A stretch of 64,000 nucleotides of DNA from Candidatus Nitrosotenuis chungbukensis (GTDB taxonomy: Archaea; Thermoproteota; Nitrososphaeria; Nitrososphaerales; Nitrosopumilaceae): positions 1 to 64,000 of the forward strand of contig NZ_AVSQ01000003.1 in NCBI RefSeq assembly GCF_000685395.1. The letters run 5' to 3'. This document shows, one piece after another, positions 1 to 64,000 of this stretch. The position numbers and the translations under genes were made by a program. Below the pieces are notes generated by a model. That model had not been told where the DNA came from. It ran no database searches and worked only from the letters and a program-made list of their open reading frames with translations. Position 1 is the first letter of the stretch. Every line of letters begins with the position of its first letter.

Positions 1-1175
1 TCTGTCTTCTTGTCAGCGGTATCAGACTTTATCGGCTCAATGCCTGCTTGCTTTGCAGAACCGTAATTCCAGACTGTTTCTCCGTTGAATGTTATTCTTG
101 CCAGTCCTTGCTTTCCTAACTCCTGAACTGCCGGAGGCAATGGGTCATAAAGCAACGGCTTTGAGAATTTCTGGCCGTCAGTTATCATCCAGTGAACCAA
201 ATGAATTAGTGCCTTGGCCTCATCCATGCTTTTTACCGACCTGTCAATATTCTCATAGAGAAGCAAGTAGGTAAAACTTGCAATCGGATACGAATTTGCT
301 CCAGGCGCGTTGGTGATGCTTACTTTGCTCCAATCGGCTTCTGCTTTTGGCAGCTGATCTACGTCAAATGCGCTTACTGCCGCAAACACGGATTCAAGGT
401 TTGGTTCTATGAATTTGGTCTTGTCCGCGTTTTGCAAATATGCATAGGTCATTCCATTTTGAAACGCATATGCTAATTCAACATAGCCAATTGCATACTT
501 TGTGTTTCTTGTAGCCCATGCAACACCTTCGTTTCCTGCAGCTCCAACGCCTGTTGGCCATGGAACGCTTTTTCCTACACCTACTTTGGCAGCCCACTCC
601 TTGCTTACCTTTGATAGATAGTCTGTGAACACGTATGTGGTCCCTGAACCATCTGAACGTCTAGTAACAAGTATTGGCCTGTCTGGCATCTTGGTTTCTG
701 GATTTAGTTCAGCAATTTTTGGATCGTTCCATCTCTTTATTTTCCCAAGATAGATGTCAGCTACGATTTCGCCCGTTAGCTTGAGTCCTGATTTTGGAAC
801 TTCAGGCAAGTAATACGCCATGACTACAGATCCAATTGCTTCTGGAATATGCAATGTGCCTGAAGCAAGATTAGCTTCGGCCGCTGTAAGTGGCGCATCA
901 CTAGCTCCAAAGTTAACGGTTCTTTCCGTGTGCTGTTTTACGCCCCCACCGCTACCAATTGACTGATAGTTCAGATTTACATTTGGATGTAGCTTGTTGT
1001 ACTCTACTCTCCATGTATCAATTAGTGGGTATGGGAATGTAGCGCCCGCTCCGTTTATTGCAAATGTCTTGTCAGACTTTGGCGGTTCTGGCCAAGATGC
1101 TGCACTTGCAGACAATGGTACAAAGACACTTGCCATAAGAATCAGACTGAGTGTTATTGAAAGTATTTTCTTCAT
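1..1175 (-). CDS. pstS: Phosphate ABC transporter substrate-binding protein PstS (partial, C-terminus off window)
   Basis: Extracytoplasmic phosphate-binding lipoprotein or anchored protein that feeds the PstCAB importer. Reading leftward from ATG at 1175 gives 391 codons with no stop, so only the last residues are missing. The N-terminus is a signal peptide (MKKILSITLSLILMASVF...). It is followed by the family's phosphate-binding motifs GAGATFPYPL (about residue 40), GSGGGVKQ, ASDAPL and RRSDGSGTTYVF. A TATA-like box about 28 bp upstream suggests a leaderless or very short-leader transcript. The gene diverges from the secreted protein at 1434. The pstCAB genes lie 2 kb away, separated by the PhoU-like regulator. 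Identification is by motifs and full-length family architecture. Confidence 0.95.
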   Translation of the reverse strand, partial: MKKILSITLSLILMASVFVPLSASAASWPEPPKSDKTFAINGAGATFPYPLIDTWRVEYNKLHPNVNLNYQSIGSGGGVKQHTERTVNFGASDAPLTAAEANLASGTLHIPEAIGSVVMAYYLPEVPKSGLKLTGEIVADIYLGKIKRWNDPKIAELNPETKMPDRPILVTRRSDGSGTTYVFTDYLSKVSKEWAAKVGVGKSVPWPTGVGAAGNEGVAWATRNTKYAIGYVELAYAFQNGMTYAYLQNADKTKFIEPNLESVFAAVSAFDVDQLPKAEADWSKVSITNAPGANSYPIASFTYLLLYENIDRSVKSMDEAKALIHLVHWMITDGQKFSKPLLYDPLPPAVQELGKQGLARITFNGETVWNYGSAKQAGIEPIKSDTADKKT

Positions 1176-1197
1176 TGATCAACGAGATTGTAATTTG

Positions 1198-1208
1198 CTA
1201 TATACAAA
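1198..1208 (-). promoter_or_regulatory. TATA-like box of pstS
   Basis: On the minus strand this reads TTTGTATATAG, about 25-30 bp before the pstS ATG at 1175. That is the distance expected for an archaeal leaderless promoter. Position-based inference only. Confidence 0.45.
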
Positions 1209-1245
1209 TAATTGACATAGATTACATTTCGTTCGTAAGTAGTCA

Positions 1246-1364
1246 TATACTATATAGATTTGATTAAATACAAATTAAATTATTACAAAAAAGCCTAATT
1301 TTTGAGAATTGAGTTGTTTTTCTATGCGTAAAGTTAAGATTAGAATTTTGATCTATATAGTATA
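1246..1364. promoter_or_regulatory. Paired inverted operator-like repeats between pstS and the secreted-protein gene
   Basis: TATACTATATAGAT at 1246-1259 recurs as its exact reverse complement ATCTATATAGTATA at 1351-1364. Each copy contains the self-palindrome CTATATAG. Each copy is centred about 50 bp upstream of the predicted TATA box of the gene it faces (1198-1208 for pstS, 1405-1413 for the secreted protein). This symmetry suggests one activator or repressor serving both divergent promoters, plausibly phosphate-responsive. The regulator is not known. Confidence 0.55.
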
Positions 1365-1404
1365 CAGCATACATCGTATGATACGCAATCAATATGGAAT
1401 CTTC

Positions 1405-1413
1405 TTTATTATT
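1405..1413 (+). promoter_or_regulatory. TATA-like box of the secreted-protein gene
   Basis: TTTATTATT lies about 25 bp before the ATG pair at 1434/1437. This favours a leaderless transcript starting there rather than at the upstream TTG (1413) or ATG (1425). Confidence 0.4.
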
Positions 1414-1433
1414 TGTCTGCCAAAATGGCATCA

Positions 1434-2063
1434 ATGATGAAAAACAAAATAATAATGACATCTGTTATTGCAGCAATTGCATCAATCGCGTTGGTTTTTG
1501 GTTTATCACAAACCCAAAACATCGCTGCAGACACACCGCAAGGAAACAGTGTGTATGTATTTGCCGAAGGAGTAAATCCACGTATGACATTCCTATTCAG
1601 GGATGGTACAGAAGTGTCTGATTTCCAAGCATTTACACAGACTAATGCATTAAGTGGAGGTAGCGGCATAGGTATTCAGCCAGAATTCACGCTGGTAAAA
1701 GTGCCAGGCAATACACCACTCCTCTACAAAGCAACCGACGAATTGCTCGTAAAAGGTAAACGGGGCAGCATAGAATGGCAGCACAACAGATTTGATGTCA
1801 CAGTAGATCTAGTACAGGCTGGAGAACCAGTTAGATCCTTCAAGTACACCGGATGCGAAGTTACCAGCTATAGAGTGTATACTGATTGGGACAAAGAAGA
1901 AGGTTACACAACTGGTGGAAAGACAGGATTTGCTGTTCAGGATGAGTTCAAACTTCTGTGTCAGGGATTCTCTCCTCTAAATCCACAGTTAGACCAAATG
2001 AACGGTGTAACAACAGAATACAAAACCAAATCCACGCTAGATCTTAAACAGGAAAACAACTAA
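1434..2063 (+). CDS. Secreted or surface protein of unknown function, divergent from pstS
   Basis: A 209-residue protein with an N-terminal signal or anchor sequence (MMKNKIIMTSVIAAIASIAL) followed by a mostly beta-type extracellular domain. It has two cysteines (in YTGCEV and KLLCQGF) that could form a disulfide. I do not recognise a domain with a known reaction. The start at 1434 was chosen because a TATA-like box sits about 25 bp upstream. In-frame TTG 1413 and ATG 1425 would only add residues before the signal peptide. Because it shares a symmetric operator region with pstS, a role in the phosphate-starvation response at the cell surface is a reasonable inference but is not shown. Confidence 0.75.
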   Translation: MMKNKIIMTSVIAAIASIALVFGLSQTQNIAADTPQGNSVYVFAEGVNPRMTFLFRDGTEVSDFQAFTQTNALSGGSGIGIQPEFTLVKVPGNTPLLYKATDELLVKGKRGSIEWQHNRFDVTVDLVQAGEPVRSFKYTGCEVTSYRVYTDWDKEEGYTTGGKTGFAVQDEFKLLCQGFSPLNPQLDQMNGVTTEYKTKSTLDLKQENN

Positions 2064-2085
2064 TTTTTTTTCTTTTTTATTTTTA
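2064..2085 (+). terminator. T-rich terminator tract
   Basis: Runs of 8 and 6 T with short interruptions immediately follow the stop codon of the secreted-protein gene. This is typical of archaeal oligo-T termination. The next gene is convergent and ends at 2097. Confidence 0.55.
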
Positions 2086-2096
2086 ATTATACAAGA

Positions 2097-3134
2097 CTAT
2101 TTTTCAGTTATAATGTTCTGAATAGTCTCATTGATTACAACTTCAATTATATCGCTTGAATATTCTGCCGTTCTTCTGATGTCCTCTAGGATAAACTTGA
2201 TAGCAGTAGAGTTTTTTGATTCCCTCATTCCATACATGAGTTCCTTTTCGTCCTCGATCACTTTGGCTATGTTTGAGGCTACTTTTTCGGCCAAAATGTG
2301 GTCCTTATTGACTAGTGCGGAAATAGAGTTCTCAAAACAGCCAATCACGTCATTGCTCAGCGTTTCTAATTCCTTGAGCATTTTTGGCTCCAGGGGTTCC
2401 TTTAGAAATCGGGTTCGCTTTGCCATGAGTGCGGCGTGATCAGCGATTCTTTCTATTCTAGATATCACCGTTCTAAAATTAAGACAGTCAGATGGCTGTT
2501 CTAATCCCACATCATAAAGCATGCTTGCATTTTGTATTGCCATCATCAGAGTTCTCATGATATAAAGGCTGAACCGGTCTACTTCGTCATCCATCCGTGC
2601 AACTTCCTCACCGTATTCAACATCGTGTTTTTTCAGAGCCTCGATTGCCTCGCGATGCATGTTTGATGTCATAAGGTACATTCTTTTTAGCGCCACATCA
2701 AATGTCAGTTCCGGAAGTCGAGTCAGAATTTGTATTGTCATAGATTCAGAATCAGACTCCACTATTTCCGTTCCTATCATCGAGCGTCTAACCAGATCTT
2801 TGATCAAACGTGAGTGCTCGGAAAGTATCTTCATCCCCTTTGTTGTTATTTGGATTGTCTTGTAGCCGTTCAGATACAACGCAATGATTTTTCTCCGTAT
2901 GGATTCTTCGGGATCCTTTTGGCTAATTATGATGATTGCCTTTTTTGCAGGCATCTCGGCACCGATTCCAGGATAAAGCGTCATGGACCTGTTTGCATTT
3001 TTTATTATTGTCATGTTATCACCGTTTTTGATTTTGAGCTCGTCAACCCATTTTTTTGGAAGAGAAATTGTATATGTAGAACCGCCGCTTATCTGTATGC
3101 GCCTAGTTTGTTTTGTATCCTGTAATGATTGCAA
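2097..3134 (-). CDS. PhoU-type phosphate regulator with N-terminal AbrB/SpoVT-like DNA-binding domain
   Basis: A 345-residue regulator. Residues about 10-55 (RRIQISGGSTYTISLPKKWV...) match the swapped-hairpin AbrB/SpoVT-type DNA-binding fold found at the head of archaeal PhoU-like proteins. The remainder is helical with two PhoU repeats (for example ALKRMYLMTSNMHREAI and the RIADHAALMAKRTRF segment). The family is expected to sense PstB/phosphate status and control transcription. The start is TTG at 3134, directly preceded in frame by TGA, so no longer form is possible. A 16-bp palindrome covers this start, suggesting autoregulation. It diverges from pstC. Confidence 0.85.
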   Translation of the reverse strand: MQSLQDTKQTRRIQISGGSTYTISLPKKWVDELKIKNGDNMTIIKNANRSMTLYPGIGAEMPAKKAIIIISQKDPEESIRRKIIALYLNGYKTIQITTKGMKILSEHSRLIKDLVRRSMIGTEIVESDSESMTIQILTRLPELTFDVALKRMYLMTSNMHREAIEALKKHDVEYGEEVARMDDEVDRFSLYIMRTLMMAIQNASMLYDVGLEQPSDCLNFRTVISRIERIADHAALMAKRTRFLKEPLEPKMLKELETLSNDVIGCFENSISALVNKDHILAEKVASNIAKVIEDEKELMYGMRESKNSTAIKFILEDIRRTAEYSSDIIEVVINETIQNIITEK

Positions 3135-3139
3135 TCATT
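3124..3139. promoter_or_regulatory. Perfect 16-bp palindrome over the start codon of the PhoU/AbrB-type gene
   Basis: AATGATTGCAATCATT equals its own reverse complement and includes the TTG start (3134-3132). Because the encoded protein has an AbrB-like DNA-binding head, binding of its own start region is a natural hypothesis. Confidence 0.5.
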
Positions 3140-3180
3140 GTTTTAGAGATTTAACAGCTAATACTGGTTTGGTCTGTAAA

Positions 3181-3198
3181 CTATATTGAGGCATATAG
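3181..3198. promoter_or_regulatory. CTATAT-N6-ATATAG inverted repeat upstream of pstC
   Basis: Arms CTATAT (3181-3186) and ATATAG (3193-3198) are centred about 45 bp upstream of a TATA-like TTAGATA (3232-3238). That box is in turn about 27 bp before the pstC ATG. The half-sites match those in the pstS intergenic region, which supports a common phosphate operator. Confidence 0.4.
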
Positions 3199-3261
3199 AA
3201 CTATGTTTCCTCGGTAGAGTATGTACAGATCTTAGATAAGCCAAAACTAGTCAGTCATCAT

Positions 3262-4230
3262 ATGTCAAGGCAGATCCCCTTCAGCAAGCGTAGACTGCCT
3301 ACTGACAAGATATTCAAGATCAGCGCCATGGTTGCAGGCTCGTATGTTTTGGTAATTATTGTGCTAATAGTATTCCAGTTATCATCAGAGTCCTATCCCA
3401 TTTGGCAGCGCGAGGGGCTGGCGTTTTTGACAGGCTCAGATTGGAATGCAGTTGAGGGAAGAGAGTCGTTTGGTGCAGCCCCCTACATACTTGGCACACT
3501 GGTTACGGCAAGCCTTGCGATGATAATCGGTGTCCCGTTGAGTATCGGTATTGCCATGTTCATTTCCCAAGCTCCGAAATATTTGAGCGGTCCCCTTTCT
3601 ATTTTGATAGAATTGCTTGCAGCAGTTCCAAGCATAATATACGGACTGTGGGGAATTTTTGTTTTCAGACAGGTAATGCTTGATTGGGTTGAGTATCCGC
3701 TATACGAGGTATTTGGGGACAATGTTTGGATTTTTTCCTCTGCTCCATTTGGACTAGACATCTTTAGTGCAAGCGTGATACTTGCAATTATGATCATACC
3801 TACCATTTCGGCCGTGTCAAGGGAAATAATGATTGCAGTTCCCCAGCAGCAAAAGGAGGCAGCATACATGCTTGGCGCGACCAAATGGGAAATGTTCAGG
3901 CTTGCAGTATTTCCCTATGCAAAAACAGGTCTAATTGGCGCTGCAATCTTGGGACTAGGCAGGGCAGTGGGTGAGACAATGGCAGTAACAATGCTAATTG
4001 GAAACGCCACAGGTCCAAGTGCCTTTCCGCAATCATTATTCCAGCCAGGACAGACAATGTCAAGCATAATTGCAAACGAGTTCATCGAGGCGTCTCCTGC
4101 GTCATTGCACCTTCCGGCACTAGTAGGCGTTGGCCTCATCTTGTTGCTAGTTGCAATCTGCATCAACGTTGTTGCACACATACTTGTTTCAAGAATGCTA
4201 AAGGTAAGAGAGGGGGCAATCAACGCATGA
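3262..4230 (+). CDS. pstC: Phosphate ABC transporter permease PstC
   Basis: A 322-residue inner component of the high-affinity phosphate importer, normal length for PstC, with about six hydrophobic segments. The cytoplasmic EAA loop that docks on PstB is clear: KEAAYMLGATKWEMFRLAVF, then the conserved GLGRAVGETMAV helix. It starts at ATG 3262 and overlaps pstA by four bases (ATGA), so the two are translationally coupled. It is the first gene of pstC-pstA-pstB-phoU. It works with PstS, encoded on the opposite strand 2 kb to the left. Confidence 0.96.
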   Translation: MSRQIPFSKRRLPTDKIFKISAMVAGSYVLVIIVLIVFQLSSESYPIWQREGLAFLTGSDWNAVEGRESFGAAPYILGTLVTASLAMIIGVPLSIGIAMFISQAPKYLSGPLSILIELLAAVPSIIYGLWGIFVFRQVMLDWVEYPLYEVFGDNVWIFSSAPFGLDIFSASVILAIMIIPTISAVSREIMIAVPQQQKEAAYMLGATKWEMFRLAVFPYAKTGLIGAAILGLGRAVGETMAVTMLIGNATGPSAFPQSLFQPGQTMSSIIANEFIEASPASLHLPALVGVGLILLLVAICINVVAHILVSRMLKVREGAINA

Positions 4231-5150
4231 TGTCGTCAAGTCAAAAACGCGCAGAATACAGATTGCTGTTCAAACAAAACGTTGGCGGCAGACTGGTAGT
4301 AGACAAAATCATGATGGGGATTGTCTTTGGCTGCGTGATTGCTGCAGTCATTCCACTGGGGAGCATTTTGATTGAGGTCTTTAAAAACGGAATTTCAGCA
4401 ATTTCAATCGAGTTTTTGACGCAGGTGCCAGGAGCGATAGGCTCAGGGGAGGGCGGAATAGGCCCTGCCATTCAAGGAACGCTGATTATCATCGGAATGT
4501 CAAGCATGATCGGCGTGCCAATAGGTGTGATGTCTGGGATTTTTCTTGCTGAGTTTGGAGACAACAGGCTTGGAAGAACTGTTCGCTTTTTCAATGATGT
4601 CTTCATGGAGTTCCCATCAATAGTGCTTGGAATATTTGCGTTTTTGGTAATAGTGCTAGTTCTTGGGCACTTTTCGTTGTGGGCAGGAGCCTTTGCGTTA
4701 TCACTCATAATGTTTCCAATCGTAGCTAGAACAACAGAGGAATCACTGAAGATGGTCCCAATGACATACAGGGAGGCAGGCATCGCACTCGGGTTAAAAA
4801 AATGGGTGATCACTTTTAGAATTGTCCTTTCTGCGGCAAAAAGCGGGATGATAACAGGCATTTTGCTATCTGTGGGAAGAATTGGTGGAGAAACTGCGCC
4901 ACTAATCATGACCGTCCTAGGAAGCAGTCAGTTTTTTTCAGGAGTCGACTCCCCGATGGATGCATTGCCACTTAGGATTTGGCGCATGTCGCTTTTACCA
5001 TACGACAGTGCCCAGATGCAAGGGTGGGGGGCAGCACTGGTATTGATAATCATAATTCTTGCGATCAACATCACTGTAAGATATTATTTTGCAAAAAAGA
5101 GTAAGAAAGGAAATATCCTAAGCAAGTTAATGGGTATGAGAAAAAAGTGA
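4227..5150 (+). CDS. pstA: Phosphate ABC transporter permease PstA
   Basis: A 307-residue partner permease of PstC. It has six predicted membrane segments, a canonical EAA loop ([20 protein letters not shown]) and the following [10 protein letters not shown] helix typical of PstA. Its first four bases overlap pstC and its last four overlap pstB (GTGA), the compact coupling usual for pst operons. The N-terminus has a short basic cytoplasmic stretch before the first helix. Length and motifs leave little doubt. Confidence 0.96.
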
Positions 5151-5974
5151 CAGCGATTATGGACGGTAAACAAGATGATATTGAAAACATAGGGGATGAT
5201 CATTTAGATAGTGAAAAAAAATACAAAATGATTGCAGAAAATGTCTCTGTGTTTTATGACGATGTCGAGGCTGTCAAAAATGTCACGATGAAGTTCAAGG
5301 AACGATCAGTGACATCTCTAATTGGCCCCTCAGGATGCGGCAAGACCACATTTTTGCGTTGCCTAAACAGAATGCATGACATGACAAAAAATGCCAGAGT
5401 GCAGGGAAGAATCCTATTAGACGGGGAGGATCTGTATGCAAAGGACAAGGATCCAATATACCACAGGCGCAAAGTCGGCATGGTGTTTCAAAAACCAAAC
5501 CCATTCCCAACAATGTCAATTTATGATAACGTTGCGGCGGGACTTCGCCTAAACGGAGTAAAAGATAGAAGAATCCTAGACGAGATAGTAGAAGACTCTC
5601 TAAAGATGGCATATGTGTGGGATGAGGTAAAAAATAATCTCAAAAAGCCAGCAATAGAGCTGTCAGGTGGTCAACAACAGAGACTATGTATTGCACGTGC
5701 ACTTGCAATTCAACCAGAAGTTTTGTTAATGGACGAGCCTGCATCTGCACTAGATCCAATAGCTACGCAGAAAATCGAGGAGACGATTACGGAGCTTGCC
5801 AGAGAATTCACAATAATCATCGTAACACATAACATGCAGCAGGCTGTCCGCGTTTCAGATTATACTGCATTTATGTATCTTGGAGATTTGATAGAATTTA
5901 ATGAGACAAAAAAGATTTTTACTCAGCCAAAAAATGAACTGACCTCAAAGTACGTAAAGGGGCAATTTGGATAG
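5147..5974 (+). CDS. pstB: Phosphate ABC transporter ATP-binding protein PstB
   Basis: A 275-residue ATPase that drives phosphate import through PstCA. Visible motifs are Walker [10 protein letters not shown], the Q-loop region [11 protein letters not shown], signature [14 protein letters not shown], Walker [14 protein letters not shown] and the H-loop VTHNMQQA. The start is GTG at 5147, overlapping the pstA stop. An in-frame ATG at 5159 is possible and would remove only four residues. The acidic N-terminal extension before the ABC domain is about 25 residues. The stop is immediately followed by the phoU ATG. Confidence 0.96.
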
Positions 5975-6616
5975 ATGACTCGCCTTATCGATCCCTCACT
6001 GAAAGAGCTTTCCTTACTGATGTCAGAAATGGGCGATCTTTCAATTCAAGGAATCATGCTTGCAATAGACTCGTACATTTATGGGAAAAACAGCGCAAAG
6101 CAGGTTCATGACATATCAGATGAAATCACAAAAAAATATTATCGTGTAGCAGACTTGACATTTGAGATTTTATTAAAATACCAACCAGTTGCTGATGATT
6201 TTCGACTGATACGTTCTGCGATTGAGATCTCTTATGGCTTTTCAAGATTTGGAAGATACGCATACGACATAGCCCTTGTAAGAGATGTATTTGGCGACAT
6301 ATCAGAATGCGACAAAAACTGGCTAATTGAGGCTTCAGAAAAAGTAAAAACGATGATCAAGGATGCAGTTATGTATTTTGCAGAACTTGATATCAGAAAG
6401 GCAGCTACAATGCAAGAAAATGAAAATTTCATTGATACGCTGTATAAGGAACGACTGCCCATGCTTGTTAATTCAAAAAACACCAAGTGTGCCTTGGCAG
6501 AAGCATTGGTATTGAGATATCTTGAAAGAATAGCAGATCATGCCATGTTTATGAGTGATGCGATAAACTATATCGTTACAGGCAAGCACAAGATTCCAAA
6601 GCAAGGCTTGATGTAA
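5975..6616 (+). CDS. phoU: PhoU family phosphate signalling protein
   Basis: A 213-residue all-helical protein with two PhoU repeats. It ends with the conserved LERIADHAMFMSDAINYIVTG segment, whose acidic and histidine residues bind metal clusters in characterised PhoU. It lies directly behind pstB with no gap, so it is probably co-transcribed and modulates the transporter. Unlike the gene at 2097-3134 it has no DNA-binding head. The locus therefore carries two PhoU types, one likely acting on transport and one on transcription. Confidence 0.92.
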   Translation: MTRLIDPSLKELSLLMSEMGDLSIQGIMLAIDSYIYGKNSAKQVHDISDEITKKYYRVADLTFEILLKYQPVADDFRLIRSAIEISYGFSRFGRYAYDIALVRDVFGDISECDKNWLIEASEKVKTMIKDAVMYFAELDIRKAATMQENENFIDTLYKERLPMLVNSKNTKCALAEALVLRYLERIADHAMFMSDAINYIVTGKHKIPKQGLM

Positions 6617-6677
6617 TCATAGAAAAATTCCTATTCTGTATTATGATTTAGTTTATACAGAATCTATTTGAAATGTC

Positions 6678-6684
6678 TTTTTTT
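6678..6684 (+). terminator. Oligo-T terminator after the pst operon
   Basis: A run of seven T follows the phoU stop by about 60 bp, before the convergent gene at 6731. Archaeal oligo-T termination is inferred. Confidence 0.35.
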
Positions 6685-6730
6685 ATTACAAAAATGCTGT
6701 ACAACACATCAAGTTGCCTTGTCATAATGA

Positions 6731-7033
6731 TCAGACTTGTTTCATTCTAGACTTGATTTGATCAATGTATTTTGTTAAAAATTTAGCAAACAGTTCCATT
6801 TTTGGTTGTGATAAGGCCATGGATCCTGAAAGTCTATCGAGTGCTAGTTTTACTGTAAGTTGTTCCTGTAAGATTTCTTGTAATTCTGCTTGATTTTTGT
6901 TTTCAAGATTTTTTGTTAGTGTTGAAAATTCATTTTCAAGCTTTGTCATTATTTCAGGCCCTAATGGCGGTACTTCACCAATTATTTCTTTAAAGGTAAA
7001 ATTTTCAAAGACTTTCATGTTCAAGTTGACCAT
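6731..7033 (-). CDS. Small helical protein of unknown function
   Basis: A 100-residue, highly charged, largely alpha-helical protein, rich in Leu, Lys and Glu with coiled-coil character in the middle (for example TKLENEFSTLTKNLENKNQA). No signal peptide, membrane span or catalytic motif is visible. The ATG at 7033 is used here. A second in-frame ATG at 7018 is equally plausible. It sits between the convergent phoU end and the tRNA-Lys gene. Function not recognised. The codon pattern and clean ORF suggest it is real. Confidence 0.6.
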   Translation of the reverse strand: MVNLNMKVFENFTFKEIIGEVPPLGPEIMTKLENEFSTLTKNLENKNQAELQEILQEQLTVKLALDRLSGSMALSQPKMELFAKFLTKYIDQIKSRMKQV

Positions 7034-7095
7034 GGAAAACTTCTATGAATCATATCAATAAATAATTATTCTAAAATTTCAGCTAAGGAAGAGAG

Positions 7096-7169
7096 CGGGT
7101 CTAGTGGGATTCGGACCCACGACAGCAGGATTAAGAGTCCTGCGCTCTACCTGGCTGAGCCATAGACCC
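7096..7169 (-). tRNA. tRNA-Lys (anticodon CTT)
   Basis: Minus-strand cloverleaf. The acceptor stem GGGTCTA pairs with TAGACCC, with discriminator G. The D stem is GCTC/GAGC, the anticodon stem CAGGA/TCCTG with loop CTCTTAA, and the T stem GTGGG/CCCAC with loop TCCGAAT. The anticodon CTT reads AAG. There is no intron and CCA is not encoded. Confidence 0.95.
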
Positions 7170-7192
7170 ACAGAACAAAAACAATTTTGTGG

Positions 7193-7200
7193 TTATAAAA
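7193..7200 (-). promoter_or_regulatory. TATA box of tRNA-Lys
   Basis: TTTTATAA on the minus strand, centred about 27 bp upstream of the tRNA 5' end. This is the usual archaeal spacing. Confidence 0.6.
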
Positions 7201-7320
7201 TCATAGCGTGAGTTAGATCTATTCATTATATTATAATGAAAATTACAACTGTTCACAGTTAGTTTACTATATTTGCATGAAAAGCGTTTTAGATATGAAT
7301 CTGAATCCAGACAGCACACA

Positions 7321-8553
7321 ATGTTTGTAAGAAACTTCAAGTTTCGTCTCTATCCTTCATACCAGCAACAGAAAAAATTACAAAACAATATTGAAACATG
7401 TAGATGGGTCTACAATAAATTTGTCAAATTTGCACAAAGGAGTTTTCTTACAAGAAATGATATGAACTATATGCTAACTGATTTAAAACAGTCTGAACCG
7501 TGGCTCTACAACTATCATGCCAAAATGCTACAGATGGTATCAACCCAACTCGATGGAGCCCAGAAAGCAATAATCAGGTTACGAAAAAACGGGCATAAAA
7601 CTGGTGGACTTAGATTTGCAACACATATTCAATATCGCACTTTTATTTATAATCAATCAGGGTACAAGCTTGAAAAACATGGACATACCGATTTGCTTTG
7701 GCTTTCAAAAATAGGTTATATGGAAATTAGAAAACATAGAGAAATAACTGGAAATGTCAAACAAATTATCATATCCAAATCAAGAAGTGGGAAATGGTAC
7801 GCTATAGCTACATGTGAGAATGACAATAACATTTTACCAAAAATTGACTTCAAAAAAGCAGTAGGCCTTGATGTAGGGATAAAAAATTTTGTCTACGATT
7901 CACATGGATGTGTGACGCCGAATCCACTTAATTTCAAAAAATCTTTAAAATTACTTGCTAAAATTCAGCGAAAGATTACACGTAGACAAAAAGGATCAAA
8001 TAAAAGAAAGAAAGCAGTACGTTGGTATCAGATAATCCATGAAAGAATAGTAAATAGAAGAAGAGATTTTCAACATAAACTGTCAACACATTATGCAAAA
8101 AATAATGATGTGATATTTGTTGAAAGGCTAGAAAAGTTAAACATGGTAAAAAACCATCATTTGGCTAGAAGCATTCTAGATTCTAGTTGGGGATCATTTT
8201 GCAATATGTTGGAATACAAATGTAAGATATTGGTTGAGGTACCAGCAAAGAACACCAGTGTTGATTGTTCAAGATGCAGTAACATAGTTCCAAAATCTCT
8301 TGCAGTCAGGATTCACAGATGTAATGTATGTGGACTTGTTTTAGATAGGGATCAAAACGCAGGTATTAACATTTTAAGAAGAGGTCTAGAAATTTTTAGA
8401 GTTACTCCAAATTTGAGTCATATTGTGAATCTACCGCAGGAACTGCGGGAAGTAACGCCTGTGGAGATACGAAAGTGGTCAATGAAACAGGAAAAAGCTA
8501 CAAAATTTATTGGTAGTAGTTCACTTAAAGTAGAGCTGAAAAATTTAGTTTGA
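7321..8553 (+). CDS. tnpB: TnpB, RNA-guided nuclease of the IS200/IS605 group, without tnpA
   Basis: A 410-residue OrfB/TnpB. RuvC-like catalytic residues are visible as D184 (VGLDVGIKNF), E268 (VIFVERLEKL) and D344 (LDRDQNAGIN). A four-cysteine zinc finger lies between the last two (C316, C319, C334, C337). The N-terminal FKFRLYPSYQQQKKL segment and the HTH-like region are typical. ATG 7321 is preferred over an in-frame TTG at 7273 because the family starts at this motif. No Y1 transposase lies nearby, so mobility would need tnpA in trans. The last bases overlap the 3' end of the START-like gene on the other strand. Confidence 0.92.
   Translation: MFVRNFKFRLYPSYQQQKKLQNNIETCRWVYNKFVKFAQRSFLTRNDMNYMLTDLKQSEPWLYNYHAKMLQMVSTQLDGAQKAIIRLRKNGHKTGGLRFATHIQYRTFIYNQSGYKLEKHGHTDLLWLSKIGYMEIRKHREITGNVKQIIISKSRSGKWYAIATCENDNNILPKIDFKKAVGLDVGIKNFVYDSHGCVTPNPLNFKKSLKLLAKIQRKITRRQKGSNKRKKAVRWYQIIHERIVNRRRDFQHKLSTHYAKNNDVIFVERLEKLNMVKNHHLARSILDSSWGSFCNMLEYKCKILVEVPAKNTSVDCSRCSNIVPKSLAVRIHRCNVCGLVLDRDQNAGINILRRGLEIFRVTPNLSHIVNLPQELREVTPVEIRKWSMKQEKATKFIGSSSLKVELKNLV
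8434..8448 (+). ncRNA. Hairpin in the 3' part of tnpB, candidate omega-RNA element
   Basis: CCGCAG-GAA-CTGCGG forms a perfect 6-bp stem with a 3-base loop, inside the tnpB segment encoding PQELREVTPVE. In characterised TnpB systems the guide RNA overlaps the 3' end of the gene and continues to the element end. The hairpin is visible, but its role as a guide scaffold is inferred. Confidence 0.4.
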
Positions 8554-9231
8554 AGGCTTTGCTTCGATTTCGCTGTATTTTTCCAAAATCGCAGTCAGCA
8601 CGGTAGAAACTGGAACGTTGTTCATTTTCTTTTTCTCCTCGAGCAGTTTTTGGTATGCATCTAGTGTGATGTACACTGGGATAGAGCCGTTTCCTTCGAG
8701 TAATCCCTTTACCTTGTATAGTGCGCTTTCCATTCCCCTTTCTGCTGCCTTTGCAAACTTGAGCTTGCTTAGGATTCCGCCAATTACGCCAAACGGCATC
8801 TCATAGTTTACTGTCATGGTGATGTTAGTTAGTCTCTCAGTTACTGCCTTGAATTCTGTTGTAATGTCCCATTTTTTGAATGGTCCAGAGGTCATTTTTG
8901 CAGCGATTTTCTGTTCTCTGACAAATTCAGTCGTCTCGCAGTCCCATTCTAGTCTTTTTCCGCCAAAGTCGCCGACTATACGAAATGTTGTTCCAACACC
9001 CATTCCGTCTTTGATCTCCATTGGAATCACAGTCATTGCTACTCCCTTGTCTGACATTTGGTCAGATACGTGCTCGGGTCTTGCAAAATATGTGAAAACT
9101 GTGTCAACTGGGGCTTTGATATCGAGTGATTTTCTAACTGTAGTCAACGTTTGGCCTTTTCTTGCGTCTGGATTTAAAGCTTTTGTCATTTCCCAAAGCG
9201 CTTTATTGAAGAAACGGATTTTCTGATCCAT
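8545..9231 (-). CDS. START-like (SRPBCC) domain protein with a ribbon-helix-helix-like C-terminal tail
   Basis: About 228 residues. The central part (TVRKSLDIKAPVDTVFTYFA onward, to about residue 170) has the SRPBCC/polyketide-cyclase pattern, a fold that binds hydrophobic ligands in a helix-grip pocket. The last about 45 residues (IPVYITLDAYQKLLEEK... then VPVSTVLTAILEKYSE) resemble a beta strand plus two helices of the CopG/ribbon-helix-helix type. This would make the protein a possible ligand-responsive DNA-binder. The start could be ATG 9231, which overlaps the divergent gene's ATG, or ATG 9189. The 3' end overlaps tnpB by nine bases. Ligand and target are unknown. Confidence 0.7.
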   Translation of the reverse strand: MDQKIRFFNKALWEMTKALNPDARKGQTLTTVRKSLDIKAPVDTVFTYFARPEHVSDQMSDKGVAMTVIPMEIKDGMGVGTTFRIVGDFGGKRLEWDCETTEFVREQKIAAKMTSGPFKKWDITTEFKAVTERLTNITMTVNYEMPFGVIGGILSKLKFAKAAERGMESALYKVKGLLEGNGSIPVYITLDAYQKLLEEKKKMNNVPVSTVLTAILEKYSEIEAKPSN

Positions 9232-9745
9232 GCAAATCAGGATTATACTTTTTGTATTCTTGTTATTTGGGATGATACCTATGATGCACGAGGCAAGCGG
9301 GCATGCCATGTTTAATTCGGCCGAGTCCACCATAGGGAACAACAGGGTTCAGATCGCAACGGTTCCAGAAATCCCAATAATTAATGAAAAATGTACAATC
9401 CGCATACATGTGACAGATCTGGATCTCAAGGACGTTCAGGGGTTCACCATGGGCATGAGGATATTCTATAATGACGAGCAGGTTGACGGCATTCCACCAC
9501 AGTCACATGATGGTGGATACTGGGATTTTGATTATGTCTTTGAGAGGCAGGGAAACCACATTTTCAGAGTCGATCTTTACGATTCTGACGGCAAAGTAAT
9601 AACGCACACGTTTAACATGAGCACACAGAGCCCATTTGCTTTCATTTTCACCTACGTCATAATGTGCGGCGCGGTAGGAGCAGCTGTCATATTTGCCTAC
9701 ATCTACCTGCCTAAGAAACTAAAAAAATTACGAGCTAAGTTCTAG
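9230..9745 (+). CDS. Secreted, C-terminally membrane-anchored beta-domain protein near the oxidase operon
   Basis: 171 residues: a signal peptide (MQIRIILFVFLLFGMIPMMH), an extracellular domain of about 100 residues with Ig-like or YtkA/CopC-like beta character, and one C-terminal transmembrane helix (about 133-158) ending in a basic tail. The domain is rich in His, Met and Asp, so metal binding is conceivable, but no defined copper site is visible. A TATA-like CTTTATT about 25 bp before the ATG suggests a leaderless mRNA. It is convergent with and overlaps the heme A synthase gene by 11 bp. The neighbourhood hints at a role in oxidase assembly. Function not established. Confidence 0.75.
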   Translation: MQIRIILFVFLLFGMIPMMHEASGHAMFNSAESTIGNNRVQIATVPEIPIINEKCTIRIHVTDLDLKDVQGFTMGMRIFYNDEQVDGIPPQSHDGGYWDFDYVFERQGNHIFRVDLYDSDGKVITHTFNMSTQSPFAFIFTYVIMCGAVGAAVIFAYIYLPKKLKKLRAKF

Positions 9746-10178
9746 CCGGGATTACTGCCTTGCCCATTCTGAATGCAAACAATACAGTAAGCAAGGTCAT
9801 AGCAAACAGCAGTATTCCAATTCCTAGGTGAATCGCGACAAGGACTGCGTGCAATTTTAGATCAATCACTAGCGCGCCAAGAGTGACTTGGGTTACGACT
9901 AGAATTGCGGCAAGCGTGCCTGTTATCTTGATTTTTCTATCAGATTGTTTGTTTAGCCACACTCCAATCGCTGTTGCCACTATCAAGGCTCCAGTAGTTG
10001 CAGCTACAAACCTGTGCGTCCACTCTATGAGATATTCCTCGTCTGGCATGATTCCGTTTGGACACAAAGGCCAGTCAGGGCACGACAGCCCAAGCCCTGC
10101 CGAAGAGACGTATCCCCCAATAAACATCAGAGAATACAAAACTACAAGCGATGCTAGTGCGATATACTTTAAAATCAA
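9735..10178 (-). CDS. ctaA: COX15/CtaA-type heme A synthase, half-length
   Basis: A 147-residue membrane protein with four predicted helices, half the size of bacterial CtaA (about 300 residues, eight helices). It keeps the first-half signatures: GYVSSAGLGLSCPDWPLCP with its cysteine pair, the heme-ligand motif EWTHRFVA, and a second histidine region LHAVLVAIHLGIG. The family oxidises heme O to heme A for cytochrome oxidase. It presumably works as a homodimer here, as in other archaeal short forms. The start is TTG at 10178, just after the TAA of the cupredoxin gene. It is the last gene of the oxidase operon. Confidence 0.88.
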   Translation of the reverse strand: MILKYIALASLVVLYSLMFIGGYVSSAGLGLSCPDWPLCPNGIMPDEEYLIEWTHRFVAATTGALIVATAIGVWLNKQSDRKIKITGTLAAILVVTQVTLGALVIDLKLHAVLVAIHLGIGILLFAMTLLTVLFAFRMGKAVIPART

Positions 10179-10179
10179 G

Positions 10180-11133
10180 TTAAGGCTCTACTATGAAATT
10201 TCCCTGCATGCCAAGCAAGGCATGTCCTGGAACGGTGCAGACATAATGGTATTCGCCTGGTGCGCCTGCAATAAATGTGACCTCCCCGGTTTCGCCAGCC
10301 TTCATGGGATTGTTTGCAGACTTTATGGCGGAATTAAACACTATGGTGGTTGGATCATCCACATCTGACACTACTGCAAATGCGTGGAACGATATTCCGG
10401 CATTTTCTACTTTGAATGTAACTGAATCGCCAGATTTTACTTTAAAGTCTGGATTGCTTCCTTCTTCGCCAGGCAATGCGTTGAACACCAGTGTCTTAAA
10501 GTCTGGAGATTCGATAAACTTGAGATCAAAATTGTGGCTGATTCCAGTTGGGGCTGCTGCTTTTGGAGCCGCTTCTGCTGAGCCGACGTTTATTTTTCCA
10601 ACCATTCCCATTTCCCTGTGTCCTGGAACGGTGCAAATGTAATAGTATGTGCCTTCTTTGCTTGGGACAAATGCAGATTCTCCACTCTCGCCAGGCTTCA
10701 TAGGATTGTTTGCAGAGCTTATTTCAGTGCCAGGGATAATTCCCTCAAAGCCCTCTTCTGCCGCTGTAACGCCAAATGCGTGGAATGATTTTCCATTATT
10801 TGCAACAAGGAACTCGATGCGGTCACCAACACTTGCGTTGATGTCTGGGTTATGCCCTTCTTCGCCAGGCAGTGCATTAAACGCCAGAGTCCTAAAGTCT
10901 GGAGACTCGACAAAGTTCAGATGAACGTCAAATTGCTTTCCCGTAGCTGCCATTCCGCCAGATGATTCTACCGGTGCTGCTTGCATTTGGTTTCCAGGAG
11001 GCATTGATATCCAATAATCCCAAAAGCTAAAGAAGATGGCACCGCCCGCAATGCTGATGCCCAGCATTATCACTAGCATCTTTGTCGTTCTTACCGGTGT
11101 TGTCCTGTAGATTGTTTCGTTGTGTTGTTCCAT
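10180..11133 (-). CDS. Membrane-anchored tandem cupredoxin (blue copper protein)
   Basis: 317 residues: a short cytoplasmic head, one transmembrane anchor (about 17-40), then two homologous plastocyanin-like domains. Each has a complete type-1 copper set. Domain 1 shows SFHAFGV, then YYYICTVPGHREMGM. Domain 2 shows SFHAFAV, then YHYVCTVPGHALLGM. These supply His, Cys, His and Met. It lies between oxidase subunit I and heme A synthase, so it is likely the soluble-face electron donor to the oxidase in a c-type-cytochrome-free chain. The internal duplication is obvious (both domains share LAFNALPGEEG/LVFNALPGEEG). Confidence 0.92.
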   Translation of the reverse strand: MEQHNETIYRTTPVRTTKMLVIMLGISIAGGAIFFSFWDYWISMPPGNQMQAAPVESSGGMAATGKQFDVHLNFVESPDFRTLAFNALPGEEGHNPDINASVGDRIEFLVANNGKSFHAFGVTAAEEGFEGIIPGTEISSANNPMKPGESGESAFVPSKEGTYYYICTVPGHREMGMVGKINVGSAEAAPKAAAPTGISHNFDLKFIESPDFKTLVFNALPGEEGSNPDFKVKSGDSVTFKVENAGISFHAFAVVSDVDDPTTIVFNSAIKSANNPMKAGETGEVTFIAGAPGEYHYVCTVPGHALLGMQGNFIVEP

Positions 11134-11143
11134 GTTTAATCAC

Positions 11144-12670
11144 TCAATGATGCGGGTTCTTGGCCTGGTGTGGGAAGTAGTACTTGCCTCCCAGTCCCCA
11201 CGGGTCGTCCATGTTGGCCTCCTTTCCTTTTCCTGCGCTGTAAATCATGTTTATTAGCCAAATTACCATACCTGCGCCAATTATCATTGCTCCAACGGAT
11301 GCAATTTGGTTCATGATGATGTATTCTGGAGATGGTATGTAATCGAAAACTCTTCTTGGCATTCCGTATAGTCCAAGTACGTGCTGCGTAAAGAAGACCA
11401 TTACTGTTCCAGCAAACGCTGTGATGAAGTGGATTTTGCCCCAGGTCTCATTGTACATTCTTCCTGTGATGTATGGGAACATGTAGTACAGGAATCCGAT
11501 TGAGCCAAATGCGATCGTTCCCATCACAAAGAGGTGGAAGTGTCCCACTACCCAGTAAGAGTCGTGTGTGATAAAGTCAAACGGCATTGCGGCATTTGCT
11601 ACTCCGCCTGCTCCTGCAGAGAAGAACAGTGCGATTCCTCCAACTGCCCACATCATTGGTGTTGCAAATCTAATTCGTCCGCCCCACATTGTGGCTATAA
11701 AGTTAAACACGTGCATTCCAGATGCCGGAACCGCCGCAAGTGTTCCAATCATGAAGACGGTTTTTTCTGTAAACGACATGCCGGTTGCATACATGTGGTG
11801 TGCCCATGATGAGAAACTTACTATGCTTAGCATGACAAACGCGAAAATTCCAGAGGACTGGCTAAAGATCGGCTTTCTTGAGAATCGAGGGATTATTTCG
11901 TACATCATTCCGATTGCAGGAATTACCAATACGTATACTTCGGGATGGAACGTAAACCAGAACAGGTGCTGGTATGCTATTGGGTCTCCGCCCTTTGACG
12001 GATCAAAGAATCCAGATACGCCTAGCCTGTCAGTTAGCAGCATGACAAGTGCAGCTGCAAACGTCGGAACTGCGACTATAACAATTAGTGATGCCGACAG
12101 GAACGACCATGCCAAAAGCGGGACTTTGCTTAGAGGCAAGTCAGGATGCTTGCATTTTAGAATAGTAACTATGAAATTAATTGCGCCAAGGACTGATGAG
12201 ACACCAAGTATTTTCTGCGCAAAGATCCACATGTCTGCTGAAGGGCCTGGTGATCTGATTGCAGAGTATGGAGGTGTCGCATACCATGTAAAGTCTGCAA
12301 AGCCAAGCCAGATTAGTGCGCCTGCTGGAGGAATCATCCAGAATGCAACTGCGTTGAGTTTTGGATATGCCATGTCCTTGTATCTGACCATGATTGGAAC
12401 AAAATAGTTGCCAACGCCGGATGCAAATGGAAGCAAGAACAGAAATATCATTGCGGTGCCATGAACGGTAAATATTCTGTTAAACGTCATAGAGTCAGCG
12501 ATTATTTGGGTGCCTGGGAAGAACAGCTCCGCTCTAATTCCAAGTGCGAGCGCGCCGCCCATAAAGAAGAATGCAATCGAGGTTATGGTGTACAGTAGAC
12601 CTACGTCGGTGTGATGGGTTGAAAACATTATTTGCCAGATTGGACGCGGCTTTTGTAGTTCTAGGACCAT
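11144..12670 (-). CDS. Heme-copper oxidase subunit I
   Basis: A 508-residue catalytic subunit with 12 predicted membrane helices that reduces O2 to water. Visible signatures are HGTAMIFLFLLPF (low-spin heme ligand region), FHPEVYVLVIPAIG (Cu-B histidine and cross-linked tyrosine), SSWAHHMYATG (the Cu-B histidine pair) and VVGHFHLFVMG (high-spin heme and second low-spin heme ligands). It is an A-type enzyme by its HPEVY motif. A GAGGTG Shine-Dalgarno lies 10 bases before the ATG. It follows the split subunit II genes and precedes the cupredoxin and ctaA. Confidence 0.96.
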   Translation of the reverse strand: MVLELQKPRPIWQIMFSTHHTDVGLLYTITSIAFFFMGGALALGIRAELFFPGTQIIADSMTFNRIFTVHGTAMIFLFLLPFASGVGNYFVPIMVRYKDMAYPKLNAVAFWMIPPAGALIWLGFADFTWYATPPYSAIRSPGPSADMWIFAQKILGVSSVLGAINFIVTILKCKHPDLPLSKVPLLAWSFLSASLIVIVAVPTFAAALVMLLTDRLGVSGFFDPSKGGDPIAYQHLFWFTFHPEVYVLVIPAIGMMYEIIPRFSRKPIFSQSSGIFAFVMLSIVSFSSWAHHMYATGMSFTEKTVFMIGTLAAVPASGMHVFNFIATMWGGRIRFATPMMWAVGGIALFFSAGAGGVANAAMPFDFITHDSYWVVGHFHLFVMGTIAFGSIGFLYYMFPYITGRMYNETWGKIHFITAFAGTVMVFFTQHVLGLYGMPRRVFDYIPSPEYIIMNQIASVGAMIIGAGMVIWLINMIYSAGKGKEANMDDPWGLGGKYYFPHQAKNPHH

Positions 12671-12680
12671 CTTAGAGAGA

Positions 12681-12686
12681 CACCTC
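12681..12686 (-). promoter_or_regulatory. Shine-Dalgarno of oxidase subunit I
   Basis: GAGGTG on the minus strand, ending 10 bases before ATG 12670. It supports the chosen start and internal translation within the operon. Confidence 0.6.
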
Positions 12687-12721
12687 GAGTTCTTTTATTA
12701 AGTTATTAGTTTTGATCAACT

Positions 12722-13144
12722 TCATTCCTCCACGATTAGGGTTCCCCTCATGTTGTAATGGAGTAAACCGCAGTACTCTCTGCACTGGATGATATACTCT
12801 CCTGCCTCGTCAGGTACAAACCAAGCGGTGTTGACTCTGCCTACGATGGCATCCTGTAATATGACATAATCATGAATGTTAAAAGAATGGTTGACGTCCT
12901 TTGCAGTTATTTCAAATTTGTACGGCTGGCCTTTCTTTAGGTGTAATTCGCCTACCTCCTTAGTTCCGTCTGCATGTTCAAATGTCCAAAACCACTGCTG
13001 TCCTACTACCTTGATTACCTCTGCGTCAGCAGGCGTATGCTCTACTAGTCTTTCAACGTTCCAAGCCTCTGCCCCAACATATGCCAGCAGGCATATGACA
13101 ACTCCAACGTAAATCCACTCAGGCCAGTTAGAATGTCCGCTCAT
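12722..13144 (-). CDS. Heme-copper oxidase subunit II, C-terminal part (second helix and Cu-A domain)
   Basis: A 140-residue protein with one membrane helix (about 10-25) followed by the Cu-A cupredoxin domain. The Cu-A ligands are complete: HSFNIHDY supplies the first His, and CREYCGLLHYNM supplies Cys, Glu, Cys, His and Met. GQQWFWTFEH is the aromatic electron-entry region. It accepts electrons from the cupredoxin and passes them to subunit I. It lacks the first transmembrane helix of a normal subunit II. That helix is encoded by the preceding ORF in the same reading frame, separated only by TAG. Confidence 0.93.
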   Translation of the reverse strand: MSGHSNWPEWIYVGVVICLLAYVGAEAWNVERLVEHTPADAEVIKVVGQQWFWTFEHADGTKEVGELHLKKGQPYKFEITAKDVNHSFNIHDYVILQDAIVGRVNTAWFVPDEAGEYIIQCREYCGLLHYNMRGTLIVEE

Positions 13145-13402
13145 CTACCATTCCGTTCCTTCGTATTTTGTGGGTTTGGCATGCGGATGCGATTCTCTAA
13201 ATCTCCATACCAGCCAGATAAGCGTACCAGACACTACGGCACCGACAGTGAATGCTATAGTCATCATTTTGAAAAACAGGTTCCAAATCTCAACTTTACG
13301 GTTCACATATTCGTGAGCGTCCGTTGCCGCAAATACAAGTTGAATTGTCGGCAATACTATCAAAATAGTCAAAACTGACATTAACGCAATTGTTTTGTCC
13401 AT
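13145..13402 (-). CDS. Small oxidase protein equivalent to the N-terminal helix of subunit II
   Basis: An 85-residue protein with a signal-like first helix (MDKTIALMSVLTILIVLPTI) and a second helix ending LIWLVWRFRESHPHAKP. The region from KVEIWNLFFKMM to VWRFRE matches the first transmembrane segment of cytochrome oxidase subunit II. Its TAG stop abuts the ATG of the Cu-A gene, and both lie in one frame (TGG TAG ATG). The two products probably assemble into one functional subunit II. The alternative is read-through of TAG giving a full-length protein. Confidence 0.75.
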   Translation of the reverse strand: MDKTIALMSVLTILIVLPTIQLVFAATDAHEYVNRKVEIWNLFFKMMTIAFTVGAVVSGTLIWLVWRFRESHPHAKPTKYEGTEW

Positions 13403-13454
13403 GACCGGTTACAGCCCGTGACCTTAGAATTCTATTTAAGGGTTTTGTAAATTC

Positions 13455-14096
13455 TTAGAAAGGTCCCTGATCGTATCTTTCAGAATTCATTGCATTGATT
13501 GCAGATAATGAAAACTTGCCCTGCTCTTGTCTGATTATGGTAAGTGACGCGTTTGCAATTATAAGTTCAAAAAGTGATCTTGGGGTGAGGTTCATAATGT
13601 TTGAGATCATCGCCTTGATCGGGTCCATGTGAGTTACAAAAAGCACGTTTTGTTCCCGGTGCTTTTTGGTTGCATAGTCCACCATATCGAGCACTCTTTT
13701 TCTAACCTCGGCAAAAGTCTCAACGCCATTTTCCTCAATGGTGGGATGGCCCTCATAGAATTTCAAGAACACGTTTCCGTGCTTTGCAAACAATTCGTCG
13801 TACGGCATTCCGGAAAACTTGCCCATCTCTAACTCATACAGCCTTTCGTCAATTGTCGTACCAAGTCCAATGTGGCTTCCGACAATTTCTGCTGTGTTTT
13901 TTGCCCGCTCGATCGGACTTGCATAGATGTGAGAGATGTTAAACGACTTTAGGAATTTTCCAATGTCGTTTGCTTGTGCTACTCCTTTTTCGGTTAGCGG
14001 AATTCCAGATGCCCTTCCTGCCAAAACGCGTTCAGTGTTGTTTCTTGCTTGGCCGTGACGCAGGAATATGATTAATCCCAATTTTTTAAATTTCAA
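13455..14096 (-). CDS. Histidine phosphatase superfamily protein (phosphoglycerate-mutase-like)
   Basis: 213 residues with the N-terminal phosphohistidine motif FLRHGQARNN, the PIERAKNTAEI arginine region and the late catalytic histidine in FVTHMDPIKAM. This is the standard order for the branch-1 family. The substrate cannot be read from sequence. Relatives include cofactor-dependent phosphoglycerate mutases, sugar phosphatases and alpha-ribazole phosphatases. The start is TTG at 14096. A second TTG six codons in is possible. It diverges from npdG. Confidence 0.85.
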   Translation of the reverse strand: MKFKKLGLIIFLRHGQARNNTERVLAGRASGIPLTEKGVAQANDIGKFLKSFNISHIYASPIERAKNTAEIVGSHIGLGTTIDERLYELEMGKFSGMPYDELFAKHGNVFLKFYEGHPTIEENGVETFAEVRKRVLDMVDYATKKHREQNVLFVTHMDPIKAMISNIMNLTPRSLFELIIANASLTIIRQEQGKFSLSAINAMNSERYDQGPF

Positions 14097-14130
14097 AAAA
14101 AGATAATAATAACATTACCTGCCTGCGAAT

Positions 14131-14802
14131 ATGAAGATAGGTATAATCGGAGGCACCGGCGGCATGGGAAAAGGCTTTGCACTAAGATGGTGCCTAAAGC
14201 ATGATGTTTTGATCGGATCGCGTGACTCTCAAAGAGCATCAGACGCTGCATCCGAATATGTCAGTATTGCAAAAGAGTCTCACGGTGGGATTGGCGGGAC
14301 CATTGCCGGCAAGGACAACGTGTCAGTTGCGGAGCAAAGCGATGTCTTGATTTTGGCCATTCCATATGAGAACATTGATTCTATCTGTTCTGAGTTACTT
14401 GGAAAAATTAAAGACAGTTGCACCGTGATTTCGCCTATCGTTCCAATGGTAAAAACGGAAACCGGTTTTGAGTTCATTCCAATAAAGGAAGGCAAGCCGT
14501 TTGCACACCAGATGGTTCAAAAATACATGAAGAACAAGTCAAAATTGGTTTCTGCGTTTCATGTCATTTCGGAAAAAAAGCTTGTTGATCCCAAATTAGC
14601 ATTGGATTACGACATTTTTGTTTGCGGTGACGACAAGGAGTCGCTAGACGTGGTCAACGGTCTTATTTCGGAAATCAAGGGCCTAAGGGCAATCTTTCTT
14701 GGCTCAGGCGCACTGGCATACTTGGCAGAAATGTCAACGCCACTTCTCTTGAATGCGATGATAAAGAACAAGATGAAAAACCCGGGCATCAAGATCCTAT
14801 AA
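14131..14802 (+). CDS. npdG: F420-dependent NADP reductase
   Basis: A 223-residue enzyme transferring hydride between reduced F420 and NADP. The N-terminal Rossmann loop GIIGGTGGMGKGFALRW is the family hallmark. It is followed by GSRDSQRA, whose Ser/Arg select the 2'-phosphate of NADP. A later segment, LAIPYENID, and the C-terminal helical lid are also typical. The length agrees with archaeal NpdG. It overlaps the next ORF by one base and is followed by an F420/FMN split-barrel protein, forming a small F420-related cluster. Confidence 0.9.
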   Translation: MKIGIIGGTGGMGKGFALRWCLKHDVLIGSRDSQRASDAASEYVSIAKESHGGIGGTIAGKDNVSVAEQSDVLILAIPYENIDSICSELLGKIKDSCTVISPIVPMVKTETGFEFIPIKEGKPFAHQMVQKYMKNKSKLVSAFHVISEKKLVDPKLALDYDIFVCGDDKESLDVVNGLISEIKGLRAIFLGSGALAYLAEMSTPLLLNAMIKNKMKNPGIKIL

Positions 14803-15029
14803 TGAGTCAATACTATCCGCGTCGTGGCAGAAACTGGTACTCTGCCATGGGCGTCCTGTTTATCGTAGTTGGCGGAATCGTCGTGGTAAGGGATGTTTTG
14901 ATCTGGAGCCCGGACTTTGTTTTGGACTTTCTTTTGAATTCAGAGATCACAAACGCAAAGATTTCACTTGGAATGTTTGTATTTGGAGGAATACTCGTAG
15001 GAATTGGGTTTAGGAAAAAAATTGTTTAA
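14802..15029 (+). CDS. Small two-helix membrane protein
   Basis: A 75-residue protein beginning with a basic, Tyr/Arg-rich head (MSQYYPRRGRNWYSAMG) and containing two hydrophobic helices (about 17-31 and 49-70). It is probably an integral membrane protein of unknown role. The ATG overlaps the npdG stop (TAATG), so translation is coupled. Its 3' end overlaps the next gene's start region in another frame. No family recognised. Confidence 0.6.
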   Translation: MSQYYPRRGRNWYSAMGVLFIVVGGIVVVRDVLIWSPDFVLDFLLNSEITNAKISLGMFVFGGILVGIGFRKKIV

Positions 15030-15420
15030 AAAAACCAAATTCCTAAAAGAGCAGAAAATTCTCCGCCTGGCCACGGTTGATAAAAAAGGAAACCCGCACC
15101 TGGTTCCTGTCTGGTACGACTATACTGGAACCAAATTCCACATCGGGACAAACACCAGGACAAAGAAGGCAAAAAACATTCAAAAAAACAACAAGGTGTG
15201 CTTTTGCATAGATGACGGGGTTTGGTCACCCATACACGGAGTTATGGGGAACGGGAAAGCAAGACTGATTCTAAAAGAAGTCACAGTAAAAAAAATTGCA
15301 AAAAAAATTCTTCTTCGCTATTTCAAGAATTTGGAAGGCAAGTCCGCAAAGGAATTGCTAGACAACACAGACTGCATCATAGAGATAACTCCAGGCAAAA
15401 TTACTACTTGGGAATACTGA
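15004..15420 (+). CDS. Pyridoxamine-5'-phosphate-oxidase-like split-barrel protein (FMN or F420 binding)
   Basis: 138 residues with the split-barrel N-terminal pattern ILRLATVDKKGNPHLVPVWY, then the TKKAKNIQKNNKVCFCID strand-helix segment. Such proteins use FMN, F420 or heme as cofactor. The adjacent npdG makes F420 the more attractive guess. The start is TTG, either 15004 or 15022 (both in frame). I used the longer. It overlaps the preceding ORF by 26 bases and the convergent aminotransferase by 17. The substrate is unknown. Confidence 0.8.
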   Translation: MGLGKKLFKKTKFLKEQKILRLATVDKKGNPHLVPVWYDYTGTKFHIGTNTRTKKAKNIQKNNKVCFCIDDGVWSPIHGVMGNGKARLILKEVTVKKIAKKILLRYFKNLEGKSAKELLDNTDCIIEITPGKITTWEY

Positions 15421-16585
15421 CGAACTTTTCTATTTCGTTTAACGCGTAATCTAGCGTATTGAGATCAGGTAAAAAGACCAGCCTAAAGTGGCCGCTGCCA
15501 TATTTTGTTCCAAAACCAGAGCCGTGAACTGTCAGCACCCCGGTGTTTTTGAGCAGTTCCATTACGAATTCCTGATCGGACTTGTATCGGTTGTTTTCAA
15601 TTTTTGGAAAAGCGTAAAACGCTCCCTTTGGATTTGGACAAGAGAGTCCTGGAATGGAATTGATTCGCTTTACCACAAAGTCCCTTCGCTTTTTTAGCTC
15701 AGACACAAACTCGGAGATGTACCCCTGTGGACCCCTAAGCGATTCCAGCGCTGCATACTGGACAGGCAGATTTGTCGAGATTCTGACGCGTGCTAATTTT
15801 GGCAGATGCTCGCGCAGCGATTCTAGTTTTTTAGACTGGTTAAATCCGACATAGCCTATTCTCCAGCCAGACATCAGGTGAACCTTGGAAAACCCGTTTA
15901 GCAGTATGACTGGTGAATCCTTTGCCACTTTTCCTATTCCTGTGAATTTTTCATCAAATACGATTTGATCATATATTTCGTCACAGATGATGTAGAGGTC
16001 GTGCTCGTTTGCCAAATCGACTAGATTTTTTAGAGACTTTTCGCTAAACACAACGCCTGTTGGGTTGTTTGGCGAGATGAGGCATATGGCAACTGTCTTT
16101 GGCGTGATTTTTGATTTGATGTCATCCATGTCTGGAGTTGAATTGTTCAGATCAACTGCAAACTCTACTGGAACGCCCCCATGCAGTCTTACGTATGACG
16201 CGTATGGCGGGTAATACGGTCCTGGAAGCAGGACCTCGTCTCCTTCCTCTACTATAGAAGACATGACCATGTCCAGTGCCTCGGACACGCCGTTTGTTAC
16301 AAGTATGTCATCTGGTTCTACTGCGAGTCCCTTTGCGTTTTCTTTTTTTGCTATTGCCTCTCGTAGATCTGGCAGTCCTTCAGATGCGGCATAGTAGTTG
16401 TTGCCGCTTTTGATTGAACGTATCATTGCGTCTTTGACGTTTTCTGGAGGCTGGAACCCAAACTGGACTGGGTCACCTATATTCAGGTACGTGATCTTTT
16501 TTCCCTGCTTTTCCACCAGACGTGCAGCAGACACGATATCTCGTATAGCATACTCCACGCCAGCTACTTTTTTTGAGACCTTCAA
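15404..16585 (-). CDS. Class I/II PLP-dependent aminotransferase
   Basis: A 393-residue fold-type I aminotransferase of the AspC/AlaT group. Visible features are YYAASEGLPDLREAIA (substrate-side loop), SPNNPTGVVFSEK (Asn binding PLP), DEIYDQIVFD (Asp to the pyridine nitrogen), GFSKVHLMSGWRIGY with the Schiff-base lysine, and the C-terminal HFRLVFLP arginine that binds the alpha-carboxylate. Likely substrates are alanine, aspartate or related amino acids with 2-oxoglutarate. The start is TTG 16585, since no upstream alternative fits. It diverges from tRNA-Arg. Confidence 0.9.
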   Translation of the reverse strand: MKVSKKVAGVEYAIRDIVSAARLVEKQGKKITYLNIGDPVQFGFQPPENVKDAMIRSIKSGNNYYAASEGLPDLREAIAKKENAKGLAVEPDDILVTNGVSEALDMVMSSIVEEGDEVLLPGPYYPPYASYVRLHGGVPVEFAVDLNNSTPDMDDIKSKITPKTVAICLISPNNPTGVVFSEKSLKNLVDLANEHDLYIICDEIYDQIVFDEKFTGIGKVAKDSPVILLNGFSKVHLMSGWRIGYVGFNQSKKLESLREHLPKLARVRISTNLPVQYAALESLRGPQGYISEFVSELKKRRDFVVKRINSIPGLSCPNPKGAFYAFPKIENNRYKSDQEFVMELLKNTGVLTVHGSGFGTKYGSGHFRLVFLPDLNTLDYALNEIEKFVSIPK

Positions 16586-16597
16586 ATATCTAGACAG

Positions 16598-16604
16598 ATA
16601 TTTA
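16598..16604 (+). promoter_or_regulatory. TATA-like box of tRNA-Arg
   Basis: ATATTTA is centred about 28 bp before the tRNA 5' end at 16629, at the expected archaeal distance. Confidence 0.45.
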
Positions 16605-16628
16605 GCCCCGTTAAAGTCTTACCCCTTT

Positions 16629-16703
16629 GGACTCGTAGCACAGTCTGGACAGTGCGGGCGGCTTCGGACCGCCAGGTCGAGGGATCGAAGCCCTCCGAGC
16701 CCT
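16629..16703 (+). tRNA. tRNA-Arg (anticodon TCG)
   Basis: The acceptor stem GGACTCG faces CGAGCCC with one A3-C70 mismatch. The D stem is GCAC/GTGC. The anticodon stem GGCGG/CCGCC encloses CTTCGGA, giving anticodon TCG, which reads CGA. The T stem is GAGGG/CCCTC with loop ATCGAAG. There is no intron, CCA is not encoded, and a pyrimidine/T-rich tract follows. Confidence 0.9.
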
Positions 16704-16725
16704 CTTTTCTCTTAAATAACGATTT

Positions 16726-17232
16726 GTGCAAAGACAGGATGTGAGAATCTCGCCACTCAGAATTGGTTTGGTATTGGCAGCAATTGGGATCGTTGCAATG
16801 ATCATCATATTTGACAGCAATCAAAAAGTCATTTCATCTGTCATACTGGAAAGGGAGGAAACTTCCAGCGTAAATCTGAATTTGAGAGATGGCGGAATTG
16901 GATACTACAAGATAACAATTCCTGACTTTGATGGGCAGATGGTTTTCGTCCAGATTGAGGATGATATTGGAAATGTCATCTCAGATAAAAAAATAGAGAC
17001 TAAGATGTCTGTAAACTACTTTGATTTCCAGTCTGGCGGAAAATACACGCTAAAAGTTACAAACATTTCGGAAAAGCCAACAGGCCTTCAGATTGAGTTT
17101 GGCAATACTGATGTTTCAGCCCTTAGAATTCCGGCAGTCGTCTTAGGAATTGGGGTCATGCTGATATTGTTTAGCGTGTACAAGAGGCTAAGAAATTACA
17201 GTACTGCGCAGCCAGATGAAAATATTTCATAG
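16726..17232 (+). CDS. Membrane protein with an extracytoplasmic beta domain
   Basis: About 168 residues: an N-terminal helix (LRIGLVLAAIGIVAMIIIF), an extracytoplasmic domain of about 95 residues with alternating beta strands (EETSSVNLNLRDGG... through TGLQIEFGN), and a second helix (IPAVVLGIGVMLILFSVY) followed by a basic tail. The topology puts both termini inside. The start may be GTG 16726 or GTG 16741. The 3' end overlaps the convergent membrane-protein gene by about 37 bases. No known family recognised. Confidence 0.65.
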   Translation: MQRQDVRISPLRIGLVLAAIGIVAMIIIFDSNQKVISSVILEREETSSVNLNLRDGGIGYYKITIPDFDGQMVFVQIEDDIGNVISDKKIETKMSVNYFDFQSGGKYTLKVTNISEKPTGLQIEFGNTDVSALRIPAVVLGIGVMLILFSVYKRLRNYSTAQPDENIS

Positions 17233-17789
17233 ACTAGCGTGCACACTGGGATAGCAGATACAAGCAAGGACAAACTAAAGGCAAGCCAGCATGAAGACAT
17301 AATGACTGTGAAAATCGAAACAGGTATTAATTTTTTAAAAAAATCGTTTTTTCTATGGCTCAGTAACAAGTATCCTCCAATGGAACTAAGCACCAATCCT
17401 AATTCTAGTGGTTGGTGTGACCATGAGATAAGACCGTCTATCCCAAACAGGTCGTGGGATACCGAGTCGCCATACCCTGCAGCAATCTGCAGTATGGAGC
17501 CCAGAATGATTATTTTGATTGCCGTTTTTGATTTTCCGGTTATGATTTTCTTATGTAACATTAAAAACCCTAGAATTGAAGAAGATGCAACCGTACTTAC
17601 GCCAAAATATACCGCGATGTGCTGGATTGACCAGAACTGCTCAGGTGCACGTATGGCGTGAGACGATGCGTCCCATATACCTCCCAAGAGCTCCAAGAGG
17701 ACGCCAAGTGTTGCAAGCAGTGACACAATGATCGTTAGTGTTTGCGGATTTGGAAGAACCGAATTGATTATTCGCTGTTTTAGATACAT
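17196..17789 (-). CDS. Polytopic membrane protein with paired histidines
   Basis: 197 residues and six predicted membrane helices. Between helices are histidine-containing motifs (WDASSHAIRAPEQFWSIQH and GDSVSHDLFGIDGLISWSHQ). Two similar D/G-S-x-S-H blocks with following histidines suggest metal or heme binding, but I do not recognise a named family. It is convergent with and overlapping the preceding gene, and divergent from the 80-residue ORF. Function unknown. The membrane location is well supported. Confidence 0.7.
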   Translation of the reverse strand: MYLKQRIINSVLPNPQTLTIIVSLLATLGVLLELLGGIWDASSHAIRAPEQFWSIQHIAVYFGVSTVASSSILGFLMLHKKIITGKSKTAIKIIILGSILQIAAGYGDSVSHDLFGIDGLISWSHQPLELGLVLSSIGGYLLLSHRKNDFFKKLIPVSIFTVIMSSCWLAFSLSLLVSAIPVCTLVYEIFSSGCAVL

Positions 17790-17812
17790 CTGTATTTGTT
17801 GGGATTTTTATT

Positions 17813-17878
17813 TAGAATATCAGTGTTGTTTAAGGTTTTAGAGAATTTACTCGAACTAAACTATATTAGAACATCAGT
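17813..17878. repeat. Two near-identical 12-bp direct repeats in a divergent promoter region
   Basis: TAGAATATCAGT (17813-17824) and TAGAACATCAGT (17867-17878) differ at one base and are 54 bp apart, between the divergent genes at 17789 and 17891. They might be operator sites. The evidence is weak. Confidence 0.25.
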
Positions 17879-17890
17879 ACAACCAATCCC

Positions 17891-18133
17891 ATGAGCCCCG
17901 GAATAGGGTTGATGAAAAGACGACTAGAGACGGAAAAGCAGGCAGTGGCTTTGGCAGTATCTGGAATTTTAAAAAAGTATGAAGGCATTACGCAAGATCA
18001 GATCAAAACGCTAGAAACAAAATATGACAGCGATTCGGGGGACTGGTATGTGGCGCTTGGCTTTGGCGAAAAACGTACAGTAGTCAAGATGGACTCGGTG
18101 CATGCTACCATATCAGAGATAAACGAGATTTAA
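17891..18133 (+). CDS. Small conserved-looking protein of unknown function
   Basis: An 80-residue soluble protein with a helical first half (MKRRLETEKQAVALAVSGIL) and a second half with beta strands (DWYVALGFGEKRTVVKMD). There are no cysteines, signal peptide or membrane span. The ATG at 17891 (MSPGIGLMKRR) is used. An internal ATG at residue 8 could be the true start. It ends two bases before the convergent DUF59 gene. The clean coding pattern and compact spacing argue it is expressed. Function not recognised. Confidence 0.6.
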   Translation: MSPGIGLMKRRLETEKQAVALAVSGILKKYEGITQDQIKTLETKYDSDSGDWYVALGFGEKRTVVKMDSVHATISEINEI

Positions 18134-18135
18134 TT

Positions 18136-18765
18136 TTATTTTCTAAATTCTACGTTTGGAGAGTCAGGAGTTGGAATGGTTATCAGTCCGCCGTCGCGCA
18201 ACTGGGAAATTAGTTGAATGACTTCCTTTTCCACCTGTGAGCGTTGAAGGCCAGTCGTTTGTGCAAAGACATCTACAAGTTCGGTTATCTTGCGCTTTCC
18301 GTTGCACGACTTCCAAAAGTCGATAATTGCCTGATTTACCATAAACCCTTGATCGTGTTCGTTTGCCAGTACCATCGAACCATCCTCTTGCTGAATTAGT
18401 GATCCTACGCCCTGTGGGAGTGCAGTCTCATAGTCAATTGGGGCAGGAGCACCACTTTTTGAAAAGCTCTTTAGTTTTTCCTTTGCTGTTTCTGACATTT
18501 TATCCATCGTCCATGGGGGATCCCAGACGATATCCACTTTGACATTGTTTACACCTGGAACCTTTTTGACGTATCTTGCCACATCCTGAACTATCGTTTG
18601 ATGAAGCGGACAGCCTTGTGTAGTCATTGTCATTTTTATGTTAACATCATTAGATTCTGTAATATCAATCCCGTAAACTAGACCCATTTCCACTATAGAT
18701 AGCGGAACCTCAGGATCCATGCACTGGTTGAGAGAAGTTCTGATTTGGTCAACTGTGATAGCCAT
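18136..18765 (-). CDS. MIP18/PaaD-like (DUF59) Fe-S assembly factor fused to a PqqD-like domain
   Basis: 209 residues. Residues 1-100 form a MIP18 (DUF59) domain, with PEVPLSIVEMGLVYGI and the conserved cysteine in MTTQGCPLHQTI, then WDPPWTMDKM. Proteins of this type help deliver Fe-S clusters. Residues about 120-205 resemble a PqqD-like winged domain (GSMVLANEHDQGFMVNQ, then a helical wing), a module that binds peptides or partner proteins. The pairing suggests targeting of a maturation factor to particular clients. The ATG at 18765 is unambiguous. Confidence 0.85.
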   Translation of the reverse strand: MAITVDQIRTSLNQCMDPEVPLSIVEMGLVYGIDITESNDVNIKMTMTTQGCPLHQTIVQDVARYVKKVPGVNNVKVDIVWDPPWTMDKMSETAKEKLKSFSKSGAPAPIDYETALPQGVGSLIQQEDGSMVLANEHDQGFMVNQAIIDFWKSCNGKRKITELVDVFAQTTGLQRSQVEKEVIQLISQLRDGGLITIPTPDSPNVEFRK

Positions 18766-18801
18766 ATTTTGATTAGGCTATGAAAAATAAATAAAAACGT
18801 T

Positions 18802-19854
18802 CTATTTCTTAGCTTCAAATAATTTTTTGATTGATTCCTCGTATGGCGGTTTTGCCACGCCTGCCTCGGTAATTATGCCTGAAATCAACTCTGGTGGCGT
18901 CATGTCAAAGGCAGGGTTTATCACCTTGATTCCGTCAGGCGCTGTCTTTTTGTCACCGATTTGCGTGACTTCGGTTCCCTTTCTTTGTTCTATTATGACG
19001 TTTTCGGGATTGCTTTTCATGTCAAACGTTGAAAGAGGGGCTGCGACATAAAATGGAATTCCGTGCTGCTTTGCCATGAGTGCTACCTGATATGTTCCTA
19101 TTTTGTTATACACATGACCTGTTCGCAAAATCCTGTCGGCTCCAACTACAACTTTGTTTACTAGTCTGTTTGCCATGGTATAGCCGACTGCGGTATCCGG
19201 AATCAGGCTTACATCGATTCCATCATGGTGCAGCTCAAACGCAGTTAGTCTTGAGCCTTGCTGGACTGGCCTTGTTTCGGTTGCAATCACCTTGATGTTT
19301 TTTCCGCTATCTTTAGTTGCACGAATAACACCTAGTGCGGTTCCATATCCCACAGTAGCTAATGCACCGGCATTACAATGTGTCATTACAGTATCATTAT
19401 CATCAAATAACACAGAGCCATTTTTGCCCATTTTCATGTTAATCTTGACATCATCTTCAGCCATCTGTTGCGCGGTTTGCACGACAGATTTTTTAATTTC
19501 TGAAACGTCACTACCATTTTTTGCCACATTCATGATTTTATCTAATCCCCATGCAAGATTTACTGCAGTGGGCCTTGTTTCAAAGAGAATTTTTTTTGCA
19601 GATTCAAGATCGGAAATTAATTGATCTTTTGTATTTGCACTGCTTTGTAAAGCTGCAAGTGCAAGTCCAAATGCACCTGACACACCTATTGCAGGTGCGC
19701 CTCTCACGATAAGCATTTTTATTGCATTGGCAACGTCTTTGTAGTCATTATACTCGACAAATACGAGTTCGCTTGGAAGCTTTGTCTGGTCAATCATTAC
19801 AACTTTGTTATCTTTCCAAGCCACCGTCTTTAATGAGAGAATTTTATCTTCCAT
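18802..19854 (-). CDS. mtnA: S-methyl-5-thioribose-1-phosphate isomerase (MtnA / eIF2B-like)
   Basis: A 350-residue aldose-ketose isomerase of the methionine salvage type. Diagnostic motifs are VRGAPAIGVSGAFGLALA, the catalytic cysteine in THCNAGALATVGYGTAL, ETRPVQQGSRLTAFEL and the catalytic aspartate in VVVGADRI. The length matches MtnA rather than shorter archaeal ribose-1,5-bisphosphate isomerases, though the families are related and the substrate could differ. It is the last gene before the AT-rich glycan locus begins, which makes it a useful core-genome boundary marker. Confidence 0.88.
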   Translation of the reverse strand: MEDKILSLKTVAWKDNKVVMIDQTKLPSELVFVEYNDYKDVANAIKMLIVRGAPAIGVSGAFGLALAALQSSANTKDQLISDLESAKKILFETRPTAVNLAWGLDKIMNVAKNGSDVSEIKKSVVQTAQQMAEDDVKINMKMGKNGSVLFDDNDTVMTHCNAGALATVGYGTALGVIRATKDSGKNIKVIATETRPVQQGSRLTAFELHHDGIDVSLIPDTAVGYTMANRLVNKVVVGADRILRTGHVYNKIGTYQVALMAKQHGIPFYVAAPLSTFDMKSNPENVIIEQRKGTEVTQIGDKKTAPDGIKVINPAFDMTPPELISGIITEAGVAKPPYEESIKKLFEAKK

Positions 19855-19924
19855 TTAATTTCAGCTGTCGTCTTCCCTATTTATAATAAATCAAATAATT
19901 TCTGAGTAATAGAAGCCAGAAAAA

Positions 19925-20788
19925 TTATTTTGATAAGAATAAAAATAAATGATGCCCATTTGGATCCATTTCATAGACAGGTTTTATATGATATTTGAAA
20001 TAATTCATTAATTCAGAACGTTTGCTAGAGTCTTTCAATCTATTATTGTAGATATTGGGTCTGAAAGTAGTGTAATTTTGAATCTTCAGATTTAGTTTCG
20101 ACGCAATATCTTCAAAGTTTTTTTTGCTGAAAAGAATGTTCATGCTTTTTTCAAAGACGGGTAATTCATGATTTTTTATGATGGTAGAATGAGGGTTTTG
20201 AGTAGAGATGAAGATCAAACCAGTGTCATTAATGAGTGTGGTCACGTTTTCAAGAACATCTACCGGATTTTCAACATAATAGATCATCTGAGTAAGACAG
20301 ATCAAGTCATACTTTTTTTCTGATTTGTAATTCTCATCAAAAAATCCATGAAAAACTTTTTTTGAAATTCCATTTTCTATGTTATTTTTATCAACTTCGA
20401 TCCCAGATGCGTCAATATTTAGTTGATTTAATCTTTCAACTAAATGCCCGTATAATGCACCAACATCTAACGCAGTCCTGAACTTCATATCGGTGTATGC
20501 ACTTAGATATTTTATGTATTGTAGAGACACAAGATCCCAAAATCGCATTGATATAGTTTTCTTGAAAAAATCCACGTGACTTTTCTTATGGGGGATTACA
20601 GAAGTGCGCAATAATGTCTTCTTTTCATTTTGAAAATTTTGGTTAAAAACACAGTAACAGTTGTTACAGATAAAAAAATCCTTTTGGTTTTTTATTAGTT
20701 GTGTATCTTCAGCAAGACAAAACCTACATGTGACTTTTTCTGTTTTTTGATCCAAATTAGAGTACCCTAATACTTCGATACATTTCAA
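19925..20788 (-). CDS. Class I SAM-dependent methyltransferase with N-terminal zinc ribbon
   Basis: 287 residues. An N-terminal zinc-ribbon-like element (CRFC near residue 21, CNNCYC near 41) precedes a Rossmann methyltransferase domain with motif I TALDVGALYGHLVERL, an acidic end of strand 2 (GIEVDKNN) and motif IV YDLICLTQMIYYVENP. This architecture is common in glycan loci, where such enzymes methylate sugars. It lies at the edge of the polysaccharide locus. The substrate is unknown. Confidence 0.8.
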   Translation of the reverse strand: MKCIEVLGYSNLDQKTEKVTCRFCLAEDTQLIKNQKDFFICNNCYCVFNQNFQNEKKTLLRTSVIPHKKSHVDFFKKTISMRFWDLVSLQYIKYLSAYTDMKFRTALDVGALYGHLVERLNQLNIDASGIEVDKNNIENGISKKVFHGFFDENYKSEKKYDLICLTQMIYYVENPVDVLENVTTLINDTGLIFISTQNPHSTIIKNHELPVFEKSMNILFSKKNFEDIASKLNLKIQNYTTFRPNIYNNRLKDSSKRSELMNYFKYHIKPVYEMDPNGHHLFLFLSK

Positions 20789-20921
20789 ATTATCAGGTAA
20801 TTATTAAGTTAAATGACATTCAAAGAATTTTTTTGATTTGCCCAATACAGAATTGACATTCGATTGAATAAATCAAAAGAAACAAAGATTAATCAAGTTA
20901 AGAATAAACTAATTTGTTAAT

Positions 20922-22763
20922 TTGAAAGTTGTATTTTTTGATACCAGTATGGATTTGAATAGTTTGAGAGATGTAAAAGAGGAAGACGTCATAGTGACGT
21001 TTGATTATGATTCTCACAGATTGTTATCAGACAACAATATTGTGCATACCGTATCAGACGAGTTTGTGACTAGAATGGATTTAGAGAATATTCAGTCATT
21101 TTCTTATAAAATGACCAGATGGTTTGAGGATAAAGAATTTGATGAATTTAATTACGAGGGACTTAATCTAGGAACCATCATTCAAGTAGAATTAAATTAT
21201 TTTTTAGTTCCATTCATGAAGAAATTTGCTGAAATAGAAAAGATAACAAAAGTCTATTCAAATGCAGAGTATATTTCTTCAAAAGAAATTGAGCCGATAT
21301 TAAAGAAATTTTGTACCAGATATAAGATAATTGAAAACAGTATGTTGCAGAAAAACGAATTTTATTATGACTCTATTAGTTTTTCGATAAAAATCAGTAA
21401 TTTAAACATAAACCTAAAAATTTCAAAAGAGAAGTTCTTAAAAATTAAAAGAATTTTTGAAAATATTGTTGGTTCTTACATTAAACAGAAGCCGGTAAAT
21501 GATAAGCACGTTCTATTGGTGGAATTTGATCCAGCGAGATTCAGTAACTTTTTTGAAAAAACAAATCAAAAAGATATGAGATTGGTCGTATTTAATAGAA
21601 GGCGGCCAAGCTTTACTAATTTGAAATCAATAATGACATTAAAGAAGACAAAATCAATTGTGTTTTCAGAAAACACGATTGATAAATCAAGATTTACAGC
21701 AGAATACAGAAAAAATGAATTAAAAAACAAGTATTTTGAGATTTTAGAGAAAAATCAAAGCTGCCTAGCAGAGAATTTTGCAATCAATGGTAACTCCTTT
21801 TTTGATATAATTAAGGAGCGATTTTATGATCTACTCTCAAGAAGAATATTATTTGTGTTAAGCGAGATAGAACTCACAAAAGCATTATTTGAAAAACTGG
21901 AGATAGGTTCGGTGTTAATTTGGTCAGAAATGGGTTTAACGGAAAGAATCGTGATCAATTTTGCCAAGAAAAGAAACATTCCTATTATTTTATTGCAACA
22001 TGGATATTTTTTTGATGATGAATCAGTTGGAACGTACGAGATGAATCTGTTCCAAGGGGTATTTCCGATAGCGTCTGATCAATTTTTGGTTTGGGGCAAT
22101 ATTGAACGTGACCATCAGATCAGAGCAGGAATTTCCGACAAAATTGTTTATCCTTTAGGTTCGTTATATTATGATGATAAGATTTATGCAGATGTTAAAG
22201 AAGAATTTGTCTTATTAGCCACTTCAGGACCAGTAAAAGAAAACGCGTTTGATCTTACAATCAAGACAATTGAAAAGAACATTGAGGCAATAAGACAAGT
22301 ATCGAAAACGGTTACCAAAAATGGAAAAAAACTAATCATTAAGGTTCATCCTTCACCAGATGAATTTGATCCTTCTAATTTAATCAAATCAATTGATAAA
22401 AATATCCAGGTTGTTAAGACTGGGGACATCTTTGAATTAATTAAATCGTGTATTTTACTTGTAGTAATTGACGTATCAACGGTAATACTTGATGCCCAGA
22501 TTATCGGTAAGCCCATAATATCTGTAAATGTAAAGGATAGTGGATTTGGAATCCCTTCCATTATATCCTCCAACTTATTTCCCTCAGTTGAAATTGATGG
22601 ATTTGAACAAGCTTTCTTGAAGATCATTAATGATACAAATTTTAAAAAAAACATTATTGATTCCGGGAAAAAATTCTCCAATAATTACATCAATAATTTA
22701 GGAAATGCATCTGAAAAAATTATTGAACATATTTCCACATTACATGATGAAAGTAAGCGTTGA
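20922..22763 (+). CDS. GT-B-like polysaccharide/capsule glycosyltransferase
   Basis: 613 residues. The C-terminal half has motifs seen in CDP-glycerol-transferase-like and capsule-type glycosyltransferases: IPIILLQHGYFFDDE, LIIKVHPSPDEFD, then a switch from a nucleotide-binding loop to VVIDVSTVILDAQIIGKPII. The N-terminal about 300 residues are divergent and specific to this protein. The start is TTG 20922, preceded by AT-rich promoter-like DNA. It is divergent from the zinc-ribbon methyltransferase. It likely adds a sugar or polyol phosphate to a surface glycan. Donor unknown. Confidence 0.75.
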   Translation: MKVVFFDTSMDLNSLRDVKEEDVIVTFDYDSHRLLSDNNIVHTVSDEFVTRMDLENIQSFSYKMTRWFEDKEFDEFNYEGLNLGTIIQVELNYFLVPFMKKFAEIEKITKVYSNAEYISSKEIEPILKKFCTRYKIIENSMLQKNEFYYDSISFSIKISNLNINLKISKEKFLKIKRIFENIVGSYIKQKPVNDKHVLLVEFDPARFSNFFEKTNQKDMRLVVFNRRRPSFTNLKSIMTLKKTKSIVFSENTIDKSRFTAEYRKNELKNKYFEILEKNQSCLAENFAINGNSFFDIIKERFYDLLSRRILFVLSEIELTKALFEKLEIGSVLIWSEMGLTERIVINFAKKRNIPIILLQHGYFFDDESVGTYEMNLFQGVFPIASDQFLVWGNIERDHQIRAGISDKIVYPLGSLYYDDKIYADVKEEFVLLATSGPVKENAFDLTIKTIEKNIEAIRQVSKTVTKNGKKLIIKVHPSPDEFDPSNLIKSIDKNIQVVKTGDIFELIKSCILLVVIDVSTVILDAQIIGKPIISVNVKDSGFGIPSIISSNLFPSVEIDGFEQAFLKIINDTNFKKNIIDSGKKFSNNYINNLGNASEKIIEHISTLHDESKR

Positions 22764-22819
22764 TTGTTAGTTAATTTGCCAAATAAGAATAATATTCAAA
22801 ATGAATTTGTGATTCATTG

Positions 22820-23923
22820 TCATTGTTTGATTATTCTATGATACCGCCTCATTAATCCAAATAACAGTCGATAGATTTTGTATGAAATTTTCTTTCTGAC
22901 TTTGATGAAAACATAATATTCCTTTGGTTCTCCTCCCCACTTACTTTTATAGAACAATAAGGAATCGGCCTTTTTTGTCGCTGCGTCAATATCAGGCTTG
23001 ATGACTTCCCCTCCTGAAAAATCATAAATTCTCATATTATTCTCTTTGGCCCATTCTAATACAAACCAATTAAGAATCGAACCGCCAAGATTTGTTTTCT
23101 CAGCATAGGAATTGATGACAAAATTAGTATAACAGATACCGTTGAAACAACCCACTCTCATTCCAGAGATAAGTTCGTCGTTTTGAAAAGCAAGGAAAAT
23201 CTTTTCTATTCCACTTTGATGATTCTTCCAAAGAATTTCAGTTTCGTGATCTATGTCCGTTATTACCAAGCCTTTTGATTTGGTCCATTCCATGTTTAAC
23301 AAAAAATACTTTTTCAGCTCATCATATGTTTCCAAAACTTTTACCACGATATTTCTTCGTTTGGCCCTATTAACATCACCACGTGCCTTCTTTGAAACAT
23401 CATTCCAAAGATCATCTTTGCTTTTTGTTAATTCAGTGACAAACGTAATGTGATCAATTTTATGATAATTGTGATCTTTGAATATTTGTTTATAATTCTC
23501 TTCGATCATTCTATCGAATGGTGAAGTCTGTCCTTCGATATGAACTAAATCGTATCTTTTTCCAATTTCATCAACTGCTTTAAGAATTTCATTTAATATC
23601 GCATTTCTATTCTCAATGATATTCGAATGTATAATTGGACCATAGACCCATATTGCCCTGTTTGTGATGTTTGAGATTAGATCCAGGAAATGACGAAATG
23701 TTTTGCTTGAATACATGACAGTAGTTTTTATTATTCGTAGTCCTAATTGGCCAACAATTTCATCATTATTATCAAAAACACGTACATAAACTGGAGTTAC
23801 ATCGCTTGATTTTTGAGAGATGTATTCAAAAGTCTGGAAAAATGTAGAATAATCGCTTTTTTTTAAATTTTCATTCCATTGCGTGGCATCTACAGATGTC
23901 AATATTTCATATTTGTAATGCAA
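22820..23923 (-). CDS. FemAB/GNAT-type acyltransferase
   Basis: 367 residues with two tandem GNAT-like halves. The first contains WVYGPIIHSNIIENRNAIL and VHIEGQTSPFDRMI. The second contains KKARGDVNRAKRRNIVVKV, GLVITDIDHETEILW, RVGCFNGICYTNFVINSYAE and YDFSGGEV. This pattern matches FemAB-like transferases and the BioF2 acetyltransferase group. In an archaeon without peptidoglycan it probably attaches an aminoacyl or acyl group to an amino sugar. The start is TTG 23923. Donor and acceptor are unknown. Confidence 0.75.
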   Translation of the reverse strand: MHYKYEILTSVDATQWNENLKKSDYSTFFQTFEYISQKSSDVTPVYVRVFDNNDEIVGQLGLRIIKTTVMYSSKTFRHFLDLISNITNRAIWVYGPIIHSNIIENRNAILNEILKAVDEIGKRYDLVHIEGQTSPFDRMIEENYKQIFKDHNYHKIDHITFVTELTKSKDDLWNDVSKKARGDVNRAKRRNIVVKVLETYDELKKYFLLNMEWTKSKGLVITDIDHETEILWKNHQSGIEKIFLAFQNDELISGMRVGCFNGICYTNFVINSYAEKTNLGGSILNWFVLEWAKENNMRIYDFSGGEVIKPDIDAATKKADSLLFYKSKWGGEPKEYYVFIKVRKKISYKIYRLLFGLMRRYHRIIKQ

Positions 23924-24030
23924 TCATAATGATGTAAAAGACTTGGGTTTTTAGTTTTTTGTAGTTTCATTTTTGATTTTGATATTTTGTATTAGGTTTT
24001 GGATTCAAGGCTTGCAAAAAATGGCTATTT

Positions 24031-24441
24031 TTATTCCTGATTGATCTTCTTTTTCAGTTTTGCTGGAATTCCAGACCACATCTGGTTTTTGGGGATATTT
24101 TTGTTAATAAATGAGTGTGCGGCAACGACAGAATTTTCACCTATAGTAACGTTAGGCATAATTGTGCTGTGAGTCCCGATTTTGCAGTTTTTTTTCAAGA
24201 TTACTGGCCCTTTTTTATTGTCTATTGTGGAATGAGAATAAATTGAACAGTGAGATCCAATTTGTACATCATCTTCGATTTCAACACCAAACTTGCAATT
24301 AATGTAGGTAAACGTTCCAATGTCAAAGTTTTTGCCGGCTTTGAGGTTTTCAGGATATTGCACGACATAGTTGTATTTTGTCATTTTCCCATGCTCGATT
24401 TTTGGTTTTTTCCATTTAGTTTCTATATTTTTTTTCTTCAT
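24031..24441 (-). CDS. Hexapeptide-repeat acetyltransferase
   Basis: 136 residues of left-handed beta-helix repeats (IGTFTYINCKFGVEIEDDV, IGSHCSIYSHSTI, CKIGTHSTIMPNVTIGENS), closing with the usual PKNQMWSGIPAKL element. Such enzymes acetylate amino sugars. It sits one base after the NeuC-type epimerase and is probably co-transcribed with it. It is therefore a candidate for the N-acetylation step in a nonulosonic-acid pathway, like LegH/PseH in role but not in fold. Specificity is inferred from context. Confidence 0.8.
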   Translation of the reverse strand: MKKKNIETKWKKPKIEHGKMTKYNYVVQYPENLKAGKNFDIGTFTYINCKFGVEIEDDVQIGSHCSIYSHSTIDNKKGPVILKKNCKIGTHSTIMPNVTIGENSVVAAHSFINKNIPKNQMWSGIPAKLKKKINQE

Positions 24442-24442
24442 T

Positions 24443-25591
24443 TTAATACGATATTTGTTTTTGAATTAGTTGTTTATTAAGAGATATTTTTTCTAGGTGT
24501 TGGACTATTTTTGTTGATGCGTTTCCGCTTCCATACACTTGTGTTTTATGTCCAAGTTTTCTTTTTGTCATTTTTAACGCCTTGTTGATGCCGTCAATTA
24601 TGGCAAATTTATCATCATCGACATCTATCACGTTGTGTAATCGCTCTCGGTTCTTTTGTCTAATTCCTATGTTTACCACTGGTGTATCCAAAAAACTGGC
24701 TTCAATTATGCCACTACTTGAGTTTCCTACCAACATTACACAATTCTTTAACATTCCCAGATAGTCGCATCGTGGCATCGATGTGACATTCTTAATCAAA
24801 CCATATCTATTGGCATACTTTGTTAAATTCGTAAAGATTGCGCTATTTCCAGCATCAGAGTTAGGAGAAATCGCCACAACTTGTTTGTTAATTTCAACCA
24901 GTGCATCCAATGTATTGATAATTTGTTTTGTGCTAAGGTTCGTCTCCGTGGTTACCGGGTGTTGCAATAATAAAATTACATCTTTATTGAAGTTCACATG
25001 ATATTTTTTCTCCAAATCTTTTTTTGATGTAATATTATTTTGTATTATTTCATCAAGACTAGATGAGCCAGTTAGAAATACATATTTTGGGTTTTCGCCC
25101 ATTTTGATTATCCTGTTCATGCTTTTCTGGGTTGCAGCAAAATGAATGTTAGAAATTTTAGTTATCGCATGTCTGGTATATTCATCTATGCCGCCGGATT
25201 TATCTCCACCGTGAATGTGTGCATTAGGTATATTCATATGGTAAGCGGCCAAAGCAGAGGCCAGCATTTCGTCTCTATCTCCAAGGATTAAATTTACATC
25301 AGGTCTTAGTCTTCTAAAAACTTTGGAAAAAGCAATAATTCCCTTACCTAAAGAAATTGTGACATCATAATTAGTGTCTTTTTGAGGAATCATTGGTATT
25401 TTTGCTGCAATAATAAAACCGTCCTTTTTTATTTCCCTGATTGTTAAACCAAACTTTCTAGATAGATGTGAGCCGGTAACAATCAAATGTAGTTCTAATT
25501 TTTTATTTGCCAAGATTGCTCGCAATATAGGTCGTAAGAGCCCATAATCTGCCCTTGTTCCTGTTGTAACTACTATCTTTCTTTTAATCAA
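24443..25591 (-). CDS. neuC: UDP-N-acetyl sugar 2-epimerase, hydrolysing (NeuC/LegG type)
   Basis: 382 residues of the UDP-GlcNAc 2-epimerase fold. It begins with VVTTGTRADYGLLRPIL, which is characteristic of the hydrolysing NeuC/LegG branch rather than WecB. It also has NIPNAHIHGGDKSGGIDE, LLQHPVTTET and VGNSSSGIIEASFLDTPVVNIG. It releases UDP and yields a 2-epimerised free amino sugar, the substrate of a NeuB-type synthase. In this locus the dehydratase (32942) and aminotransferases make a diamino sugar likely. Legionaminic-type is therefore more probable than neuraminic. This is inference. Confidence 0.88.
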   Translation of the reverse strand: MIKRKIVVTTGTRADYGLLRPILRAILANKKLELHLIVTGSHLSRKFGLTIREIKKDGFIIAAKIPMIPQKDTNYDVTISLGKGIIAFSKVFRRLRPDVNLILGDRDEMLASALAAYHMNIPNAHIHGGDKSGGIDEYTRHAITKISNIHFAATQKSMNRIIKMGENPKYVFLTGSSSLDEIIQNNITSKKDLEKKYHVNFNKDVILLLQHPVTTETNLSTKQIINTLDALVEINKQVVAISPNSDAGNSAIFTNLTKYANRYGLIKNVTSMPRCDYLGMLKNCVMLVGNSSSGIIEASFLDTPVVNIGIRQKNRERLHNVIDVDDDKFAIIDGINKALKMTKRKLGHKTQVYGSGNASTKIVQHLEKISLNKQLIQKQISY

Positions 25592-25625
25592 TAAATTAGA
25601 TATGATAATCTCATAATTTCAATAT

Positions 25626-26750
25626 TTATTTTACCAGACCTGTACCAACTTTGAATTTGGGGTGCCATACGCCGTCTCTATCTTGTTCAAATAATTCCTT
25701 ATTATACCACTTGTCCATAATTACCCAAAACTCTCTATGGGACATTCTGGTAAATTCGCAGAATTTGTCCACTATTCCTTGATCCAGTTTTCCGTCTGTT
25801 TCTTCAATCAATGGGATCATTTCTTCCCTTGTTTTAAGACCGTAACGAATCCATCTAGACGCATTATCTGTAGCTACCGAGTGTCCGTATTTTGGATATT
25901 TGAGATAAGGATTAAGCAAATATGGGATGTTATCTATTTGATCATAATTATCTAATGAGCCTTCTCGTTTGTATTCATGCTCAAGATGTCTAAACCCGTA
26001 TTTTTTTGAAACCTCATAGTTGTGTACCGAATTCCATGGAACAAAATAGCTTAGATAGATAGGGTCTAAACCAAATTTTTTGCAATCTTCTATCGATGGT
26101 TGTTTTATTGCTTCTAGATCTTTTTTTGAGATTTCGTTATCTTCAAACCAAATATCCCAAACAGGTTTAGCTACATCATTTAGCGGTTGCAACATAGCAG
26201 ATGGGGTTTCCTTATCATATGTACCACCATAAGTATAATTGATGTCTTCTCCGTAAACTAGAAGCTTTACCCCTAATTGCATTGACATTCTCACAGGATA
26301 TGCATACATGAGATAATCCATATACCAGGTAGGAGATCCCAGTTTCTCGAAAGCTTTTTTGAACATTTTTCTAGCTACATTTACGTTAGGATGAAACATG
26401 ATTATGTCGCAGCCAAAGGAATCAGATAGATTATTGATATTTTTCCAACCTGTTTCTGTCCATTCAATATTGCCTACAGATAACAAGACAGGATTCATGC
26501 CCAATTTTTCTTTCATGACATATGTTTGAAAATGAGAATCCTTTCCTCCAGAAACTGCGATTGCACAGTCATACCCATCACCATTACATCCTCGGTATTT
26601 GTCACAGAGTTTTTCTAATTGCTTCCATCTTTCCTCCCAATCAGTATGTTTTTGTTTCTCAAAATTAATACACGCATAACAAACACCATCATCATCAAAT
26701 TTTAAACCAGGTCGGGTGTCAGGCATCAAACATTTTTTACAGTATTTCAT
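25626..26750 (-). CDS. N-acetyl sugar amidotransferase (PseA/PtmG/WbpG family), copy 1
   Basis: A 374-residue PP-loop ATPase. A zinc-binding head (YCKKCLMPDTRPGL and CYAC) precedes the PP-loop SGGKDS at residues 67-72. The family converts an acetamido group of an activated sugar to an acetamidino group using ammonia. In bacteria it occurs with legionaminic, pseudaminic and ManNAc3NAmA pathways. A paralogue with the same architecture is at 33908-35050. No HisH/HisF-type ammonia donors are visible in the window. Family assignment is firm. The substrate is inferred. Confidence 0.88.
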   Translation of the reverse strand: MKYCKKCLMPDTRPGLKFDDDGVCYACINFEKQKHTDWEERWKQLEKLCDKYRGCNGDGYDCAIAVSGGKDSHFQTYVMKEKLGMNPVLLSVGNIEWTETGWKNINNLSDSFGCDIIMFHPNVNVARKMFKKAFEKLGSPTWYMDYLMYAYPVRMSMQLGVKLLVYGEDINYTYGGTYDKETPSAMLQPLNDVAKPVWDIWFEDNEISKKDLEAIKQPSIEDCKKFGLDPIYLSYFVPWNSVHNYEVSKKYGFRHLEHEYKREGSLDNYDQIDNIPYLLNPYLKYPKYGHSVATDNASRWIRYGLKTREEMIPLIEETDGKLDQGIVDKFCEFTRMSHREFWVIMDKWYNKELFEQDRDGVWHPKFKVGTGLVK

Positions 26751-26835
26751 ATGAAGTAGTTCACAAGATGATGTATATTGACTTTATTATTTTTATGGTA
26801 AAAAAGATGCAAATGTTTTGAATATTTCATGCAAT

Positions 26836-28422
26836 TCATGTTTTTTGAAATAAAACTATAGATTCAGATCCAGCATTAACATCGTTAAGATGTCTAAATA
26901 CATTATGAAAAAGGGATTTATTTTTATACAATATATCAAAAATAGCTATAGAACTTCGTATATCCTCATTAGGTGAATTTTCACGAAAATATGAAAACCA
27001 TTTTTGATAATTTTCCAATATTACTGAAGAGGATTTTTCCGTTATCTTCTTAAACAAATTATTTTTTACAAGGAAATTTTCTAGCCAGGGAACAGATAGA
27101 ATTGTTTGGTGTACCGGTGGAAATACAAGATGATAGTCAAAAAATTTTGCGAGTGGAGAAAGGTAGTTTGGGGTGGTTAGAAGAAGATACCCATGCGGAT
27201 TTAACGCTTTACGCATATTTTGAAAAAATATCAGGAGGTTATCAAATGGAATGTGTTCCACTACATGTAAAGCTGTGATCAAATCAATGTTATTTCCTAT
27301 TTGTTGTTGAAGAAAGTTTGTGCTTATAGGAGTCACTAAATGTTTTTTCAGGATAGTACTGACGTGTTCAAGATCAAAATCTATACAGGAAACATTCCAT
27401 GTAGGATTTCTTTTTTTCACTAAACATGAGAATTCTCCAAAACCACCGCCAATATCTACCACTTTGGCATCACGATCCATTAATTTTTCCATAATGTCTA
27501 ACACTTTTAATTTTTCATCAAAATGGCTACCGCCTTTATTTGATACTAGATCTTCAATTACCTGCTCTTGATCAATAGGTGGTCTTTCATAGATATCATA
27601 AAATCTATGAATATCGTTTACATGACATTGCCTTCTTAGTAATACTAGTTGACAATCCATACATTCGATATAGAAGTATTGTGATGACGGTAAATAACCT
27701 AAAGCTGGTTGACTGGTGCCACAAAATATAGGTTTTAAATTTCGACTTGCACAATACGGACATTTTTTAATTTCTTTTATGTGCAGATTTGATTCACCAT
27801 AATCCAATATAAAATTAAAAATTTCTTGAGACTCTAATTTCTTTATAAAATGCTCAATTGAGATTCGATGTAGAGAGTCTATTGTTTGTAATAATTTAAG
27901 AAATATTTTTAATCGAAGTGGTCTTGCTAAGTTGAATTGGTTGTTATACTTTCTCTGAGTATCCCAGTAGATTGGTGTTGCAGATTGAATAACTAATTGT
28001 GGATTTGTAAAATAAGATGTAAGTGAATCTGCATTAACAACGATTTCTGGCGAAGTTCCCGGTATAGCCCCCAATGGAATGAGATTATGGTTTTTGGTTT
28101 TAAAATGAATTAATAGATTTTTAATTAATTCAAAATCGATAATTGGATTAATGGAATTAATAATAAAAATTGGTTTTTTATTACTGATATTTTTTTTCCA
28201 TATTTTTATCTCATCGATCGACCGCAATATTTTAGAATTCAAATCGTCTTCATTTAATAAACCAAGAAAATCAATTATTACAACTGAATTTGAACAAAAA
28301 TATTCTAGTCGTTTATGTTCAAACTTGATTATGTTTACAAAATGACCACCATACGTCAAAGCAGAGTTTGTGTTAAGAAGAAAAACCATATTTTTAATAG
28401 ATGACGTATTTTTTTCTTTCAT
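26836..28422 (-). CDS. Fusion of a degenerate SpsF-like nucleotidyltransferase domain with a zinc-ribbon methyltransferase
   Basis: 528 residues. Residues about 10-200 resemble SpsF/CMP-sugar-synthetase-like domains. PIFIINSINPIIDFELIKNL corresponds to the usual D-x-P-L-I strand, and IPGTSPEIVVNADSL parallels FPIGTEVEIFSFNAL in the protein at 38119. The catalytic aspartate position is replaced and the N-terminal GTS/R loop is not evident, so this part is probably inactive or repurposed. Residues 221-257 form a four-cysteine zinc ribbon (CPYC, CMDC). From about 315 (VVDIGGGFGEFSCLV) comes a SAM methyltransferase. Function: probably sugar methylation. Confidence 0.65.
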   Translation of the reverse strand: MKEKNTSSIKNMVFLLNTNSALTYGGHFVNIIKFEHKRLEYFCSNSVVIIDFLGLLNEDDLNSKILRSIDEIKIWKKNISNKKPIFIINSINPIIDFELIKNLLIHFKTKNHNLIPLGAIPGTSPEIVVNADSLTSYFTNPQLVIQSATPIYWDTQRKYNNQFNLARPLRLKIFLKLLQTIDSLHRISIEHFIKKLESQEIFNFILDYGESNLHIKEIKKCPYCASRNLKPIFCGTSQPALGYLPSSQYFYIECMDCQLVLLRRQCHVNDIHRFYDIYERPPIDQEQVIEDLVSNKGGSHFDEKLKVLDIMEKLMDRDAKVVDIGGGFGEFSCLVKKRNPTWNVSCIDFDLEHVSTILKKHLVTPISTNFLQQQIGNNIDLITALHVVEHIPFDNLLIFFQNMRKALNPHGYLLLTTPNYLSPLAKFFDYHLVFPPVHQTILSVPWLENFLVKNNLFKKITEKSSSVILENYQKWFSYFRENSPNEDIRSSIAIFDILYKNKSLFHNVFRHLNDVNAGSESIVLFQKT

Positions 28423-28454
28423 ACTAAACTTCCAGTGACCCGATTGAGTATTTG

Positions 28455-29291
28455 TTAATTTGTTGATGATTTAAAGGTAGATTCGTAATAACTTAAAAAT
28501 TTCTTTTCTCTATCTTTTTCAATAAAACGTGGTGGAATAAAATATTCATTGTCCAGATCATGATTAATGCCCACTAATGAATATCTTACTTCTTTAGACA
28601 GGTTATTTCCAGATCGATGAATTAAACGTGAATTGAAGATCAATAGCTGTCCTAATTTTAGCTCCATTGTTGTTTTTTGAAATTTCTCAACTTCGCTTTC
28701 ATCAACAATAAAAGAATATTTTTCGCTTTTTGGATTGCTGCAACTCTGTTTGGCTGTATTCTTATGACTTCCCACACAGACCTCAATCGCTCCATTTTCC
28801 TTTGTGGCATTATGAATTAGTGGAGCCCAAGTTTGAACAAAATTACTATTCGGAACATAATAAAAAACTTCTTGATGCCAACCACATTTCTTATTATGAG
28901 GATCAAATGGAGGATCAATTCTACACCTACTTTGATCAATATACAATGGACTATCTACCTCTCTTTTTAATAGTTGATTTATACATTCTGAAATTTCTTT
29001 TTTGGAGGATAATTGTAGAAAGGCAGATGTGGAATATATCGTATCATAAATATCTGCCACGTATTGATGATCAATTTCTTCAAATTTTATCATAGCATCA
29101 TCAAATTCTTTTCCAATAAAATCAGCTATTGATATTTGCGGATGTATTTTGGATGCTTTTTTTAATTGTGTTAAAATTATCCTGCGTAAGGAATTTTTGA
29201 AATTATTTAGTTCGTTTATTTGAAAAAAATCACTAAGTACAAGATAACCGTTTTCATTAAAGAAATCAATTTCAGCTTTATCTAATGTCAT
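28455..29291 (-). CDS. Phytanoyl-CoA dioxygenase (PhyH)-like Fe(II)/2-oxoglutarate oxygenase
   Basis: 278 residues. The double-stranded beta-helix metal site is visible as GWHQEVFYYVP (HxE variant of HxD), with the distal histidine in NSRLIHRSGNNLS and, shortly after, VRYSLVG supplying the arginine that binds 2-oxoglutarate. The family hydroxylates small molecules, lipids and natural products. In this locus it may hydroxylate a sugar or acyl substituent. It begins with ATG 29291, downstream of the deacetylase in a minus-strand run. The substrate is unknown. Confidence 0.8.
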   Translation of the reverse strand: MTLDKAEIDFFNENGYLVLSDFFQINELNNFKNSLRRIILTQLKKASKIHPQISIADFIGKEFDDAMIKFEEIDHQYVADIYDTIYSTSAFLQLSSKKEISECINQLLKREVDSPLYIDQSRCRIDPPFDPHNKKCGWHQEVFYYVPNSNFVQTWAPLIHNATKENGAIEVCVGSHKNTAKQSCSNPKSEKYSFIVDESEVEKFQKTTMELKLGQLLIFNSRLIHRSGNNLSKEVRYSLVGINHDLDNEYFIPPRFIEKDREKKFLSYYESTFKSSTN

Positions 29292-29327
29292 ATTCTAATA
29301 AACGGTGTTTTTTCCAGTAAAAAAACA

Positions 29328-30275
29328 TTATTGAGGAAAATCATTAGTGTCATATCGCATAAGATGGTAGGCATTACGCTTGTTTAGAATTGCAGTACCT
29401 ACGTCGGTCGTTAGACCAGCTTTAAAATTATATTTTTTTAGTTCTTGAATAATTTTTTTGTTGTAATCTCCATATGGATAACACATTATCAAATCATCAC
29501 CACTATTTTTTACTATAGAGTGATGAAAGTTTAGGCTTTTTCCAATCTCAATTTTTAACTCCTTTTCGGATAAGGTAGTCAGCCAGTTATGGCTATAACT
29601 ATGCGAACCAAAATACATACCTGATTCACACATTTCTTTAATCTCGTCTAAAGAAAGATACAGTTCTTCTGAAAAGGCTTGTTCATCAGAAGTGATATAT
29701 TTTTTGAATAAATATGAAGTGACAATATTACGTAATTTTTGTGGTAAGTCTCTTTGTAGAATTCTTTTTATAAAAATCACATCTTTGGTATCAAATCTAT
29801 TAGGAATTGCAAGTCTCTCATAATATTTGGAAGGAGAGTCTAGATCGTACTCATCTTTATAGTTTCGAATGAAATGATTGATTTCATTGACAAGAGTTTG
29901 CTTATTATTGACATTTGCCAGAATGTGATGAATTTTATGAACATCGAGAATAGATTTCTCCTTTATTGGTTTTGCAGGAGGAAAAAACAGGCCTTGAATT
30001 TTAAATTTTTTTAGTAATGGAAATACAAATGAAAAATGATCTTTGAAACCATCATCAAATGTCAGAACTGCCGATTTTGAAGGTATCTTATTTCGGTTAT
30101 AAATACAATTTAACATTTGATTTGCAGTTATAATATTGAAATTGTTACACAGATAATTGAGTTGTCTCCTAAATCCAATTAATTCCAGCCCTTTAATTTT
30201 AGGAAATGAGCTTTTTTGGATCGGTCTAACATAATGATACATGATTATCGTACAAGAATTCATTTCTGGATCCAA
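29328..30275 (-). CDS. NodB-type polysaccharide deacetylase
   Basis: 315 residues with carbohydrate esterase family 4 signatures: motif 1 AVLTFDDGFKDH (Asp pair) and motif 2 FGSHSYSHNWL (metal-binding histidines), followed by CYPYGDYNKK. The family removes N-acetyl groups from sugars using a divalent metal. No clear signal peptide is present, so it probably acts in the cytoplasm on a lipid-linked or nucleotide-linked intermediate. A second, different deacetylase is at 51071. Confidence 0.85.
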   Translation of the reverse strand: MDPEMNSCTIIMYHYVRPIQKSSFPKIKGLELIGFRRQLNYLCNNFNIITANQMLNCIYNRNKIPSKSAVLTFDDGFKDHFSFVFPLLKKFKIQGLFFPPAKPIKEKSILDVHKIHHILANVNNKQTLVNEINHFIRNYKDEYDLDSPSKYYERLAIPNRFDTKDVIFIKRILQRDLPQKLRNIVTSYLFKKYITSDEQAFSEELYLSLDEIKEMCESGMYFGSHSYSHNWLTTLSEKELKIEIGKSLNFHHSIVKNSGDDLIMCYPYGDYNKKIIQELKKYNFKAGLTTDVGTAILNKRNAYHLMRYDTNDFPQ

Positions 30276-30298
30276 TCTACAGATTGTAAAGACATCTA

Positions 30299-31357
30299 TT
30301 AATTTGCTCTATCTTGATCCGAATCTGCTTTCACAAAATACCAGTTATTAACATCATCAAGAATTTCCTTGTTCGGTACATCCTTGTCCACGGCATTATA
30401 AAAAAAGTTAATGTGAGATCGTCTATTCACATCAATTGGATTAAAGACGCTAGGTATTGGCAAATTAAGATCAGTGTTATTGAAAAAGCCTTCCCGTTCA
30501 AAATCATCCCTGTAGAATTTACCAGAGCAGAAAAAATCCATAAAATGCCCTTTACCTTTACAATAATTCACCATATGTTGTAGGAATTCACGTTCATAGC
30601 CAGATAAGACCACGAGGTCAACTATCCGGATAGCCTTAAGAACTTCATTTTTATCCTCAAACCTCAAAACCGTAAATCCAACCAGTTCATTATTTTTTTC
30701 TAATATCATAAAATGATAATCCAGTAAAGGATGCTTCAGGTAACGCCAATCTAAGTATTCCATAGTTCTGTTAACAGTGATTGGAAATTTTTCTTTTACT
30801 TTTTCCCAGAATTTCTCATATTTTTGATCCAAGTTAAAAACTCGTTTAAAATCAGGGTTCAAATTGGATACGAAATTAAGTTGATTTTTAGGAATTGTAA
30901 TGCGGCTGAATTCCTCAACTCTGTTTTTATCTAACAATCCCACATACCGATTTAGGTTTCCAAGATCTTTTCCTCCAGTGTTAACATAGATTTTTTTTGT
31001 TCCATCAGAACCGTTTAGAACCATTGAAAAATCGCATAAATTATTTGAATATTGAATTAGTTTTGTCCCCAATCCTTGACCTCGATATCGTTCAAGAGTA
31101 AAAAATGAAACATGCCAAAGTGCGGAACGGGTGGAATTTAGTACCTTGAGTTCAACAGGTATTAATCCACAATGAGATGTGATCTCATTTTCATTTTCGT
31201 CTAAAACAATGGTTACTCGATTGAATGTATTAAAGGGGTTTTTTTTAAATTGCCAGTCTTGGTGAATCGGGCTGTGTAAAATATGTTTAGAGCCATACGC
31301 TTCGTCATAAAACTTTTTAAGATTTTTAGCATCCCCAGCCTCCAGAAAACGGATCAA
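30299..31357 (-). CDS. GNAT-family acetyltransferase
   Basis: About 352 residues. The N-terminal half has the acetyl-CoA loop in ERYRGQGLGTKLIQYSNNL, preceded by HVSFFTLE, an intact GNAT motif A. The C-terminal half (RTMEYLDWRYLKHPLLDYHF...) resembles a second GNAT-like domain. The open frame reaches TTG 31441, abutting the divergent NeuB-like gene's ATG. TTG 31357 (MIRFLEAGDAKN) gives a more natural N-terminus and leaves room for promoters. Probably acylates an amino sugar. Specificity unknown. Confidence 0.7.
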   Translation of the reverse strand: MIRFLEAGDAKNLKKFYDEAYGSKHILHSPIHQDWQFKKNPFNTFNRVTIVLDENENEITSHCGLIPVELKVLNSTRSALWHVSFFTLERYRGQGLGTKLIQYSNNLCDFSMVLNGSDGTKKIYVNTGGKDLGNLNRYVGLLDKNRVEEFSRITIPKNQLNFVSNLNPDFKRVFNLDQKYEKFWEKVKEKFPITVNRTMEYLDWRYLKHPLLDYHFMILEKNNELVGFTVLRFEDKNEVLKAIRIVDLVVLSGYEREFLQHMVNYCKGKGHFMDFFCSGKFYRDDFEREGFFNNTDLNLPIPSVFNPIDVNRRSHINFFYNAVDKDVPNKEILDDVNNWYFVKADSDQDRAN

Positions 31358-31440
31358 ACTAGGACTAACTCCACATACTTGTATTTGAATTCGATTATAT
31401 AATTTGTAAATTATTATAACCACAAGACAATCAAAAATCA

Positions 31441-32136
31441 ATGTTCATTGTTGCCGAAATAGGAGTCAATTGGGACGGTGATTTTGAACATGTCAGAATC
31501 ATGATTGAAAATGCCAAAAAATCAGGTTGTGATGCTGTAAAATTTCAAGCGTTTGATGAAAAACTTGTCAGAGAACACGAGGAGTTTTCACGTCTGCTGA
31601 AGTGCACGATAACTGCAGACAACGTAGAACAAGTAAATGATTTAGCTAAGGAGATCGGAATAGAATGGTTTTGTACTCCAATGTATAAAGAAGCCGTTGA
31701 TTTTCTTGATCCCTTCGTAAAACGTTATAAAATTCGGGAAATGGATGGCCGTGTTTTACTCCAAAATAAAATGTCACCTCTAATTGAAAGAGTTATTGAA
31801 ACTGGTAAGGAAATAATAATCAGTGCACAGCAATCACCAAAAAATTCAACATACTATCAGTCACCACAGATAAAATGGTTATACTGCGTTCCAAAATATC
31901 CTAGCGAGATATCTGATCATGACTTTACACACATAAAGGACTTTGATGGATTTTCAAATCATTGTCCTCATTACTTAGTACCGTTAAGTGCAGCCATATT
32001 GGGTTCGAAGATACTTGAAATACACGTTACAATCGATAAAATAAAGAATTTTGTAGATAACGCCGTAAGTTACGATTTTAATGAGTTAGCAGAGCTGATC
32101 AAGCTTGTCAGATTATCGGAAAAGATAATCAAATAA
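31441..32136 (+). CDS. Short NeuB-like sialic acid synthase domain lacking the SAF domain
   Basis: 231 residues, covering only the TIM-barrel part of NeuB-family synthases (usual length about 340-350). MFIVAEIGVNWDGDFEHV and SGCDAVKFQAF match the start of the full-length paralogue at 42742, and FCTPMYKEAVDFL matches its FMSTPFSVRDAKEI. The usual EKHFTID reads EIHVTID, losing the lysine, and the antifreeze-like C-terminal domain is absent. The protein may be a catalytically altered or regulatory relative. It directly precedes the convergent CMP-sugar synthetase. ATG 31441 is clear. Confidence 0.75.
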   Translation: MFIVAEIGVNWDGDFEHVRIMIENAKKSGCDAVKFQAFDEKLVREHEEFSRLLKCTITADNVEQVNDLAKEIGIEWFCTPMYKEAVDFLDPFVKRYKIREMDGRVLLQNKMSPLIERVIETGKEIIISAQQSPKNSTYYQSPQIKWLYCVPKYPSEISDHDFTHIKDFDGFSNHCPHYLVPLSAAILGSKILEIHVTIDKIKNFVDNAVSYDFNELAELIKLVRLSEKIIK

Positions 32137-32141
32137 CGTCA

Positions 32142-32858
32142 TTAGTTTGTTAAACGATTTTTGTATTTTTTCCAATATCTTAAAGTCATTTCTGTGACAA
32201 AAAGATCATATGGTTCATCAATATCAATGTTGTATTCGGGTTCATTGATTACAATAGGAGAAATTCTTGGTCCGTAAATAGAATCATAATCAACAAGTGT
32301 GTTTCTCCAAAATGCATAAAGAGATCCATTTGGATGATACAACGGCTCCACCTTTTGGCGTATAGAGAATTTTTGGAAATTTTTGTTAAATGGTACAAGT
32401 TTTTTATTTCTTATTCTAAAAGATGAGTTTGGATGTAGTTTTACTTTAGATACTGTTACGACTGAAGTAGCATTATTAGTTGAAAGTCTTTTTAATGCTT
32501 CGATGATCAGTCGTGTGGGTCTAATTGGGCTAGTTGGTTGGAAAATCATAATCACATCTGGCTTGTAATTCTCCTCATTTTCTAAAAAAGACAACACGTG
32601 TTTAATTACATCCACAGTACTAACAAGATCTCCTGATAGTCTTTTAGGACGCATGAATGGAATTTGAATATTTTGCGATTGAGCTATTCTTGCAATGGCA
32701 GGATTGTCAGTAGATACAATGATCCGATCAAACAATCTTGAATTCTTTAAGAAATTAATTGTGTGAACGATGAGGGGTTGTCGGTTAACTAGCCGGATAT
32801 TTTTGTTTTTGATTCCTTTGGAACCACCTCTGGCAGGAATTATAGCCAATACTTTCAT
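32142..32858 (-). CDS. neuA: CMP-nonulosonate (acylneuraminate) cytidylyltransferase
   Basis: 238 residues of the NeuA/PseF/LegF family. The nucleotide-binding N-terminus AIIPARGGSKGIKNKNI is followed by IIVSTDNPAIARIA, MIFQPTSPIRPTRLI and the metal-site stretch INEPEYNIDIDEPYDL. It activates a nonulosonic acid with CTP for glycosyltransfer. It lies tail-to-tail with the short NeuB-like gene. Full-length NeuB (42742) and NeuC (24443) in the same locus complete the core of the pathway. Which nonulosonic acid is used cannot be read from the sequence. Confidence 0.88.
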   Translation of the reverse strand: MKVLAIIPARGGSKGIKNKNIRLVNRQPLIVHTINFLKNSRLFDRIIVSTDNPAIARIAQSQNIQIPFMRPKRLSGDLVSTVDVIKHVLSFLENEENYKPDVIMIFQPTSPIRPTRLIIEALKRLSTNNATSVVTVSKVKLHPNSSFRIRNKKLVPFNKNFQKFSIRQKVEPLYHPNGSLYAFWRNTLVDYDSIYGPRISPIVINEPEYNIDIDEPYDLFVTEMTLRYWKKYKNRLTN

Positions 32859-32941
32859 ACGATGGCTTAACTATTCTAGAATAAAAATAAATTCTAAATG
32901 ATATGTGTAAATTAAAATACTAATCATATTGTTACTGTTTT

Positions 32942-33820
32942 GTGCTAGTTGATAAAGAAAAAATACGTGATGACGTAAAAGGGAAAACCATTTTGATTAC
33001 AGGTGGAGCTGGAAGCATAGGTTCTGAGATTACCCGCGAACTTTTGCGTTTTCCTGTTAAAACAATAAGAGTATTTGATTCGGACGAATACTCATTATAC
33101 AGATTAAGTAAGAGTGTGGATGATGCCAGAGTCAGATTTCTTCTTGGAAGTATTTTGGATAAGGATAGATTGGAGGTTGCTGGGCAGAATGTTGATATTA
33201 TAATTCATACTGCTGCTGTAAAAAATATAGAAATAACTGAATTTAATCCGCTTGAAACAATAGATATCAATGTTATTGGACTTATGAATCTGATAAAAAT
33301 GGCAATGAGAAATAAGCCAAAGAAATTTTTGAACATAAGTACGGATAAGGCTGCGGAGGCTACAACGCTTTATGGATCTACTAAAAGTCTAGGCGAGAAA
33401 TTAACGACATGGGCCGGGCAGCATGTCACTACTACAAAATTTGCAACTGCGAGATTCGGTAATGTGATGGAGACTAGAGGTAACGTGTTTGAGTTATGGA
33501 GAGAAGAAAAAGAACGGGGAAAACCACTGTCAATAACACATCCAGACATGAAACGGTATTTTTTTAATGTTAATGAAGCTGCAAATTTTGCATTATCATG
33601 CATATCAGTAATGAGAGAAGGAGAGATTTTTGTTCCCAAAATGAAATTATATAATGTAATAGATTTAGCTAAGAAAATTTCAAACAATTATAAAATTGTA
33701 GGAAAAAGAAATGGAGAAAAGATCATTGAGACTTTAATTACTGATGAGGAGATCGGCAGATCAGATACAAAAAAAGACAGATGGGTGATTAGACCCAATA
33801 AATTAGGGAATAAAAAGTAA
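32942..33820 (+). CDS. NDP-sugar 4,6-dehydratase (CapD/FlaA1/LegB family)
   Basis: A 292-residue SDR enzyme. TGGAGSIGSEITREL is the NAD-binding loop typical of the UDP-GlcNAc 4,6-dehydratase branch. ISTDKAAEATTLYGSTKSLGEKL carries the catalytic Asp-Lys and Tyr/Lys. ARFGNVMETRGNVFELW matches the substrate region. It starts with GTG 32942. It probably makes a UDP-4-keto-6-deoxy-amino sugar, the first step toward legionaminic, pseudaminic or bacillosamine-type sugars, and feeds one of the DegT aminotransferases nearby. The soluble short form has no membrane domain. Confidence 0.87.
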   Translation: MLVDKEKIRDDVKGKTILITGGAGSIGSEITRELLRFPVKTIRVFDSDEYSLYRLSKSVDDARVRFLLGSILDKDRLEVAGQNVDIIIHTAAVKNIEITEFNPLETIDINVIGLMNLIKMAMRNKPKKFLNISTDKAAEATTLYGSTKSLGEKLTTWAGQHVTTTKFATARFGNVMETRGNVFELWREEKERGKPLSITHPDMKRYFFNVNEAANFALSCISVMREGEIFVPKMKLYNVIDLAKKISNNYKIVGKRNGEKIIETLITDEEIGRSDTKKDRWVIRPNKLGNKK

Positions 33821-33907
33821 GTTTTGATGCAAGTTTAAGAGGATAATTGCTTATTTGACGAATAAGATAATCATCATAACATTATGAAAGTGAATTTTTC
33901 ATAACCA

Positions 33908-35050
33908 TTATAGATTGTCGTACTGGATTTTTTCCAGATTGCCATCATTATCACGTAACAAATTTCCAAGTTTATCTTTTTTGAATAAGGCTTTATTTGT
34001 AAATTTATCAACTATTGCGTAGAATTCATCTCTAGTAATTTCCATATCATTTAAAAAATCTTCAAAATATTTTTCTGGTATTTTACCTTCATATTGTTTC
34101 ACTAGTTTTAGGCCTTCTTCCCTATTGATTTTTCCAGATCTGATATCCAAAGATGCATGATCTGTAGCTCTGCCAAATCCATATTTTACCCATTTGAAAT
34201 AATCATGCATTCCAGTATACTTGGTATCAAGATTTTCCCAATTCGTATAAGTTCCTTCTTTTAGTTCAGGGTTTCGTGAAAAACCTAGTTTTTCTACCGT
34301 TTCAAGCTGTTTTTCTATATCATATTTGAAGTATTGACCTAGAAAAATTCCTTTAATTCCTATTTGTCTAATTTCTTCATCAGACGGATACACATAGGGT
34401 TTTAGATGTCTTTTTTCTACTCCCAGATTCATCATGATACTGACAGGATTAACTTTATCCAGCCAGAATCCTCCAAACTGTTCTAACCATTTTCTATCTA
34501 AAACTTCGGTGACTCCACTACCGCCATATTCCGCTTGCGGATTTTCTCCCCATACTATTAGTGGAATTTTGTATGCTACAGCGACCTGAACGGGAACCGT
34601 AAAAATTCCAACATGCTCTGGCCAATTCGCGTCGCCAAGCTCAGTCAGACCATACTTTTCCATTTTACGATAAACCTTTGGATTTGGCGTGAATTCAATA
34701 TAGTCCACACCTTGATTTTTTAGATTTTCTATATTCTTTCTACCTAATGGAATTAGATCAATAGGTACAAAGTTTACGCATAGAGGATTCATTCCATACA
34801 AGTCTTTCATTACATGTACTTGAAAATGTGAGTCTTTTCCACCACTTACTGGTACAATACAATCATATCTAGAACCATCAAGACATCGATATTGTTCTAT
34901 TAGTTTTTCAAATTCTTTTTTGCGTAGATTCCAATCAATTTTATCCTTTTTTTCAGCCCATACGCATGCGTCACAAATACCTTTTTCATTAAAACGCAAC
35001 CCAGGTTTGGTATCAGGGTAAAGACATTTTGTACAATATCGCAATTCCAT
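33908..35050 (-). CDS. N-acetyl sugar amidotransferase (PseA/PtmG/WbpG family), copy 2
   Basis: 380 residues from ATG 35050. Its zinc-binding head (YCTKCLYPDTKPGL, CDAC) matches the first copy at 25626-26750. The frame is open 14 codons further upstream, but the zinc head is the normal N-terminus. The PP-loop SGGKDS is at residues 69-74, followed by HFQVHVMKDLYGMNPL. Two such amidotransferases in one locus imply two amidinated sugars, two positions, or functional divergence. The gene is flanked by the 4,6-dehydratase (convergent) and an epimerase. Confidence 0.87.
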   Translation of the reverse strand: MELRYCTKCLYPDTKPGLRFNEKGICDACVWAEKKDKIDWNLRKKEFEKLIEQYRCLDGSRYDCIVPVSGGKDSHFQVHVMKDLYGMNPLCVNFVPIDLIPLGRKNIENLKNQGVDYIEFTPNPKVYRKMEKYGLTELGDANWPEHVGIFTVPVQVAVAYKIPLIVWGENPQAEYGGSGVTEVLDRKWLEQFGGFWLDKVNPVSIMMNLGVEKRHLKPYVYPSDEEIRQIGIKGIFLGQYFKYDIEKQLETVEKLGFSRNPELKEGTYTNWENLDTKYTGMHDYFKWVKYGFGRATDHASLDIRSGKINREEGLKLVKQYEGKIPEKYFEDFLNDMEITRDEFYAIVDKFTNKALFKKDKLGNLLRDNDGNLEKIQYDNL

Positions 35051-35118
35051 TATTTGTGATAATAGTAGGTATTTTAATTTAGAGGTATACAAATTAGTAG
35101 TATCAATCTAATCTTAAA

Positions 35119-36024
35119 CTATTTGCGCAATATTTGAGCGTCCATTACTTTTCTGATTCCGTCCTCAAGCGATATTTGTGGGTGATATCCTAAAAGTTTT
35201 TTAGCTTTTTCTATATTCGGAACTCGTTTTAATATTTCATTTCTGTTTCGTTGAGATTCTTCAAACGGAATAAATTTTATCTTACTTTTTGATTTAGTAA
35301 TCGATATTATTTTGGTTGCCAGATCTTTGATGGAAATTGGTTCACTATTATTGCCTATGTTAAAAGTTTCTCCATCACCATCATTCAAAACTTTGGAAAA
35401 AGCATCGGATACATCAGACACATAACAAAATGATCTAATTTGGGATCCATCTCCATGAATCATGATATCTTGATTTGATAATGCTTTGTTAACAAATTCT
35501 GGTAAAACCCAATCGGTAGCTTGCTCATCTCCATACACATTAAAAAGACGAAATATTGTATAACGAAGTCCATAATTTCTTGAATATGCTTTAATGTATT
35601 CCTCAGCAGCAAATTTACTTATTCCATAGGTTGTAATCGGTATAGGCTTGTCATTTTCTTCAATTGGAATTTTTAATGGCTCACCATAAACTTCAGATGA
35701 TGAGGAAAAAATTATTTTTTTCACATCGTTTAATCTGCAGGCTTCCAATACATTTTTTGTTCCACCTAGGTTGGTATCTAATGTCAAGACTGGGTTTTTT
35801 TCAGTATTTACAACTCCAAGTGTAGCAGCCAAATGAATCACATAGTCACAATTTTTTATTGAGTTTTCAACTAGTTTAGAATCTTTAATATCGCCTTGAA
35901 TAAAATTAGTTTCAGAATTTCTTTTTTTAATGTCAAAAATTGTCATATTATAATTTTTTTCCAGTTTTTTTACTATGGCATGGCCAATGAATCCTGAACC
36001 GCCAGTTACAATAACGGAGGTTAT
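35119..36024 (-). CDS. NAD-dependent epimerase/dehydratase with a non-standard (ATA) start
   Basis: About 301 residues when read from ATA 36024. Starting at the first ATG (35946) would delete the NAD-binding loop, yet the upstream codons in the same frame encode VIVTGGSGFIGHAIVKKLE, a perfect Rossmann start. Between an in-frame TAA and that loop there is no ATG, GTG or TTG, but GAGGTG lies seven bases before ATA. The rest is a normal extended SDR: HLAATLGV, SSSSEVYGEP, TTYGISKFAAEEY (catalytic Tyr-Lys). It likely acts on a UDP-sugar. Either an ATA start or a base error at this codon is possible. Confidence 0.75.
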   Translation of the reverse strand: MTSVIVTGGSGFIGHAIVKKLEKNYNMTIFDIKKRNSETNFIQGDIKDSKLVENSIKNCDYVIHLAATLGVVNTEKNPVLTLDTNLGGTKNVLEACRLNDVKKIIFSSSSEVYGEPLKIPIEENDKPIPITTYGISKFAAEEYIKAYSRNYGLRYTIFRLFNVYGDEQATDWVLPEFVNKALSNQDIMIHGDGSQIRSFCYVSDVSDAFSKVLNDGDGETFNIGNNSEPISIKDLATKIISITKSKSKIKFIPFEESQRNRNEILKRVPNIEKAKKLLGYHPQISLEDGIRKVMDAQILRK

Positions 36025-36031
36025 GAAACTA

Positions 36032-36037
36032 CACCTC
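36032..36037 (-). promoter_or_regulatory. Shine-Dalgarno supporting an ATA start
   Basis: GAGGTG on the minus strand, seven bases upstream of ATA 36024-36022. It supports initiation at ATA rather than at the internal ATG 35946. Confidence 0.5.
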
Positions 36038-36072
36038 TTATTTTAAATGAAGAAAATACATTAGTCATCACA

Positions 36073-36495
36073 TCAGCCAGAATCAGGTCGGAGTTCATAA
36101 GTGTATTGAATTAATTTGAATCCTTTTTTCTTAAAGAAATTAATTAGTGATGTATTTTTTGGATTGCAGTTAGCAAGATATCTTTTTCGGGGATTTAATT
36201 TTAAAAGTATTTCATAACAATTATTACAAATTTGTTTCGTTGGAAAGCCTTTCCTAATATGAATTCCAATTTCATTTTGTTTTGTAAGATAAACAGAACC
36301 ACATTTTTTACCATCATAATACGCAACATACCATTTAGAATAAGGTTTGGACATTACAAATTTTACATGTTCATCATAGGTAGGCATTTTGATGTGTGAG
36401 ATGTTAACAATCGGATCCCTTTCTTCTAGAAGATCAAATAGAAATCGTAAATCTGATTTTTTGATTTTTTTTAACTGTACAGAAGTCAATTCCAC
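36073..36495 (-). CDS. GNAT-like acetyltransferase paralogue with degenerate CoA loop
   Basis: 140 residues, clearly related to the protein at 37595-38032. Both share PTYxEH near residue 40, PYSxWYV, QNEIGI and the terminal FKLIQYTxEL. In place of the canonical acetyl-CoA pyrophosphate loop (NKGIGSKALEIL in its paralogue) it has KGFPTKQICNNCYEILL, without the GxG. It may have lost acetyltransferase activity or may bind a different donor. The two GNATs flank a DegT aminotransferase, suggesting an amino-sugar N-acylation step. Confidence 0.75.
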   Translation of the reverse strand: MELTSVQLKKIKKSDLRFLFDLLEERDPIVNISHIKMPTYDEHVKFVMSKPYSKWYVAYYDGKKCGSVYLTKQNEIGIHIRKGFPTKQICNNCYEILLKLNPRKRYLANCNPKNTSLINFFKKKGFKLIQYTYELRPDSG

Positions 36496-36534
36496 ATGCT
36501 GTTGTAATGTTTATTTTTTATATGTTTAAGTCAA

Positions 36535-37626
36535 TTAATTAGAAAATTTATTAACTAATTTGATTATTGTCGTGACGTCTTCTTCAGATAGATTCGGATG
36601 GGTGGGAAGAGAAACAATTTCTTGTGCCACCTTTTCGGTTGTAGGTAAGTGTTCTTTTCTTCGATAAAGAGTCATCATATGAATTGGTTTGTAATGAATG
36701 CCCGTTTCCACTCCATTCTCGTACATTTCACCCATGAATTTGGTCCTATTTTTTACTCTAATCCAATAGAAATGATATGAAGAGTTCAAATCTAGTGGCA
36801 TTTTTTTAGCTAGAGAGATTTCTGCAAAGTATCTTTTTGCTACTTCTTTTCTTTTTTTATTATTTTTTTCTAACTTTTTTAATTGTTCTATTCCAATTGC
36901 AGCAGAAAATTCATTCATGTAAAAATTCCATCCTAGCTGATCAACGTCATAAATAGAATTTTTTCTATTAGATATGCCGCACCATCGTTTTGATTTTAGT
37001 AACGGTTCAATAGATTCGGGTTGTGAATTAATTGTTATTGCTCCTCCTCCAGGAGTTGCAATGTTTTTTGCTGGGTGGAAGCTAAAACAGACTAGTTCTG
37101 AATGACTACCAATTTTTTTGTCGTTATATGATGTACCGGCCGCATGTGCGGCATCCTCTATCATATGAATACCGTGTTTTTCAGCCAAAATATTCAGCGA
37201 GTTGAGATCGCACGCCAAACCCGCAAAATGTACTGGTAGTATTAGTTGAGTTTTTTCTGTAATTACATCTTCTACGGCATGAGGATCAAGACACAAGGTA
37301 TCAGGGTTTATTTCTGCAAATTTTGGTATGCCACCATTGTAAAGTATTGAGTGGGCAGTTGAAACAAATGAAAGGGATGGAAGAATTACCTCTTTGTTTT
37401 TTATGTCCATCATAGATAACGCCAAGTGTAATGCGGCAGTACCGCTATTCACAGCAATACAAGATTTTGAATGAACATATTTGCTAAACGACTGTTCAAA
37501 TTTTTGGACAGAGCCAGTACCAGCTCCGGATGCCCAAAAATGACTATCTAGTACCTTCTTAACTGAGATTTGTTCTTGATCATCAATAACTGGATCAAAT
37601 AGCTTTATTCTTTTTTTTGGTTTCAT
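36535..37626 (-). CDS. DegT/DnrJ/EryC1/StrS sugar aminotransferase, copy 1
   Basis: A 363-residue PLP-dependent aminotransferase of nucleotide-keto-sugars. Characteristic motifs are NSGTAALHLALSMM, HFAGLACDLNSL, IEDAAHAAGTSY and the PLP lysine in SFHPAKNIATPGGGA. The C-terminal GIHYKPIHMM is usual for the family. It overlaps the GNAT gene 37595-38032 by 32 bases, so the pair is co-translated. The combination suggests amination of a 4-keto (or 3-keto) sugar followed by N-acylation. The window has two further paralogues with different active-site loops (40566, 55844). Confidence 0.9.
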   Translation of the reverse strand: MKPKKRIKLFDPVIDDQEQISVKKVLDSHFWASGAGTGSVQKFEQSFSKYVHSKSCIAVNSGTAALHLALSMMDIKNKEVILPSLSFVSTAHSILYNGGIPKFAEINPDTLCLDPHAVEDVITEKTQLILPVHFAGLACDLNSLNILAEKHGIHMIEDAAHAAGTSYNDKKIGSHSELVCFSFHPAKNIATPGGGAITINSQPESIEPLLKSKRWCGISNRKNSIYDVDQLGWNFYMNEFSAAIGIEQLKKLEKNNKKRKEVAKRYFAEISLAKKMPLDLNSSYHFYWIRVKNRTKFMGEMYENGVETGIHYKPIHMMTLYRRKEHLPTTEKVAQEIVSLPTHPNLSEEDVTTIIKLVNKFSN

Positions 37627-38032
37627 TATTCTTTAACTCAAACGTGTATTGAATTAATTTAAAATTATGTTTTTCAAAAAACTCCATAGATTCTTTATTC
37701 TTTGGATTAATATTTGCCAGGTATCGTTTTGTTGGACTTTTTTGTATTAGTATTTCAAGTGCCTTACTTCCTATTCCTTTATTTTGGAACTTTTGTAAAA
37801 TCCATATACCAATTTCATTCTGAACCGTTATAGAAATCGAGCCTGCTCGTACAGAATTAAAATAGATAACATACCAACGTGAGTATGGAAAGGATTTTAC
37901 AAACTGTTTATGCTCGTGATAAGTTGGTAAGCTTTTATGCGAAATAAAACTTTTAGGATTTCGTTCTTTAAGTAATTCGTAGAGAAATTTCGAGTCAGAG
38001 CTTTGAATTTTTCTTAATCTTATTCTAGCCAT
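37595..38032 (-). CDS. GNAT acetyltransferase
   Basis: 145 residues with a complete GNAT motif A (EIGIWILQKFQNKGIGSKAL), so acetyl- or acyl-CoA binding is expected. It resembles PseH-type amino-sugar acetyltransferases in size and context. Its 3' end overlaps the DegT aminotransferase downstream, which would generate its amino-sugar substrate. A diverged paralogue lies on the other side of that aminotransferase. ATG 38032 gives MARIRLRKIQ as N-terminus. Confidence 0.82.
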   Translation of the reverse strand: MARIRLRKIQSSDSKFLYELLKERNPKSFISHKSLPTYHEHKQFVKSFPYSRWYVIYFNSVRAGSISITVQNEIGIWILQKFQNKGIGSKALEILIQKSPTKRYLANINPKNKESMEFFEKHNFKLIQYTFELKNNETKKKNKAI

Positions 38033-38118
38033 GTTTTAGCTTGGTAGTATGCTATATTTCATTTTTTTAATAAATCTCAACAGATTATAATTAATATCCT
38101 TTCAAGATAACTCAAATA

Positions 38119-38898
38119 GTGAACATTTATAATAAAACGGGCATAATTATTCAAGCTCGCACTGGTTCATCGAGATTTCCTAATAAGATTTTTAAAAAAA
38201 TTAACGGCGTTACGGTCATTCAATCCCATGTAAATCAATTAAAACATTCCAAATTCTCAGACTGTTTAATTGTAGCAACTACTGACAAACGTGTAGACGA
38301 TACAATAGTACAGTTTGCCATAGAAAATAAAATAGAATATTTTCGTGGAGATGAGAATGATGTGTTAGATAGATATTATAACTGTGCTAAGAAATTCATG
38401 TTATCTAACATCATCAGAGTTAGTAGTGATGCTCCCTTAATAGATCCAAAAATTTTGGATCAGACAGTGAAACATTATTTGAATGGCAATTATGATTATG
38501 TAAGTAATTTTTATCAGAAAACATTTCCAATTGGTACCGAAGTAGAAATTTTTTCATTCAATGCTCTGAAAGATTGTTGGAAATTAGCAAAAAAACCTTC
38601 AGAGCGAGAACATGTAACTCCATACATCTATAATAATCCAGAAAAGTTTTGTATCGGTTTTATTAAACATGATGAAGATCTTTCCAACCTACATTGGACT
38701 GTCGATAGAGAAGAGGATTTGACTTTTGTTAGAGAATTATATTCTCGTATATCAGATAGACCAATATTATTATCAAACATACTTGACGTATTAAATAAAA
38801 ATCAAAATTTATTACAAATTAACTGCCATGTAAATCCCAACGAAGGATATCAAAAATCACTAAAAAAGGATCAAAGTGCTGAGAACGGTACATTATAG
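38119..38898 (+). CDS. SpsF/CMP-KDO-synthetase-like cytidylyltransferase
   Basis: 259 residues. The N-terminus IIIQARTGSSRFPNKIFKKI is the signature of the SpsF family. It is followed by RGDENDVLDRYYNCAKK, RVSSDAPLIDP (metal-binding Asp) and FPIGTEVEIFSFNAL. These enzymes activate a sugar acid or related compound with CTP. Together with the NeuA-type enzyme at 32142 the locus therefore has two CMP-sugar-forming activities. The start is GTG 38119. It is convergent with the capsule-type gene at 39006. Confidence 0.85.
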   Translation: MNIYNKTGIIIQARTGSSRFPNKIFKKINGVTVIQSHVNQLKHSKFSDCLIVATTDKRVDDTIVQFAIENKIEYFRGDENDVLDRYYNCAKKFMLSNIIRVSSDAPLIDPKILDQTVKHYLNGNYDYVSNFYQKTFPIGTEVEIFSFNALKDCWKLAKKPSEREHVTPYIYNNPEKFCIGFIKHDEDLSNLHWTVDREEDLTFVRELYSRISDRPILLSNILDVLNKNQNLLQINCHVNPNEGYQKSLKKDQSAENGTL

Positions 38899-39005
38899 AG
38901 ACAACGTATTTTGTCCTCATTACAATCATAGTTCAACATGAGCTCAGGTCATAAATGTATGATAAATCAAAATTTTATTACAATTTTAAGAAGCATCTTA
39001 TCAGC

Positions 39006-40499
39006 TCATTTACTGTTAATTTTCTTCAAATGTTCAGATGCAAGGCCGGATAAGGATTCATAGTTATCATCCATGTACTTGGATAGTTTTTCATCTGTTA
39101 TGTTGACATCGGTAAGAAATCCACCGTAAAAAAACTCAATACTAAAACTTAACTGTACTCCAGCAAAATCAAAATCGAATGAATTTTTTTCGGTGTTATT
39201 GATATATTCATTCAAATCTTTTGGGTTAATTTTTTTGTTAAGTGAATTTTTTATTACTTTGGAAAGGTCATCAACATTTTCTACCTTTGCCACTGAAGGA
39301 ACATCTTCATACATTACGTTGCCTAAAACAACAGATGGTTTTCCATAGAATGCGGCCTCTAGGCCTGCAGTACCAGTTATTACTACAACCAGATCTACTT
39401 TTTCCAAAATTTCATCGCTTGGCATATTTATTGAAATTAGACGTACATTAGGAATATGAAGAATTTCTTTATAGAATGACAATTCTCTGTACCCACGGAT
39501 ATTCATCAACGGGTGCTCTTTTACTACGAGTGTATAATCGATAGGAATTGATTTAGAGATGTGCTTGATAACTTCTAGTTGGTTTGTAAGGAAAGGGGCA
39601 TTTAATGTGTATGAGCCTTCTGGCTGTACATGTAATGGAAAAAAAATCAGATGCTTGTAATTATCTAGATTTTTTAAAGAATGTTTTTCAAGGTACCAAG
39701 ATCTATACTTTTCCACCAGATTCAACCATATTGTAAAGAGAAGAGCCTGAATTCTGTTTCTGCCAAAGTAGGTGAAATATTCCGAATTCATATTTCTGTG
39801 CGATAAATATTTTAGAGCGGCTTTGATTAAGGCAACTTTGTTGGTCAAAAATTTACTTTTATAGTCCACTACTTCTTTGTAGAAATCTTTTTTCTTTAGA
39901 TAAGATTGAAGTTCTTCAAAGCTCTTAAAATTATGGATTGATAAATCAGAATTATTATTCTTGGGCAGCTTGTCGTATTCTTCAGAAATTACACACCTTT
40001 TAGATAGTCCTCTTGCCAGACCTAAGAGCAGTATTTTGATTTTTAATTTTTTGCAAATCAGATAAAAAAGATAATCATAGTGGAACATAGGCATCTGTAT
40101 AATAAGAAAATCTGGCTTTACATCAGACAATATCTTCTCAAAAAGCCTACATTCGTTTTCTAAAATACATAGAATCTCTTCTTTGGTGAATTTATGAAAA
40201 AAATCTACGTCTTTGGAAAAATATCTCTCATTGATTGCCAAATTCCACAAATTGACATCATATCTTTCTTCTATCTGTTTTAGATACTCCATATCTGGAT
40301 TCTTTAATTTTTTAGATGCATGATCCTGAAAAAACCAAATGCTTTCAAATTTTACTATTTTTTGACTTTCTAGGAACTTTTTTTTGGCTACAGTGACATC
40401 GGCTATGGCATGTATTTCAAATTCACTTTGTTTTTTTATGAAATTAGCTAAGCAAAAATAAAGTAGATCGTCATTTATAAAGAAAAGTAATTTTTTCAT
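39006..40499 (-). CDS. Capsule-type (KpsC/KpsS-like) glycosyltransferase
   Basis: 497 residues. The C-terminal half shows LIFFPLHVQPEGSYTLNAPF, TLVVKEHPLMNIRGYREL and VVVITGTAGLEAAFYGKPSV, a pattern found in capsular polysaccharide synthesis proteins and GT-B folds that use CMP-sugars. The N-terminal half has alternating alpha/beta segments (PDFLIIQMPMFHYDYLFYLI). With CMP-activated sugars made in the same locus, a CMP-nonulosonate or CMP-KDO-like donor is plausible. A differently diverged relative is at 20922. Confidence 0.75.
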   Translation of the reverse strand: MKKLLFFINDDLLYFCLANFIKKQSEFEIHAIADVTVAKKKFLESQKIVKFESIWFFQDHASKKLKNPDMEYLKQIEERYDVNLWNLAINERYFSKDVDFFHKFTKEEILCILENECRLFEKILSDVKPDFLIIQMPMFHYDYLFYLICKKLKIKILLLGLARGLSKRCVISEEYDKLPKNNNSDLSIHNFKSFEELQSYLKKKDFYKEVVDYKSKFLTNKVALIKAALKYLSHRNMNSEYFTYFGRNRIQALLFTIWLNLVEKYRSWYLEKHSLKNLDNYKHLIFFPLHVQPEGSYTLNAPFLTNQLEVIKHISKSIPIDYTLVVKEHPLMNIRGYRELSFYKEILHIPNVRLISINMPSDEILEKVDLVVVITGTAGLEAAFYGKPSVVLGNVMYEDVPSVAKVENVDDLSKVIKNSLNKKINPKDLNEYINNTEKNSFDFDFAGVQLSFSIEFFYGGFLTDVNITDEKLSKYMDDNYESLSGLASEHLKKINSK

Positions 40500-40565
40500 T
40501 CGATAAAGTTCATCCTGAGATTAATAAAGTTAAAGAATTATTTGTGTTTATCAATATTTCTAACA

Positions 40566-41726
40566 TCAGATATAGAGTTCAAAAAATTCCGATACGGAGT
40601 TTACGAGATAGTTTTTTTCTTCATCATTCATGTTTGGATATATTGGCAACGTCAACACCTTTTTAGATATCTGCTCGGTCACAGGCAAGTAACCCTCACC
40701 AAGGTTAAACCTTGTTTTGTAGTAATCGGTAAGATGAATCGGAGAAAAATAGACCTTTGAAAATATCTTTTTACTTATGAGAAATTTTTGCAAATCGTCT
40801 CTTGTTTTTTGATCATTAAGCATTATTGTATACATTTGATAGATGTTGTTATAATTATTAGAATCATAAGGAAATTTGATATGATCAGAGTATTTCGATA
40901 ATTTAGACGAAATATATCGTGCGTTTTCTTTACGCATCATAATTATTTTATCCAATTTTTGTAATTGGCTTATTCCAAGTGCAGCGGTAATTGAAGACAT
41001 CCTCCAATTATATCCTAAAGAGAGATATTCAGGATCAGAGGCATTATTAAAATAAGAAACGCGATCTAATCTTCCATGCGATCGTAGCGACTTTATTCTT
41101 TCATAAGTTTCTTTTGAATTAGTAACAATTGCTCCACCCTCACCTGTTGTCAATACTTTGTTACCACAGAAACTGAATATTGTAATGTCAGCAAAAGAAC
41201 CGGTTTTTTTACCATTAACTGAGGAGCCTAACGCTTCTGCAGCATCTTCAATTAATGTAAGATTATTTTCTTTTGTAACATTGCTGATTTCAGATATTTT
41301 ACATGACAGACCTCCATAATCCATTGGTATCACAGCTTTGGTTTTAGGACTAATTTTATTTTGAATTGATGCTGGATCAAGTCCAAAATTATTTTCTTCA
41401 ATATCCGCAAATATGGGATTGGCATTAACAAAGAGTACAGAATTTGCTGTTGATATGAATGAAAATGACGGTACGATAACTTCATCGCCACTTCCAACTC
41501 CATACGCCAGTAATGCGGCGTGTAATGCGGATGTTCCAGAGTTTAATGTCAAACAATAATCACATCCAATGTAATCAGCTATCATTTTTTCAAATTCTTC
41601 AATTTCAGGACCTATTGCCCAATGCGTTCCTCGTTTGATAACTTTGGTTATTAAATTTACATCATCGTCATCGGTGTAAACTTTGTAAAGTGGTATAATC
41701 CAATCTTCAGGATTGCTTGTATTCAT
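40566..41726 (-). CDS. DegT/DnrJ/EryC1/StrS sugar aminotransferase, copy 2 (LegC/PseC-like)
   Basis: 386 residues. Motifs are NSGTSALHAALLAYGVGSGD, PMDYGGLSCKISEIS, LIEDAAEALGSSVNG and the PLP lysine within FSFCGNKVLTTGEGG. The GNK variant and the opening IPLYKVYTDDDDVNLI resemble the LegC-type aminotransferases that act on UDP-4-keto-6-deoxy-HexNAc. It is the best candidate partner for the 4,6-dehydratase at 32942. It precedes the sulfotransferase and is followed, after a short gap, by the capsule-type gene. Confidence 0.88.
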   Translation of the reverse strand: MNTSNPEDWIIPLYKVYTDDDDVNLITKVIKRGTHWAIGPEIEEFEKMIADYIGCDYCLTLNSGTSALHAALLAYGVGSGDEVIVPSFSFISTANSVLFVNANPIFADIEENNFGLDPASIQNKISPKTKAVIPMDYGGLSCKISEISNVTKENNLTLIEDAAEALGSSVNGKKTGSFADITIFSFCGNKVLTTGEGGAIVTNSKETYERIKSLRSHGRLDRVSYFNNASDPEYLSLGYNWRMSSITAALGISQLQKLDKIIMMRKENARYISSKLSKYSDHIKFPYDSNNYNNIYQMYTIMLNDQKTRDDLQKFLISKKIFSKVYFSPIHLTDYYKTRFNLGEGYLPVTEQISKKVLTLPIYPNMNDEEKNYLVNSVSEFFELYI

Positions 41727-41797
41727 GATTTTTTTTCTAACTGCTACTATTTTTCCTTTCTTAGAAAGCGCAGCACGATATAACCCATCTTACAAAA

Positions 41798-42655
41798 TTA
41801 TGAAGTCCATGGCAAATTTCTAGCCAGAAGTTGTTGTAGTCTCTTAATATCATCATTATAGAATTCTATGAGAAAATTTTTATCAGATTCGTTCAACTTT
41901 GGCTTAGTTTTATTCAGATCCCTCAAACGTTTGTATGTTGATGTTCTAATACGTTCAGGCAGAAGAGAGTATCCTATTCTCTTTATTAGTGGATTTTTGA
42001 GAAATTTCATCGTGATTGGGTTAGGGGTATAGTATTCATTATATCGTTCATTTTTTACAGTTTTAATTACCATATTAGGTACTCCCAAAAACTCCAAAAC
42101 CTTTCCGAGATGATAATTAATATCATTAAAGAACTCTTCATAAATTAATATTAACACTTGATGCGAGCCAAATTTTTTCAGATACCGGTCTACTTGATTA
42201 TGGTATAAACCATATACTAATGGATTATCATGTTCTAGATTCATTTCATCTAATTTTTCCGCATCTTTGTGGATTTCCTCACTGATGGAGATTCCAGATT
42301 CAATTGATTTTGATAGATAGTGAGAGTATGCTCTATCAACGGGGTTTCTTAACATAATTATGATCTTTGCGTTAGGGATTTGTCGGTAAATTTTTTCGTG
42401 GGAGAGTGGATCTCTCAAGTATTGAACACTTGCATCTCCGATTATTTTTTCATCTTTGACATTTTTAAATAAATCCAAGTATTCCTCTTTTGTAAGAGAT
42501 CTTTTGGGATTCAGTCCTCCAGGAATGGAGGAAAAATAAGCAGGCTCTTTTTCTTTTGGCAGGTAAATCCCAGGCTGTTGTTTTAGATAGGAGTAAAGAG
42601 AAGTAGTTCCAGATTTCATAGCTCCAACAATAAAAAAATTAGGCCAAATTTCCAC
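41798..42655 (-). CDS. PAPS-dependent sulfotransferase domain protein
   Basis: 285 residues. The N-terminal 5'-phosphosulfate loop FFIVGAMKSGTTSLYSYL and the 3'-phosphate region IIMLRNPVDRAYSHYL are the two diagnostic sulfotransferase elements. KEKEPAYFSS is also typical of carbohydrate sulfotransferases. It transfers sulfate from PAPS to a hydroxyl or amine of a sugar or lipid. It lies between NeuB and an aminotransferase, so a sulfated glycan is implied. No PAPS-synthesis gene is visible in the window. Confidence 0.87.
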   Translation of the reverse strand: MEIWPNFFIVGAMKSGTTSLYSYLKQQPGIYLPKEKEPAYFSSIPGGLNPKRSLTKEEYLDLFKNVKDEKIIGDASVQYLRDPLSHEKIYRQIPNAKIIIMLRNPVDRAYSHYLSKSIESGISISEEIHKDAEKLDEMNLEHDNPLVYGLYHNQVDRYLKKFGSHQVLILIYEEFFNDINYHLGKVLEFLGVPNMVIKTVKNERYNEYYTPNPITMKFLKNPLIKRIGYSLLPERIRTSTYKRLRDLNKTKPKLNESDKNFLIEFYNDDIKRLQQLLARNLPWTS

Positions 42656-42741
42656 GATATTATCACAAAAGTACTATATTAATTCTTAATTTAATCATGT
42701 TTTATTCTTACAATATTCGAAAGTCTTCAGCATATGAAAAA

Positions 42742-43800
42742 TTATTCAAAGTGAATTATTCCATCTCCTTTTAAGACATTCTCTTTTGACTTTTTTCCGT
42801 TAACATTTTGTAAAAATCTAGCATCAAGACCACGAACTCTATTACCTGGCCTTAGAACATCAAAATTAATGCCTTCCACTAGCAAATCACCTTTTTGTAT
42901 GTTGGTCAGCGCTTGCAATGAGCGTGTAGCAAATTGTTTTAGTTCCAATTCTTCTGGAAGTATTATTTTTTCACCATGTCCTTTTGCAAGTTCTGCTTTG
43001 CGTATTGTACTAATCATGAGTTTAAGTTCATCAGGACTAAGGGCAAACATATGATCTAGTCCAGATAATGTTTTATCTATTGTAAAATGTTTTTCTATTA
43101 TTGTAGCTCCTAAGCCAATAGCTGTCAAAGGAGCAACAATTGGATCTATACTGTGATCTGAAAGACCCACAGGCAGGTTATAACGCGATTTTATTTTTGG
43201 AATGGTTGACAGATTAAGTGCTTCAATCGGACATGGATAACATGAGGTACATTGTAGTAAGGACACAGATGATTTGGAATTTTTCAGAATATTAACAGCA
43301 AAATCAATATCATCATAGGTACTTGCACCTGTCGAAACAATTACAGGTTTGTTTGTTTGTAAAAGATATTCCAATAATCGTACATGGTTAATTTCGTAAG
43401 AGGCAACTTTGTGTATTGATACATACGGATTAATTTCTTTTGCATCCCTAACAGAAAAAGGGGTTGACATGAAAAGTATGTTTTTTTTCTTTGCGTAATT
43501 ATAGAGTTCCGGAATCATTTCATAGGGCATCGCGTTATTTTCAAAAAGCTCGTTAATTTCCACTGAAATTCCTTTTTTATCAAGATAGTCACTTTTCCCC
43601 GCATTATGAACATATGTTGTCTCAGAGCGAAAGGTTTGAAATTTAACTGCATTAGCCCCGCAGTCAGAAGCTATTTGTATTAACTTGAGCGCTTGTTTGA
43701 GATCTTCCTCATATGTTCCACATTTCCAGTTAGAGCCAGCTTCTGCTATAACAAAGATCTTGTCTGTATTACCTTGAAAAAAATCCAACAAAATACACAA
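42742..43800 (-). CDS. neuB: Nonulosonic acid synthase (NeuB/LegI/PseI family), full length
   Basis: A 352-residue enzyme condensing PEP with a 6-carbon amino sugar. The TIM-barrel shows FVIAEAGSNWKCG, NAVKFQTFRSE, LLQCTSCYPCPIEALNL, GLSDHS and EKHFTIDKTLSGLDHMFAL. The C-terminal SAF domain (SLQALTNIQKGDLL, then VLRPGNRVRGLDARFL) is present. The frame starts at TTG 43800, and nearby TTG codons at 43791 and 43788 are alternatives because no ATG precedes the domain. With NeuC- and NeuA-type genes it gives a complete nonulosonic-acid core. The product is more likely legionaminic-like given the dehydratase and aminotransferases. Confidence 0.9.
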   Translation of the reverse strand: MCILLDFFQGNTDKIFVIAEAGSNWKCGTYEEDLKQALKLIQIASDCGANAVKFQTFRSETTYVHNAGKSDYLDKKGISVEINELFENNAMPYEMIPELYNYAKKKNILFMSTPFSVRDAKEINPYVSIHKVASYEINHVRLLEYLLQTNKPVIVSTGASTYDDIDFAVNILKNSKSSVSLLQCTSCYPCPIEALNLSTIPKIKSRYNLPVGLSDHSIDPIVAPLTAIGLGATIIEKHFTIDKTLSGLDHMFALSPDELKLMISTIRKAELAKGHGEKIILPEELELKQFATRSLQALTNIQKGDLLVEGINFDVLRPGNRVRGLDARFLQNVNGKKSKENVLKGDGIIHFE

Positions 43801-43877
43801 TAATCATGCAAATTTAAAAATTTGGAAATTAGAAATATTAAAAACACATTGAATTAAAGGTGAACGTTGTGATAGTG

Positions 43878-43913
43878 TGTTACAGACTGTTACTATGTTG
43901 ACCTAAGTGTTAC
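43878..43913. repeat. Three TGTTAC direct repeats at 10- and 20-bp spacing
   Basis: TGTTAC occurs at 43878, 43888 and 43908. The last copy overlaps the stop codon of the cupin gene. Helical-turn spacing could indicate a binding site upstream of neuB, but chance is not excluded. Confidence 0.2.
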
Positions 43914-44365
43914 TTCTCGCTCCACTTTTTCCAATTATAATCATTAAATTCAACATTAATCATTTCATTGTCATTAGGTCTCCATGCAATATCAGCTAGT
44001 GCCAAGACGATAGATTTTTTGTCATTAATGTTAATGTGTGCAGACGGAGTTCCCTTAGGAATTGTGACCAAAATAGGACTATCTTCACTTGACTCGATTT
44101 CCTGATAACTTCCATCTTCACATTTAACGACAAAGACCACCTTTCCCCTTATACAAACAAAGAAGCTATTTCGTTTAGTATGAAGATGAGGTCCCTTAAT
44201 TTCTCCTGGATTTACCGACGAGGCATAAACCATCTTAGGATCAGATTCGATTATGTTATCCCAATCTCTCCAAATGACAGTAAGTGAACCATTAACATGT
44301 CCATCTCGGGTATCTTTTGTATCATGTTTTTCTAATTTGATAGATTTTACAGTATTGTTTTGCAT
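43910..44365 (-). CDS. RmlC/FdtA-like cupin (dTDP-keto-sugar isomerase or epimerase)
   Basis: A 151-residue single cupin. PGEIKGPHLHTKRNSFFVCI and IRGKVVFVVKCEDG match the first cupin motif, and VTIPKGTPSAHININ the second. The HxH followed by KRNSFF resembles the 3,4-ketoisomerase (FdtA/WxcM-like) branch as much as RmlC 3,5-epimerase. The short length favours the former. It diverges from rmlB-rmlA, so it probably processes dTDP-4-keto-6-deoxyglucose. No rmlD reductase is in the window, which adds weight to an amino-sugar route. Confidence 0.7.
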   Translation of the reverse strand: MQNNTVKSIKLEKHDTKDTRDGHVNGSLTVIWRDWDNIIESDPKMVYASSVNPGEIKGPHLHTKRNSFFVCIRGKVVFVVKCEDGSYQEIESSEDSPILVTIPKGTPSAHININDKKSIVLALADIAWRPNDNEMINVEFNDYNWKKWSEK

Positions 44366-44472
44366 AAGTTATCAATACGAGTCATGTTATTAAATTCGTT
44401 ACACTTTTGTGTGTTTGCCTGAAAGGTAATTAATGATCAAAAGATCAAACACATACGAGGCAACGTAATAAA

Positions 44473-45459
44473 ATGAGGGTTTTAGTGACAGGTGGTTTGG
44501 GATTTATTGGAAGCAATTTTATTTTAAGAATAATTGACAAATATTCTGATTTTAGCATCATTAATCTCGATGCTTGCTTACCAGGATCTAATAAGCAGAA
44601 TCTTAACGAGTTAAAAATTAAGAATTATTCATATGTTAAAGGAAACATAACCAATAAAAAATTAGTTGAAAGATTAGTCTCAAGAGTAGACGTTGTAATA
44701 AATTTTGCAGCCGAATCCCATGTCGATAGGAGCATCGTAAATCCTCGCCCATTCATAGATTCTAACATAATTGGTATTTACACTATTCTTGAAGCAATAA
44801 GAAAACACAAGAAAAAACTCATACAGATATCCACTGACGAGGTTTTTGGTAGCCTCAAATCCCAAAGTGCACACGAAAAATTTCCTTTCAATCCTTCCAG
44901 TCCTTATGCCGCATCTAAAGCATCAGCTGAAACATTGGTTAAATCATACACAACAACTTACGATTGCGATGCAATTATAACAAGATGCACTAACAATTAT
45001 GGTCCACGACAGTCGCCGGAAAAACTTATTCCAAAAACAATATTACTTGCAGAGAAAAATAAAAAAATCCCAATATATGGAACCGGTAAAAATATCAGAG
45101 ATTGGATATTTGTTCTAGATCACTGTGACGCAATCTTACGTGTCTTATTTAAAGGAAAAAAAGGCGAGTCGTACAACATCTCAGCCCAAAATGAGATCGA
45201 TAATTTGACAATTGTAAAAAAAATCCTAAGCATCATGAAGAAACCAAAAGGTCTCATCCAATTTACAAATGATAGGCCGGGCCATGATTTTCGATATAGT
45301 TTAGATTCAAGTAAAATTTCCAGTAATCTAGGCTGGAAACCATCACATAGTTTTGAAGAAGGGCTCAAACATACAATAGAATGGTATCTTGAAAACAAAA
45401 AGTGGCGTAAAAATATCCCATCAAAAGAGATCAAGACGATTTCTTGGAAAACTAGATAA
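44473..45459 (+). CDS. rmlB: dTDP-glucose 4,6-dehydratase
   Basis: A 328-residue extended SDR. VLVTGGLGFIGSNFILRI binds NAD. NFAAESHVDRSI is the RmlB-specific motif. ISTDEVFGSL contains the Thr-Asp-Glu catalytic triad, and SPYAASKASAETLV the Tyr-Lys pair. CTNNYGPRQSPEKLIPKTI is likewise diagnostic. It converts dTDP-glucose to dTDP-4-keto-6-deoxyglucose. It is followed closely by rmlA and a glycosyltransferase in one plus-strand operon, with the cupin gene diverging upstream. Confidence 0.94.
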   Translation: MRVLVTGGLGFIGSNFILRIIDKYSDFSIINLDACLPGSNKQNLNELKIKNYSYVKGNITNKKLVERLVSRVDVVINFAAESHVDRSIVNPRPFIDSNIIGIYTILEAIRKHKKKLIQISTDEVFGSLKSQSAHEKFPFNPSSPYAASKASAETLVKSYTTTYDCDAIITRCTNNYGPRQSPEKLIPKTILLAEKNKKIPIYGTGKNIRDWIFVLDHCDAILRVLFKGKKGESYNISAQNEIDNLTIVKKILSIMKKPKGLIQFTNDRPGHDFRYSLDSSKISSNLGWKPSHSFEEGLKHTIEWYLENKKWRKNIPSKEIKTISWKTR

Positions 45460-45483
45460 GATAATTAGGATCTTGAATATCAA

Positions 45484-46545
45484 TTGAAAGGAATAATCTT
45501 ACATGGTGGTCATGGAACCAGATTAAGACCACTTACTCATACAGGTCCAAAACAGCTTTTACCAATTGCAAATAAGCCAATGTCACAATATTGTTTGGAA
45601 TCACTAGTTGATGCTGGAATTTCCGATATTGCGATAATTATTGGTGGCATAGGCTCAAACAAAGTTCAGGAATACTATGGGACCGGAGAAAATTTTGGTG
45701 CAAAGATAACATATGTCAACCAAGATCATCCCAGAGGCATCGCTCATGCAATACGATTGTGCAAGGAATTTATTGGAAATGATAAATTTGTTGTTTTTTT
45801 GGGAGATAACATATTAAAAAAAAGCATTGTAGAGTATGTTTCAAAATTTAAACAAACAGACGCCACTGCATCCATTTTATTGTGCGAAGTGAATAATCCT
45901 ACACAATTTGGAATTGCGGATGTAAAAAACGGCATTATAACAAAGATTATGGAAAAACCAAAGAATCCACCTACAAATCTTGCTGTAACTGGAATCTATC
46001 TTCTTACTCCAACAATATTTGGCATAATTGATAGACTAAAACCATCTTGGAGAAATGAATATGAGATAACTGATGCTTTGCAGATGCTTTTGCAGGAGGG
46101 GCATAAGATCATCTACAACATGGTCACAGATTATTGGAAGGATACCGGTACGCCTCAAGACATAATTCATGCTAATGAAGTTATCTTAAGGAGTACAGAG
46201 CCTTACTTTCATGGAATAAAAGAAGACAATGTATCAACTATGGGCAACATTATGGTTGGGGAAGGAACTATAATTAAAAACAATTCAAAGATAATCGGAC
46301 CTGTCATCATAGGTAAAGGATGTGTGATTGATGCAGCATCAATAGGTCCAAACATCAGCATTGGGGATAATTCAAAATTATCAAAATGTAGCATTGAAAA
46401 CTCGATTATTATGTCAGGGTGTAACATTGATGGAGATTTTAAAATAAAAAATAGCATCATTGCTTTTAATTCAGAGATTACGATGACCGATAATACCGAC
46501 AGCAAGATATTTCTTTTAGGAGAAGGAACGAAGATTTCACTTTAA
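45484..46545 (+). CDS. rmlA: Glucose-1-phosphate thymidylyltransferase, long form with beta-helix tail
   Basis: 353 residues. The N-terminal nucleotidyltransferase loop GGHGTRLRPLTHTGPKQLLP and NEYEITDALQMLL match RmlA. It has about 60 more residues than bacterial RmlA, and these fold as hexapeptide repeats (IKNNSKIIGPVIIGKGCVID, NISIGDNSKLSKCSI), the archaeal long-form layout. It makes dTDP-glucose for RmlB just upstream. The start is TTG 45484. It ends two bases before the next start. Confidence 0.92.
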   Translation: MKGIILHGGHGTRLRPLTHTGPKQLLPIANKPMSQYCLESLVDAGISDIAIIIGGIGSNKVQEYYGTGENFGAKITYVNQDHPRGIAHAIRLCKEFIGNDKFVVFLGDNILKKSIVEYVSKFKQTDATASILLCEVNNPTQFGIADVKNGIITKIMEKPKNPPTNLAVTGIYLLTPTIFGIIDRLKPSWRNEYEITDALQMLLQEGHKIIYNMVTDYWKDTGTPQDIIHANEVILRSTEPYFHGIKEDNVSTMGNIMVGEGTIIKNNSKIIGPVIIGKGCVIDAASIGPNISIGDNSKLSKCSIENSIIMSGCNIDGDFKIKNSIIAFNSEITMTDNTDSKIFLLGEGTKISL

Positions 46546-46546
46546 A

Positions 46547-47593
46547 TTGTCAGAAAACAAGCCATTAGTCAGCATAATAATTCTAAATTACAATGCAGGT
46601 GATTTATTGTTGGATTGCGTACAATCCGTGTTTAAAACAGACTATACGAACATAGAGTTGATTGTTGTAGATAATGCTTCAACAGACAGCAGTCACTTAA
46701 GATGTAAAGAGAGATTTCCCAACATAGTTTTGATAGAAAACAAAGGTAATCTTGGATACTGTGAGGGAAATAATGTAGGAATCAGACAAGCAGCCGGCGA
46801 TTTCATAGCAATTCTTAATCCAGATACAATAGTTTCTCCAAAATGGTTGCAAGAATTAATTTCTGCATACCGGGAAGTTGGAGAGGGACTTTATCAGCCA
46901 AAGATACTTTCACTTTATGAAAAAAATGTAATACAGAGTACCGGAAACATGATTCATTTGTTTGGCTTTGGTTTTGCGCGAGACAAAGGTGTTTTAGATA
47001 GCAACCAACATAGTGAAATAGAACAAATAGGCTATGCATCCGGTACCTGCCTGTTTACATCAGCAAATGTACTCAAAAGAATTGGTCTTTTAGATTCATT
47101 TTTGTTTTTGTATCACGATGATCTTGATTTGGGTTGGAGGGCTGCACAAATGGGCATAAAATCATACTATGTACCATCTGCGATGATTTATCATGTAGAA
47201 AGCTATAGTCTAAAATGGAGCTCAAAAAAATTCTTTTGGCTTGAAAGGAACAGACGATATTGTTTGTTAACCCATTATTCTATGCATACTTATAAAAAAA
47301 TGAAAATATCTTTGATGTTAGTTGAAATGATGGTTTGGTTATTCTATCTGTCAAAGGGGTTTCTCGGGGCAAAGATAAGAGCAGAGATGGATATTAAGAG
47401 AAATCGGAAGTACATTGAGAATCGATACAAGGAATTAGAAGAAAAAAAGACAGTACCAGATAAAGAACTGATAAAACTTTTTCCTGACGAGATTTTTGTT
47501 CCAAAAAATGTTTCAGGCCAAATAGGCAGCAATACCTTCAACTCGATTATATCTAGGCTTAGCAAGAGAGCCAAGCGTTCAATTTTATCCTAA
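46547..47593 (+). CDS. Family 2 glycosyltransferase (rhamnosyltransferase-like)
   Basis: A 348-residue GT-A enzyme. VSIIILNYNAGDLLLDCVQS starts the nucleotide-binding domain. VDNASTDSS and AILNPDTIVSPKWL (DxD-type metal site) follow, and YHDDLDLGWRAAQMGIKSYY is the acceptor-side motif typical of WbbL-like dTDP-deoxyhexosyl transferases. It is coupled to rmlA, so it likely uses the dTDP-sugar made by this operon. The start is TTG 46547, one base after the rmlA stop. The hydrophobic segment near residue 255-275 may associate with membrane. Confidence 0.88.
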   Translation: MSENKPLVSIIILNYNAGDLLLDCVQSVFKTDYTNIELIVVDNASTDSSHLRCKERFPNIVLIENKGNLGYCEGNNVGIRQAAGDFIAILNPDTIVSPKWLQELISAYREVGEGLYQPKILSLYEKNVIQSTGNMIHLFGFGFARDKGVLDSNQHSEIEQIGYASGTCLFTSANVLKRIGLLDSFLFLYHDDLDLGWRAAQMGIKSYYVPSAMIYHVESYSLKWSSKKFFWLERNRRYCLLTHYSMHTYKKMKISLMLVEMMVWLFYLSKGFLGAKIRAEMDIKRNRKYIENRYKELEEKKTVPDKELIKLFPDEIFVPKNVSGQIGSNTFNSIISRLSKRAKRSILS

Positions 47594-47949
47594 CTAGATA
47601 ATTTTTCAGAAACTACCATTGCTATTGCAAGTTTTTGTTCGTGAGATATCGATATTAGAAAGGAGTATTTTGTTTTATTATTTCCTCTTAGATTTACAAC
47701 CGGTTTAGATTTGGAATAAGATGTTTCAATATCCAGCATAGATATTCGGTCATCGATTGCTTTTTTTACTGCCTCTTTAATTGCAAATTTTCCAGCAAAG
47801 TGTTCATATGGGTTTTTGTACTTTAAGCAATATTGTATTTCAGATGGGAGAAATAACTTCTTATAAAAATTCGGTTTGGTCAAATACGGTATTTTTTTAA
47901 ACTGATCCACATCCGCGATGTCGATTCCGATACCAATTTTTTCTAACAT
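47590..47949 (-). CDS. acpS: Holo-ACP synthase (4'-phosphopantetheinyl transferase, AcpS type)
   Basis: 119 residues, normal AcpS length. IGIGIDIADVDQF carries the metal-binding Asp, and FAGKFAIKEAVKKAI carries the Glu (residue 59) and adjacent Lys that bind CoA and magnesium. It transfers phosphopantetheine from CoA to the serine of an acyl carrier protein. An ACP gene lies 0.4 kb upstream in the same minus-strand operon, giving an obvious client. AcpS and ACP are unusual in archaea, which do not generally use type II fatty acid synthesis. Acquisition from bacteria is likely. Confidence 0.88.
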   Translation of the reverse strand: MLEKIGIGIDIADVDQFKKIPYLTKPNFYKKLFLPSEIQYCLKYKNPYEHFAGKFAIKEAVKKAIDDRISMLDIETSYSKSKPVVNLRGNNKTKYSFLISISHEQKLAIAMVVSEKLSS

Positions 47950-47958
47950 AATAAAACA

Positions 47959-48396
47959 CTATTCCGAGTCTTCTCGTACTATAACCTTGGCAAGTCCATC
48001 AACGAGACACTTTCCAAGCTGATTATATGCAGAGGTTTTGATCGTTATTATTTTTGTCGAGACACTCTTGTCAGTTACCTGTCCTTCAATTGTTACGATA
48101 TCTCCCATAAAACAAGGCAATTGAAAGTTCAATGTTTGTGAAAAATACAATGCATTTTGACCAGGAAGATGCATTCCAACGAGTCTTGAGAAAAAAGATG
48201 CAAGCAGCATTCCATGACACACTCTTTTTCCAAACGAGGTTTTTGCTGCATATACTTGATCCATATGCAGTGGATTATAGTCGCCAGATATTTTAGCAAA
48301 CCCATCCAGCATTGATTCGTCCATAGTAACGGTAAACTTTACTTTTTGACCAACTTCGATATCATCAAGTTTGTACGATGTAGGCTGCTCAGTCAT
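47959..48396 (-). CDS. MaoC-like (R)-specific enoyl hydratase/dehydratase
   Basis: 145 residues with the hydratase-2 motif SGDYNPLHMDQVYAAKTSFG, where D39 and H44 are the catalytic pair, followed by RVCHGMLLASFFSRL. The single hot-dog domain acts on acyl thioesters bound to CoA or ACP. It overlaps the ACP gene by eight bases and precedes acpS, so the natural substrate is an acyl-ACP made in this cassette. It may dehydrate or hydrate a 3-hydroxyacyl unit before transfer to a glycan. The exact step is unknown. Confidence 0.85.
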   Translation of the reverse strand: MTEQPTSYKLDDIEVGQKVKFTVTMDESMLDGFAKISGDYNPLHMDQVYAAKTSFGKRVCHGMLLASFFSRLVGMHLPGQNALYFSQTLNFQLPCFMGDIVTIEGQVTDKSVSTKIITIKTSAYNQLGKCLVDGLAKVIVREDSE

Positions 48397-48628
48397 TTAA
48401 AATTGCCCCGTGATTTTTGAGATGTCTTTTGATATCGGCTATTTTTTTTACGTCCATTGCTTCATTAATTGTAAACTTTACCTTGAATTCAGTCTCAAGC
48501 TCATAAAGCAGAACATAGCCCTTAAAAGATGTCCAATTCTCAATGGATTCAGGTCCTGATTCGTCATTAATAGTAGAAGATTGTACATTCATCACCTTTG
48601 CTACAAGATCATATAGTTTCTTTGACAT
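48389..48628 (-). CDS. Acyl carrier protein
   Basis: 79 residues, three helices, acidic. The phosphopantetheine attachment site aligns at S34 in the segment ESIENWTSFKGYVLLYELE, which parallels the GWDSLGHMNL motif of carrier proteins that partner FkbH. It overlaps the MaoC gene downstream, and its start abuts the FkbH gene end (48628). It would be loaded by the FkbH-like enzyme and activated by AcpS. The Thr-Ser in place of Asp-Ser is a small departure from the standard DSL motif. Confidence 0.85.
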   Translation of the reverse strand: MSKKLYDLVAKVMNVQSSTINDESGPESIENWTSFKGYVLLYELETEFKVKFTINEAMDVKKIADIKRHLKNHGAILND

Positions 48629-50382
48629 TATTCAACACTAACCATGAGAAAGTCCGGAATTGTAAATTGTGTTTTTGACTGATAAATCCAATAATCTCCA
48701 TCTTTTTGAAAGCCACAATTTGGTAAAAACTCCTCAATTGGTTTATTTTTTTGCGATGGAATAAATTGCGCTTTTATTCGCTCAATTTCATTTTCTTTTG
48801 CTTTATTTATGATGTATCCGAGGATTCCTTTTTCCACTTCTCTTCCCATGACTCTGCAGCTTAAAAGAAATGTGTCGATAAACCATTCTTTGGGATTTTC
48901 CTTGCGCACAATAAAGACTCCAGTAATACCATTGTCACCAAATTTATCTGTCACTTGTGCACACCCAACAACATACCTGTCATCTTCAGAGAGTTTTTTG
49001 ATGTCGGATTCCTGATATCGTTTTGTTGTAAGGTTGAACTGATTTGTCTTTAATGTGAGTTGAGATATTCTTGGAATTGTAAACTCGTTGGCGTTTTTTA
49101 TCAGTACTTTAAGATCTAAATTTTTCAGGAAACTTTCCAGATCTGGGGCAGACTGCTCAAGATCACTTCTTTTGCGCTGTTCAAGATACATTTTTCCTCG
49201 TTGTGCATCTTCATCCGTTATACTTAGAACACTAAACTCGTTCATTTTTTTAATGGTTTGTGCATATTGTGATGGGTCTTGCGGTAGATCAACGGTCAGA
49301 ATTTGCGGCATGTTTATCCTCATATATTCCCGGTTTACTGGATCATCATCAAAAAACACCATGCTATCTGCTCCTATATTCAGCTCATTTGCAATTTCTT
49401 TCATGTTTGATACCTTGTCATTCCAGTTTATTCTAATTGATGCAAAATGTTCTTCTCTAAGAACCATGTACGGATGCTCTTTTATGACCTTCAGCGCCTC
49501 ATCATAGTTGTTTTTGCTGTTTATTGCAAGAATTATTCCACGTTGATAAAGTGAAAGCAAGACTCGTTGGAATTCCAAATACGAGTTTCCGGGTGGCTCT
49601 GGTCCCAATCTAATTCCATTGAATCCATCTTCGCCTACTATTCCTCCCCACAGTGTATTATCCAAGTCCAATATGATGCATTTTTTTGAAAGGCCTAAGT
49701 GACCGACTACATATCCTATCAAATCATTTGCTAAATACGGGATGTAGTCAAGTGAGATTTTCATGTCGCCAAAGAGAAACTGCTTGTAATCAAAAATATT
49801 GTCTTCACCATACTGTGAAACAAACCCATTGAAATCGTAAATGTAAATAGAGTCAGAGTTTGCAAAAGAGTCAATCAACCTACTATTAAGATCTTCAATC
49901 ATTTTATGTAAGCCATATTCAGTTTTTGTTTCAAATATTCCATGTGGTGAATATGTTGGAAGAGGAAAATTCGCTATAACCAATTTTGATTTTGTTTTAC
50001 TGGTAAAAGCGTTAGCCAGATTTTGTATTTCTTTTACCTTTTTTTCGACAAAACTTCGTCTTTCTGATGCAGATATGGAATATGGGAAATGAAAAAGATT
50101 TCCTAAAATGTTTCTTGTATCTACGATCAAAAATGTGAGGTCGGGAGAAAATTTGTACACATTGCTTTCATGATTTAGAATTTCCTGGTTGTATTGATTA
50201 TATCCACCCACGTATGTAATACAGTCAATATTTTTTTCTGCAGATTTTACTCGCATGGCTTCTTCAAGACCATTGATAGTAAAGCTGCAAAGAATCCCTA
50301 TTCGTATTTTTTTCCCAAAAGTTCTTCCTGTAAGCTCGCTGGCTTTGTTGATATAATACGATAATTTTTGTTCAATGGTCAT
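48628..50382 (-). CDS. FkbH-like HAD-IIIC enzyme (glyceryl-ACP-forming type)
   Basis: 584 residues. The N-terminal about 220 residues are an SGNH-like or FkbH-specific domain (ANFPLPTYSPHG). The HAD catalytic motif DLDNT is at 239-243, followed by LWGGIVGEDGFNGI and the motif III/IV region FFDDDPVNREYM. The C-terminus is GNAT-like (FGDNGITGVFIV, LLSCRVMGREVEKGILGYI). Characterised homologues take 1,3-bisphosphoglycerate and load a glyceryl unit onto an ACP. The adjacent ACP makes that reaction plausible here. The final product is not known. Confidence 0.87.
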   Translation of the reverse strand: MTIEQKLSYYINKASELTGRTFGKKIRIGILCSFTINGLEEAMRVKSAEKNIDCITYVGGYNQYNQEILNHESNVYKFSPDLTFLIVDTRNILGNLFHFPYSISASERRSFVEKKVKEIQNLANAFTSKTKSKLVIANFPLPTYSPHGIFETKTEYGLHKMIEDLNSRLIDSFANSDSIYIYDFNGFVSQYGEDNIFDYKQFLFGDMKISLDYIPYLANDLIGYVVGHLGLSKKCIILDLDNTLWGGIVGEDGFNGIRLGPEPPGNSYLEFQRVLLSLYQRGIILAINSKNNYDEALKVIKEHPYMVLREEHFASIRINWNDKVSNMKEIANELNIGADSMVFFDDDPVNREYMRINMPQILTVDLPQDPSQYAQTIKKMNEFSVLSITDEDAQRGKMYLEQRKRSDLEQSAPDLESFLKNLDLKVLIKNANEFTIPRISQLTLKTNQFNLTTKRYQESDIKKLSEDDRYVVGCAQVTDKFGDNGITGVFIVRKENPKEWFIDTFLLSCRVMGREVEKGILGYIINKAKENEIERIKAQFIPSQKNKPIEEFLPNCGFQKDGDYWIYQSKTQFTIPDFLMVSVE

Positions 50383-50482
50383 AATTCGCTGTATTGTGTT
50401 TTCTCAATAAGCATTTGTATTAATTATTTATTACGACTCAGGGCGATTCCTCAGAAAGGTTTTAGACAAAGAGTTCCACTTT

Positions 50483-51028
50483 ATGCAATATATACTCATG
50501 AAAGATGAATTGGATGCTTTTTCTACAAATGAAGCAGAAATTTTGGAATATTATGGCCTGCAAGGAAGCTTTGGGAAGATAAGGCTACGACTCAAGTTTC
50601 TACGAATGTGGATATTACATTCTCTTGCATATTTATCACCAGATTCCGGCTTTGCGATTAAAATGCAACGATCCAGAGGAGTCAAAATAGGAAAAAATTG
50701 CCATTTATCACCATATGTTCTAATAGATTTACTGTATCCACAACTAGTAAAAATTGAGAACAATGTCACAATTGGTAGCAACACGTTGATTTTTGCACAT
50801 TCCAATCCAACTGCAAATCTTTTTTTAAAAAAACAATATCCAAGAAAAATTGATCCTGTAAATATCAAATCGGGTGCAGTGTTATTCCCAGGATGCATAA
50901 TAACTGCCGGTGTCACAATTGGCGAAAATTCGATGATAGGTGCAGGCAGTGTAGTTTCTGAAGATGTTCCAGATTATTGCGTTGCTGTAGGAAATCCGGC
51001 ACGGGTAGTAAAAAAGATTGATCATTAG
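50483..51028 (+). CDS. Hexapeptide-repeat acyltransferase near the ACP cassette
   Basis: 181 residues. A helical N-terminal region (about 1-65) is followed by left-handed beta-helix repeats: VKIGKNCHLSPYVLID, VKIENNVTIGSNTLIFAHS, and GAVLFPGCIITAGVTIGENS, ending VAVGNPARVV. It is divergent from the FkbH gene and 100 bp away. It could be the enzyme that moves the ACP-bound acyl unit onto a sugar, although most of the family use acetyl-CoA. ATG 50483 is used. The in-frame ATG 50498 is an alternative. Confidence 0.8.
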   Translation: MQYILMKDELDAFSTNEAEILEYYGLQGSFGKIRLRLKFLRMWILHSLAYLSPDSGFAIKMQRSRGVKIGKNCHLSPYVLIDLLYPQLVKIENNVTIGSNTLIFAHSNPTANLFLKKQYPRKIDPVNIKSGAVLFPGCIITAGVTIGENSMIGAGSVVSEDVPDYCVAVGNPARVVKKIDH

Positions 51029-51070
51029 AATTTCGATTGGTCACATTATGATATTTTGTGGTGACATAAG

Positions 51071-51904
51071 TTGAATTTGTTAGGTATTGATTTTGAGGAT
51101 TGGTTTCATCCAGAACTAATTCAGCGTCATATAACAGACAAAAACAACAAACCAACTGTAGTACAAGGCATAGACAAAATACTTGATTGGTTAAGAAAAA
51201 ATGATACCTTTGCTACTTTTTTCACGGTTGGAGAGTTACTAGAATCAAAACCTGAATTGTTAGACAAAATACTGGGAAATGGACATGAGATTGCATTTCA
51301 TACAATGCATCATACGAGGCTAGATGCACCAAATTTTAGAGAAAAATTTGATGAAGAGATCAAGAGGTTTGCGGATTTAACCAAAGGAAAGTCGCGCGGA
51401 TTTAGAGCCCCAACCTTTTCAATGAGCCATTACACATCGTGGGCAATCGATATACTGGCTAAAAATAATTACCAATACGATAGCAGTATTGTTCCAGCAA
51501 AAACCAAGTTATACGGAATTGCTAATGCCGAAACAAAACCATACAAAATTTCAAGTGGGAAATTGGAAGGGGGCGATCCTGGCGGAAAAATATTAGAATT
51601 TCCTCTGCTCACTACAACAATATTTGGGAAAAGAATTCCGGCAGGAGGTGGGTTTTATCTAAGGTGTCTCCCATTAAGAATTATCAAAAAGGCAATTAGG
51701 AACTGTAACAAAGAGAATGCTCCTGCCACATTTTACATTCATTCGTGGGAGCTAACTCCCGAATTTATGCCCAAGATTCAACTACCTTTTGTGGATAGAT
51801 TCATCACATATCATAATCTGGATAAGGCTTTTTTAAAAATGGACAAATTGATCAACGAGTTCAAATTTACATCATTTGAACGATTTATGGAACAAACATC
51901 GTAG
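51071..51904 (+). CDS. Polysaccharide deacetylase (NodB/CE4), second type
   Basis: 277 residues. Motif 1 is LLGIDFEDWFHPELI and motif 2 is HEIAFHTMHHTRL (metal histidines). SRGFRAPTFSMS is motif 3, and FYIHSWELTPEF is the C-terminal motif typical of the subgroup seen in exopolysaccharide loci. It lacks a signal peptide, so cytoplasmic action on a lipid-linked glycan is likely. The start is TTG 51071. It is distinct from the CE4 enzyme at 29328 in motif spacing and so probably has a different substrate. Confidence 0.85.
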   Translation: MNLLGIDFEDWFHPELIQRHITDKNNKPTVVQGIDKILDWLRKNDTFATFFTVGELLESKPELLDKILGNGHEIAFHTMHHTRLDAPNFREKFDEEIKRFADLTKGKSRGFRAPTFSMSHYTSWAIDILAKNNYQYDSSIVPAKTKLYGIANAETKPYKISSGKLEGGDPGGKILEFPLLTTTIFGKRIPAGGGFYLRCLPLRIIKKAIRNCNKENAPATFYIHSWELTPEFMPKIQLPFVDRFITYHNLDKAFLKMDKLINEFKFTSFERFMEQTS

Positions 51905-51914
51905 ATGTCTCGCA

Positions 51915-52853
51915 TCACTTGTTTTGTGACGTAAAGTAGTCCAGAGTTTTCTTTATTCCTTCTTTTATTGGAGTCTTTATGTCCCACCCTAGAGATTTCA
52001 GCTTAGAATTGTCGACAAGGAAATTTCCAACATCGACTTTTTTGGTATACTGGGGCGATTCTACGTATTTTACTTGTGAATTAGTAAGATCTTTGAGCCA
52101 GTCTCCCAGTTCATAAAACCATGTCTTTGTTGCAGACGAGATCCAGTATATGTTTCCAGACTGCCCCTTTTGCATTAATGTCTTTATTGCAGACACTACA
52201 TCTGAAACATAAACGATGTCTCTGAAAAAGTTCCCTTTGTCAAAAATTGTAATTTCTTCACCCTTGAATGCTTTGTATATTAAAAAATTGATTGCGTTTT
52301 TGTTTGCCACATATTGTTCTCTTGGGCCAAACGAATTGGTAATACGGAAAACTAGTGTGTCTGTTCCATACACATTATGGTAGATGGTACAATAATGTTC
52401 ACTTGTCAGACGGTTTGCTCCATATATTGTAGTTGGATTACAAGGAGTCTCTTCGGTTACTGGAAGTTCGGTTGGACGTCCTATTACAATGAAAGTACTG
52501 CCTAGAATGAATCGACATTTGAGATTTAAGGTTCTGATTTTTTCCAGTATGAATAAGGTAGATTTTGCATTCACGTCTATGTCATACAATGGATTCTCAA
52601 ATGATTTTGAGTGTGATGTTTCTCCTGCAAGATGTATTATCACATCAGGTTTATTTTTTTCAATGCTATTACCCAAACTGGCAAAATCGGTAACGTCTAC
52701 TTTTTCCAGTGTCATTCTATCAAGAATGTGTGATATATTATCAAGTTTTGATTCATTTCTTGTTAGAGCAATTACTTGATGATTATCTCTTAGAAATTCA
52801 TCACAAAGATGGCTTCCAATAAAACCTGCGCCGCCTGTAATCATGATTTTCAT
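51915..52853 (-). CDS. NAD-dependent epimerase/dehydratase (SDR)
   Basis: 312 residues from ATG 52853. The frame continues four codons to GTG 52865, but MKIMITGGAGFIGSHL is the natural start. HLAGETSHSKS, the Ser/Thr region LGSTFIVIGRP and TTIYGANRLTSEHY (Tyr...Lys/Arg variation: Y-G-A-N-R) are visible. The usual catalytic lysine in YxxxK is replaced by arginine in YGANR, so activity may be altered or the alignment offset. It likely modifies an NDP-sugar. It is convergent with the deacetylase. Confidence 0.8.
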   Translation of the reverse strand: MKIMITGGAGFIGSHLCDEFLRDNHQVIALTRNESKLDNISHILDRMTLEKVDVTDFASLGNSIEKNKPDVIIHLAGETSHSKSFENPLYDIDVNAKSTLFILEKIRTLNLKCRFILGSTFIVIGRPTELPVTEETPCNPTTIYGANRLTSEHYCTIYHNVYGTDTLVFRITNSFGPREQYVANKNAINFLIYKAFKGEEITIFDKGNFFRDIVYVSDVVSAIKTLMQKGQSGNIYWISSATKTWFYELGDWLKDLTNSQVKYVESPQYTKKVDVGNFLVDNSKLKSLGWDIKTPIKEGIKKTLDYFTSQNK

Positions 52854-52937
52854 AAATGTAAACACGTTAACGGTTAGTTAAAAATTCATGTTCATCTTAC
52901 GCTATCTATTTAATGAAATATGGTATACGATGCTTAG

Positions 52938-53714
52938 TTGAGTGCAAGTTTACTTGAAAAGGCAAGAATTTTGATCAAGGCCATCAAGACAATTAAAAAT
53001 TGGCATCTTTATGTTGCATTATACCTTAACCTAGTCAAAAATGAGCATATTATTCTGGAAACAAGAAATGGTGTCAAGATAAAGCTCAGAGTAAATTCGA
53101 CTGATCTCATGGCATTTACGCATGTGTGGCTGCTACATGAATATGGTAAGCCAGGTTTTGAAATAAGAGATGCCGACATTGTAATCGATGTTGGTGCACA
53201 CATTGGCTTGTTTGCCTTGTTTTCATCTCAATTTTGCAAAAATGGAAAGATCTACTGTTTTGAACCAGTAAAAGAAAACTTTGATTTGTTAGAGATGAAT
53301 TTGGAGATCAACAACATTAGAAACGTTGTTGCCACCAATGCAGCTGTTTCAACAAATACTGGTATTGTCACCATTTACTTGAATGAAGATGAATCGGGAC
53401 ATAGTATGCATGTTACAGGATCAAAACAGATACAGGCAAAATCACTTTCTTTGCAAGATGTTTTTGTTTCAAACAAATTAGAAAGATGCGACTTCCTAAA
53501 AATCGATTGCGAGGGAGAAGAATACAAAATAATTGATTCACTATCAACACAGTATTTTGATAAAATAAACAAGATGTGTATTGAGTATCATTTTGCAGAT
53601 ACCAGACCACAACTGCTACAAGACATGATTAAAAAACTAAGATTGTCATCATACATAGTAGATATAAGAAATATTTTACCCAGTATTGGCTTTTTGTACG
53701 CAAAGAAAAGATAA
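52938..53714 (+). CDS. FkbM-family methyltransferase
   Basis: 258 residues. A helical N-terminal section is followed by the SAM-binding motif VIDVGAHIGLFALFSSQF, then YCFEPVKENFDLLEMN and FLKIDCEGEEYKIIDSL, the FkbM hallmarks. FkbM-type enzymes O-methylate sugars or polyketides. In this locus a terminal sugar O-methylation is likely. The start is TTG 52938, divergent from the SDR gene with about 85 bp between the two starts. It ends one base before the convergent methyltransferase at 53716. Confidence 0.86.
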   Translation: MSASLLEKARILIKAIKTIKNWHLYVALYLNLVKNEHIILETRNGVKIKLRVNSTDLMAFTHVWLLHEYGKPGFEIRDADIVIDVGAHIGLFALFSSQFCKNGKIYCFEPVKENFDLLEMNLEINNIRNVVATNAAVSTNTGIVTIYLNEDESGHSMHVTGSKQIQAKSLSLQDVFVSNKLERCDFLKIDCEGEEYKIIDSLSTQYFDKINKMCIEYHFADTRPQLLQDMIKKLRLSSYIVDIRNILPSIGFLYAKKR

Positions 53715-53715
53715 T

Positions 53716-54522
53716 CTATGGTTTTTTTAGTATACCCAAAAATGACTTTTCATTTTGTGGCAATATGAAAGGCTCCAAACTCAATTTTGAGTAAAAATCG
53801 CTAAATGCGTTGTTTCCTGAAATGTCATCTGATATCAAAAAACCACCCTTGTTTACAAAAGGCCATGCCGTTTCAAATTCAAATTTCATATTTTTGTAGG
53901 TATGTAAGCTATCATGAAAAAACACATCCAGAGAACCCAGAGAGTACAAAGTATCTTTTAGCTTTTCTGATGAGGATCCAAAAACTAATCTCCAGTTTTC
54001 ACAAAGATGCGACGGTATTGCAGAACCAATCATTTCTTCTGATTGCCATGGCGAAAATACAGAATCTATCGAATAAAGTGTGCCTTTTTTGTTTTCAAAC
54101 AGTGCTTGTAAAATATACATGCTACTAAGTCCGTACGCGACGCCAGTTTCTACCACTATTTTTGGTTTTACGATTTTACATAAGGCATAAAGGAAAAGGC
54201 CACTGTTATTGTCAAGGGTATATTCTAATGGATATGGTTTTTTCTTTGAAGGGTATGATTCATTTTTTAATTTGTTAAAAAAATCACTAGCATGGACTTG
54301 TAGTCTGGCGGCGTCTTTCCTAAAATCTGCAATCGAGTATGAAGATTCTGGAAAAAGCGCTTTAATTATGTCATCAAGTTGTGATTTTTTTTCTGCATAA
54401 TTGGACGCCGAGTGCTTGGAATCTTGCCAAGATTGGTATTTTGCTTGTAGTATTTGCCTACCTATCTTTGGATTTGCTATTGTGTAGGCCAAAAGACTGG
54501 CCAAAAATGACAGTTTATTCAT
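53716..54522 (-). CDS. Class I SAM-dependent O-methyltransferase (Methyltransf_24-like)
   Basis: 268 residues. Motif I is VVETGVAYGLSSMYILQAL, with an acidic residue in YSIDSVFSPW and DVFFHDSLHTYKNMKFEFE carrying the metal or substrate histidine region typical of this family and of cephalosporin-hydroxylase-like proteins. GGFLISDDISGN follows. It probably methylates a sugar hydroxyl. It is tail-to-tail with the FkbM gene, so two different methyltransferases are paired here. ATG 54522. Confidence 0.8.
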   Translation of the reverse strand: MNKLSFLASLLAYTIANPKIGRQILQAKYQSWQDSKHSASNYAEKKSQLDDIIKALFPESSYSIADFRKDAARLQVHASDFFNKLKNESYPSKKKPYPLEYTLDNNSGLFLYALCKIVKPKIVVETGVAYGLSSMYILQALFENKKGTLYSIDSVFSPWQSEEMIGSAIPSHLCENWRLVFGSSSEKLKDTLYSLGSLDVFFHDSLHTYKNMKFEFETAWPFVNKGGFLISDDISGNNAFSDFYSKLSLEPFILPQNEKSFLGILKKP

Positions 54523-54631
54523 CTCTATGATTTATTTTCCAAAGATGCAGTTTAGATAAAGTTGTTGGTAAAATGACAGTATTTGATAAAAAAGCAATTA
54601 AAACCAAGATCACAGACTAGATTGTATTCAA

Positions 54632-55816
54632 ATGAAAGTAGCACTCACCTGTCCTGCATCGTTGCCTGCAACACAGTTTGGTGGAATTATGTTTCTTTGT
54701 GTAGATATTGCCAGAGAACTTGCAAAAAACGGTCATCGGGTCATCATATTTACCACAGATTTGGATTTTGCCAACAATGCAAATACATTCAATAGAGATC
54801 TCGCAAAAATAGAGTCCATTCACGGTTTTACAATAAATCGCGCCCATGTCTGGCTTTCATACCAGCTGTTCTATGTTAACCCGGGAATGTATTTTGAGAT
54901 GAAAAAAGAAAAGGTGGACATAATTCATACAATAGGAATCAGAAGTTTTCAATCACTTGTTGCCGCATTGATATCAAAAAAATATAAAATTCCATTAGTA
55001 ATATCAGATCAGGGAGGGCTTAACACCCACCCAGACCTGCAAAAAAATAGTCTAATGAAAAAAATTATGTACAAGATACAAGTCCCCATAATAAGTTTTA
55101 TAGTGAATCAGGCAACAAAGATCATTGTTCCAAATGAATATGAAAAAGAAATATTTTCCAAATATACTACAAGCAAAAAAATTGAAGTTGTCAGAAATGG
55201 CATTAGTCTAGATGAAATATATCAAAGTAAGATAGATTTTAGGGACAAATATAAAGTAAAAAATAATTTTATCCTATTTCTTGGTAGATTCAACAAGGTC
55301 AAAGGAATAGATGTTTTATTACAAGCGTGGGCGTCAATCAAGGACAACATAGAGAGCGATACAAAACTTGTGATAATGGGAGTGAATTTTGGTTTCGAGT
55401 CAGAAATGTACAAATTGATAGAAGAATTAAAAATTAAAGATAGTGTAATTGTAATCACAAAACCTCCAAGAGAAGATGTTTTGGCAGCATATTCAGCGTG
55501 CCAGTTTTTGGTATTGCCATCAAGATGGGAACTTTCACCGCTAACTCCTCTTGAAGGATTTGCATTTAAAAAACCAACGATAAGTACGACGGCACATGGA
55601 ATACCATACACAATCAAAGATGGTGAGAATGCAATTTTAGTAGAACCTGAAAATCACAAGCAATTAGCAGAAGCCATTTTAAAACTACTGAAAAATGAAG
55701 AATTGAGACTTGCATACGGTAATGCTGGATATAGCATGGTTCAACAAGTTTGTAATTCAAAAACAATGTCAGAAAACATTCTGAGAGTTTACCAGCAAGC
55801 TCTCACAGATAGTTAA
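54632..55816 (+). CDS. Family 4 glycosyltransferase
   Basis: A 394-residue GT-B retaining enzyme. The glycine-rich acceptor loop LPATQFGGIMFLCVDIARE lies near the N-terminus. VISDQGGLNTHPDL, FLGRFNKVKGIDVLLQAW and the catalytic EX7E motif in PSRWELSPLTPLEGFAFKKP are diagnostic. It starts a plus-strand run with an aminotransferase, a GT2, a flippase and an ArnT-like enzyme, which together look like the assembly and export part of the locus. A decayed copy of its 3' end is found near 61765. Confidence 0.9.
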   Translation: MKVALTCPASLPATQFGGIMFLCVDIARELAKNGHRVIIFTTDLDFANNANTFNRDLAKIESIHGFTINRAHVWLSYQLFYVNPGMYFEMKKEKVDIIHTIGIRSFQSLVAALISKKYKIPLVISDQGGLNTHPDLQKNSLMKKIMYKIQVPIISFIVNQATKIIVPNEYEKEIFSKYTTSKKIEVVRNGISLDEIYQSKIDFRDKYKVKNNFILFLGRFNKVKGIDVLLQAWASIKDNIESDTKLVIMGVNFGFESEMYKLIEELKIKDSVIVITKPPREDVLAAYSACQFLVLPSRWELSPLTPLEGFAFKKPTISTTAHGIPYTIKDGENAILVEPENHKQLAEAILKLLKNEELRLAYGNAGYSMVQQVCNSKTMSENILRVYQQALTDS

Positions 55817-55843
55817 TAAGATCATTTCTTTATCTCAGAGAGT

Positions 55844-57010
55844 ATGAAAGCACGTGACATATCCAAATCAGAAAGTAATGTGCCTTTTTTTGTGCCTTGG
55901 ATAACTAAGGAAGATAAAAAAGCAATAACAGACGCATTAAACTCTCATTTACTTACCGACGGTCCGAAATTACGCCAGTTTGAATCTGCTTTTGCAAAAC
56001 TTACAGGCGCTAAATATGCCATAGGGGTATCAAATGCTACTGCTGCCCTACATTTGTCTATTAAGGCACTCGGAATTGGAAAAGGAGATGAAGTAATTGT
56101 TCCAGACATGACATTTGTAGCTACTGCAAATGCAGTTGTACTAAGTGGAGCAGTGCCGGTTTTTGCAGATGTAGAAAAAGAAACCATGAATATTTCAATT
56201 GATTCAATCAAAAAAAAGATTAACCCGAGGACAAAAGCAATTCTTCCTGTTCATTTTGCAGGAAAGGTCTGCGACATAGTCACAATATCTAGGATTGCAA
56301 GAGAAAATAATGTTGCAGTAATTGAGGATTGCGCTCATGCGATAGGAGCGCAATATGATGGAAAACACGTTGGAAATTTTGGTAGTACGGGTTGTTTTAG
56401 CTTCTATCCGACTAAGAATATTACTACTATTGAGGGTGGCATGATTATAACTAATTCCAAAAAAATCGCAGAGTATGTCATGTCAGCAAGAAACCACGGA
56501 TTAACAAAAACATTGGTACAAAGATATGCCAGTGGAAAGCCTTGGGATTATGACATGATAGAATCAGGTTATAACTACAGATTAGATGAAATAAGATCAG
56601 CCTTAGGATTAAGCCAGATTAAGAGGATAAAAAAATTAAATGCGTTAAGAAAAAAAGTTTTTGAATATTACAATAAGAGATTGAAACATGTTAGTGGGTT
56701 GATAACTCCGCATTCTTCAGCAAGCAATGACCATGCATATCACTTGTACATAATGAGAGTAGAAAGAAATGGCAATATTTCAAGAGATAAATTATTTAGT
56801 CAATTACTACAGTATGGGATTAAGACCACCGTTCATTACAAACCACTACATGAGTTTACTGCCTTCAATAAATTTAAGAGCAGTAAAGATGAAATGAAAA
56901 ATTCAAAACAGTTGTACGAGGAGATAATCTCTCTGCCATTCTATCCAAACATGCCAAAAAAGCAGCAGGATTTTGTCATTGATTGCATAATAAAAATAAT
57001 GAATTCTTGA
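55844..57010 (+). CDS. DegT/DnrJ/EryC1/StrS sugar aminotransferase, copy 3
   Basis: 388 residues. SNATAALHLSIKALGIGKGD, HFAGKVCDIVTI, VIEDCAHAIGAQY and the PLP lysine in SFYPTKNITTIEGGM are the family markers. TTVHYKPLHEFTAF is the C-terminal motif. It acts on a keto-sugar nucleotide with glutamate as probable amino donor. The gap to the upstream glycosyltransferase is 27 bases. A mutated remnant of its last third, with matching bases up to the stop, occurs at 61.86-62.0 kb, showing past duplication. Confidence 0.9.
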   Translation: MKARDISKSESNVPFFVPWITKEDKKAITDALNSHLLTDGPKLRQFESAFAKLTGAKYAIGVSNATAALHLSIKALGIGKGDEVIVPDMTFVATANAVVLSGAVPVFADVEKETMNISIDSIKKKINPRTKAILPVHFAGKVCDIVTISRIARENNVAVIEDCAHAIGAQYDGKHVGNFGSTGCFSFYPTKNITTIEGGMIITNSKKIAEYVMSARNHGLTKTLVQRYASGKPWDYDMIESGYNYRLDEIRSALGLSQIKRIKKLNALRKKVFEYYNKRLKHVSGLITPHSSASNDHAYHLYIMRVERNGNISRDKLFSQLLQYGIKTTVHYKPLHEFTAFNKFKSSKDEMKNSKQLYEEIISLPFYPNMPKKQQDFVIDCIIKIMNS

Positions 57011-57107
57011 CAGATTGCAATATAATGCATAAAAATTACAAATTTGACATGTAAATTAGTCTATAACTTTAATATTCGTTGTTTTTTGAAAACAGTGCAG
57101 AAAAAAT

Positions 57108-57992
57108 TTGAAGATAGTAATAGGCTTACCGGCATATAATGAAGAAAAAAACATAGCTTCGATCATCACTCAGTTAAAGGAAGTAAGCACACAGATTATT
57201 GTTTGTAATGATGGCTCCTCTGATCAGACTGGAGCTATTGCTGAGGCCATGGGAGTAATAGTTGTAAATCATGCAAAAAACATTGGCTATGGTGCTGCCA
57301 TCAAGAGTTTATTTACAAAATTTATGGATCTTGATGCAGATATTCTAGTAACTTTTGATGCAGATGGTCAGCATAGAATTGAAGATATCAAAATAGTAAC
57401 TGAGCCGCTAATAAAAGACGAAGCAGATGTGGTTATTGGTTCAAGATTTCTTGATGCAGATGATCAAGACATGCCAGCATATAGGAAAATAGGCATAAAG
57501 ACGATAACAAATCTCACAAATGTTTCTACAGACATCAAGCTAACTGATTCTCAAAGTGGATTCAGAGCATATGCAAGAAAGGTGTTATCGGATATAATGC
57601 CATCAGAACACGGCATGGGAGTATCTACAGAGATTCTAATTAAAGCAAGCAAAAAGGGATTTAGAATAAAGGAAGTTCCAATCAAAATTTTGTATCAGGG
57701 AGACACATCCACTCATCACCCAGTTTCTCATGGAGTATCAGTGATCCTAAGTACAATGAAGTTTGTATCAATAGAACATCCCTTAAAGTTCTATGGTGTA
57801 CCTGGATTGTGTTTTCTGGTAATTGGACTTTTTTTCGTGGTGTGGACCATACAATACTTTACAGAGTTTGGCGTATTTCCACCTGTCTTAGCACTAATCG
57901 CAATAGGCTCAACGCTGTTTGGCTTGATGTTTCTAATGACTGCAGTAATGCTTTATTCGCTAGTCAACGTTGTAAGAGAGAAAAATAGCTAG
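57108..57992 (+). CDS. Family 2 glycosyltransferase with C-terminal membrane hairpin (dolichol-phosphate sugar synthase-like)
   Basis: 294 residues. The GT-A domain shows IGLPAYNEEKNIASIITQL, CNDGSSDQT, TFDADGQHRIEDI (DxD) and DSQSGFRAYAR. Two C-terminal helices (about 228-248 and 262-285) anchor it, as in archaeal polyprenyl-phosphate glycosyltransferases. It likely charges a lipid phosphate with a sugar that is then used on the outer face by the ArnT-like enzyme at 59214. The start is TTG 57108. Confidence 0.88.
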   Translation: MKIVIGLPAYNEEKNIASIITQLKEVSTQIIVCNDGSSDQTGAIAEAMGVIVVNHAKNIGYGAAIKSLFTKFMDLDADILVTFDADGQHRIEDIKIVTEPLIKDEADVVIGSRFLDADDQDMPAYRKIGIKTITNLTNVSTDIKLTDSQSGFRAYARKVLSDIMPSEHGMGVSTEILIKASKKGFRIKEVPIKILYQGDTSTHHPVSHGVSVILSTMKFVSIEHPLKFYGVPGLCFLVIGLFFVVWTIQYFTEFGVFPPVLALIAIGSTLFGLMFLMTAVMLYSLVNVVREKNS

Positions 57993-58022
57993 TTATCTCA
58001 CATGGAACAATATCTGTAAATT

Positions 58023-59183
58023 ATGAATTCTTGGGATAATATTAGAAATTTTTCAGGATTGAGGGGTTTAACAATAATTGGTACCACGGATGTCATAGGC
58101 AACGCCATTTCAGCAGTTTTTTGGCTTTACTTGGCTTCATTATTGGGGACAGAAAACTATGGACAGTTAAGCTATTTTTTGGCAATTGCCGGAATAGCAT
58201 CAACACTGTCGCTCACCGGGGCTGGAAACACCCTGATAGTGTACACCGCAAAAAATGTAAGATTGGAATCCTCCGTTTATTTTATTTCGTTAGTTTTGGC
58301 AGCCGTGGCAATGCTGATTCTTTTTGCCATTTTTTCTAATTATGGAATTAGTGCATATGTGTTAGGTGCGATTGTTTTTGGATTGGCGGGTGCTGAGATA
58401 TTAGGGAAAAAACTCTACAAAAGCTACTCAAAGTATCTCATCGCCCAGCGCATACTGATGATAGGTCTATCAGTTGGATTTTACCATTTGATTGGTTTGA
58501 ACGGAATAATTCTTGGTCTTGGGCTCGCATTTCTTGTTTATCTTCCTCGAATTTACGTGGGATTTAAAGAAACAAAGATTGATTTCTCATTGCTAAAAGA
58601 ACGAGCCGGATTCATCACTCACAATTACATACTGAATTTGTCAGGCGCCTTTAGTGGCCAGCTTGACAAGTTGATTATAGCTCCACTACTAGGTTTTGCA
58701 ATACTTGGAAACTATCAGTTGGGAATACAGCTGCTTTCCATTCTGGAGATGCTGCCGGGCATAATTTTCAAATTTATCCTACCACAAGATGCAGCAGGCA
58801 ATTCCAACAAAAAGCTCAAAAAAATTACAATTTTACTATCGGTAGGAATGGCAGTACTCGGAATAACCCTATCGCCAATAGTAATCCCAACGTTCTTTCC
58901 TAAATTTATAGACGCCATACAGGTATTTCAAATAGTTAGCCTATCCATAATCCCCTCTACCATAAACATGACTTTTGTTTCAAAGTTTCTAGGGATGGAA
59001 AAAAGTAAGTTTGTGCTAATATCCTCAGGAACGTATCTTGTTACACAAGTCACACTAATTCTGATTTTAGGAGACATTTATGGAATAAATGGAATAGCCA
59101 CAGCGTTTGTTATTTCAGTTTGTATTCAAACCATTTCATTTTTCATCATTGATAGAATCACTCAAAGAAAAAATTCGCCGTAG
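58023..59183 (+). CDS. Oligosaccharide flippase (Wzx/MATE-like polysaccharide transporter)
   Basis: 386 residues of mostly hydrophobic sequence with about 11-12 predicted helices. GLRGLTIIGTTDVIGNAISA at the N-terminus, and LGNYQLGIQLLSIL with its preceding AFSGQLDKLIIAPLLG, match the polysaccharide biosynthesis (Wzx) family. It is expected to move lipid-linked oligosaccharide across the membrane. It follows the GT2 by 30 bases and precedes the GT39-like gene, consistent with an export module. Confidence 0.85.
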   Translation: MNSWDNIRNFSGLRGLTIIGTTDVIGNAISAVFWLYLASLLGTENYGQLSYFLAIAGIASTLSLTGAGNTLIVYTAKNVRLESSVYFISLVLAAVAMLILFAIFSNYGISAYVLGAIVFGLAGAEILGKKLYKSYSKYLIAQRILMIGLSVGFYHLIGLNGIILGLGLAFLVYLPRIYVGFKETKIDFSLLKERAGFITHNYILNLSGAFSGQLDKLIIAPLLGFAILGNYQLGIQLLSILEMLPGIIFKFILPQDAAGNSNKKLKKITILLSVGMAVLGITLSPIVIPTFFPKFIDAIQVFQIVSLSIIPSTINMTFVSKFLGMEKSKFVLISSGTYLVTQVTLILILGDIYGINGIATAFVISVCIQTISFFIIDRITQRKNSP

Positions 59184-59213
59184 ACAATAATAAGCAGATT
59201 TAATGTTCGGAAA

Positions 59214-60758
59214 GTGGATGGAACTAAATTGAGCACGGTAAAAATGGAAAGATTGGAGGACTCGCGTAAGAGCATCATACTATACCTCACCATAATAGGT
59301 GCAGCCGGGCTATCTCTAAGGTTAGTTTATTTTCCATACGATGTACCCATCACACTTGACGCAGTATCATACTTCTGGTATGCAATAGATACGAATGTTC
59401 TAGGCCACTTTCCAGACAACTACAATTTTCCCAATACCGGTTGGCCTACTCTTTTGTCGTTTTTCTTTACGGTTTTTCATTCTGATAATTTTATGGACTA
59501 CATGACATTACAGAGACTGATTAGCGTTTCAGTATCAGTATCAACCATAATACCCGTCTATTTGATTTGTAGAAAATTTTTTAATAAACAAATTGCATTA
59601 CTGGGAGCCGCAGTTTTTGTGTTAGAGCCACACACGGTACAAAATTCTCTAATTGGCATATCTGATCCGCTATACATTTTCTTAATTGCCCTCTCTTTTG
59701 CATTTCTACATAGTAATAATCAGAAAATCGTTTATCTTTCATTTGCCATGGGTGCGCTAGCCAGTCTTACAAGATACGAGGGGTTGTTGTTCTTTGGTGT
59801 ACTGACAGTTGTTTTTTTTACAAGATACAGAAAAGAGAGAAGAGTTCTTGCCAAATACGCAATTGCATGTAGTATTTTTATCGTTGTTCTATTGCCTTCT
59901 TTGTATCTAAGAATACAAAGTACTGGAGATGACGGACTGACTAGTCATGTTGTCAGCGGAGTCTTAGTTGCCAATAGCATCGCAATAAATGAGGAGAACG
60001 GATTATCGCAGTTTATCATTTCTGGATCTGAGAGCTTTATTAAATATCTAGGATGGATAATGATCCCATATTTTGTAGTTCTTGTTCCATATGGTGTTTT
60101 TTTGATTGTCAAACATCGTCATCATAGAAAGATGTCATTATTTCTTTCTATGATTGTTTTATCGCTGCCCGCATTTTATGCATACGCACGTCAGATACAA
60201 GAACCAAGATATCTGCTAGTTCTTATTCCGTTTTTTTCGGTTTTATCATTATTTTTGCTAGAAAAGATCTGGAAAAGAGACCGCAGTTACAAAGTTATCT
60301 TAATCGTTATTTTAGCAGGAATCCTTATCTCATCCACAATATTTTTGGAATTAAAGAAAATCGATATTGAGCACGAAAAGGAAGCGTATGCTGTTGCACA
60401 AGAGGTTGTTAAAAGTGCCAACGTTGTCAACAGCTATTATCCAGAATCAAAGTTTCTCAAAGCAGCTAGCATCACAAACAAGGAATTTCCATCATTAAGC
60501 AGTTCTGTTGTACCGCCATTAACGGTTTCTACAGACGGTTTTAGTTATTTAGAAGAGTTTATTGAAAGTAACAAAAAATCAGGATTAACAGGGTTGATTA
60601 TCGACAATAATGAGCAAAGACCAGATTTCTTAAAAGATGTTTACCTACACGAGGAAAAATACCCTTATCTGATCAAAACATACGACTCTGCTCATTATGG
60701 ATATGGATATCATGTAAAAATATTCAAAATTGACTATGAACAATTTAGCTACAAGTAA
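59214..60758 (+). CDS. ArnT/GT39-like integral membrane glycosyltransferase
   Basis: 514 residues with about ten helices. The first extracytoplasmic loop has PYDVPITLDAVSYFWYAID, containing the catalytic-type Asp of GT-C enzymes. LTRYEGLLFFGVLTVVF and RQIQEPRYLLVLIPFFSVL are other family features. The C-terminal about 120 residues form a soluble extracytoplasmic domain. It probably transfers sugar from a polyprenyl-phosphate donor to a protein or glycan outside. The start is GTG 59214. It is the last gene of the export run. Confidence 0.82.
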   Translation: MDGTKLSTVKMERLEDSRKSIILYLTIIGAAGLSLRLVYFPYDVPITLDAVSYFWYAIDTNVLGHFPDNYNFPNTGWPTLLSFFFTVFHSDNFMDYMTLQRLISVSVSVSTIIPVYLICRKFFNKQIALLGAAVFVLEPHTVQNSLIGISDPLYIFLIALSFAFLHSNNQKIVYLSFAMGALASLTRYEGLLFFGVLTVVFFTRYRKERRVLAKYAIACSIFIVVLLPSLYLRIQSTGDDGLTSHVVSGVLVANSIAINEENGLSQFIISGSESFIKYLGWIMIPYFVVLVPYGVFLIVKHRHHRKMSLFLSMIVLSLPAFYAYARQIQEPRYLLVLIPFFSVLSLFLLEKIWKRDRSYKVILIVILAGILISSTIFLELKKIDIEHEKEAYAVAQEVVKSANVVNSYYPESKFLKAASITNKEFPSLSSSVVPPLTVSTDGFSYLEEFIESNKKSGLTGLIIDNNEQRPDFLKDVYLHEEKYPYLIKTYDSAHYGYGYHVKIFKIDYEQFSYK

Positions 60759-60791
60759 TCAGATTGCATTTTTGTGCATCAGCATATCACA

Positions 60792-60817
60792 ACATTTTAA
60801 AATTAAAAATAAAATGT
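60792..60817. terminator. 8-bp inverted repeat between convergent genes
   Basis: ACATTTTA (60792-60799) and TAAAATGT (60810-60817) can pair around a 10-base A/T loop. The site lies between the convergent ends at 60758 and 60902. A bidirectional termination signal is plausible. Confidence 0.35.
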
Positions 60818-60901
60818 GTGGTACATATTGATTAAATATCTTAGAAACAACTGTAAAAAAAAATATTCAGTATTATTCAATTAAGAAAATAATTAAAGTA
60901 T

Positions 60902-61672
60902 CTATTTTTTATTGTTCAAAGTTTTTTTATAGTTATCATTAATTTGTTTAATTAAATCCAGTGTTTTGTCATGCATTAAATCCAGATTTGGGAGAACGCA
61001 GTGTCCTCCTATGAACCCAGGAAACATCTTGGGCCGGTTGCCTAGGAATTTATGAATCTCATCAGAAAAAGTCCACATCTCATCATAATTGACTTTGTGT
61101 TCTACCGCTATCATGTTAGTTAATTGGGCATAATTAATCAGCCATCCATAGTATGAAGTGTCTATGAGTATTTTTGCAAGCTCAAGTGTCAATGGTGTTG
61201 ACATTCTTTTTGTTTTAATTCCCGCTTTTTTCATTCTATTTGAATATGTTTTGATTACCCATTTTGCATTAGGAGCCCAATCATAAACTGAATAGAATTT
61301 TGTATAACGCTGCAGGTCTTTGATCATTCGTTTGTGAACGCCTCTTGTAGCACTGTAAATAACAGGTATGGTAAGCGCTTTTTGTATGTGTTCTGTTGTG
61401 TAAGGTTTGATTGTACTGTGAATAACTATCCCCTGAGGATTCTTTTCTTTTACAGTCTTGATCACTATGCTCTCAAAATTATCAGTGTATGGAATACAAA
61501 AGTGGATTAATGATATAGGATTATCTTTGACTGTTTCATAATGTTTCTGATCCATTTTTTGGGGGTCTATATCAAAACCTATTGCCTGGATTGATTTTTT
61601 AAGTACTTTAAGTATAGGAATGCCAATTTCTCCCAACCCCATTACAAGATCATAATGTTTTGAAGTCAACAT
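60902..61672 (-). CDS. Shortened NDP-sugar dehydrogenase-like protein
   Basis: 256 residues, against about 400-430 for UDP-glucose/GDP-mannose 6-dehydrogenases. It keeps a Rossmann start (VMGLGEIGIPILKVL), HFCIPYTDNF and VIHSTIKPYTTEHI, the helix with K167 (LELAKILIDTSYY) and the catalytic-type cysteine C225 in GFIGGHCVLPN. The C-terminal UDP-binding domain is missing, and the frame ends shortly after the cysteine region. It may oxidise a different small substrate or pair with another protein. The ORF looks intact rather than broken. Confidence 0.7.
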   Translation of the reverse strand: MLTSKHYDLVMGLGEIGIPILKVLKKSIQAIGFDIDPQKMDQKHYETVKDNPISLIHFCIPYTDNFESIVIKTVKEKNPQGIVIHSTIKPYTTEHIQKALTIPVIYSATRGVHKRMIKDLQRYTKFYSVYDWAPNAKWVIKTYSNRMKKAGIKTKRMSTPLTLELAKILIDTSYYGWLINYAQLTNMIAVEHKVNYDEMWTFSDEIHKFLGNRPKMFPGFIGGHCVLPNLDLMHDKTLDLIKQINDNYKKTLNNKK

Positions 61673-61764
61673 AGATCAGTCTTATGTTGACATATATCAA
61701 TTTACAATTACAACGACATCAGATCGTAGCTAAGGGGATAATGGATGAAAATTCGTGATTCTAA

Positions 61765-61999
61765 CACAGATGGTTAATAAGTAAATTTTACTTTCTCCGT
61801 TTAAGACGTAAGGTAGCGTTATGTATCAGACTCAAAAATCAAAATGTTATTTTTTCACCACGTATAACATGAGAGGGCAAGAGATGTTAATGATGTAAAA
61901 AACTTGGATTATCCATAAGGGAGATAATCTCGTTTCCGCCCTATCCAAATATGCCTAAAAAATAGCAAGTGTGTCATTGATCCAATAAAGAATAATTGA
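61765..61999 (+). pseudogene. Decayed duplicate of the GT4-3' end and DegT aminotransferase
   Basis: This gap of about 340 bp has no gene but holds recognisable remnants. CACAGATGGTTAATAAG at 61765 matches the end of the glycosyltransferase gene near 55805 with one change. Around 61855-61885 there is weak similarity to the aminotransferase segment encoding HLYIMRV. GAGATAATCT at 61921 onward matches its last about 90 bases (CTATCCAAA-ATGCC-AAAA, TGTCATTGAT, TGACAG) with several substitutions, gaps and an in-frame TAG. The middle of the gene is deleted. It is a relic of duplication or recombination. Confidence 0.75.
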
Positions 62000-62009
62000 C
62001 AGAAAAAGA

Positions 62010-63140
62010 CTAACTAGCATCCATCATTTGGATTATCTTATCAAGCGAAATCGAAGATATCGAATGGTATTGATTATTTTCATCTATAAATATGGAAAAG
62101 TTGCCTTTGCCGAGCTGCGATAAAATGCCTTGTATTTCATCTTCATAAGTTTTGTATTGATCACCAGATAAACAGCAGGGATCATATTTGTTAAAGATTT
62201 GTAGTTGTTCTCTTCCATCTCCGTATGAAGCCATTATGTATTGATCCAAATAATTGGCTATCATATAGAATTTCGGTACGGTTTGTTCATAATCACCCAT
62301 ATTTTTTGGATTATTGAATCGCAAAAACATTGGAGCCGTTCCTGCTACCGGAAAGCTTTTTTCTATTCTGGGATCTATAGCCGAATACACTCCTGTCGTC
62401 CATCCACCTCCAGATATGCCCATCATGTAATAGTGCTCAAAATCATATTGTTGATCTAAATAGTTAAGCGATGATGATACTGGTTCAATAAAGAATTTGA
62501 GGGGTGAAAAATTCTCAGTTTCCAAGAATTGCAAGTCGTTATGATAAACAAGTTTGAATTTACCAAAATGTTCCGACTCGATTACAGGATTAGTATTTTG
62601 TCCTGTCAGAGGCATCGAAAATGCTAGAACCGAATATTTGTTCTGCAGTAGTGTCCGAATTGTTTCTTTACCTTTAACAAAGTCGCCATCATGACCTTGA
62701 TGATAAACGACAAGCTTGTTGTTACCGTCCTTGGCCAAAAATAGATAAGGATAAGAATTTACTCCATACTCCATAAGAATTGAAAATCTATCTATACGTT
62801 CTAAATTTTCCATGTCAGAATATCTGTCATCGACTATGTTTGATTCTATACTGTCCGGAATTTTAGTAAGAAATGTTTCGTTATCTTTAAAGACATAATT
62901 AATTAATTTAGCACGTTTTTCGAGGATATCTTGTTCGCTTGTAATGTGAATTATTGACGCTATATCAAATTCAACGTATGTATCAAGTATTGGATAGTCA
63001 TCTTCTTTGCCTTGTAACTTATCGAACAGTACATTTAAAATTTCATAAGGAGGAATTTTGAAAGTGCCAACAATAATTCCGTAAGAAAAAGAGCTGATAA
63101 CAATTAAGAATAATAATAAAATAATTTTTTTTTGTAACAA
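62010..63140 (-). CDS. Membrane-anchored alpha/beta hydrolase-like protein
   Basis: 376 residues. An N-terminal helix (IILLLFLIVISSFSYGIIV) acts as signal anchor. The extracytoplasmic part contains LVVYHQGHDGDF (oxyanion-type strand), and the nucleophile elbow GISGGG with S243 is flanked by hydrophobic strands. A late histidine in NENNQYHSIS could complete a triad. This fits an alpha/beta-hydrolase esterase or deacylase facing outside, perhaps acting on glycan acyl groups. The family is not firmly identified. It precedes the GNAT gene's end by 33 bases. Confidence 0.7.
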   Translation of the reverse strand: MLQKKIILLLFLIVISSFSYGIIVGTFKIPPYEILNVLFDKLQGKEDDYPILDTYVEFDIASIIHITSEQDILEKRAKLINYVFKDNETFLTKIPDSIESNIVDDRYSDMENLERIDRFSILMEYGVNSYPYLFLAKDGNNKLVVYHQGHDGDFVKGKETIRTLLQNKYSVLAFSMPLTGQNTNPVIESEHFGKFKLVYHNDLQFLETENFSPLKFFIEPVSSSLNYLDQQYDFEHYYMMGISGGGWTTGVYSAIDPRIEKSFPVAGTAPMFLRFNNPKNMGDYEQTVPKFYMIANYLDQYIMASYGDGREQLQIFNKYDPCCLSGDQYKTYEDEIQGILSQLGKGNFSIFIDENNQYHSISSISLDKIIQMMDAS

Positions 63141-63173
63141 TATTAAGATGATTTGTGCCTAGGATAAAAAGTA

Positions 63174-63599
63174 TTAGTCCAGTTCTTTTTCAAACCAGTA
63201 CATTTTTAATTTATAATTATTTTTTTCAAAAAGTTGTTTACTGTTTAGATTATCTGCTCTTACTGAGCCTCTGAGTTTTTTTATATTCAATTTTTTGGCT
63301 TCGTTTTCAAGTAGTTGCAACATTTTAGTACCAACCCCCTTATTTTGATATTCTTTTACAACCAAGATATTAATTTCTAAGTCTAGAATTCGTATGTAAC
63401 CTACCACATTATTATCCATTATCGCCATCCACTGATGAAAATGTGGATTTGTCAGTTGTTTTTCCATGTATTCATAATGCTCTTTCTTTGTAAGAGGCCT
63501 ATCTTGAAGAATAAACGATCCGAGATAGAATTGATTTCGTAAATCTAGAATAATATCCCAATCATCTCTAGTACAGGATCGAAGATGTATGTTCATCAT
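63174..63599 (-). CDS. GNAT acetyltransferase
   Basis: 141 residues with a full GNAT motif A (EINILVVKEYQNKGVGTKML) and the C-terminal GSVRADNLNSKQLFEKNNY motif. PLTKKEHYEYMEKQL resembles the PTYxEH segment of the paralogues at 36073 and 37595, so the locus has at least three related small acetyltransferases. An amino-sugar acceptor is likely. The start may be the first or second ATG (63599 or 63596). Confidence 0.82.
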   Translation of the reverse strand: MMNIHLRSCTRDDWDIILDLRNQFYLGSFILQDRPLTKKEHYEYMEKQLTNPHFHQWMAIMDNNVVGYIRILDLEINILVVKEYQNKGVGTKMLQLLENEAKKLNIKKLRGSVRADNLNSKQLFEKNNYKLKMYWFEKELD

Positions 63600-63647
63600 T
63601 GGATAAAAAGATCAGACAGATATATTGATTTTTTATGTCTGAATAAA

Positions 63648-64000
63648 TCACTTAAATTCTTTTATTAATTCAACTAGCGATTCAATGCCCTTATCATTGT
63701 TAAAATTTTTCATCGCGTGATCCCTTCCAAGATTGGCCATTTCTTTCCATTTTGGATTATTAATATCAGACAGATATTCTTGGAATTTTTCTTTATAGTT
63801 TTTTTCATTGATAAATATTGCATTTTCGCCATCTCTATAACCTAAATTTTTTCCATAATTTTTGTCTGTTATTTCCATGAATGTGAGGCATCCCGCCGCA
63901 GGCATTTCAAAGTATTTCATAGTATAGATATCAGTAGTGGCAGCTATTGCTGTAGCGTATTTCTGAAGTAATAATGGGTACTTGTCGCCAACATATTCAT
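63648..64000 (-). CDS. Glycosyltransferase, C-terminal part (runs off the right edge)
   Basis: 117 residues are visible. The frame is open to the window edge, so the ATG at 63920 is internal. Residues DIYTMKYFEMPAAGCLTFME contain the donor-binding E-x-P-A-A-G-C pattern seen in the C-terminal domain of GT-B glycosyltransferases of the CgeB/group-1 type. LGYRDGENAIFINEKNYKEK is the usual following region. It is another sugar transferase of the locus. Donor unknown. Confidence 0.8.
   Translation of the reverse strand, partial: EYVGDKYPLLLQKYATAIAATTDIYTMKYFEMPAAGCLTFMEITDKNYGKNLGYRDGENAIFINEKNYKEKFQEYLSDINNPKWKEMANLGRDHAMKNFNNDKGIESLVELIKEFK

Follow-up and report, generated by a model that had tools for sequence, protein, structure and literature searches.

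Described FkbH systems and related bacterial loci

FkbH-type enzymes load a glyceryl unit from 1,3-bisphosphoglycerate onto an acyl carrier protein (ACP) (PMC7489565, PMC8949500), and in some assembly lines FkbH domains are found in place of adenylation domains (PMC8949500). The polyketide/tetronate and methoxymalonyl pathways resemble the archaeal locus considered here in holding an FkbH-like loader and a stand-alone ACP in one operon (PMC7489565). In contrast to these pathways, the archaeal cassette has neither the FabH, E2 and dehydratase genes of tetronate synthesis nor an FkbG/FkbI/FkbK-type set, but includes an acyltransferase and a deacetylase and lies in a glycan locus. The FabH-like, acyltransferase and dehydratase partner set of the tetronate glycerate-utilisation operon was absent as such among the neighbouring genes.

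Closer parallels in gene content are found in bacteria. One locus (L110), from the same phylum as the Marinimicrobia locus L050, combines FkbH, ACP, a VOC protein and a hexapeptide acyltransferase in or near glycan genes, and two others (L096 and L097, from Rhodobacteraceae SC52 and S. meliloti pSymB) show an FkbH-ACP-MBOAT-VOC arrangement in a similar setting, with an MBOAT as the transferase, unlike archaea. Overall, the bacterial FkbH-ACP-VOC loci differ from the archaeal ones in this choice of transferase or in extra dehydrogenase-complex genes, no local AcpS was seen in them, and their FkbH is distant from the archaeal clade. In Maritalea and Niveispirillum (L093, L107) a MaoC dehydratase stands next to FkbH in a glycan or sulfotransferase context, although here MaoC is fused to a reductase (MaoC::SDR) and neither AcpS nor a deacetylase was seen beside it. 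Because bacterial glycan loci hold such related FkbH-ACP-VOC/MaoC sets, the archaeal cassette does not represent a new category of system.

To our knowledge, archaea are usually considered to lack acyl chemistry based on ACP. The window analysed here, a stretch of 64,000 nucleotides from Candidatus Nitrosotenuis chungbukensis, contains a cassette that probably encodes a route by which a sugar of a surface glycan is acylated from a carrier protein, and in which a glyceryl unit would be loaded, tailored on the ACP and transferred. Its parts are known from bacteria, and as far as the literature was searched the assembly is apparently undescribed in archaea: no paper was found on FkbH and Thaumarchaeota, in agreement with the initial annotation of this DNA, nor on FkbH and O-antigen. 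That annotation had also proposed a dedicated route, which stands for the self-containment seen in this genome and needs amending as to uniqueness, given the bacterial FkbH-ACP glycan loci and the ACP/AcpS pairs, with pta-ackA or an AMP-ligase, in other lineages of the phylum.

The cassette and its host genome

Four overlapping or tightly spaced minus-strand genes, FkbH, ACP, MaoC and AcpS, had been claimed for the window, and a check of the open reading frames confirmed their coordinates, strand and spacing. The FkbH stop and ACP start share 1 nt, the overlap of ACP with MaoC is 8 nt, and a gap of 9 nt separates MaoC from AcpS. The FkbH-type loader (48628-50382, minus strand) belongs to its family by the TIGR01686 cut-off (321.6 bits against 147) and has three domains: an SGNH-like FkbH_N (PF21211, E=7.6e-19), a HAD phosphatase (D239xD241) and a GNAT-like C-terminal domain. 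Both HAD aspartates and C509 are invariant in the orthologue alignment. In an AF2 model (pLDDT 87) the N-terminal and HAD parts match BF1531 of Bacteroides fragilis (3SLR, TMt 0.89), a bacterial protein of shared FkbH_N and HAD architecture of which only the N-terminal part is solved, and the C-terminus matches GNAT folds.

The protein encoded at 48389-48628 (minus strand) is assigned as an ACP from its family profile, its invariant residues and its gene position. It has no Pfam match, PF00550 being absent genome-wide as well, and its match to the NCBIfam ACP model (E=0.003) is below the cut-off. When the family profile was compared with solved ACPs, the best match was 2LML, a putative ACP (E=2.6e-10), with many other ACPs also matched, and the proposed phosphopantetheine attachment serine, S34, is invariant together with W32 in a W-x-S motif across 31 orthologues. 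The entry 2LML is presumably GmACP3 of Geobacter metallireducens. To this specialised carrier a putative function in LPS biosynthesis has been assigned (Ramelot 2011, doi 10.1021/bi101932s, as cited in PMC4847154); it is bacterial and was compared at the protein level, and the likeness extends to this proposed surface-polysaccharide role.

The MaoC-type (R)-hydratase/dehydratase (47959-48396, minus strand; PF01575, E=3.5e-21, 75.5 bits) retains the catalytic Asp/His pair that had been pointed out, D39/H44, in 18/18 sequences. The gene at 47590-47949 (minus strand) encodes an AcpS-type phosphopantetheinyl transferase, as annotated: PF01648 (42.5 bits against a cut-off of 25) and TIGR00556 are above their cut-offs, TIGR00516 is slightly under (55.3 against 59.8), and D10, K58 and E59 are conserved.

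Searches of the host genome, 1.76 Mb in size and 98% complete, found a single copy each of FkbH, ACP and AcpS, and for ketosynthases just one 21-bit ketosynthase-like match, which together indicate a self-contained carrier system. The proposal of an ACP with its own AcpS in a glycan locus is therefore upheld: the genome has no second copy of either, and in most loci across ammonia-oxidising archaea (AOA) the genes around the cassette are sugar-nucleotide and glycosyltransferase genes. Likewise, the genome-wide look for other ACP or ketosynthase genes gave nothing beyond that single match. The genome has one STT3/AglB gene, on the same contig approximately 70 kb from the cassette.

A conserved unit across archaeal loci

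Neighbourhoods were tallied by hand for those 33 archaeal loci whose sequence extends far enough downstream of FkbH. The ACP adjoins FkbH or lies no more than 1.3 kb away in all 33, AcpS is within approximately 2 kb in 32/32 loci where it is visible, a hexapeptide acyltransferase is beside the cassette in 32/33, and a polysaccharide deacetylase, either of the window's own type or another (two clusters), in 30/32. The unit is thus larger than four genes, comprising loader, carrier, phosphopantetheinyl transferase, acyltransferase, deacetylase and one variable tailoring gene. In the window, the acyltransferase (50483-51028, plus strand) diverges from FkbH across a 100-bp intergenic region (50383-50482), a spacing of approximately 100 bp that is kept in most loci. 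Two loci (L059, L060) have an STT3/AglB gene next to the cassette.

The order FkbH-ACP-x-AcpS recurs in approximately 30 archaeal loci, at FkbH identities down to 45%. Among 398 genomes of the phylum, where FkbH matches under approximately 45 bits were counted as other HAD proteins except for the fragments in G239 and G382 (in which FkbH is broken or cut), strong FkbH and strong ACP matches coincided in 17/17 genomes, and AcpS is present in all 17. This recurrence argues against a chance arrangement, and the co-occurrence, for FkbH, ACP and AcpS, and the glycan-locus position sought on the basis of the initial annotation were both found. The 17 genomes do not amount to 17 independent events, however, since the genes are adjacent and inherited together. 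Stronger arguments come from one locus (L067) in which the cassette genes are reshuffled in order and strand, yet still together, and from the exchange of the loader described below. In the FkbH tree the archaeal proteins form one clade, which encloses two contigs labelled Woesearchaeota and Marinimicrobia. A scan of viral contigs gave four distant FkbH relatives. The anatomy of the cassette can be considered solid, and its putative chemistry is read from enzyme families and linkage.

The acyltransferase and its proposed acceptor

The acyltransferase has a left-handed beta-helix (PF00132) of LacA/MAT/AntD-like fold in structure matches, with H106 invariant in 24 sequences. Orthologues above 200 bits were found in 17 of the 398 genomes, each of which has an ACP; below them the matches drop to 139 bits. 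Fifteen of these are FkbH/ACP genomes; the two FkbH genomes that lack an orthologue are G382, in which the contig begins inside FkbH, and G239, in which FkbH is broken. The other two (G096, G156) have no FkbH; there, AcpS and a diverged ACP are accompanied by an AMP-binding ligase and by the acyltransferase (64% identical), adjoining the same family 2 glycosyltransferase (PF00535) that in the window is convergent with AcpS (46547-47593, plus strand). This glycosyltransferase belongs to one cluster in 22 loci and is regarded as context, not core. The restriction to genomes with an ACP, together with the exchange of FkbH for an AMP-ligase, shows that the acyltransferase accompanies the ACP with either loader, and it is likely to be the transferase of the system. 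Of the candidates put forward previously, it is thus the hexapeptide enzyme that is retained, whereas the FemAB-like and GNAT enzymes are not the ones tied to the ACP.

The use of an acyl-ACP donor is suggested by linkage; the nearest solved relatives of the enzyme are mostly CoA-dependent O-acetyltransferases, a point that counts against the proposed route. The acceptor is likewise suggested by a neighbour: the adjoining deacetylase (51071-51904, plus strand; PF01522, and PF11959 for DUF3473), of an XrtA-type family at 204.7 bits against a TIGR03006 equivalog cut-off of 276, may free an amine on the sugar. The same loader and carrier could instead yield an ester, at a hydroxyl of a sugar or on a lipid, with the deacetylase a separate glycan enzyme. 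Such a product would be consistent with the closest relatives of the acyltransferase, which are galactoside/maltose O-acetyltransferases, with the bacterial FkbH-ACP-MBOAT-VOC loci, and with the O-acylation arrangement of a FabG-like SDR, an MBOAT and a DltD-like protein around a second ACP in G245. Nevertheless, the deacetylase adjoins in 30/32 loci and is drawn from two different clusters, and the structural matches include AntD, which N-acylates an amino sugar, so that the ester is considered rather unlikely.

The tailoring slot

The initial annotation treated MaoC as part of a four-gene cassette. FkbH, ACP and AcpS do keep together across the 33 loci, but MaoC is one of several interchangeable tailoring genes, whereas the acyltransferase and deacetylase have to be counted in. 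The slot holds MaoC in 20 loci and a VOC protein in 10 (inside the slot in seven, approximately 1.6 kb away in three) and is empty in three; no locus has both, and the MaoC/VOC label changes at least three times on the FkbH tree. In three loci (L067, L068, L070) MaoC is accompanied by a FabG-like reductase (SDR). The VOC protein is nearest to methylmalonyl-CoA epimerase, although at 71.6 bits it is under the TIGR03081 cut-off of 114.95, and it is predicted to be epimerase-like only; H5, E53, H76 and E127 are invariant and are possible metal ligands. A literature search for a precedent in the L-glyceryl group of gellan found nothing tying gellan to FkbH.

MaoC enzymes hydrate or dehydrate acyl thioesters at the alpha-beta bond, and in bryostatin an FkbH with dehydratase and ketoreductase domains is associated with a D-lactyl starter. 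Dehydration and reduction acting together would fit the MaoC::SDR fusions beside bacterial FkbH. The host genome has no orthologue of the dedicated FabG-like reductase (best match 22% identity), which counts to some extent against the proposed route and makes any product of MaoC by itself tentative. The lack of the reductase, the intact catalytic motif, and the frequent occurrence of 3-hydroxybutyryl as an N-acyl group on bacterial sugars are compatible with MaoC hydrating a different acyl group bound to ACP or CoA (crotonyl to 3-hydroxybutyryl, for instance), and with a different substrate for FkbH. That reading is improbable, since in other loci the position of MaoC holds an alpha-carbon epimerase-like VOC protein or no gene, and since MaoC is found beside bacterial FkbH as a fusion with reductases or linked to them.

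Proposed route of glycan acylation

For acylation of a surface-glycan sugar from a glyceryl-loaded carrier, we infer the chemical steps, the acceptor and the final glycan from the observed gene set, catalytic residues, linkage, co-occurrence and swaps of loader and slot. AcpS would place phosphopantetheine on S34 of the ACP, and FkbH would draw on 1,3-bisphosphoglycerate for a three-carbon acyl unit, strip the phosphate and load glyceryl onto the ACP. MaoC probably removes the 3-hydroxyl of glyceryl-ACP to give hydroxyacryloyl and hence a pyruvoyl-type unit, which would be converted to lactoyl where the FabG-like reductase is present. In VOC lineages the epimerase-like protein may convert D-glyceryl to L-glyceryl, and with an empty slot there would be no tailoring. 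The deacetylase would free an acceptor group on the sugar, probably an amine, onto which the hexapeptide enzyme would move the ACP-borne acyl group, and the acylated glycan could then be passed to surface proteins via AglB.

Published work counts against this route to some extent. No glyceroyl or lactoyl group appears in AOA N-glycan work, and in Np. piranensis no N-glycosylation was detected at all, although in both cases the strains may or may not carry the cassette (PMC12153357). That the cassette supplies a small secondary metabolite of tetronate or methoxymalonyl type with its extender or starter unit, instead of decorating glycans, is very improbable: FkbH-ACP pairs are familiar above all from polyketide pathways and do occur in bacteria beside FabH, E2-like and PKS genes (L094 and L095 have FabH and PKS genes), but the cassette has no PKS or FabH/E2 tetronate genes, the genome offers just the 21-bit ketosynthase-like match, and the flanks are mostly sugar-nucleotide and glycosyltransferase genes. 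The FkbM-family methyltransferase at 52938-53714 was discarded as a possible methoxymalonyl partner, as it is not always beside the cassette and FkbM is a different enzyme from FkbG.

Implications for the archaeal cell surface

Taken more broadly, glycan acylation from the carrier leads to the tentative proposal, with somewhat less than even prospects, that in AOA the N-acetyl groups of S-layer glycan sugars are replaced by acyl groups assembled on a dedicated ACP. Different loaders (FkbH or AMP-ligase) and tailors (MaoC, MaoC with reductase, VOC epimerase or none) could take each other's place and would then give each lineage its own surface chemistry. The S-layer is an ammonium-binding structure with a possible shielding role against viruses (PMC11153153). 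If a self-contained carrier system does decorate glycans, the ACP gains a role in some of the most abundant archaea of ocean and soil, unusual acyl groups would be expected on the S-layer, and the idea can be put to a test with specific chemistry. The exchanges of loader and tailor constitute a natural experiment on the diversification of surface sugars.

Variant cassette, broken FkbH and FkbH on other contigs

A version of the cassette in which an adenylating ligase takes the place of FkbH is present in two single-contig genomes from the same family as the window genome, where AcpS, ACP, AMP-ligase and hexapeptide acyltransferase occupy 9876-12511 of locus L084 and 9841-12464 of L085. FkbH is itself interrupted by stops or frameshifts in genomes G239 and Nitrosarchaeum sp. 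BD3 (L070, 8834-10740; L071, 1-2000), and these copies are either pseudogenes or assembly errors. FkbH of the archaeal clade also occurs on contigs labelled Nitrospina (L041, PBKP01000031.1), Woesearchaeota (L049, QMQS01000065.1) and Marinimicrobia (L050, DKER01000028.1), reflecting either mis-binning or recent transfer. Distant FkbH relatives, with 34-40% identity, are encoded on four viral contigs (L127-L130).

Other carrier-protein loci

The second ACP of genome G245 is grouped with a DltD-like protein, a FabG-like SDR and an MBOAT (L086, 8510-12232), approximately 3 kb from an AglB-like gene; the group may represent a Dlt-like archaeal system for outer O-acylation. In other lineages of the phylum (L087-L091), AcpS adjoins a shared nucleotidyltransferase-like protein and is usually accompanied by ACP, with phosphotransacetylase-like and acetate-kinase-like genes also adjoining it at several of these loci. 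These gene sets are a putative archaeal carrier-protein system, distinct from the FkbH cassette.
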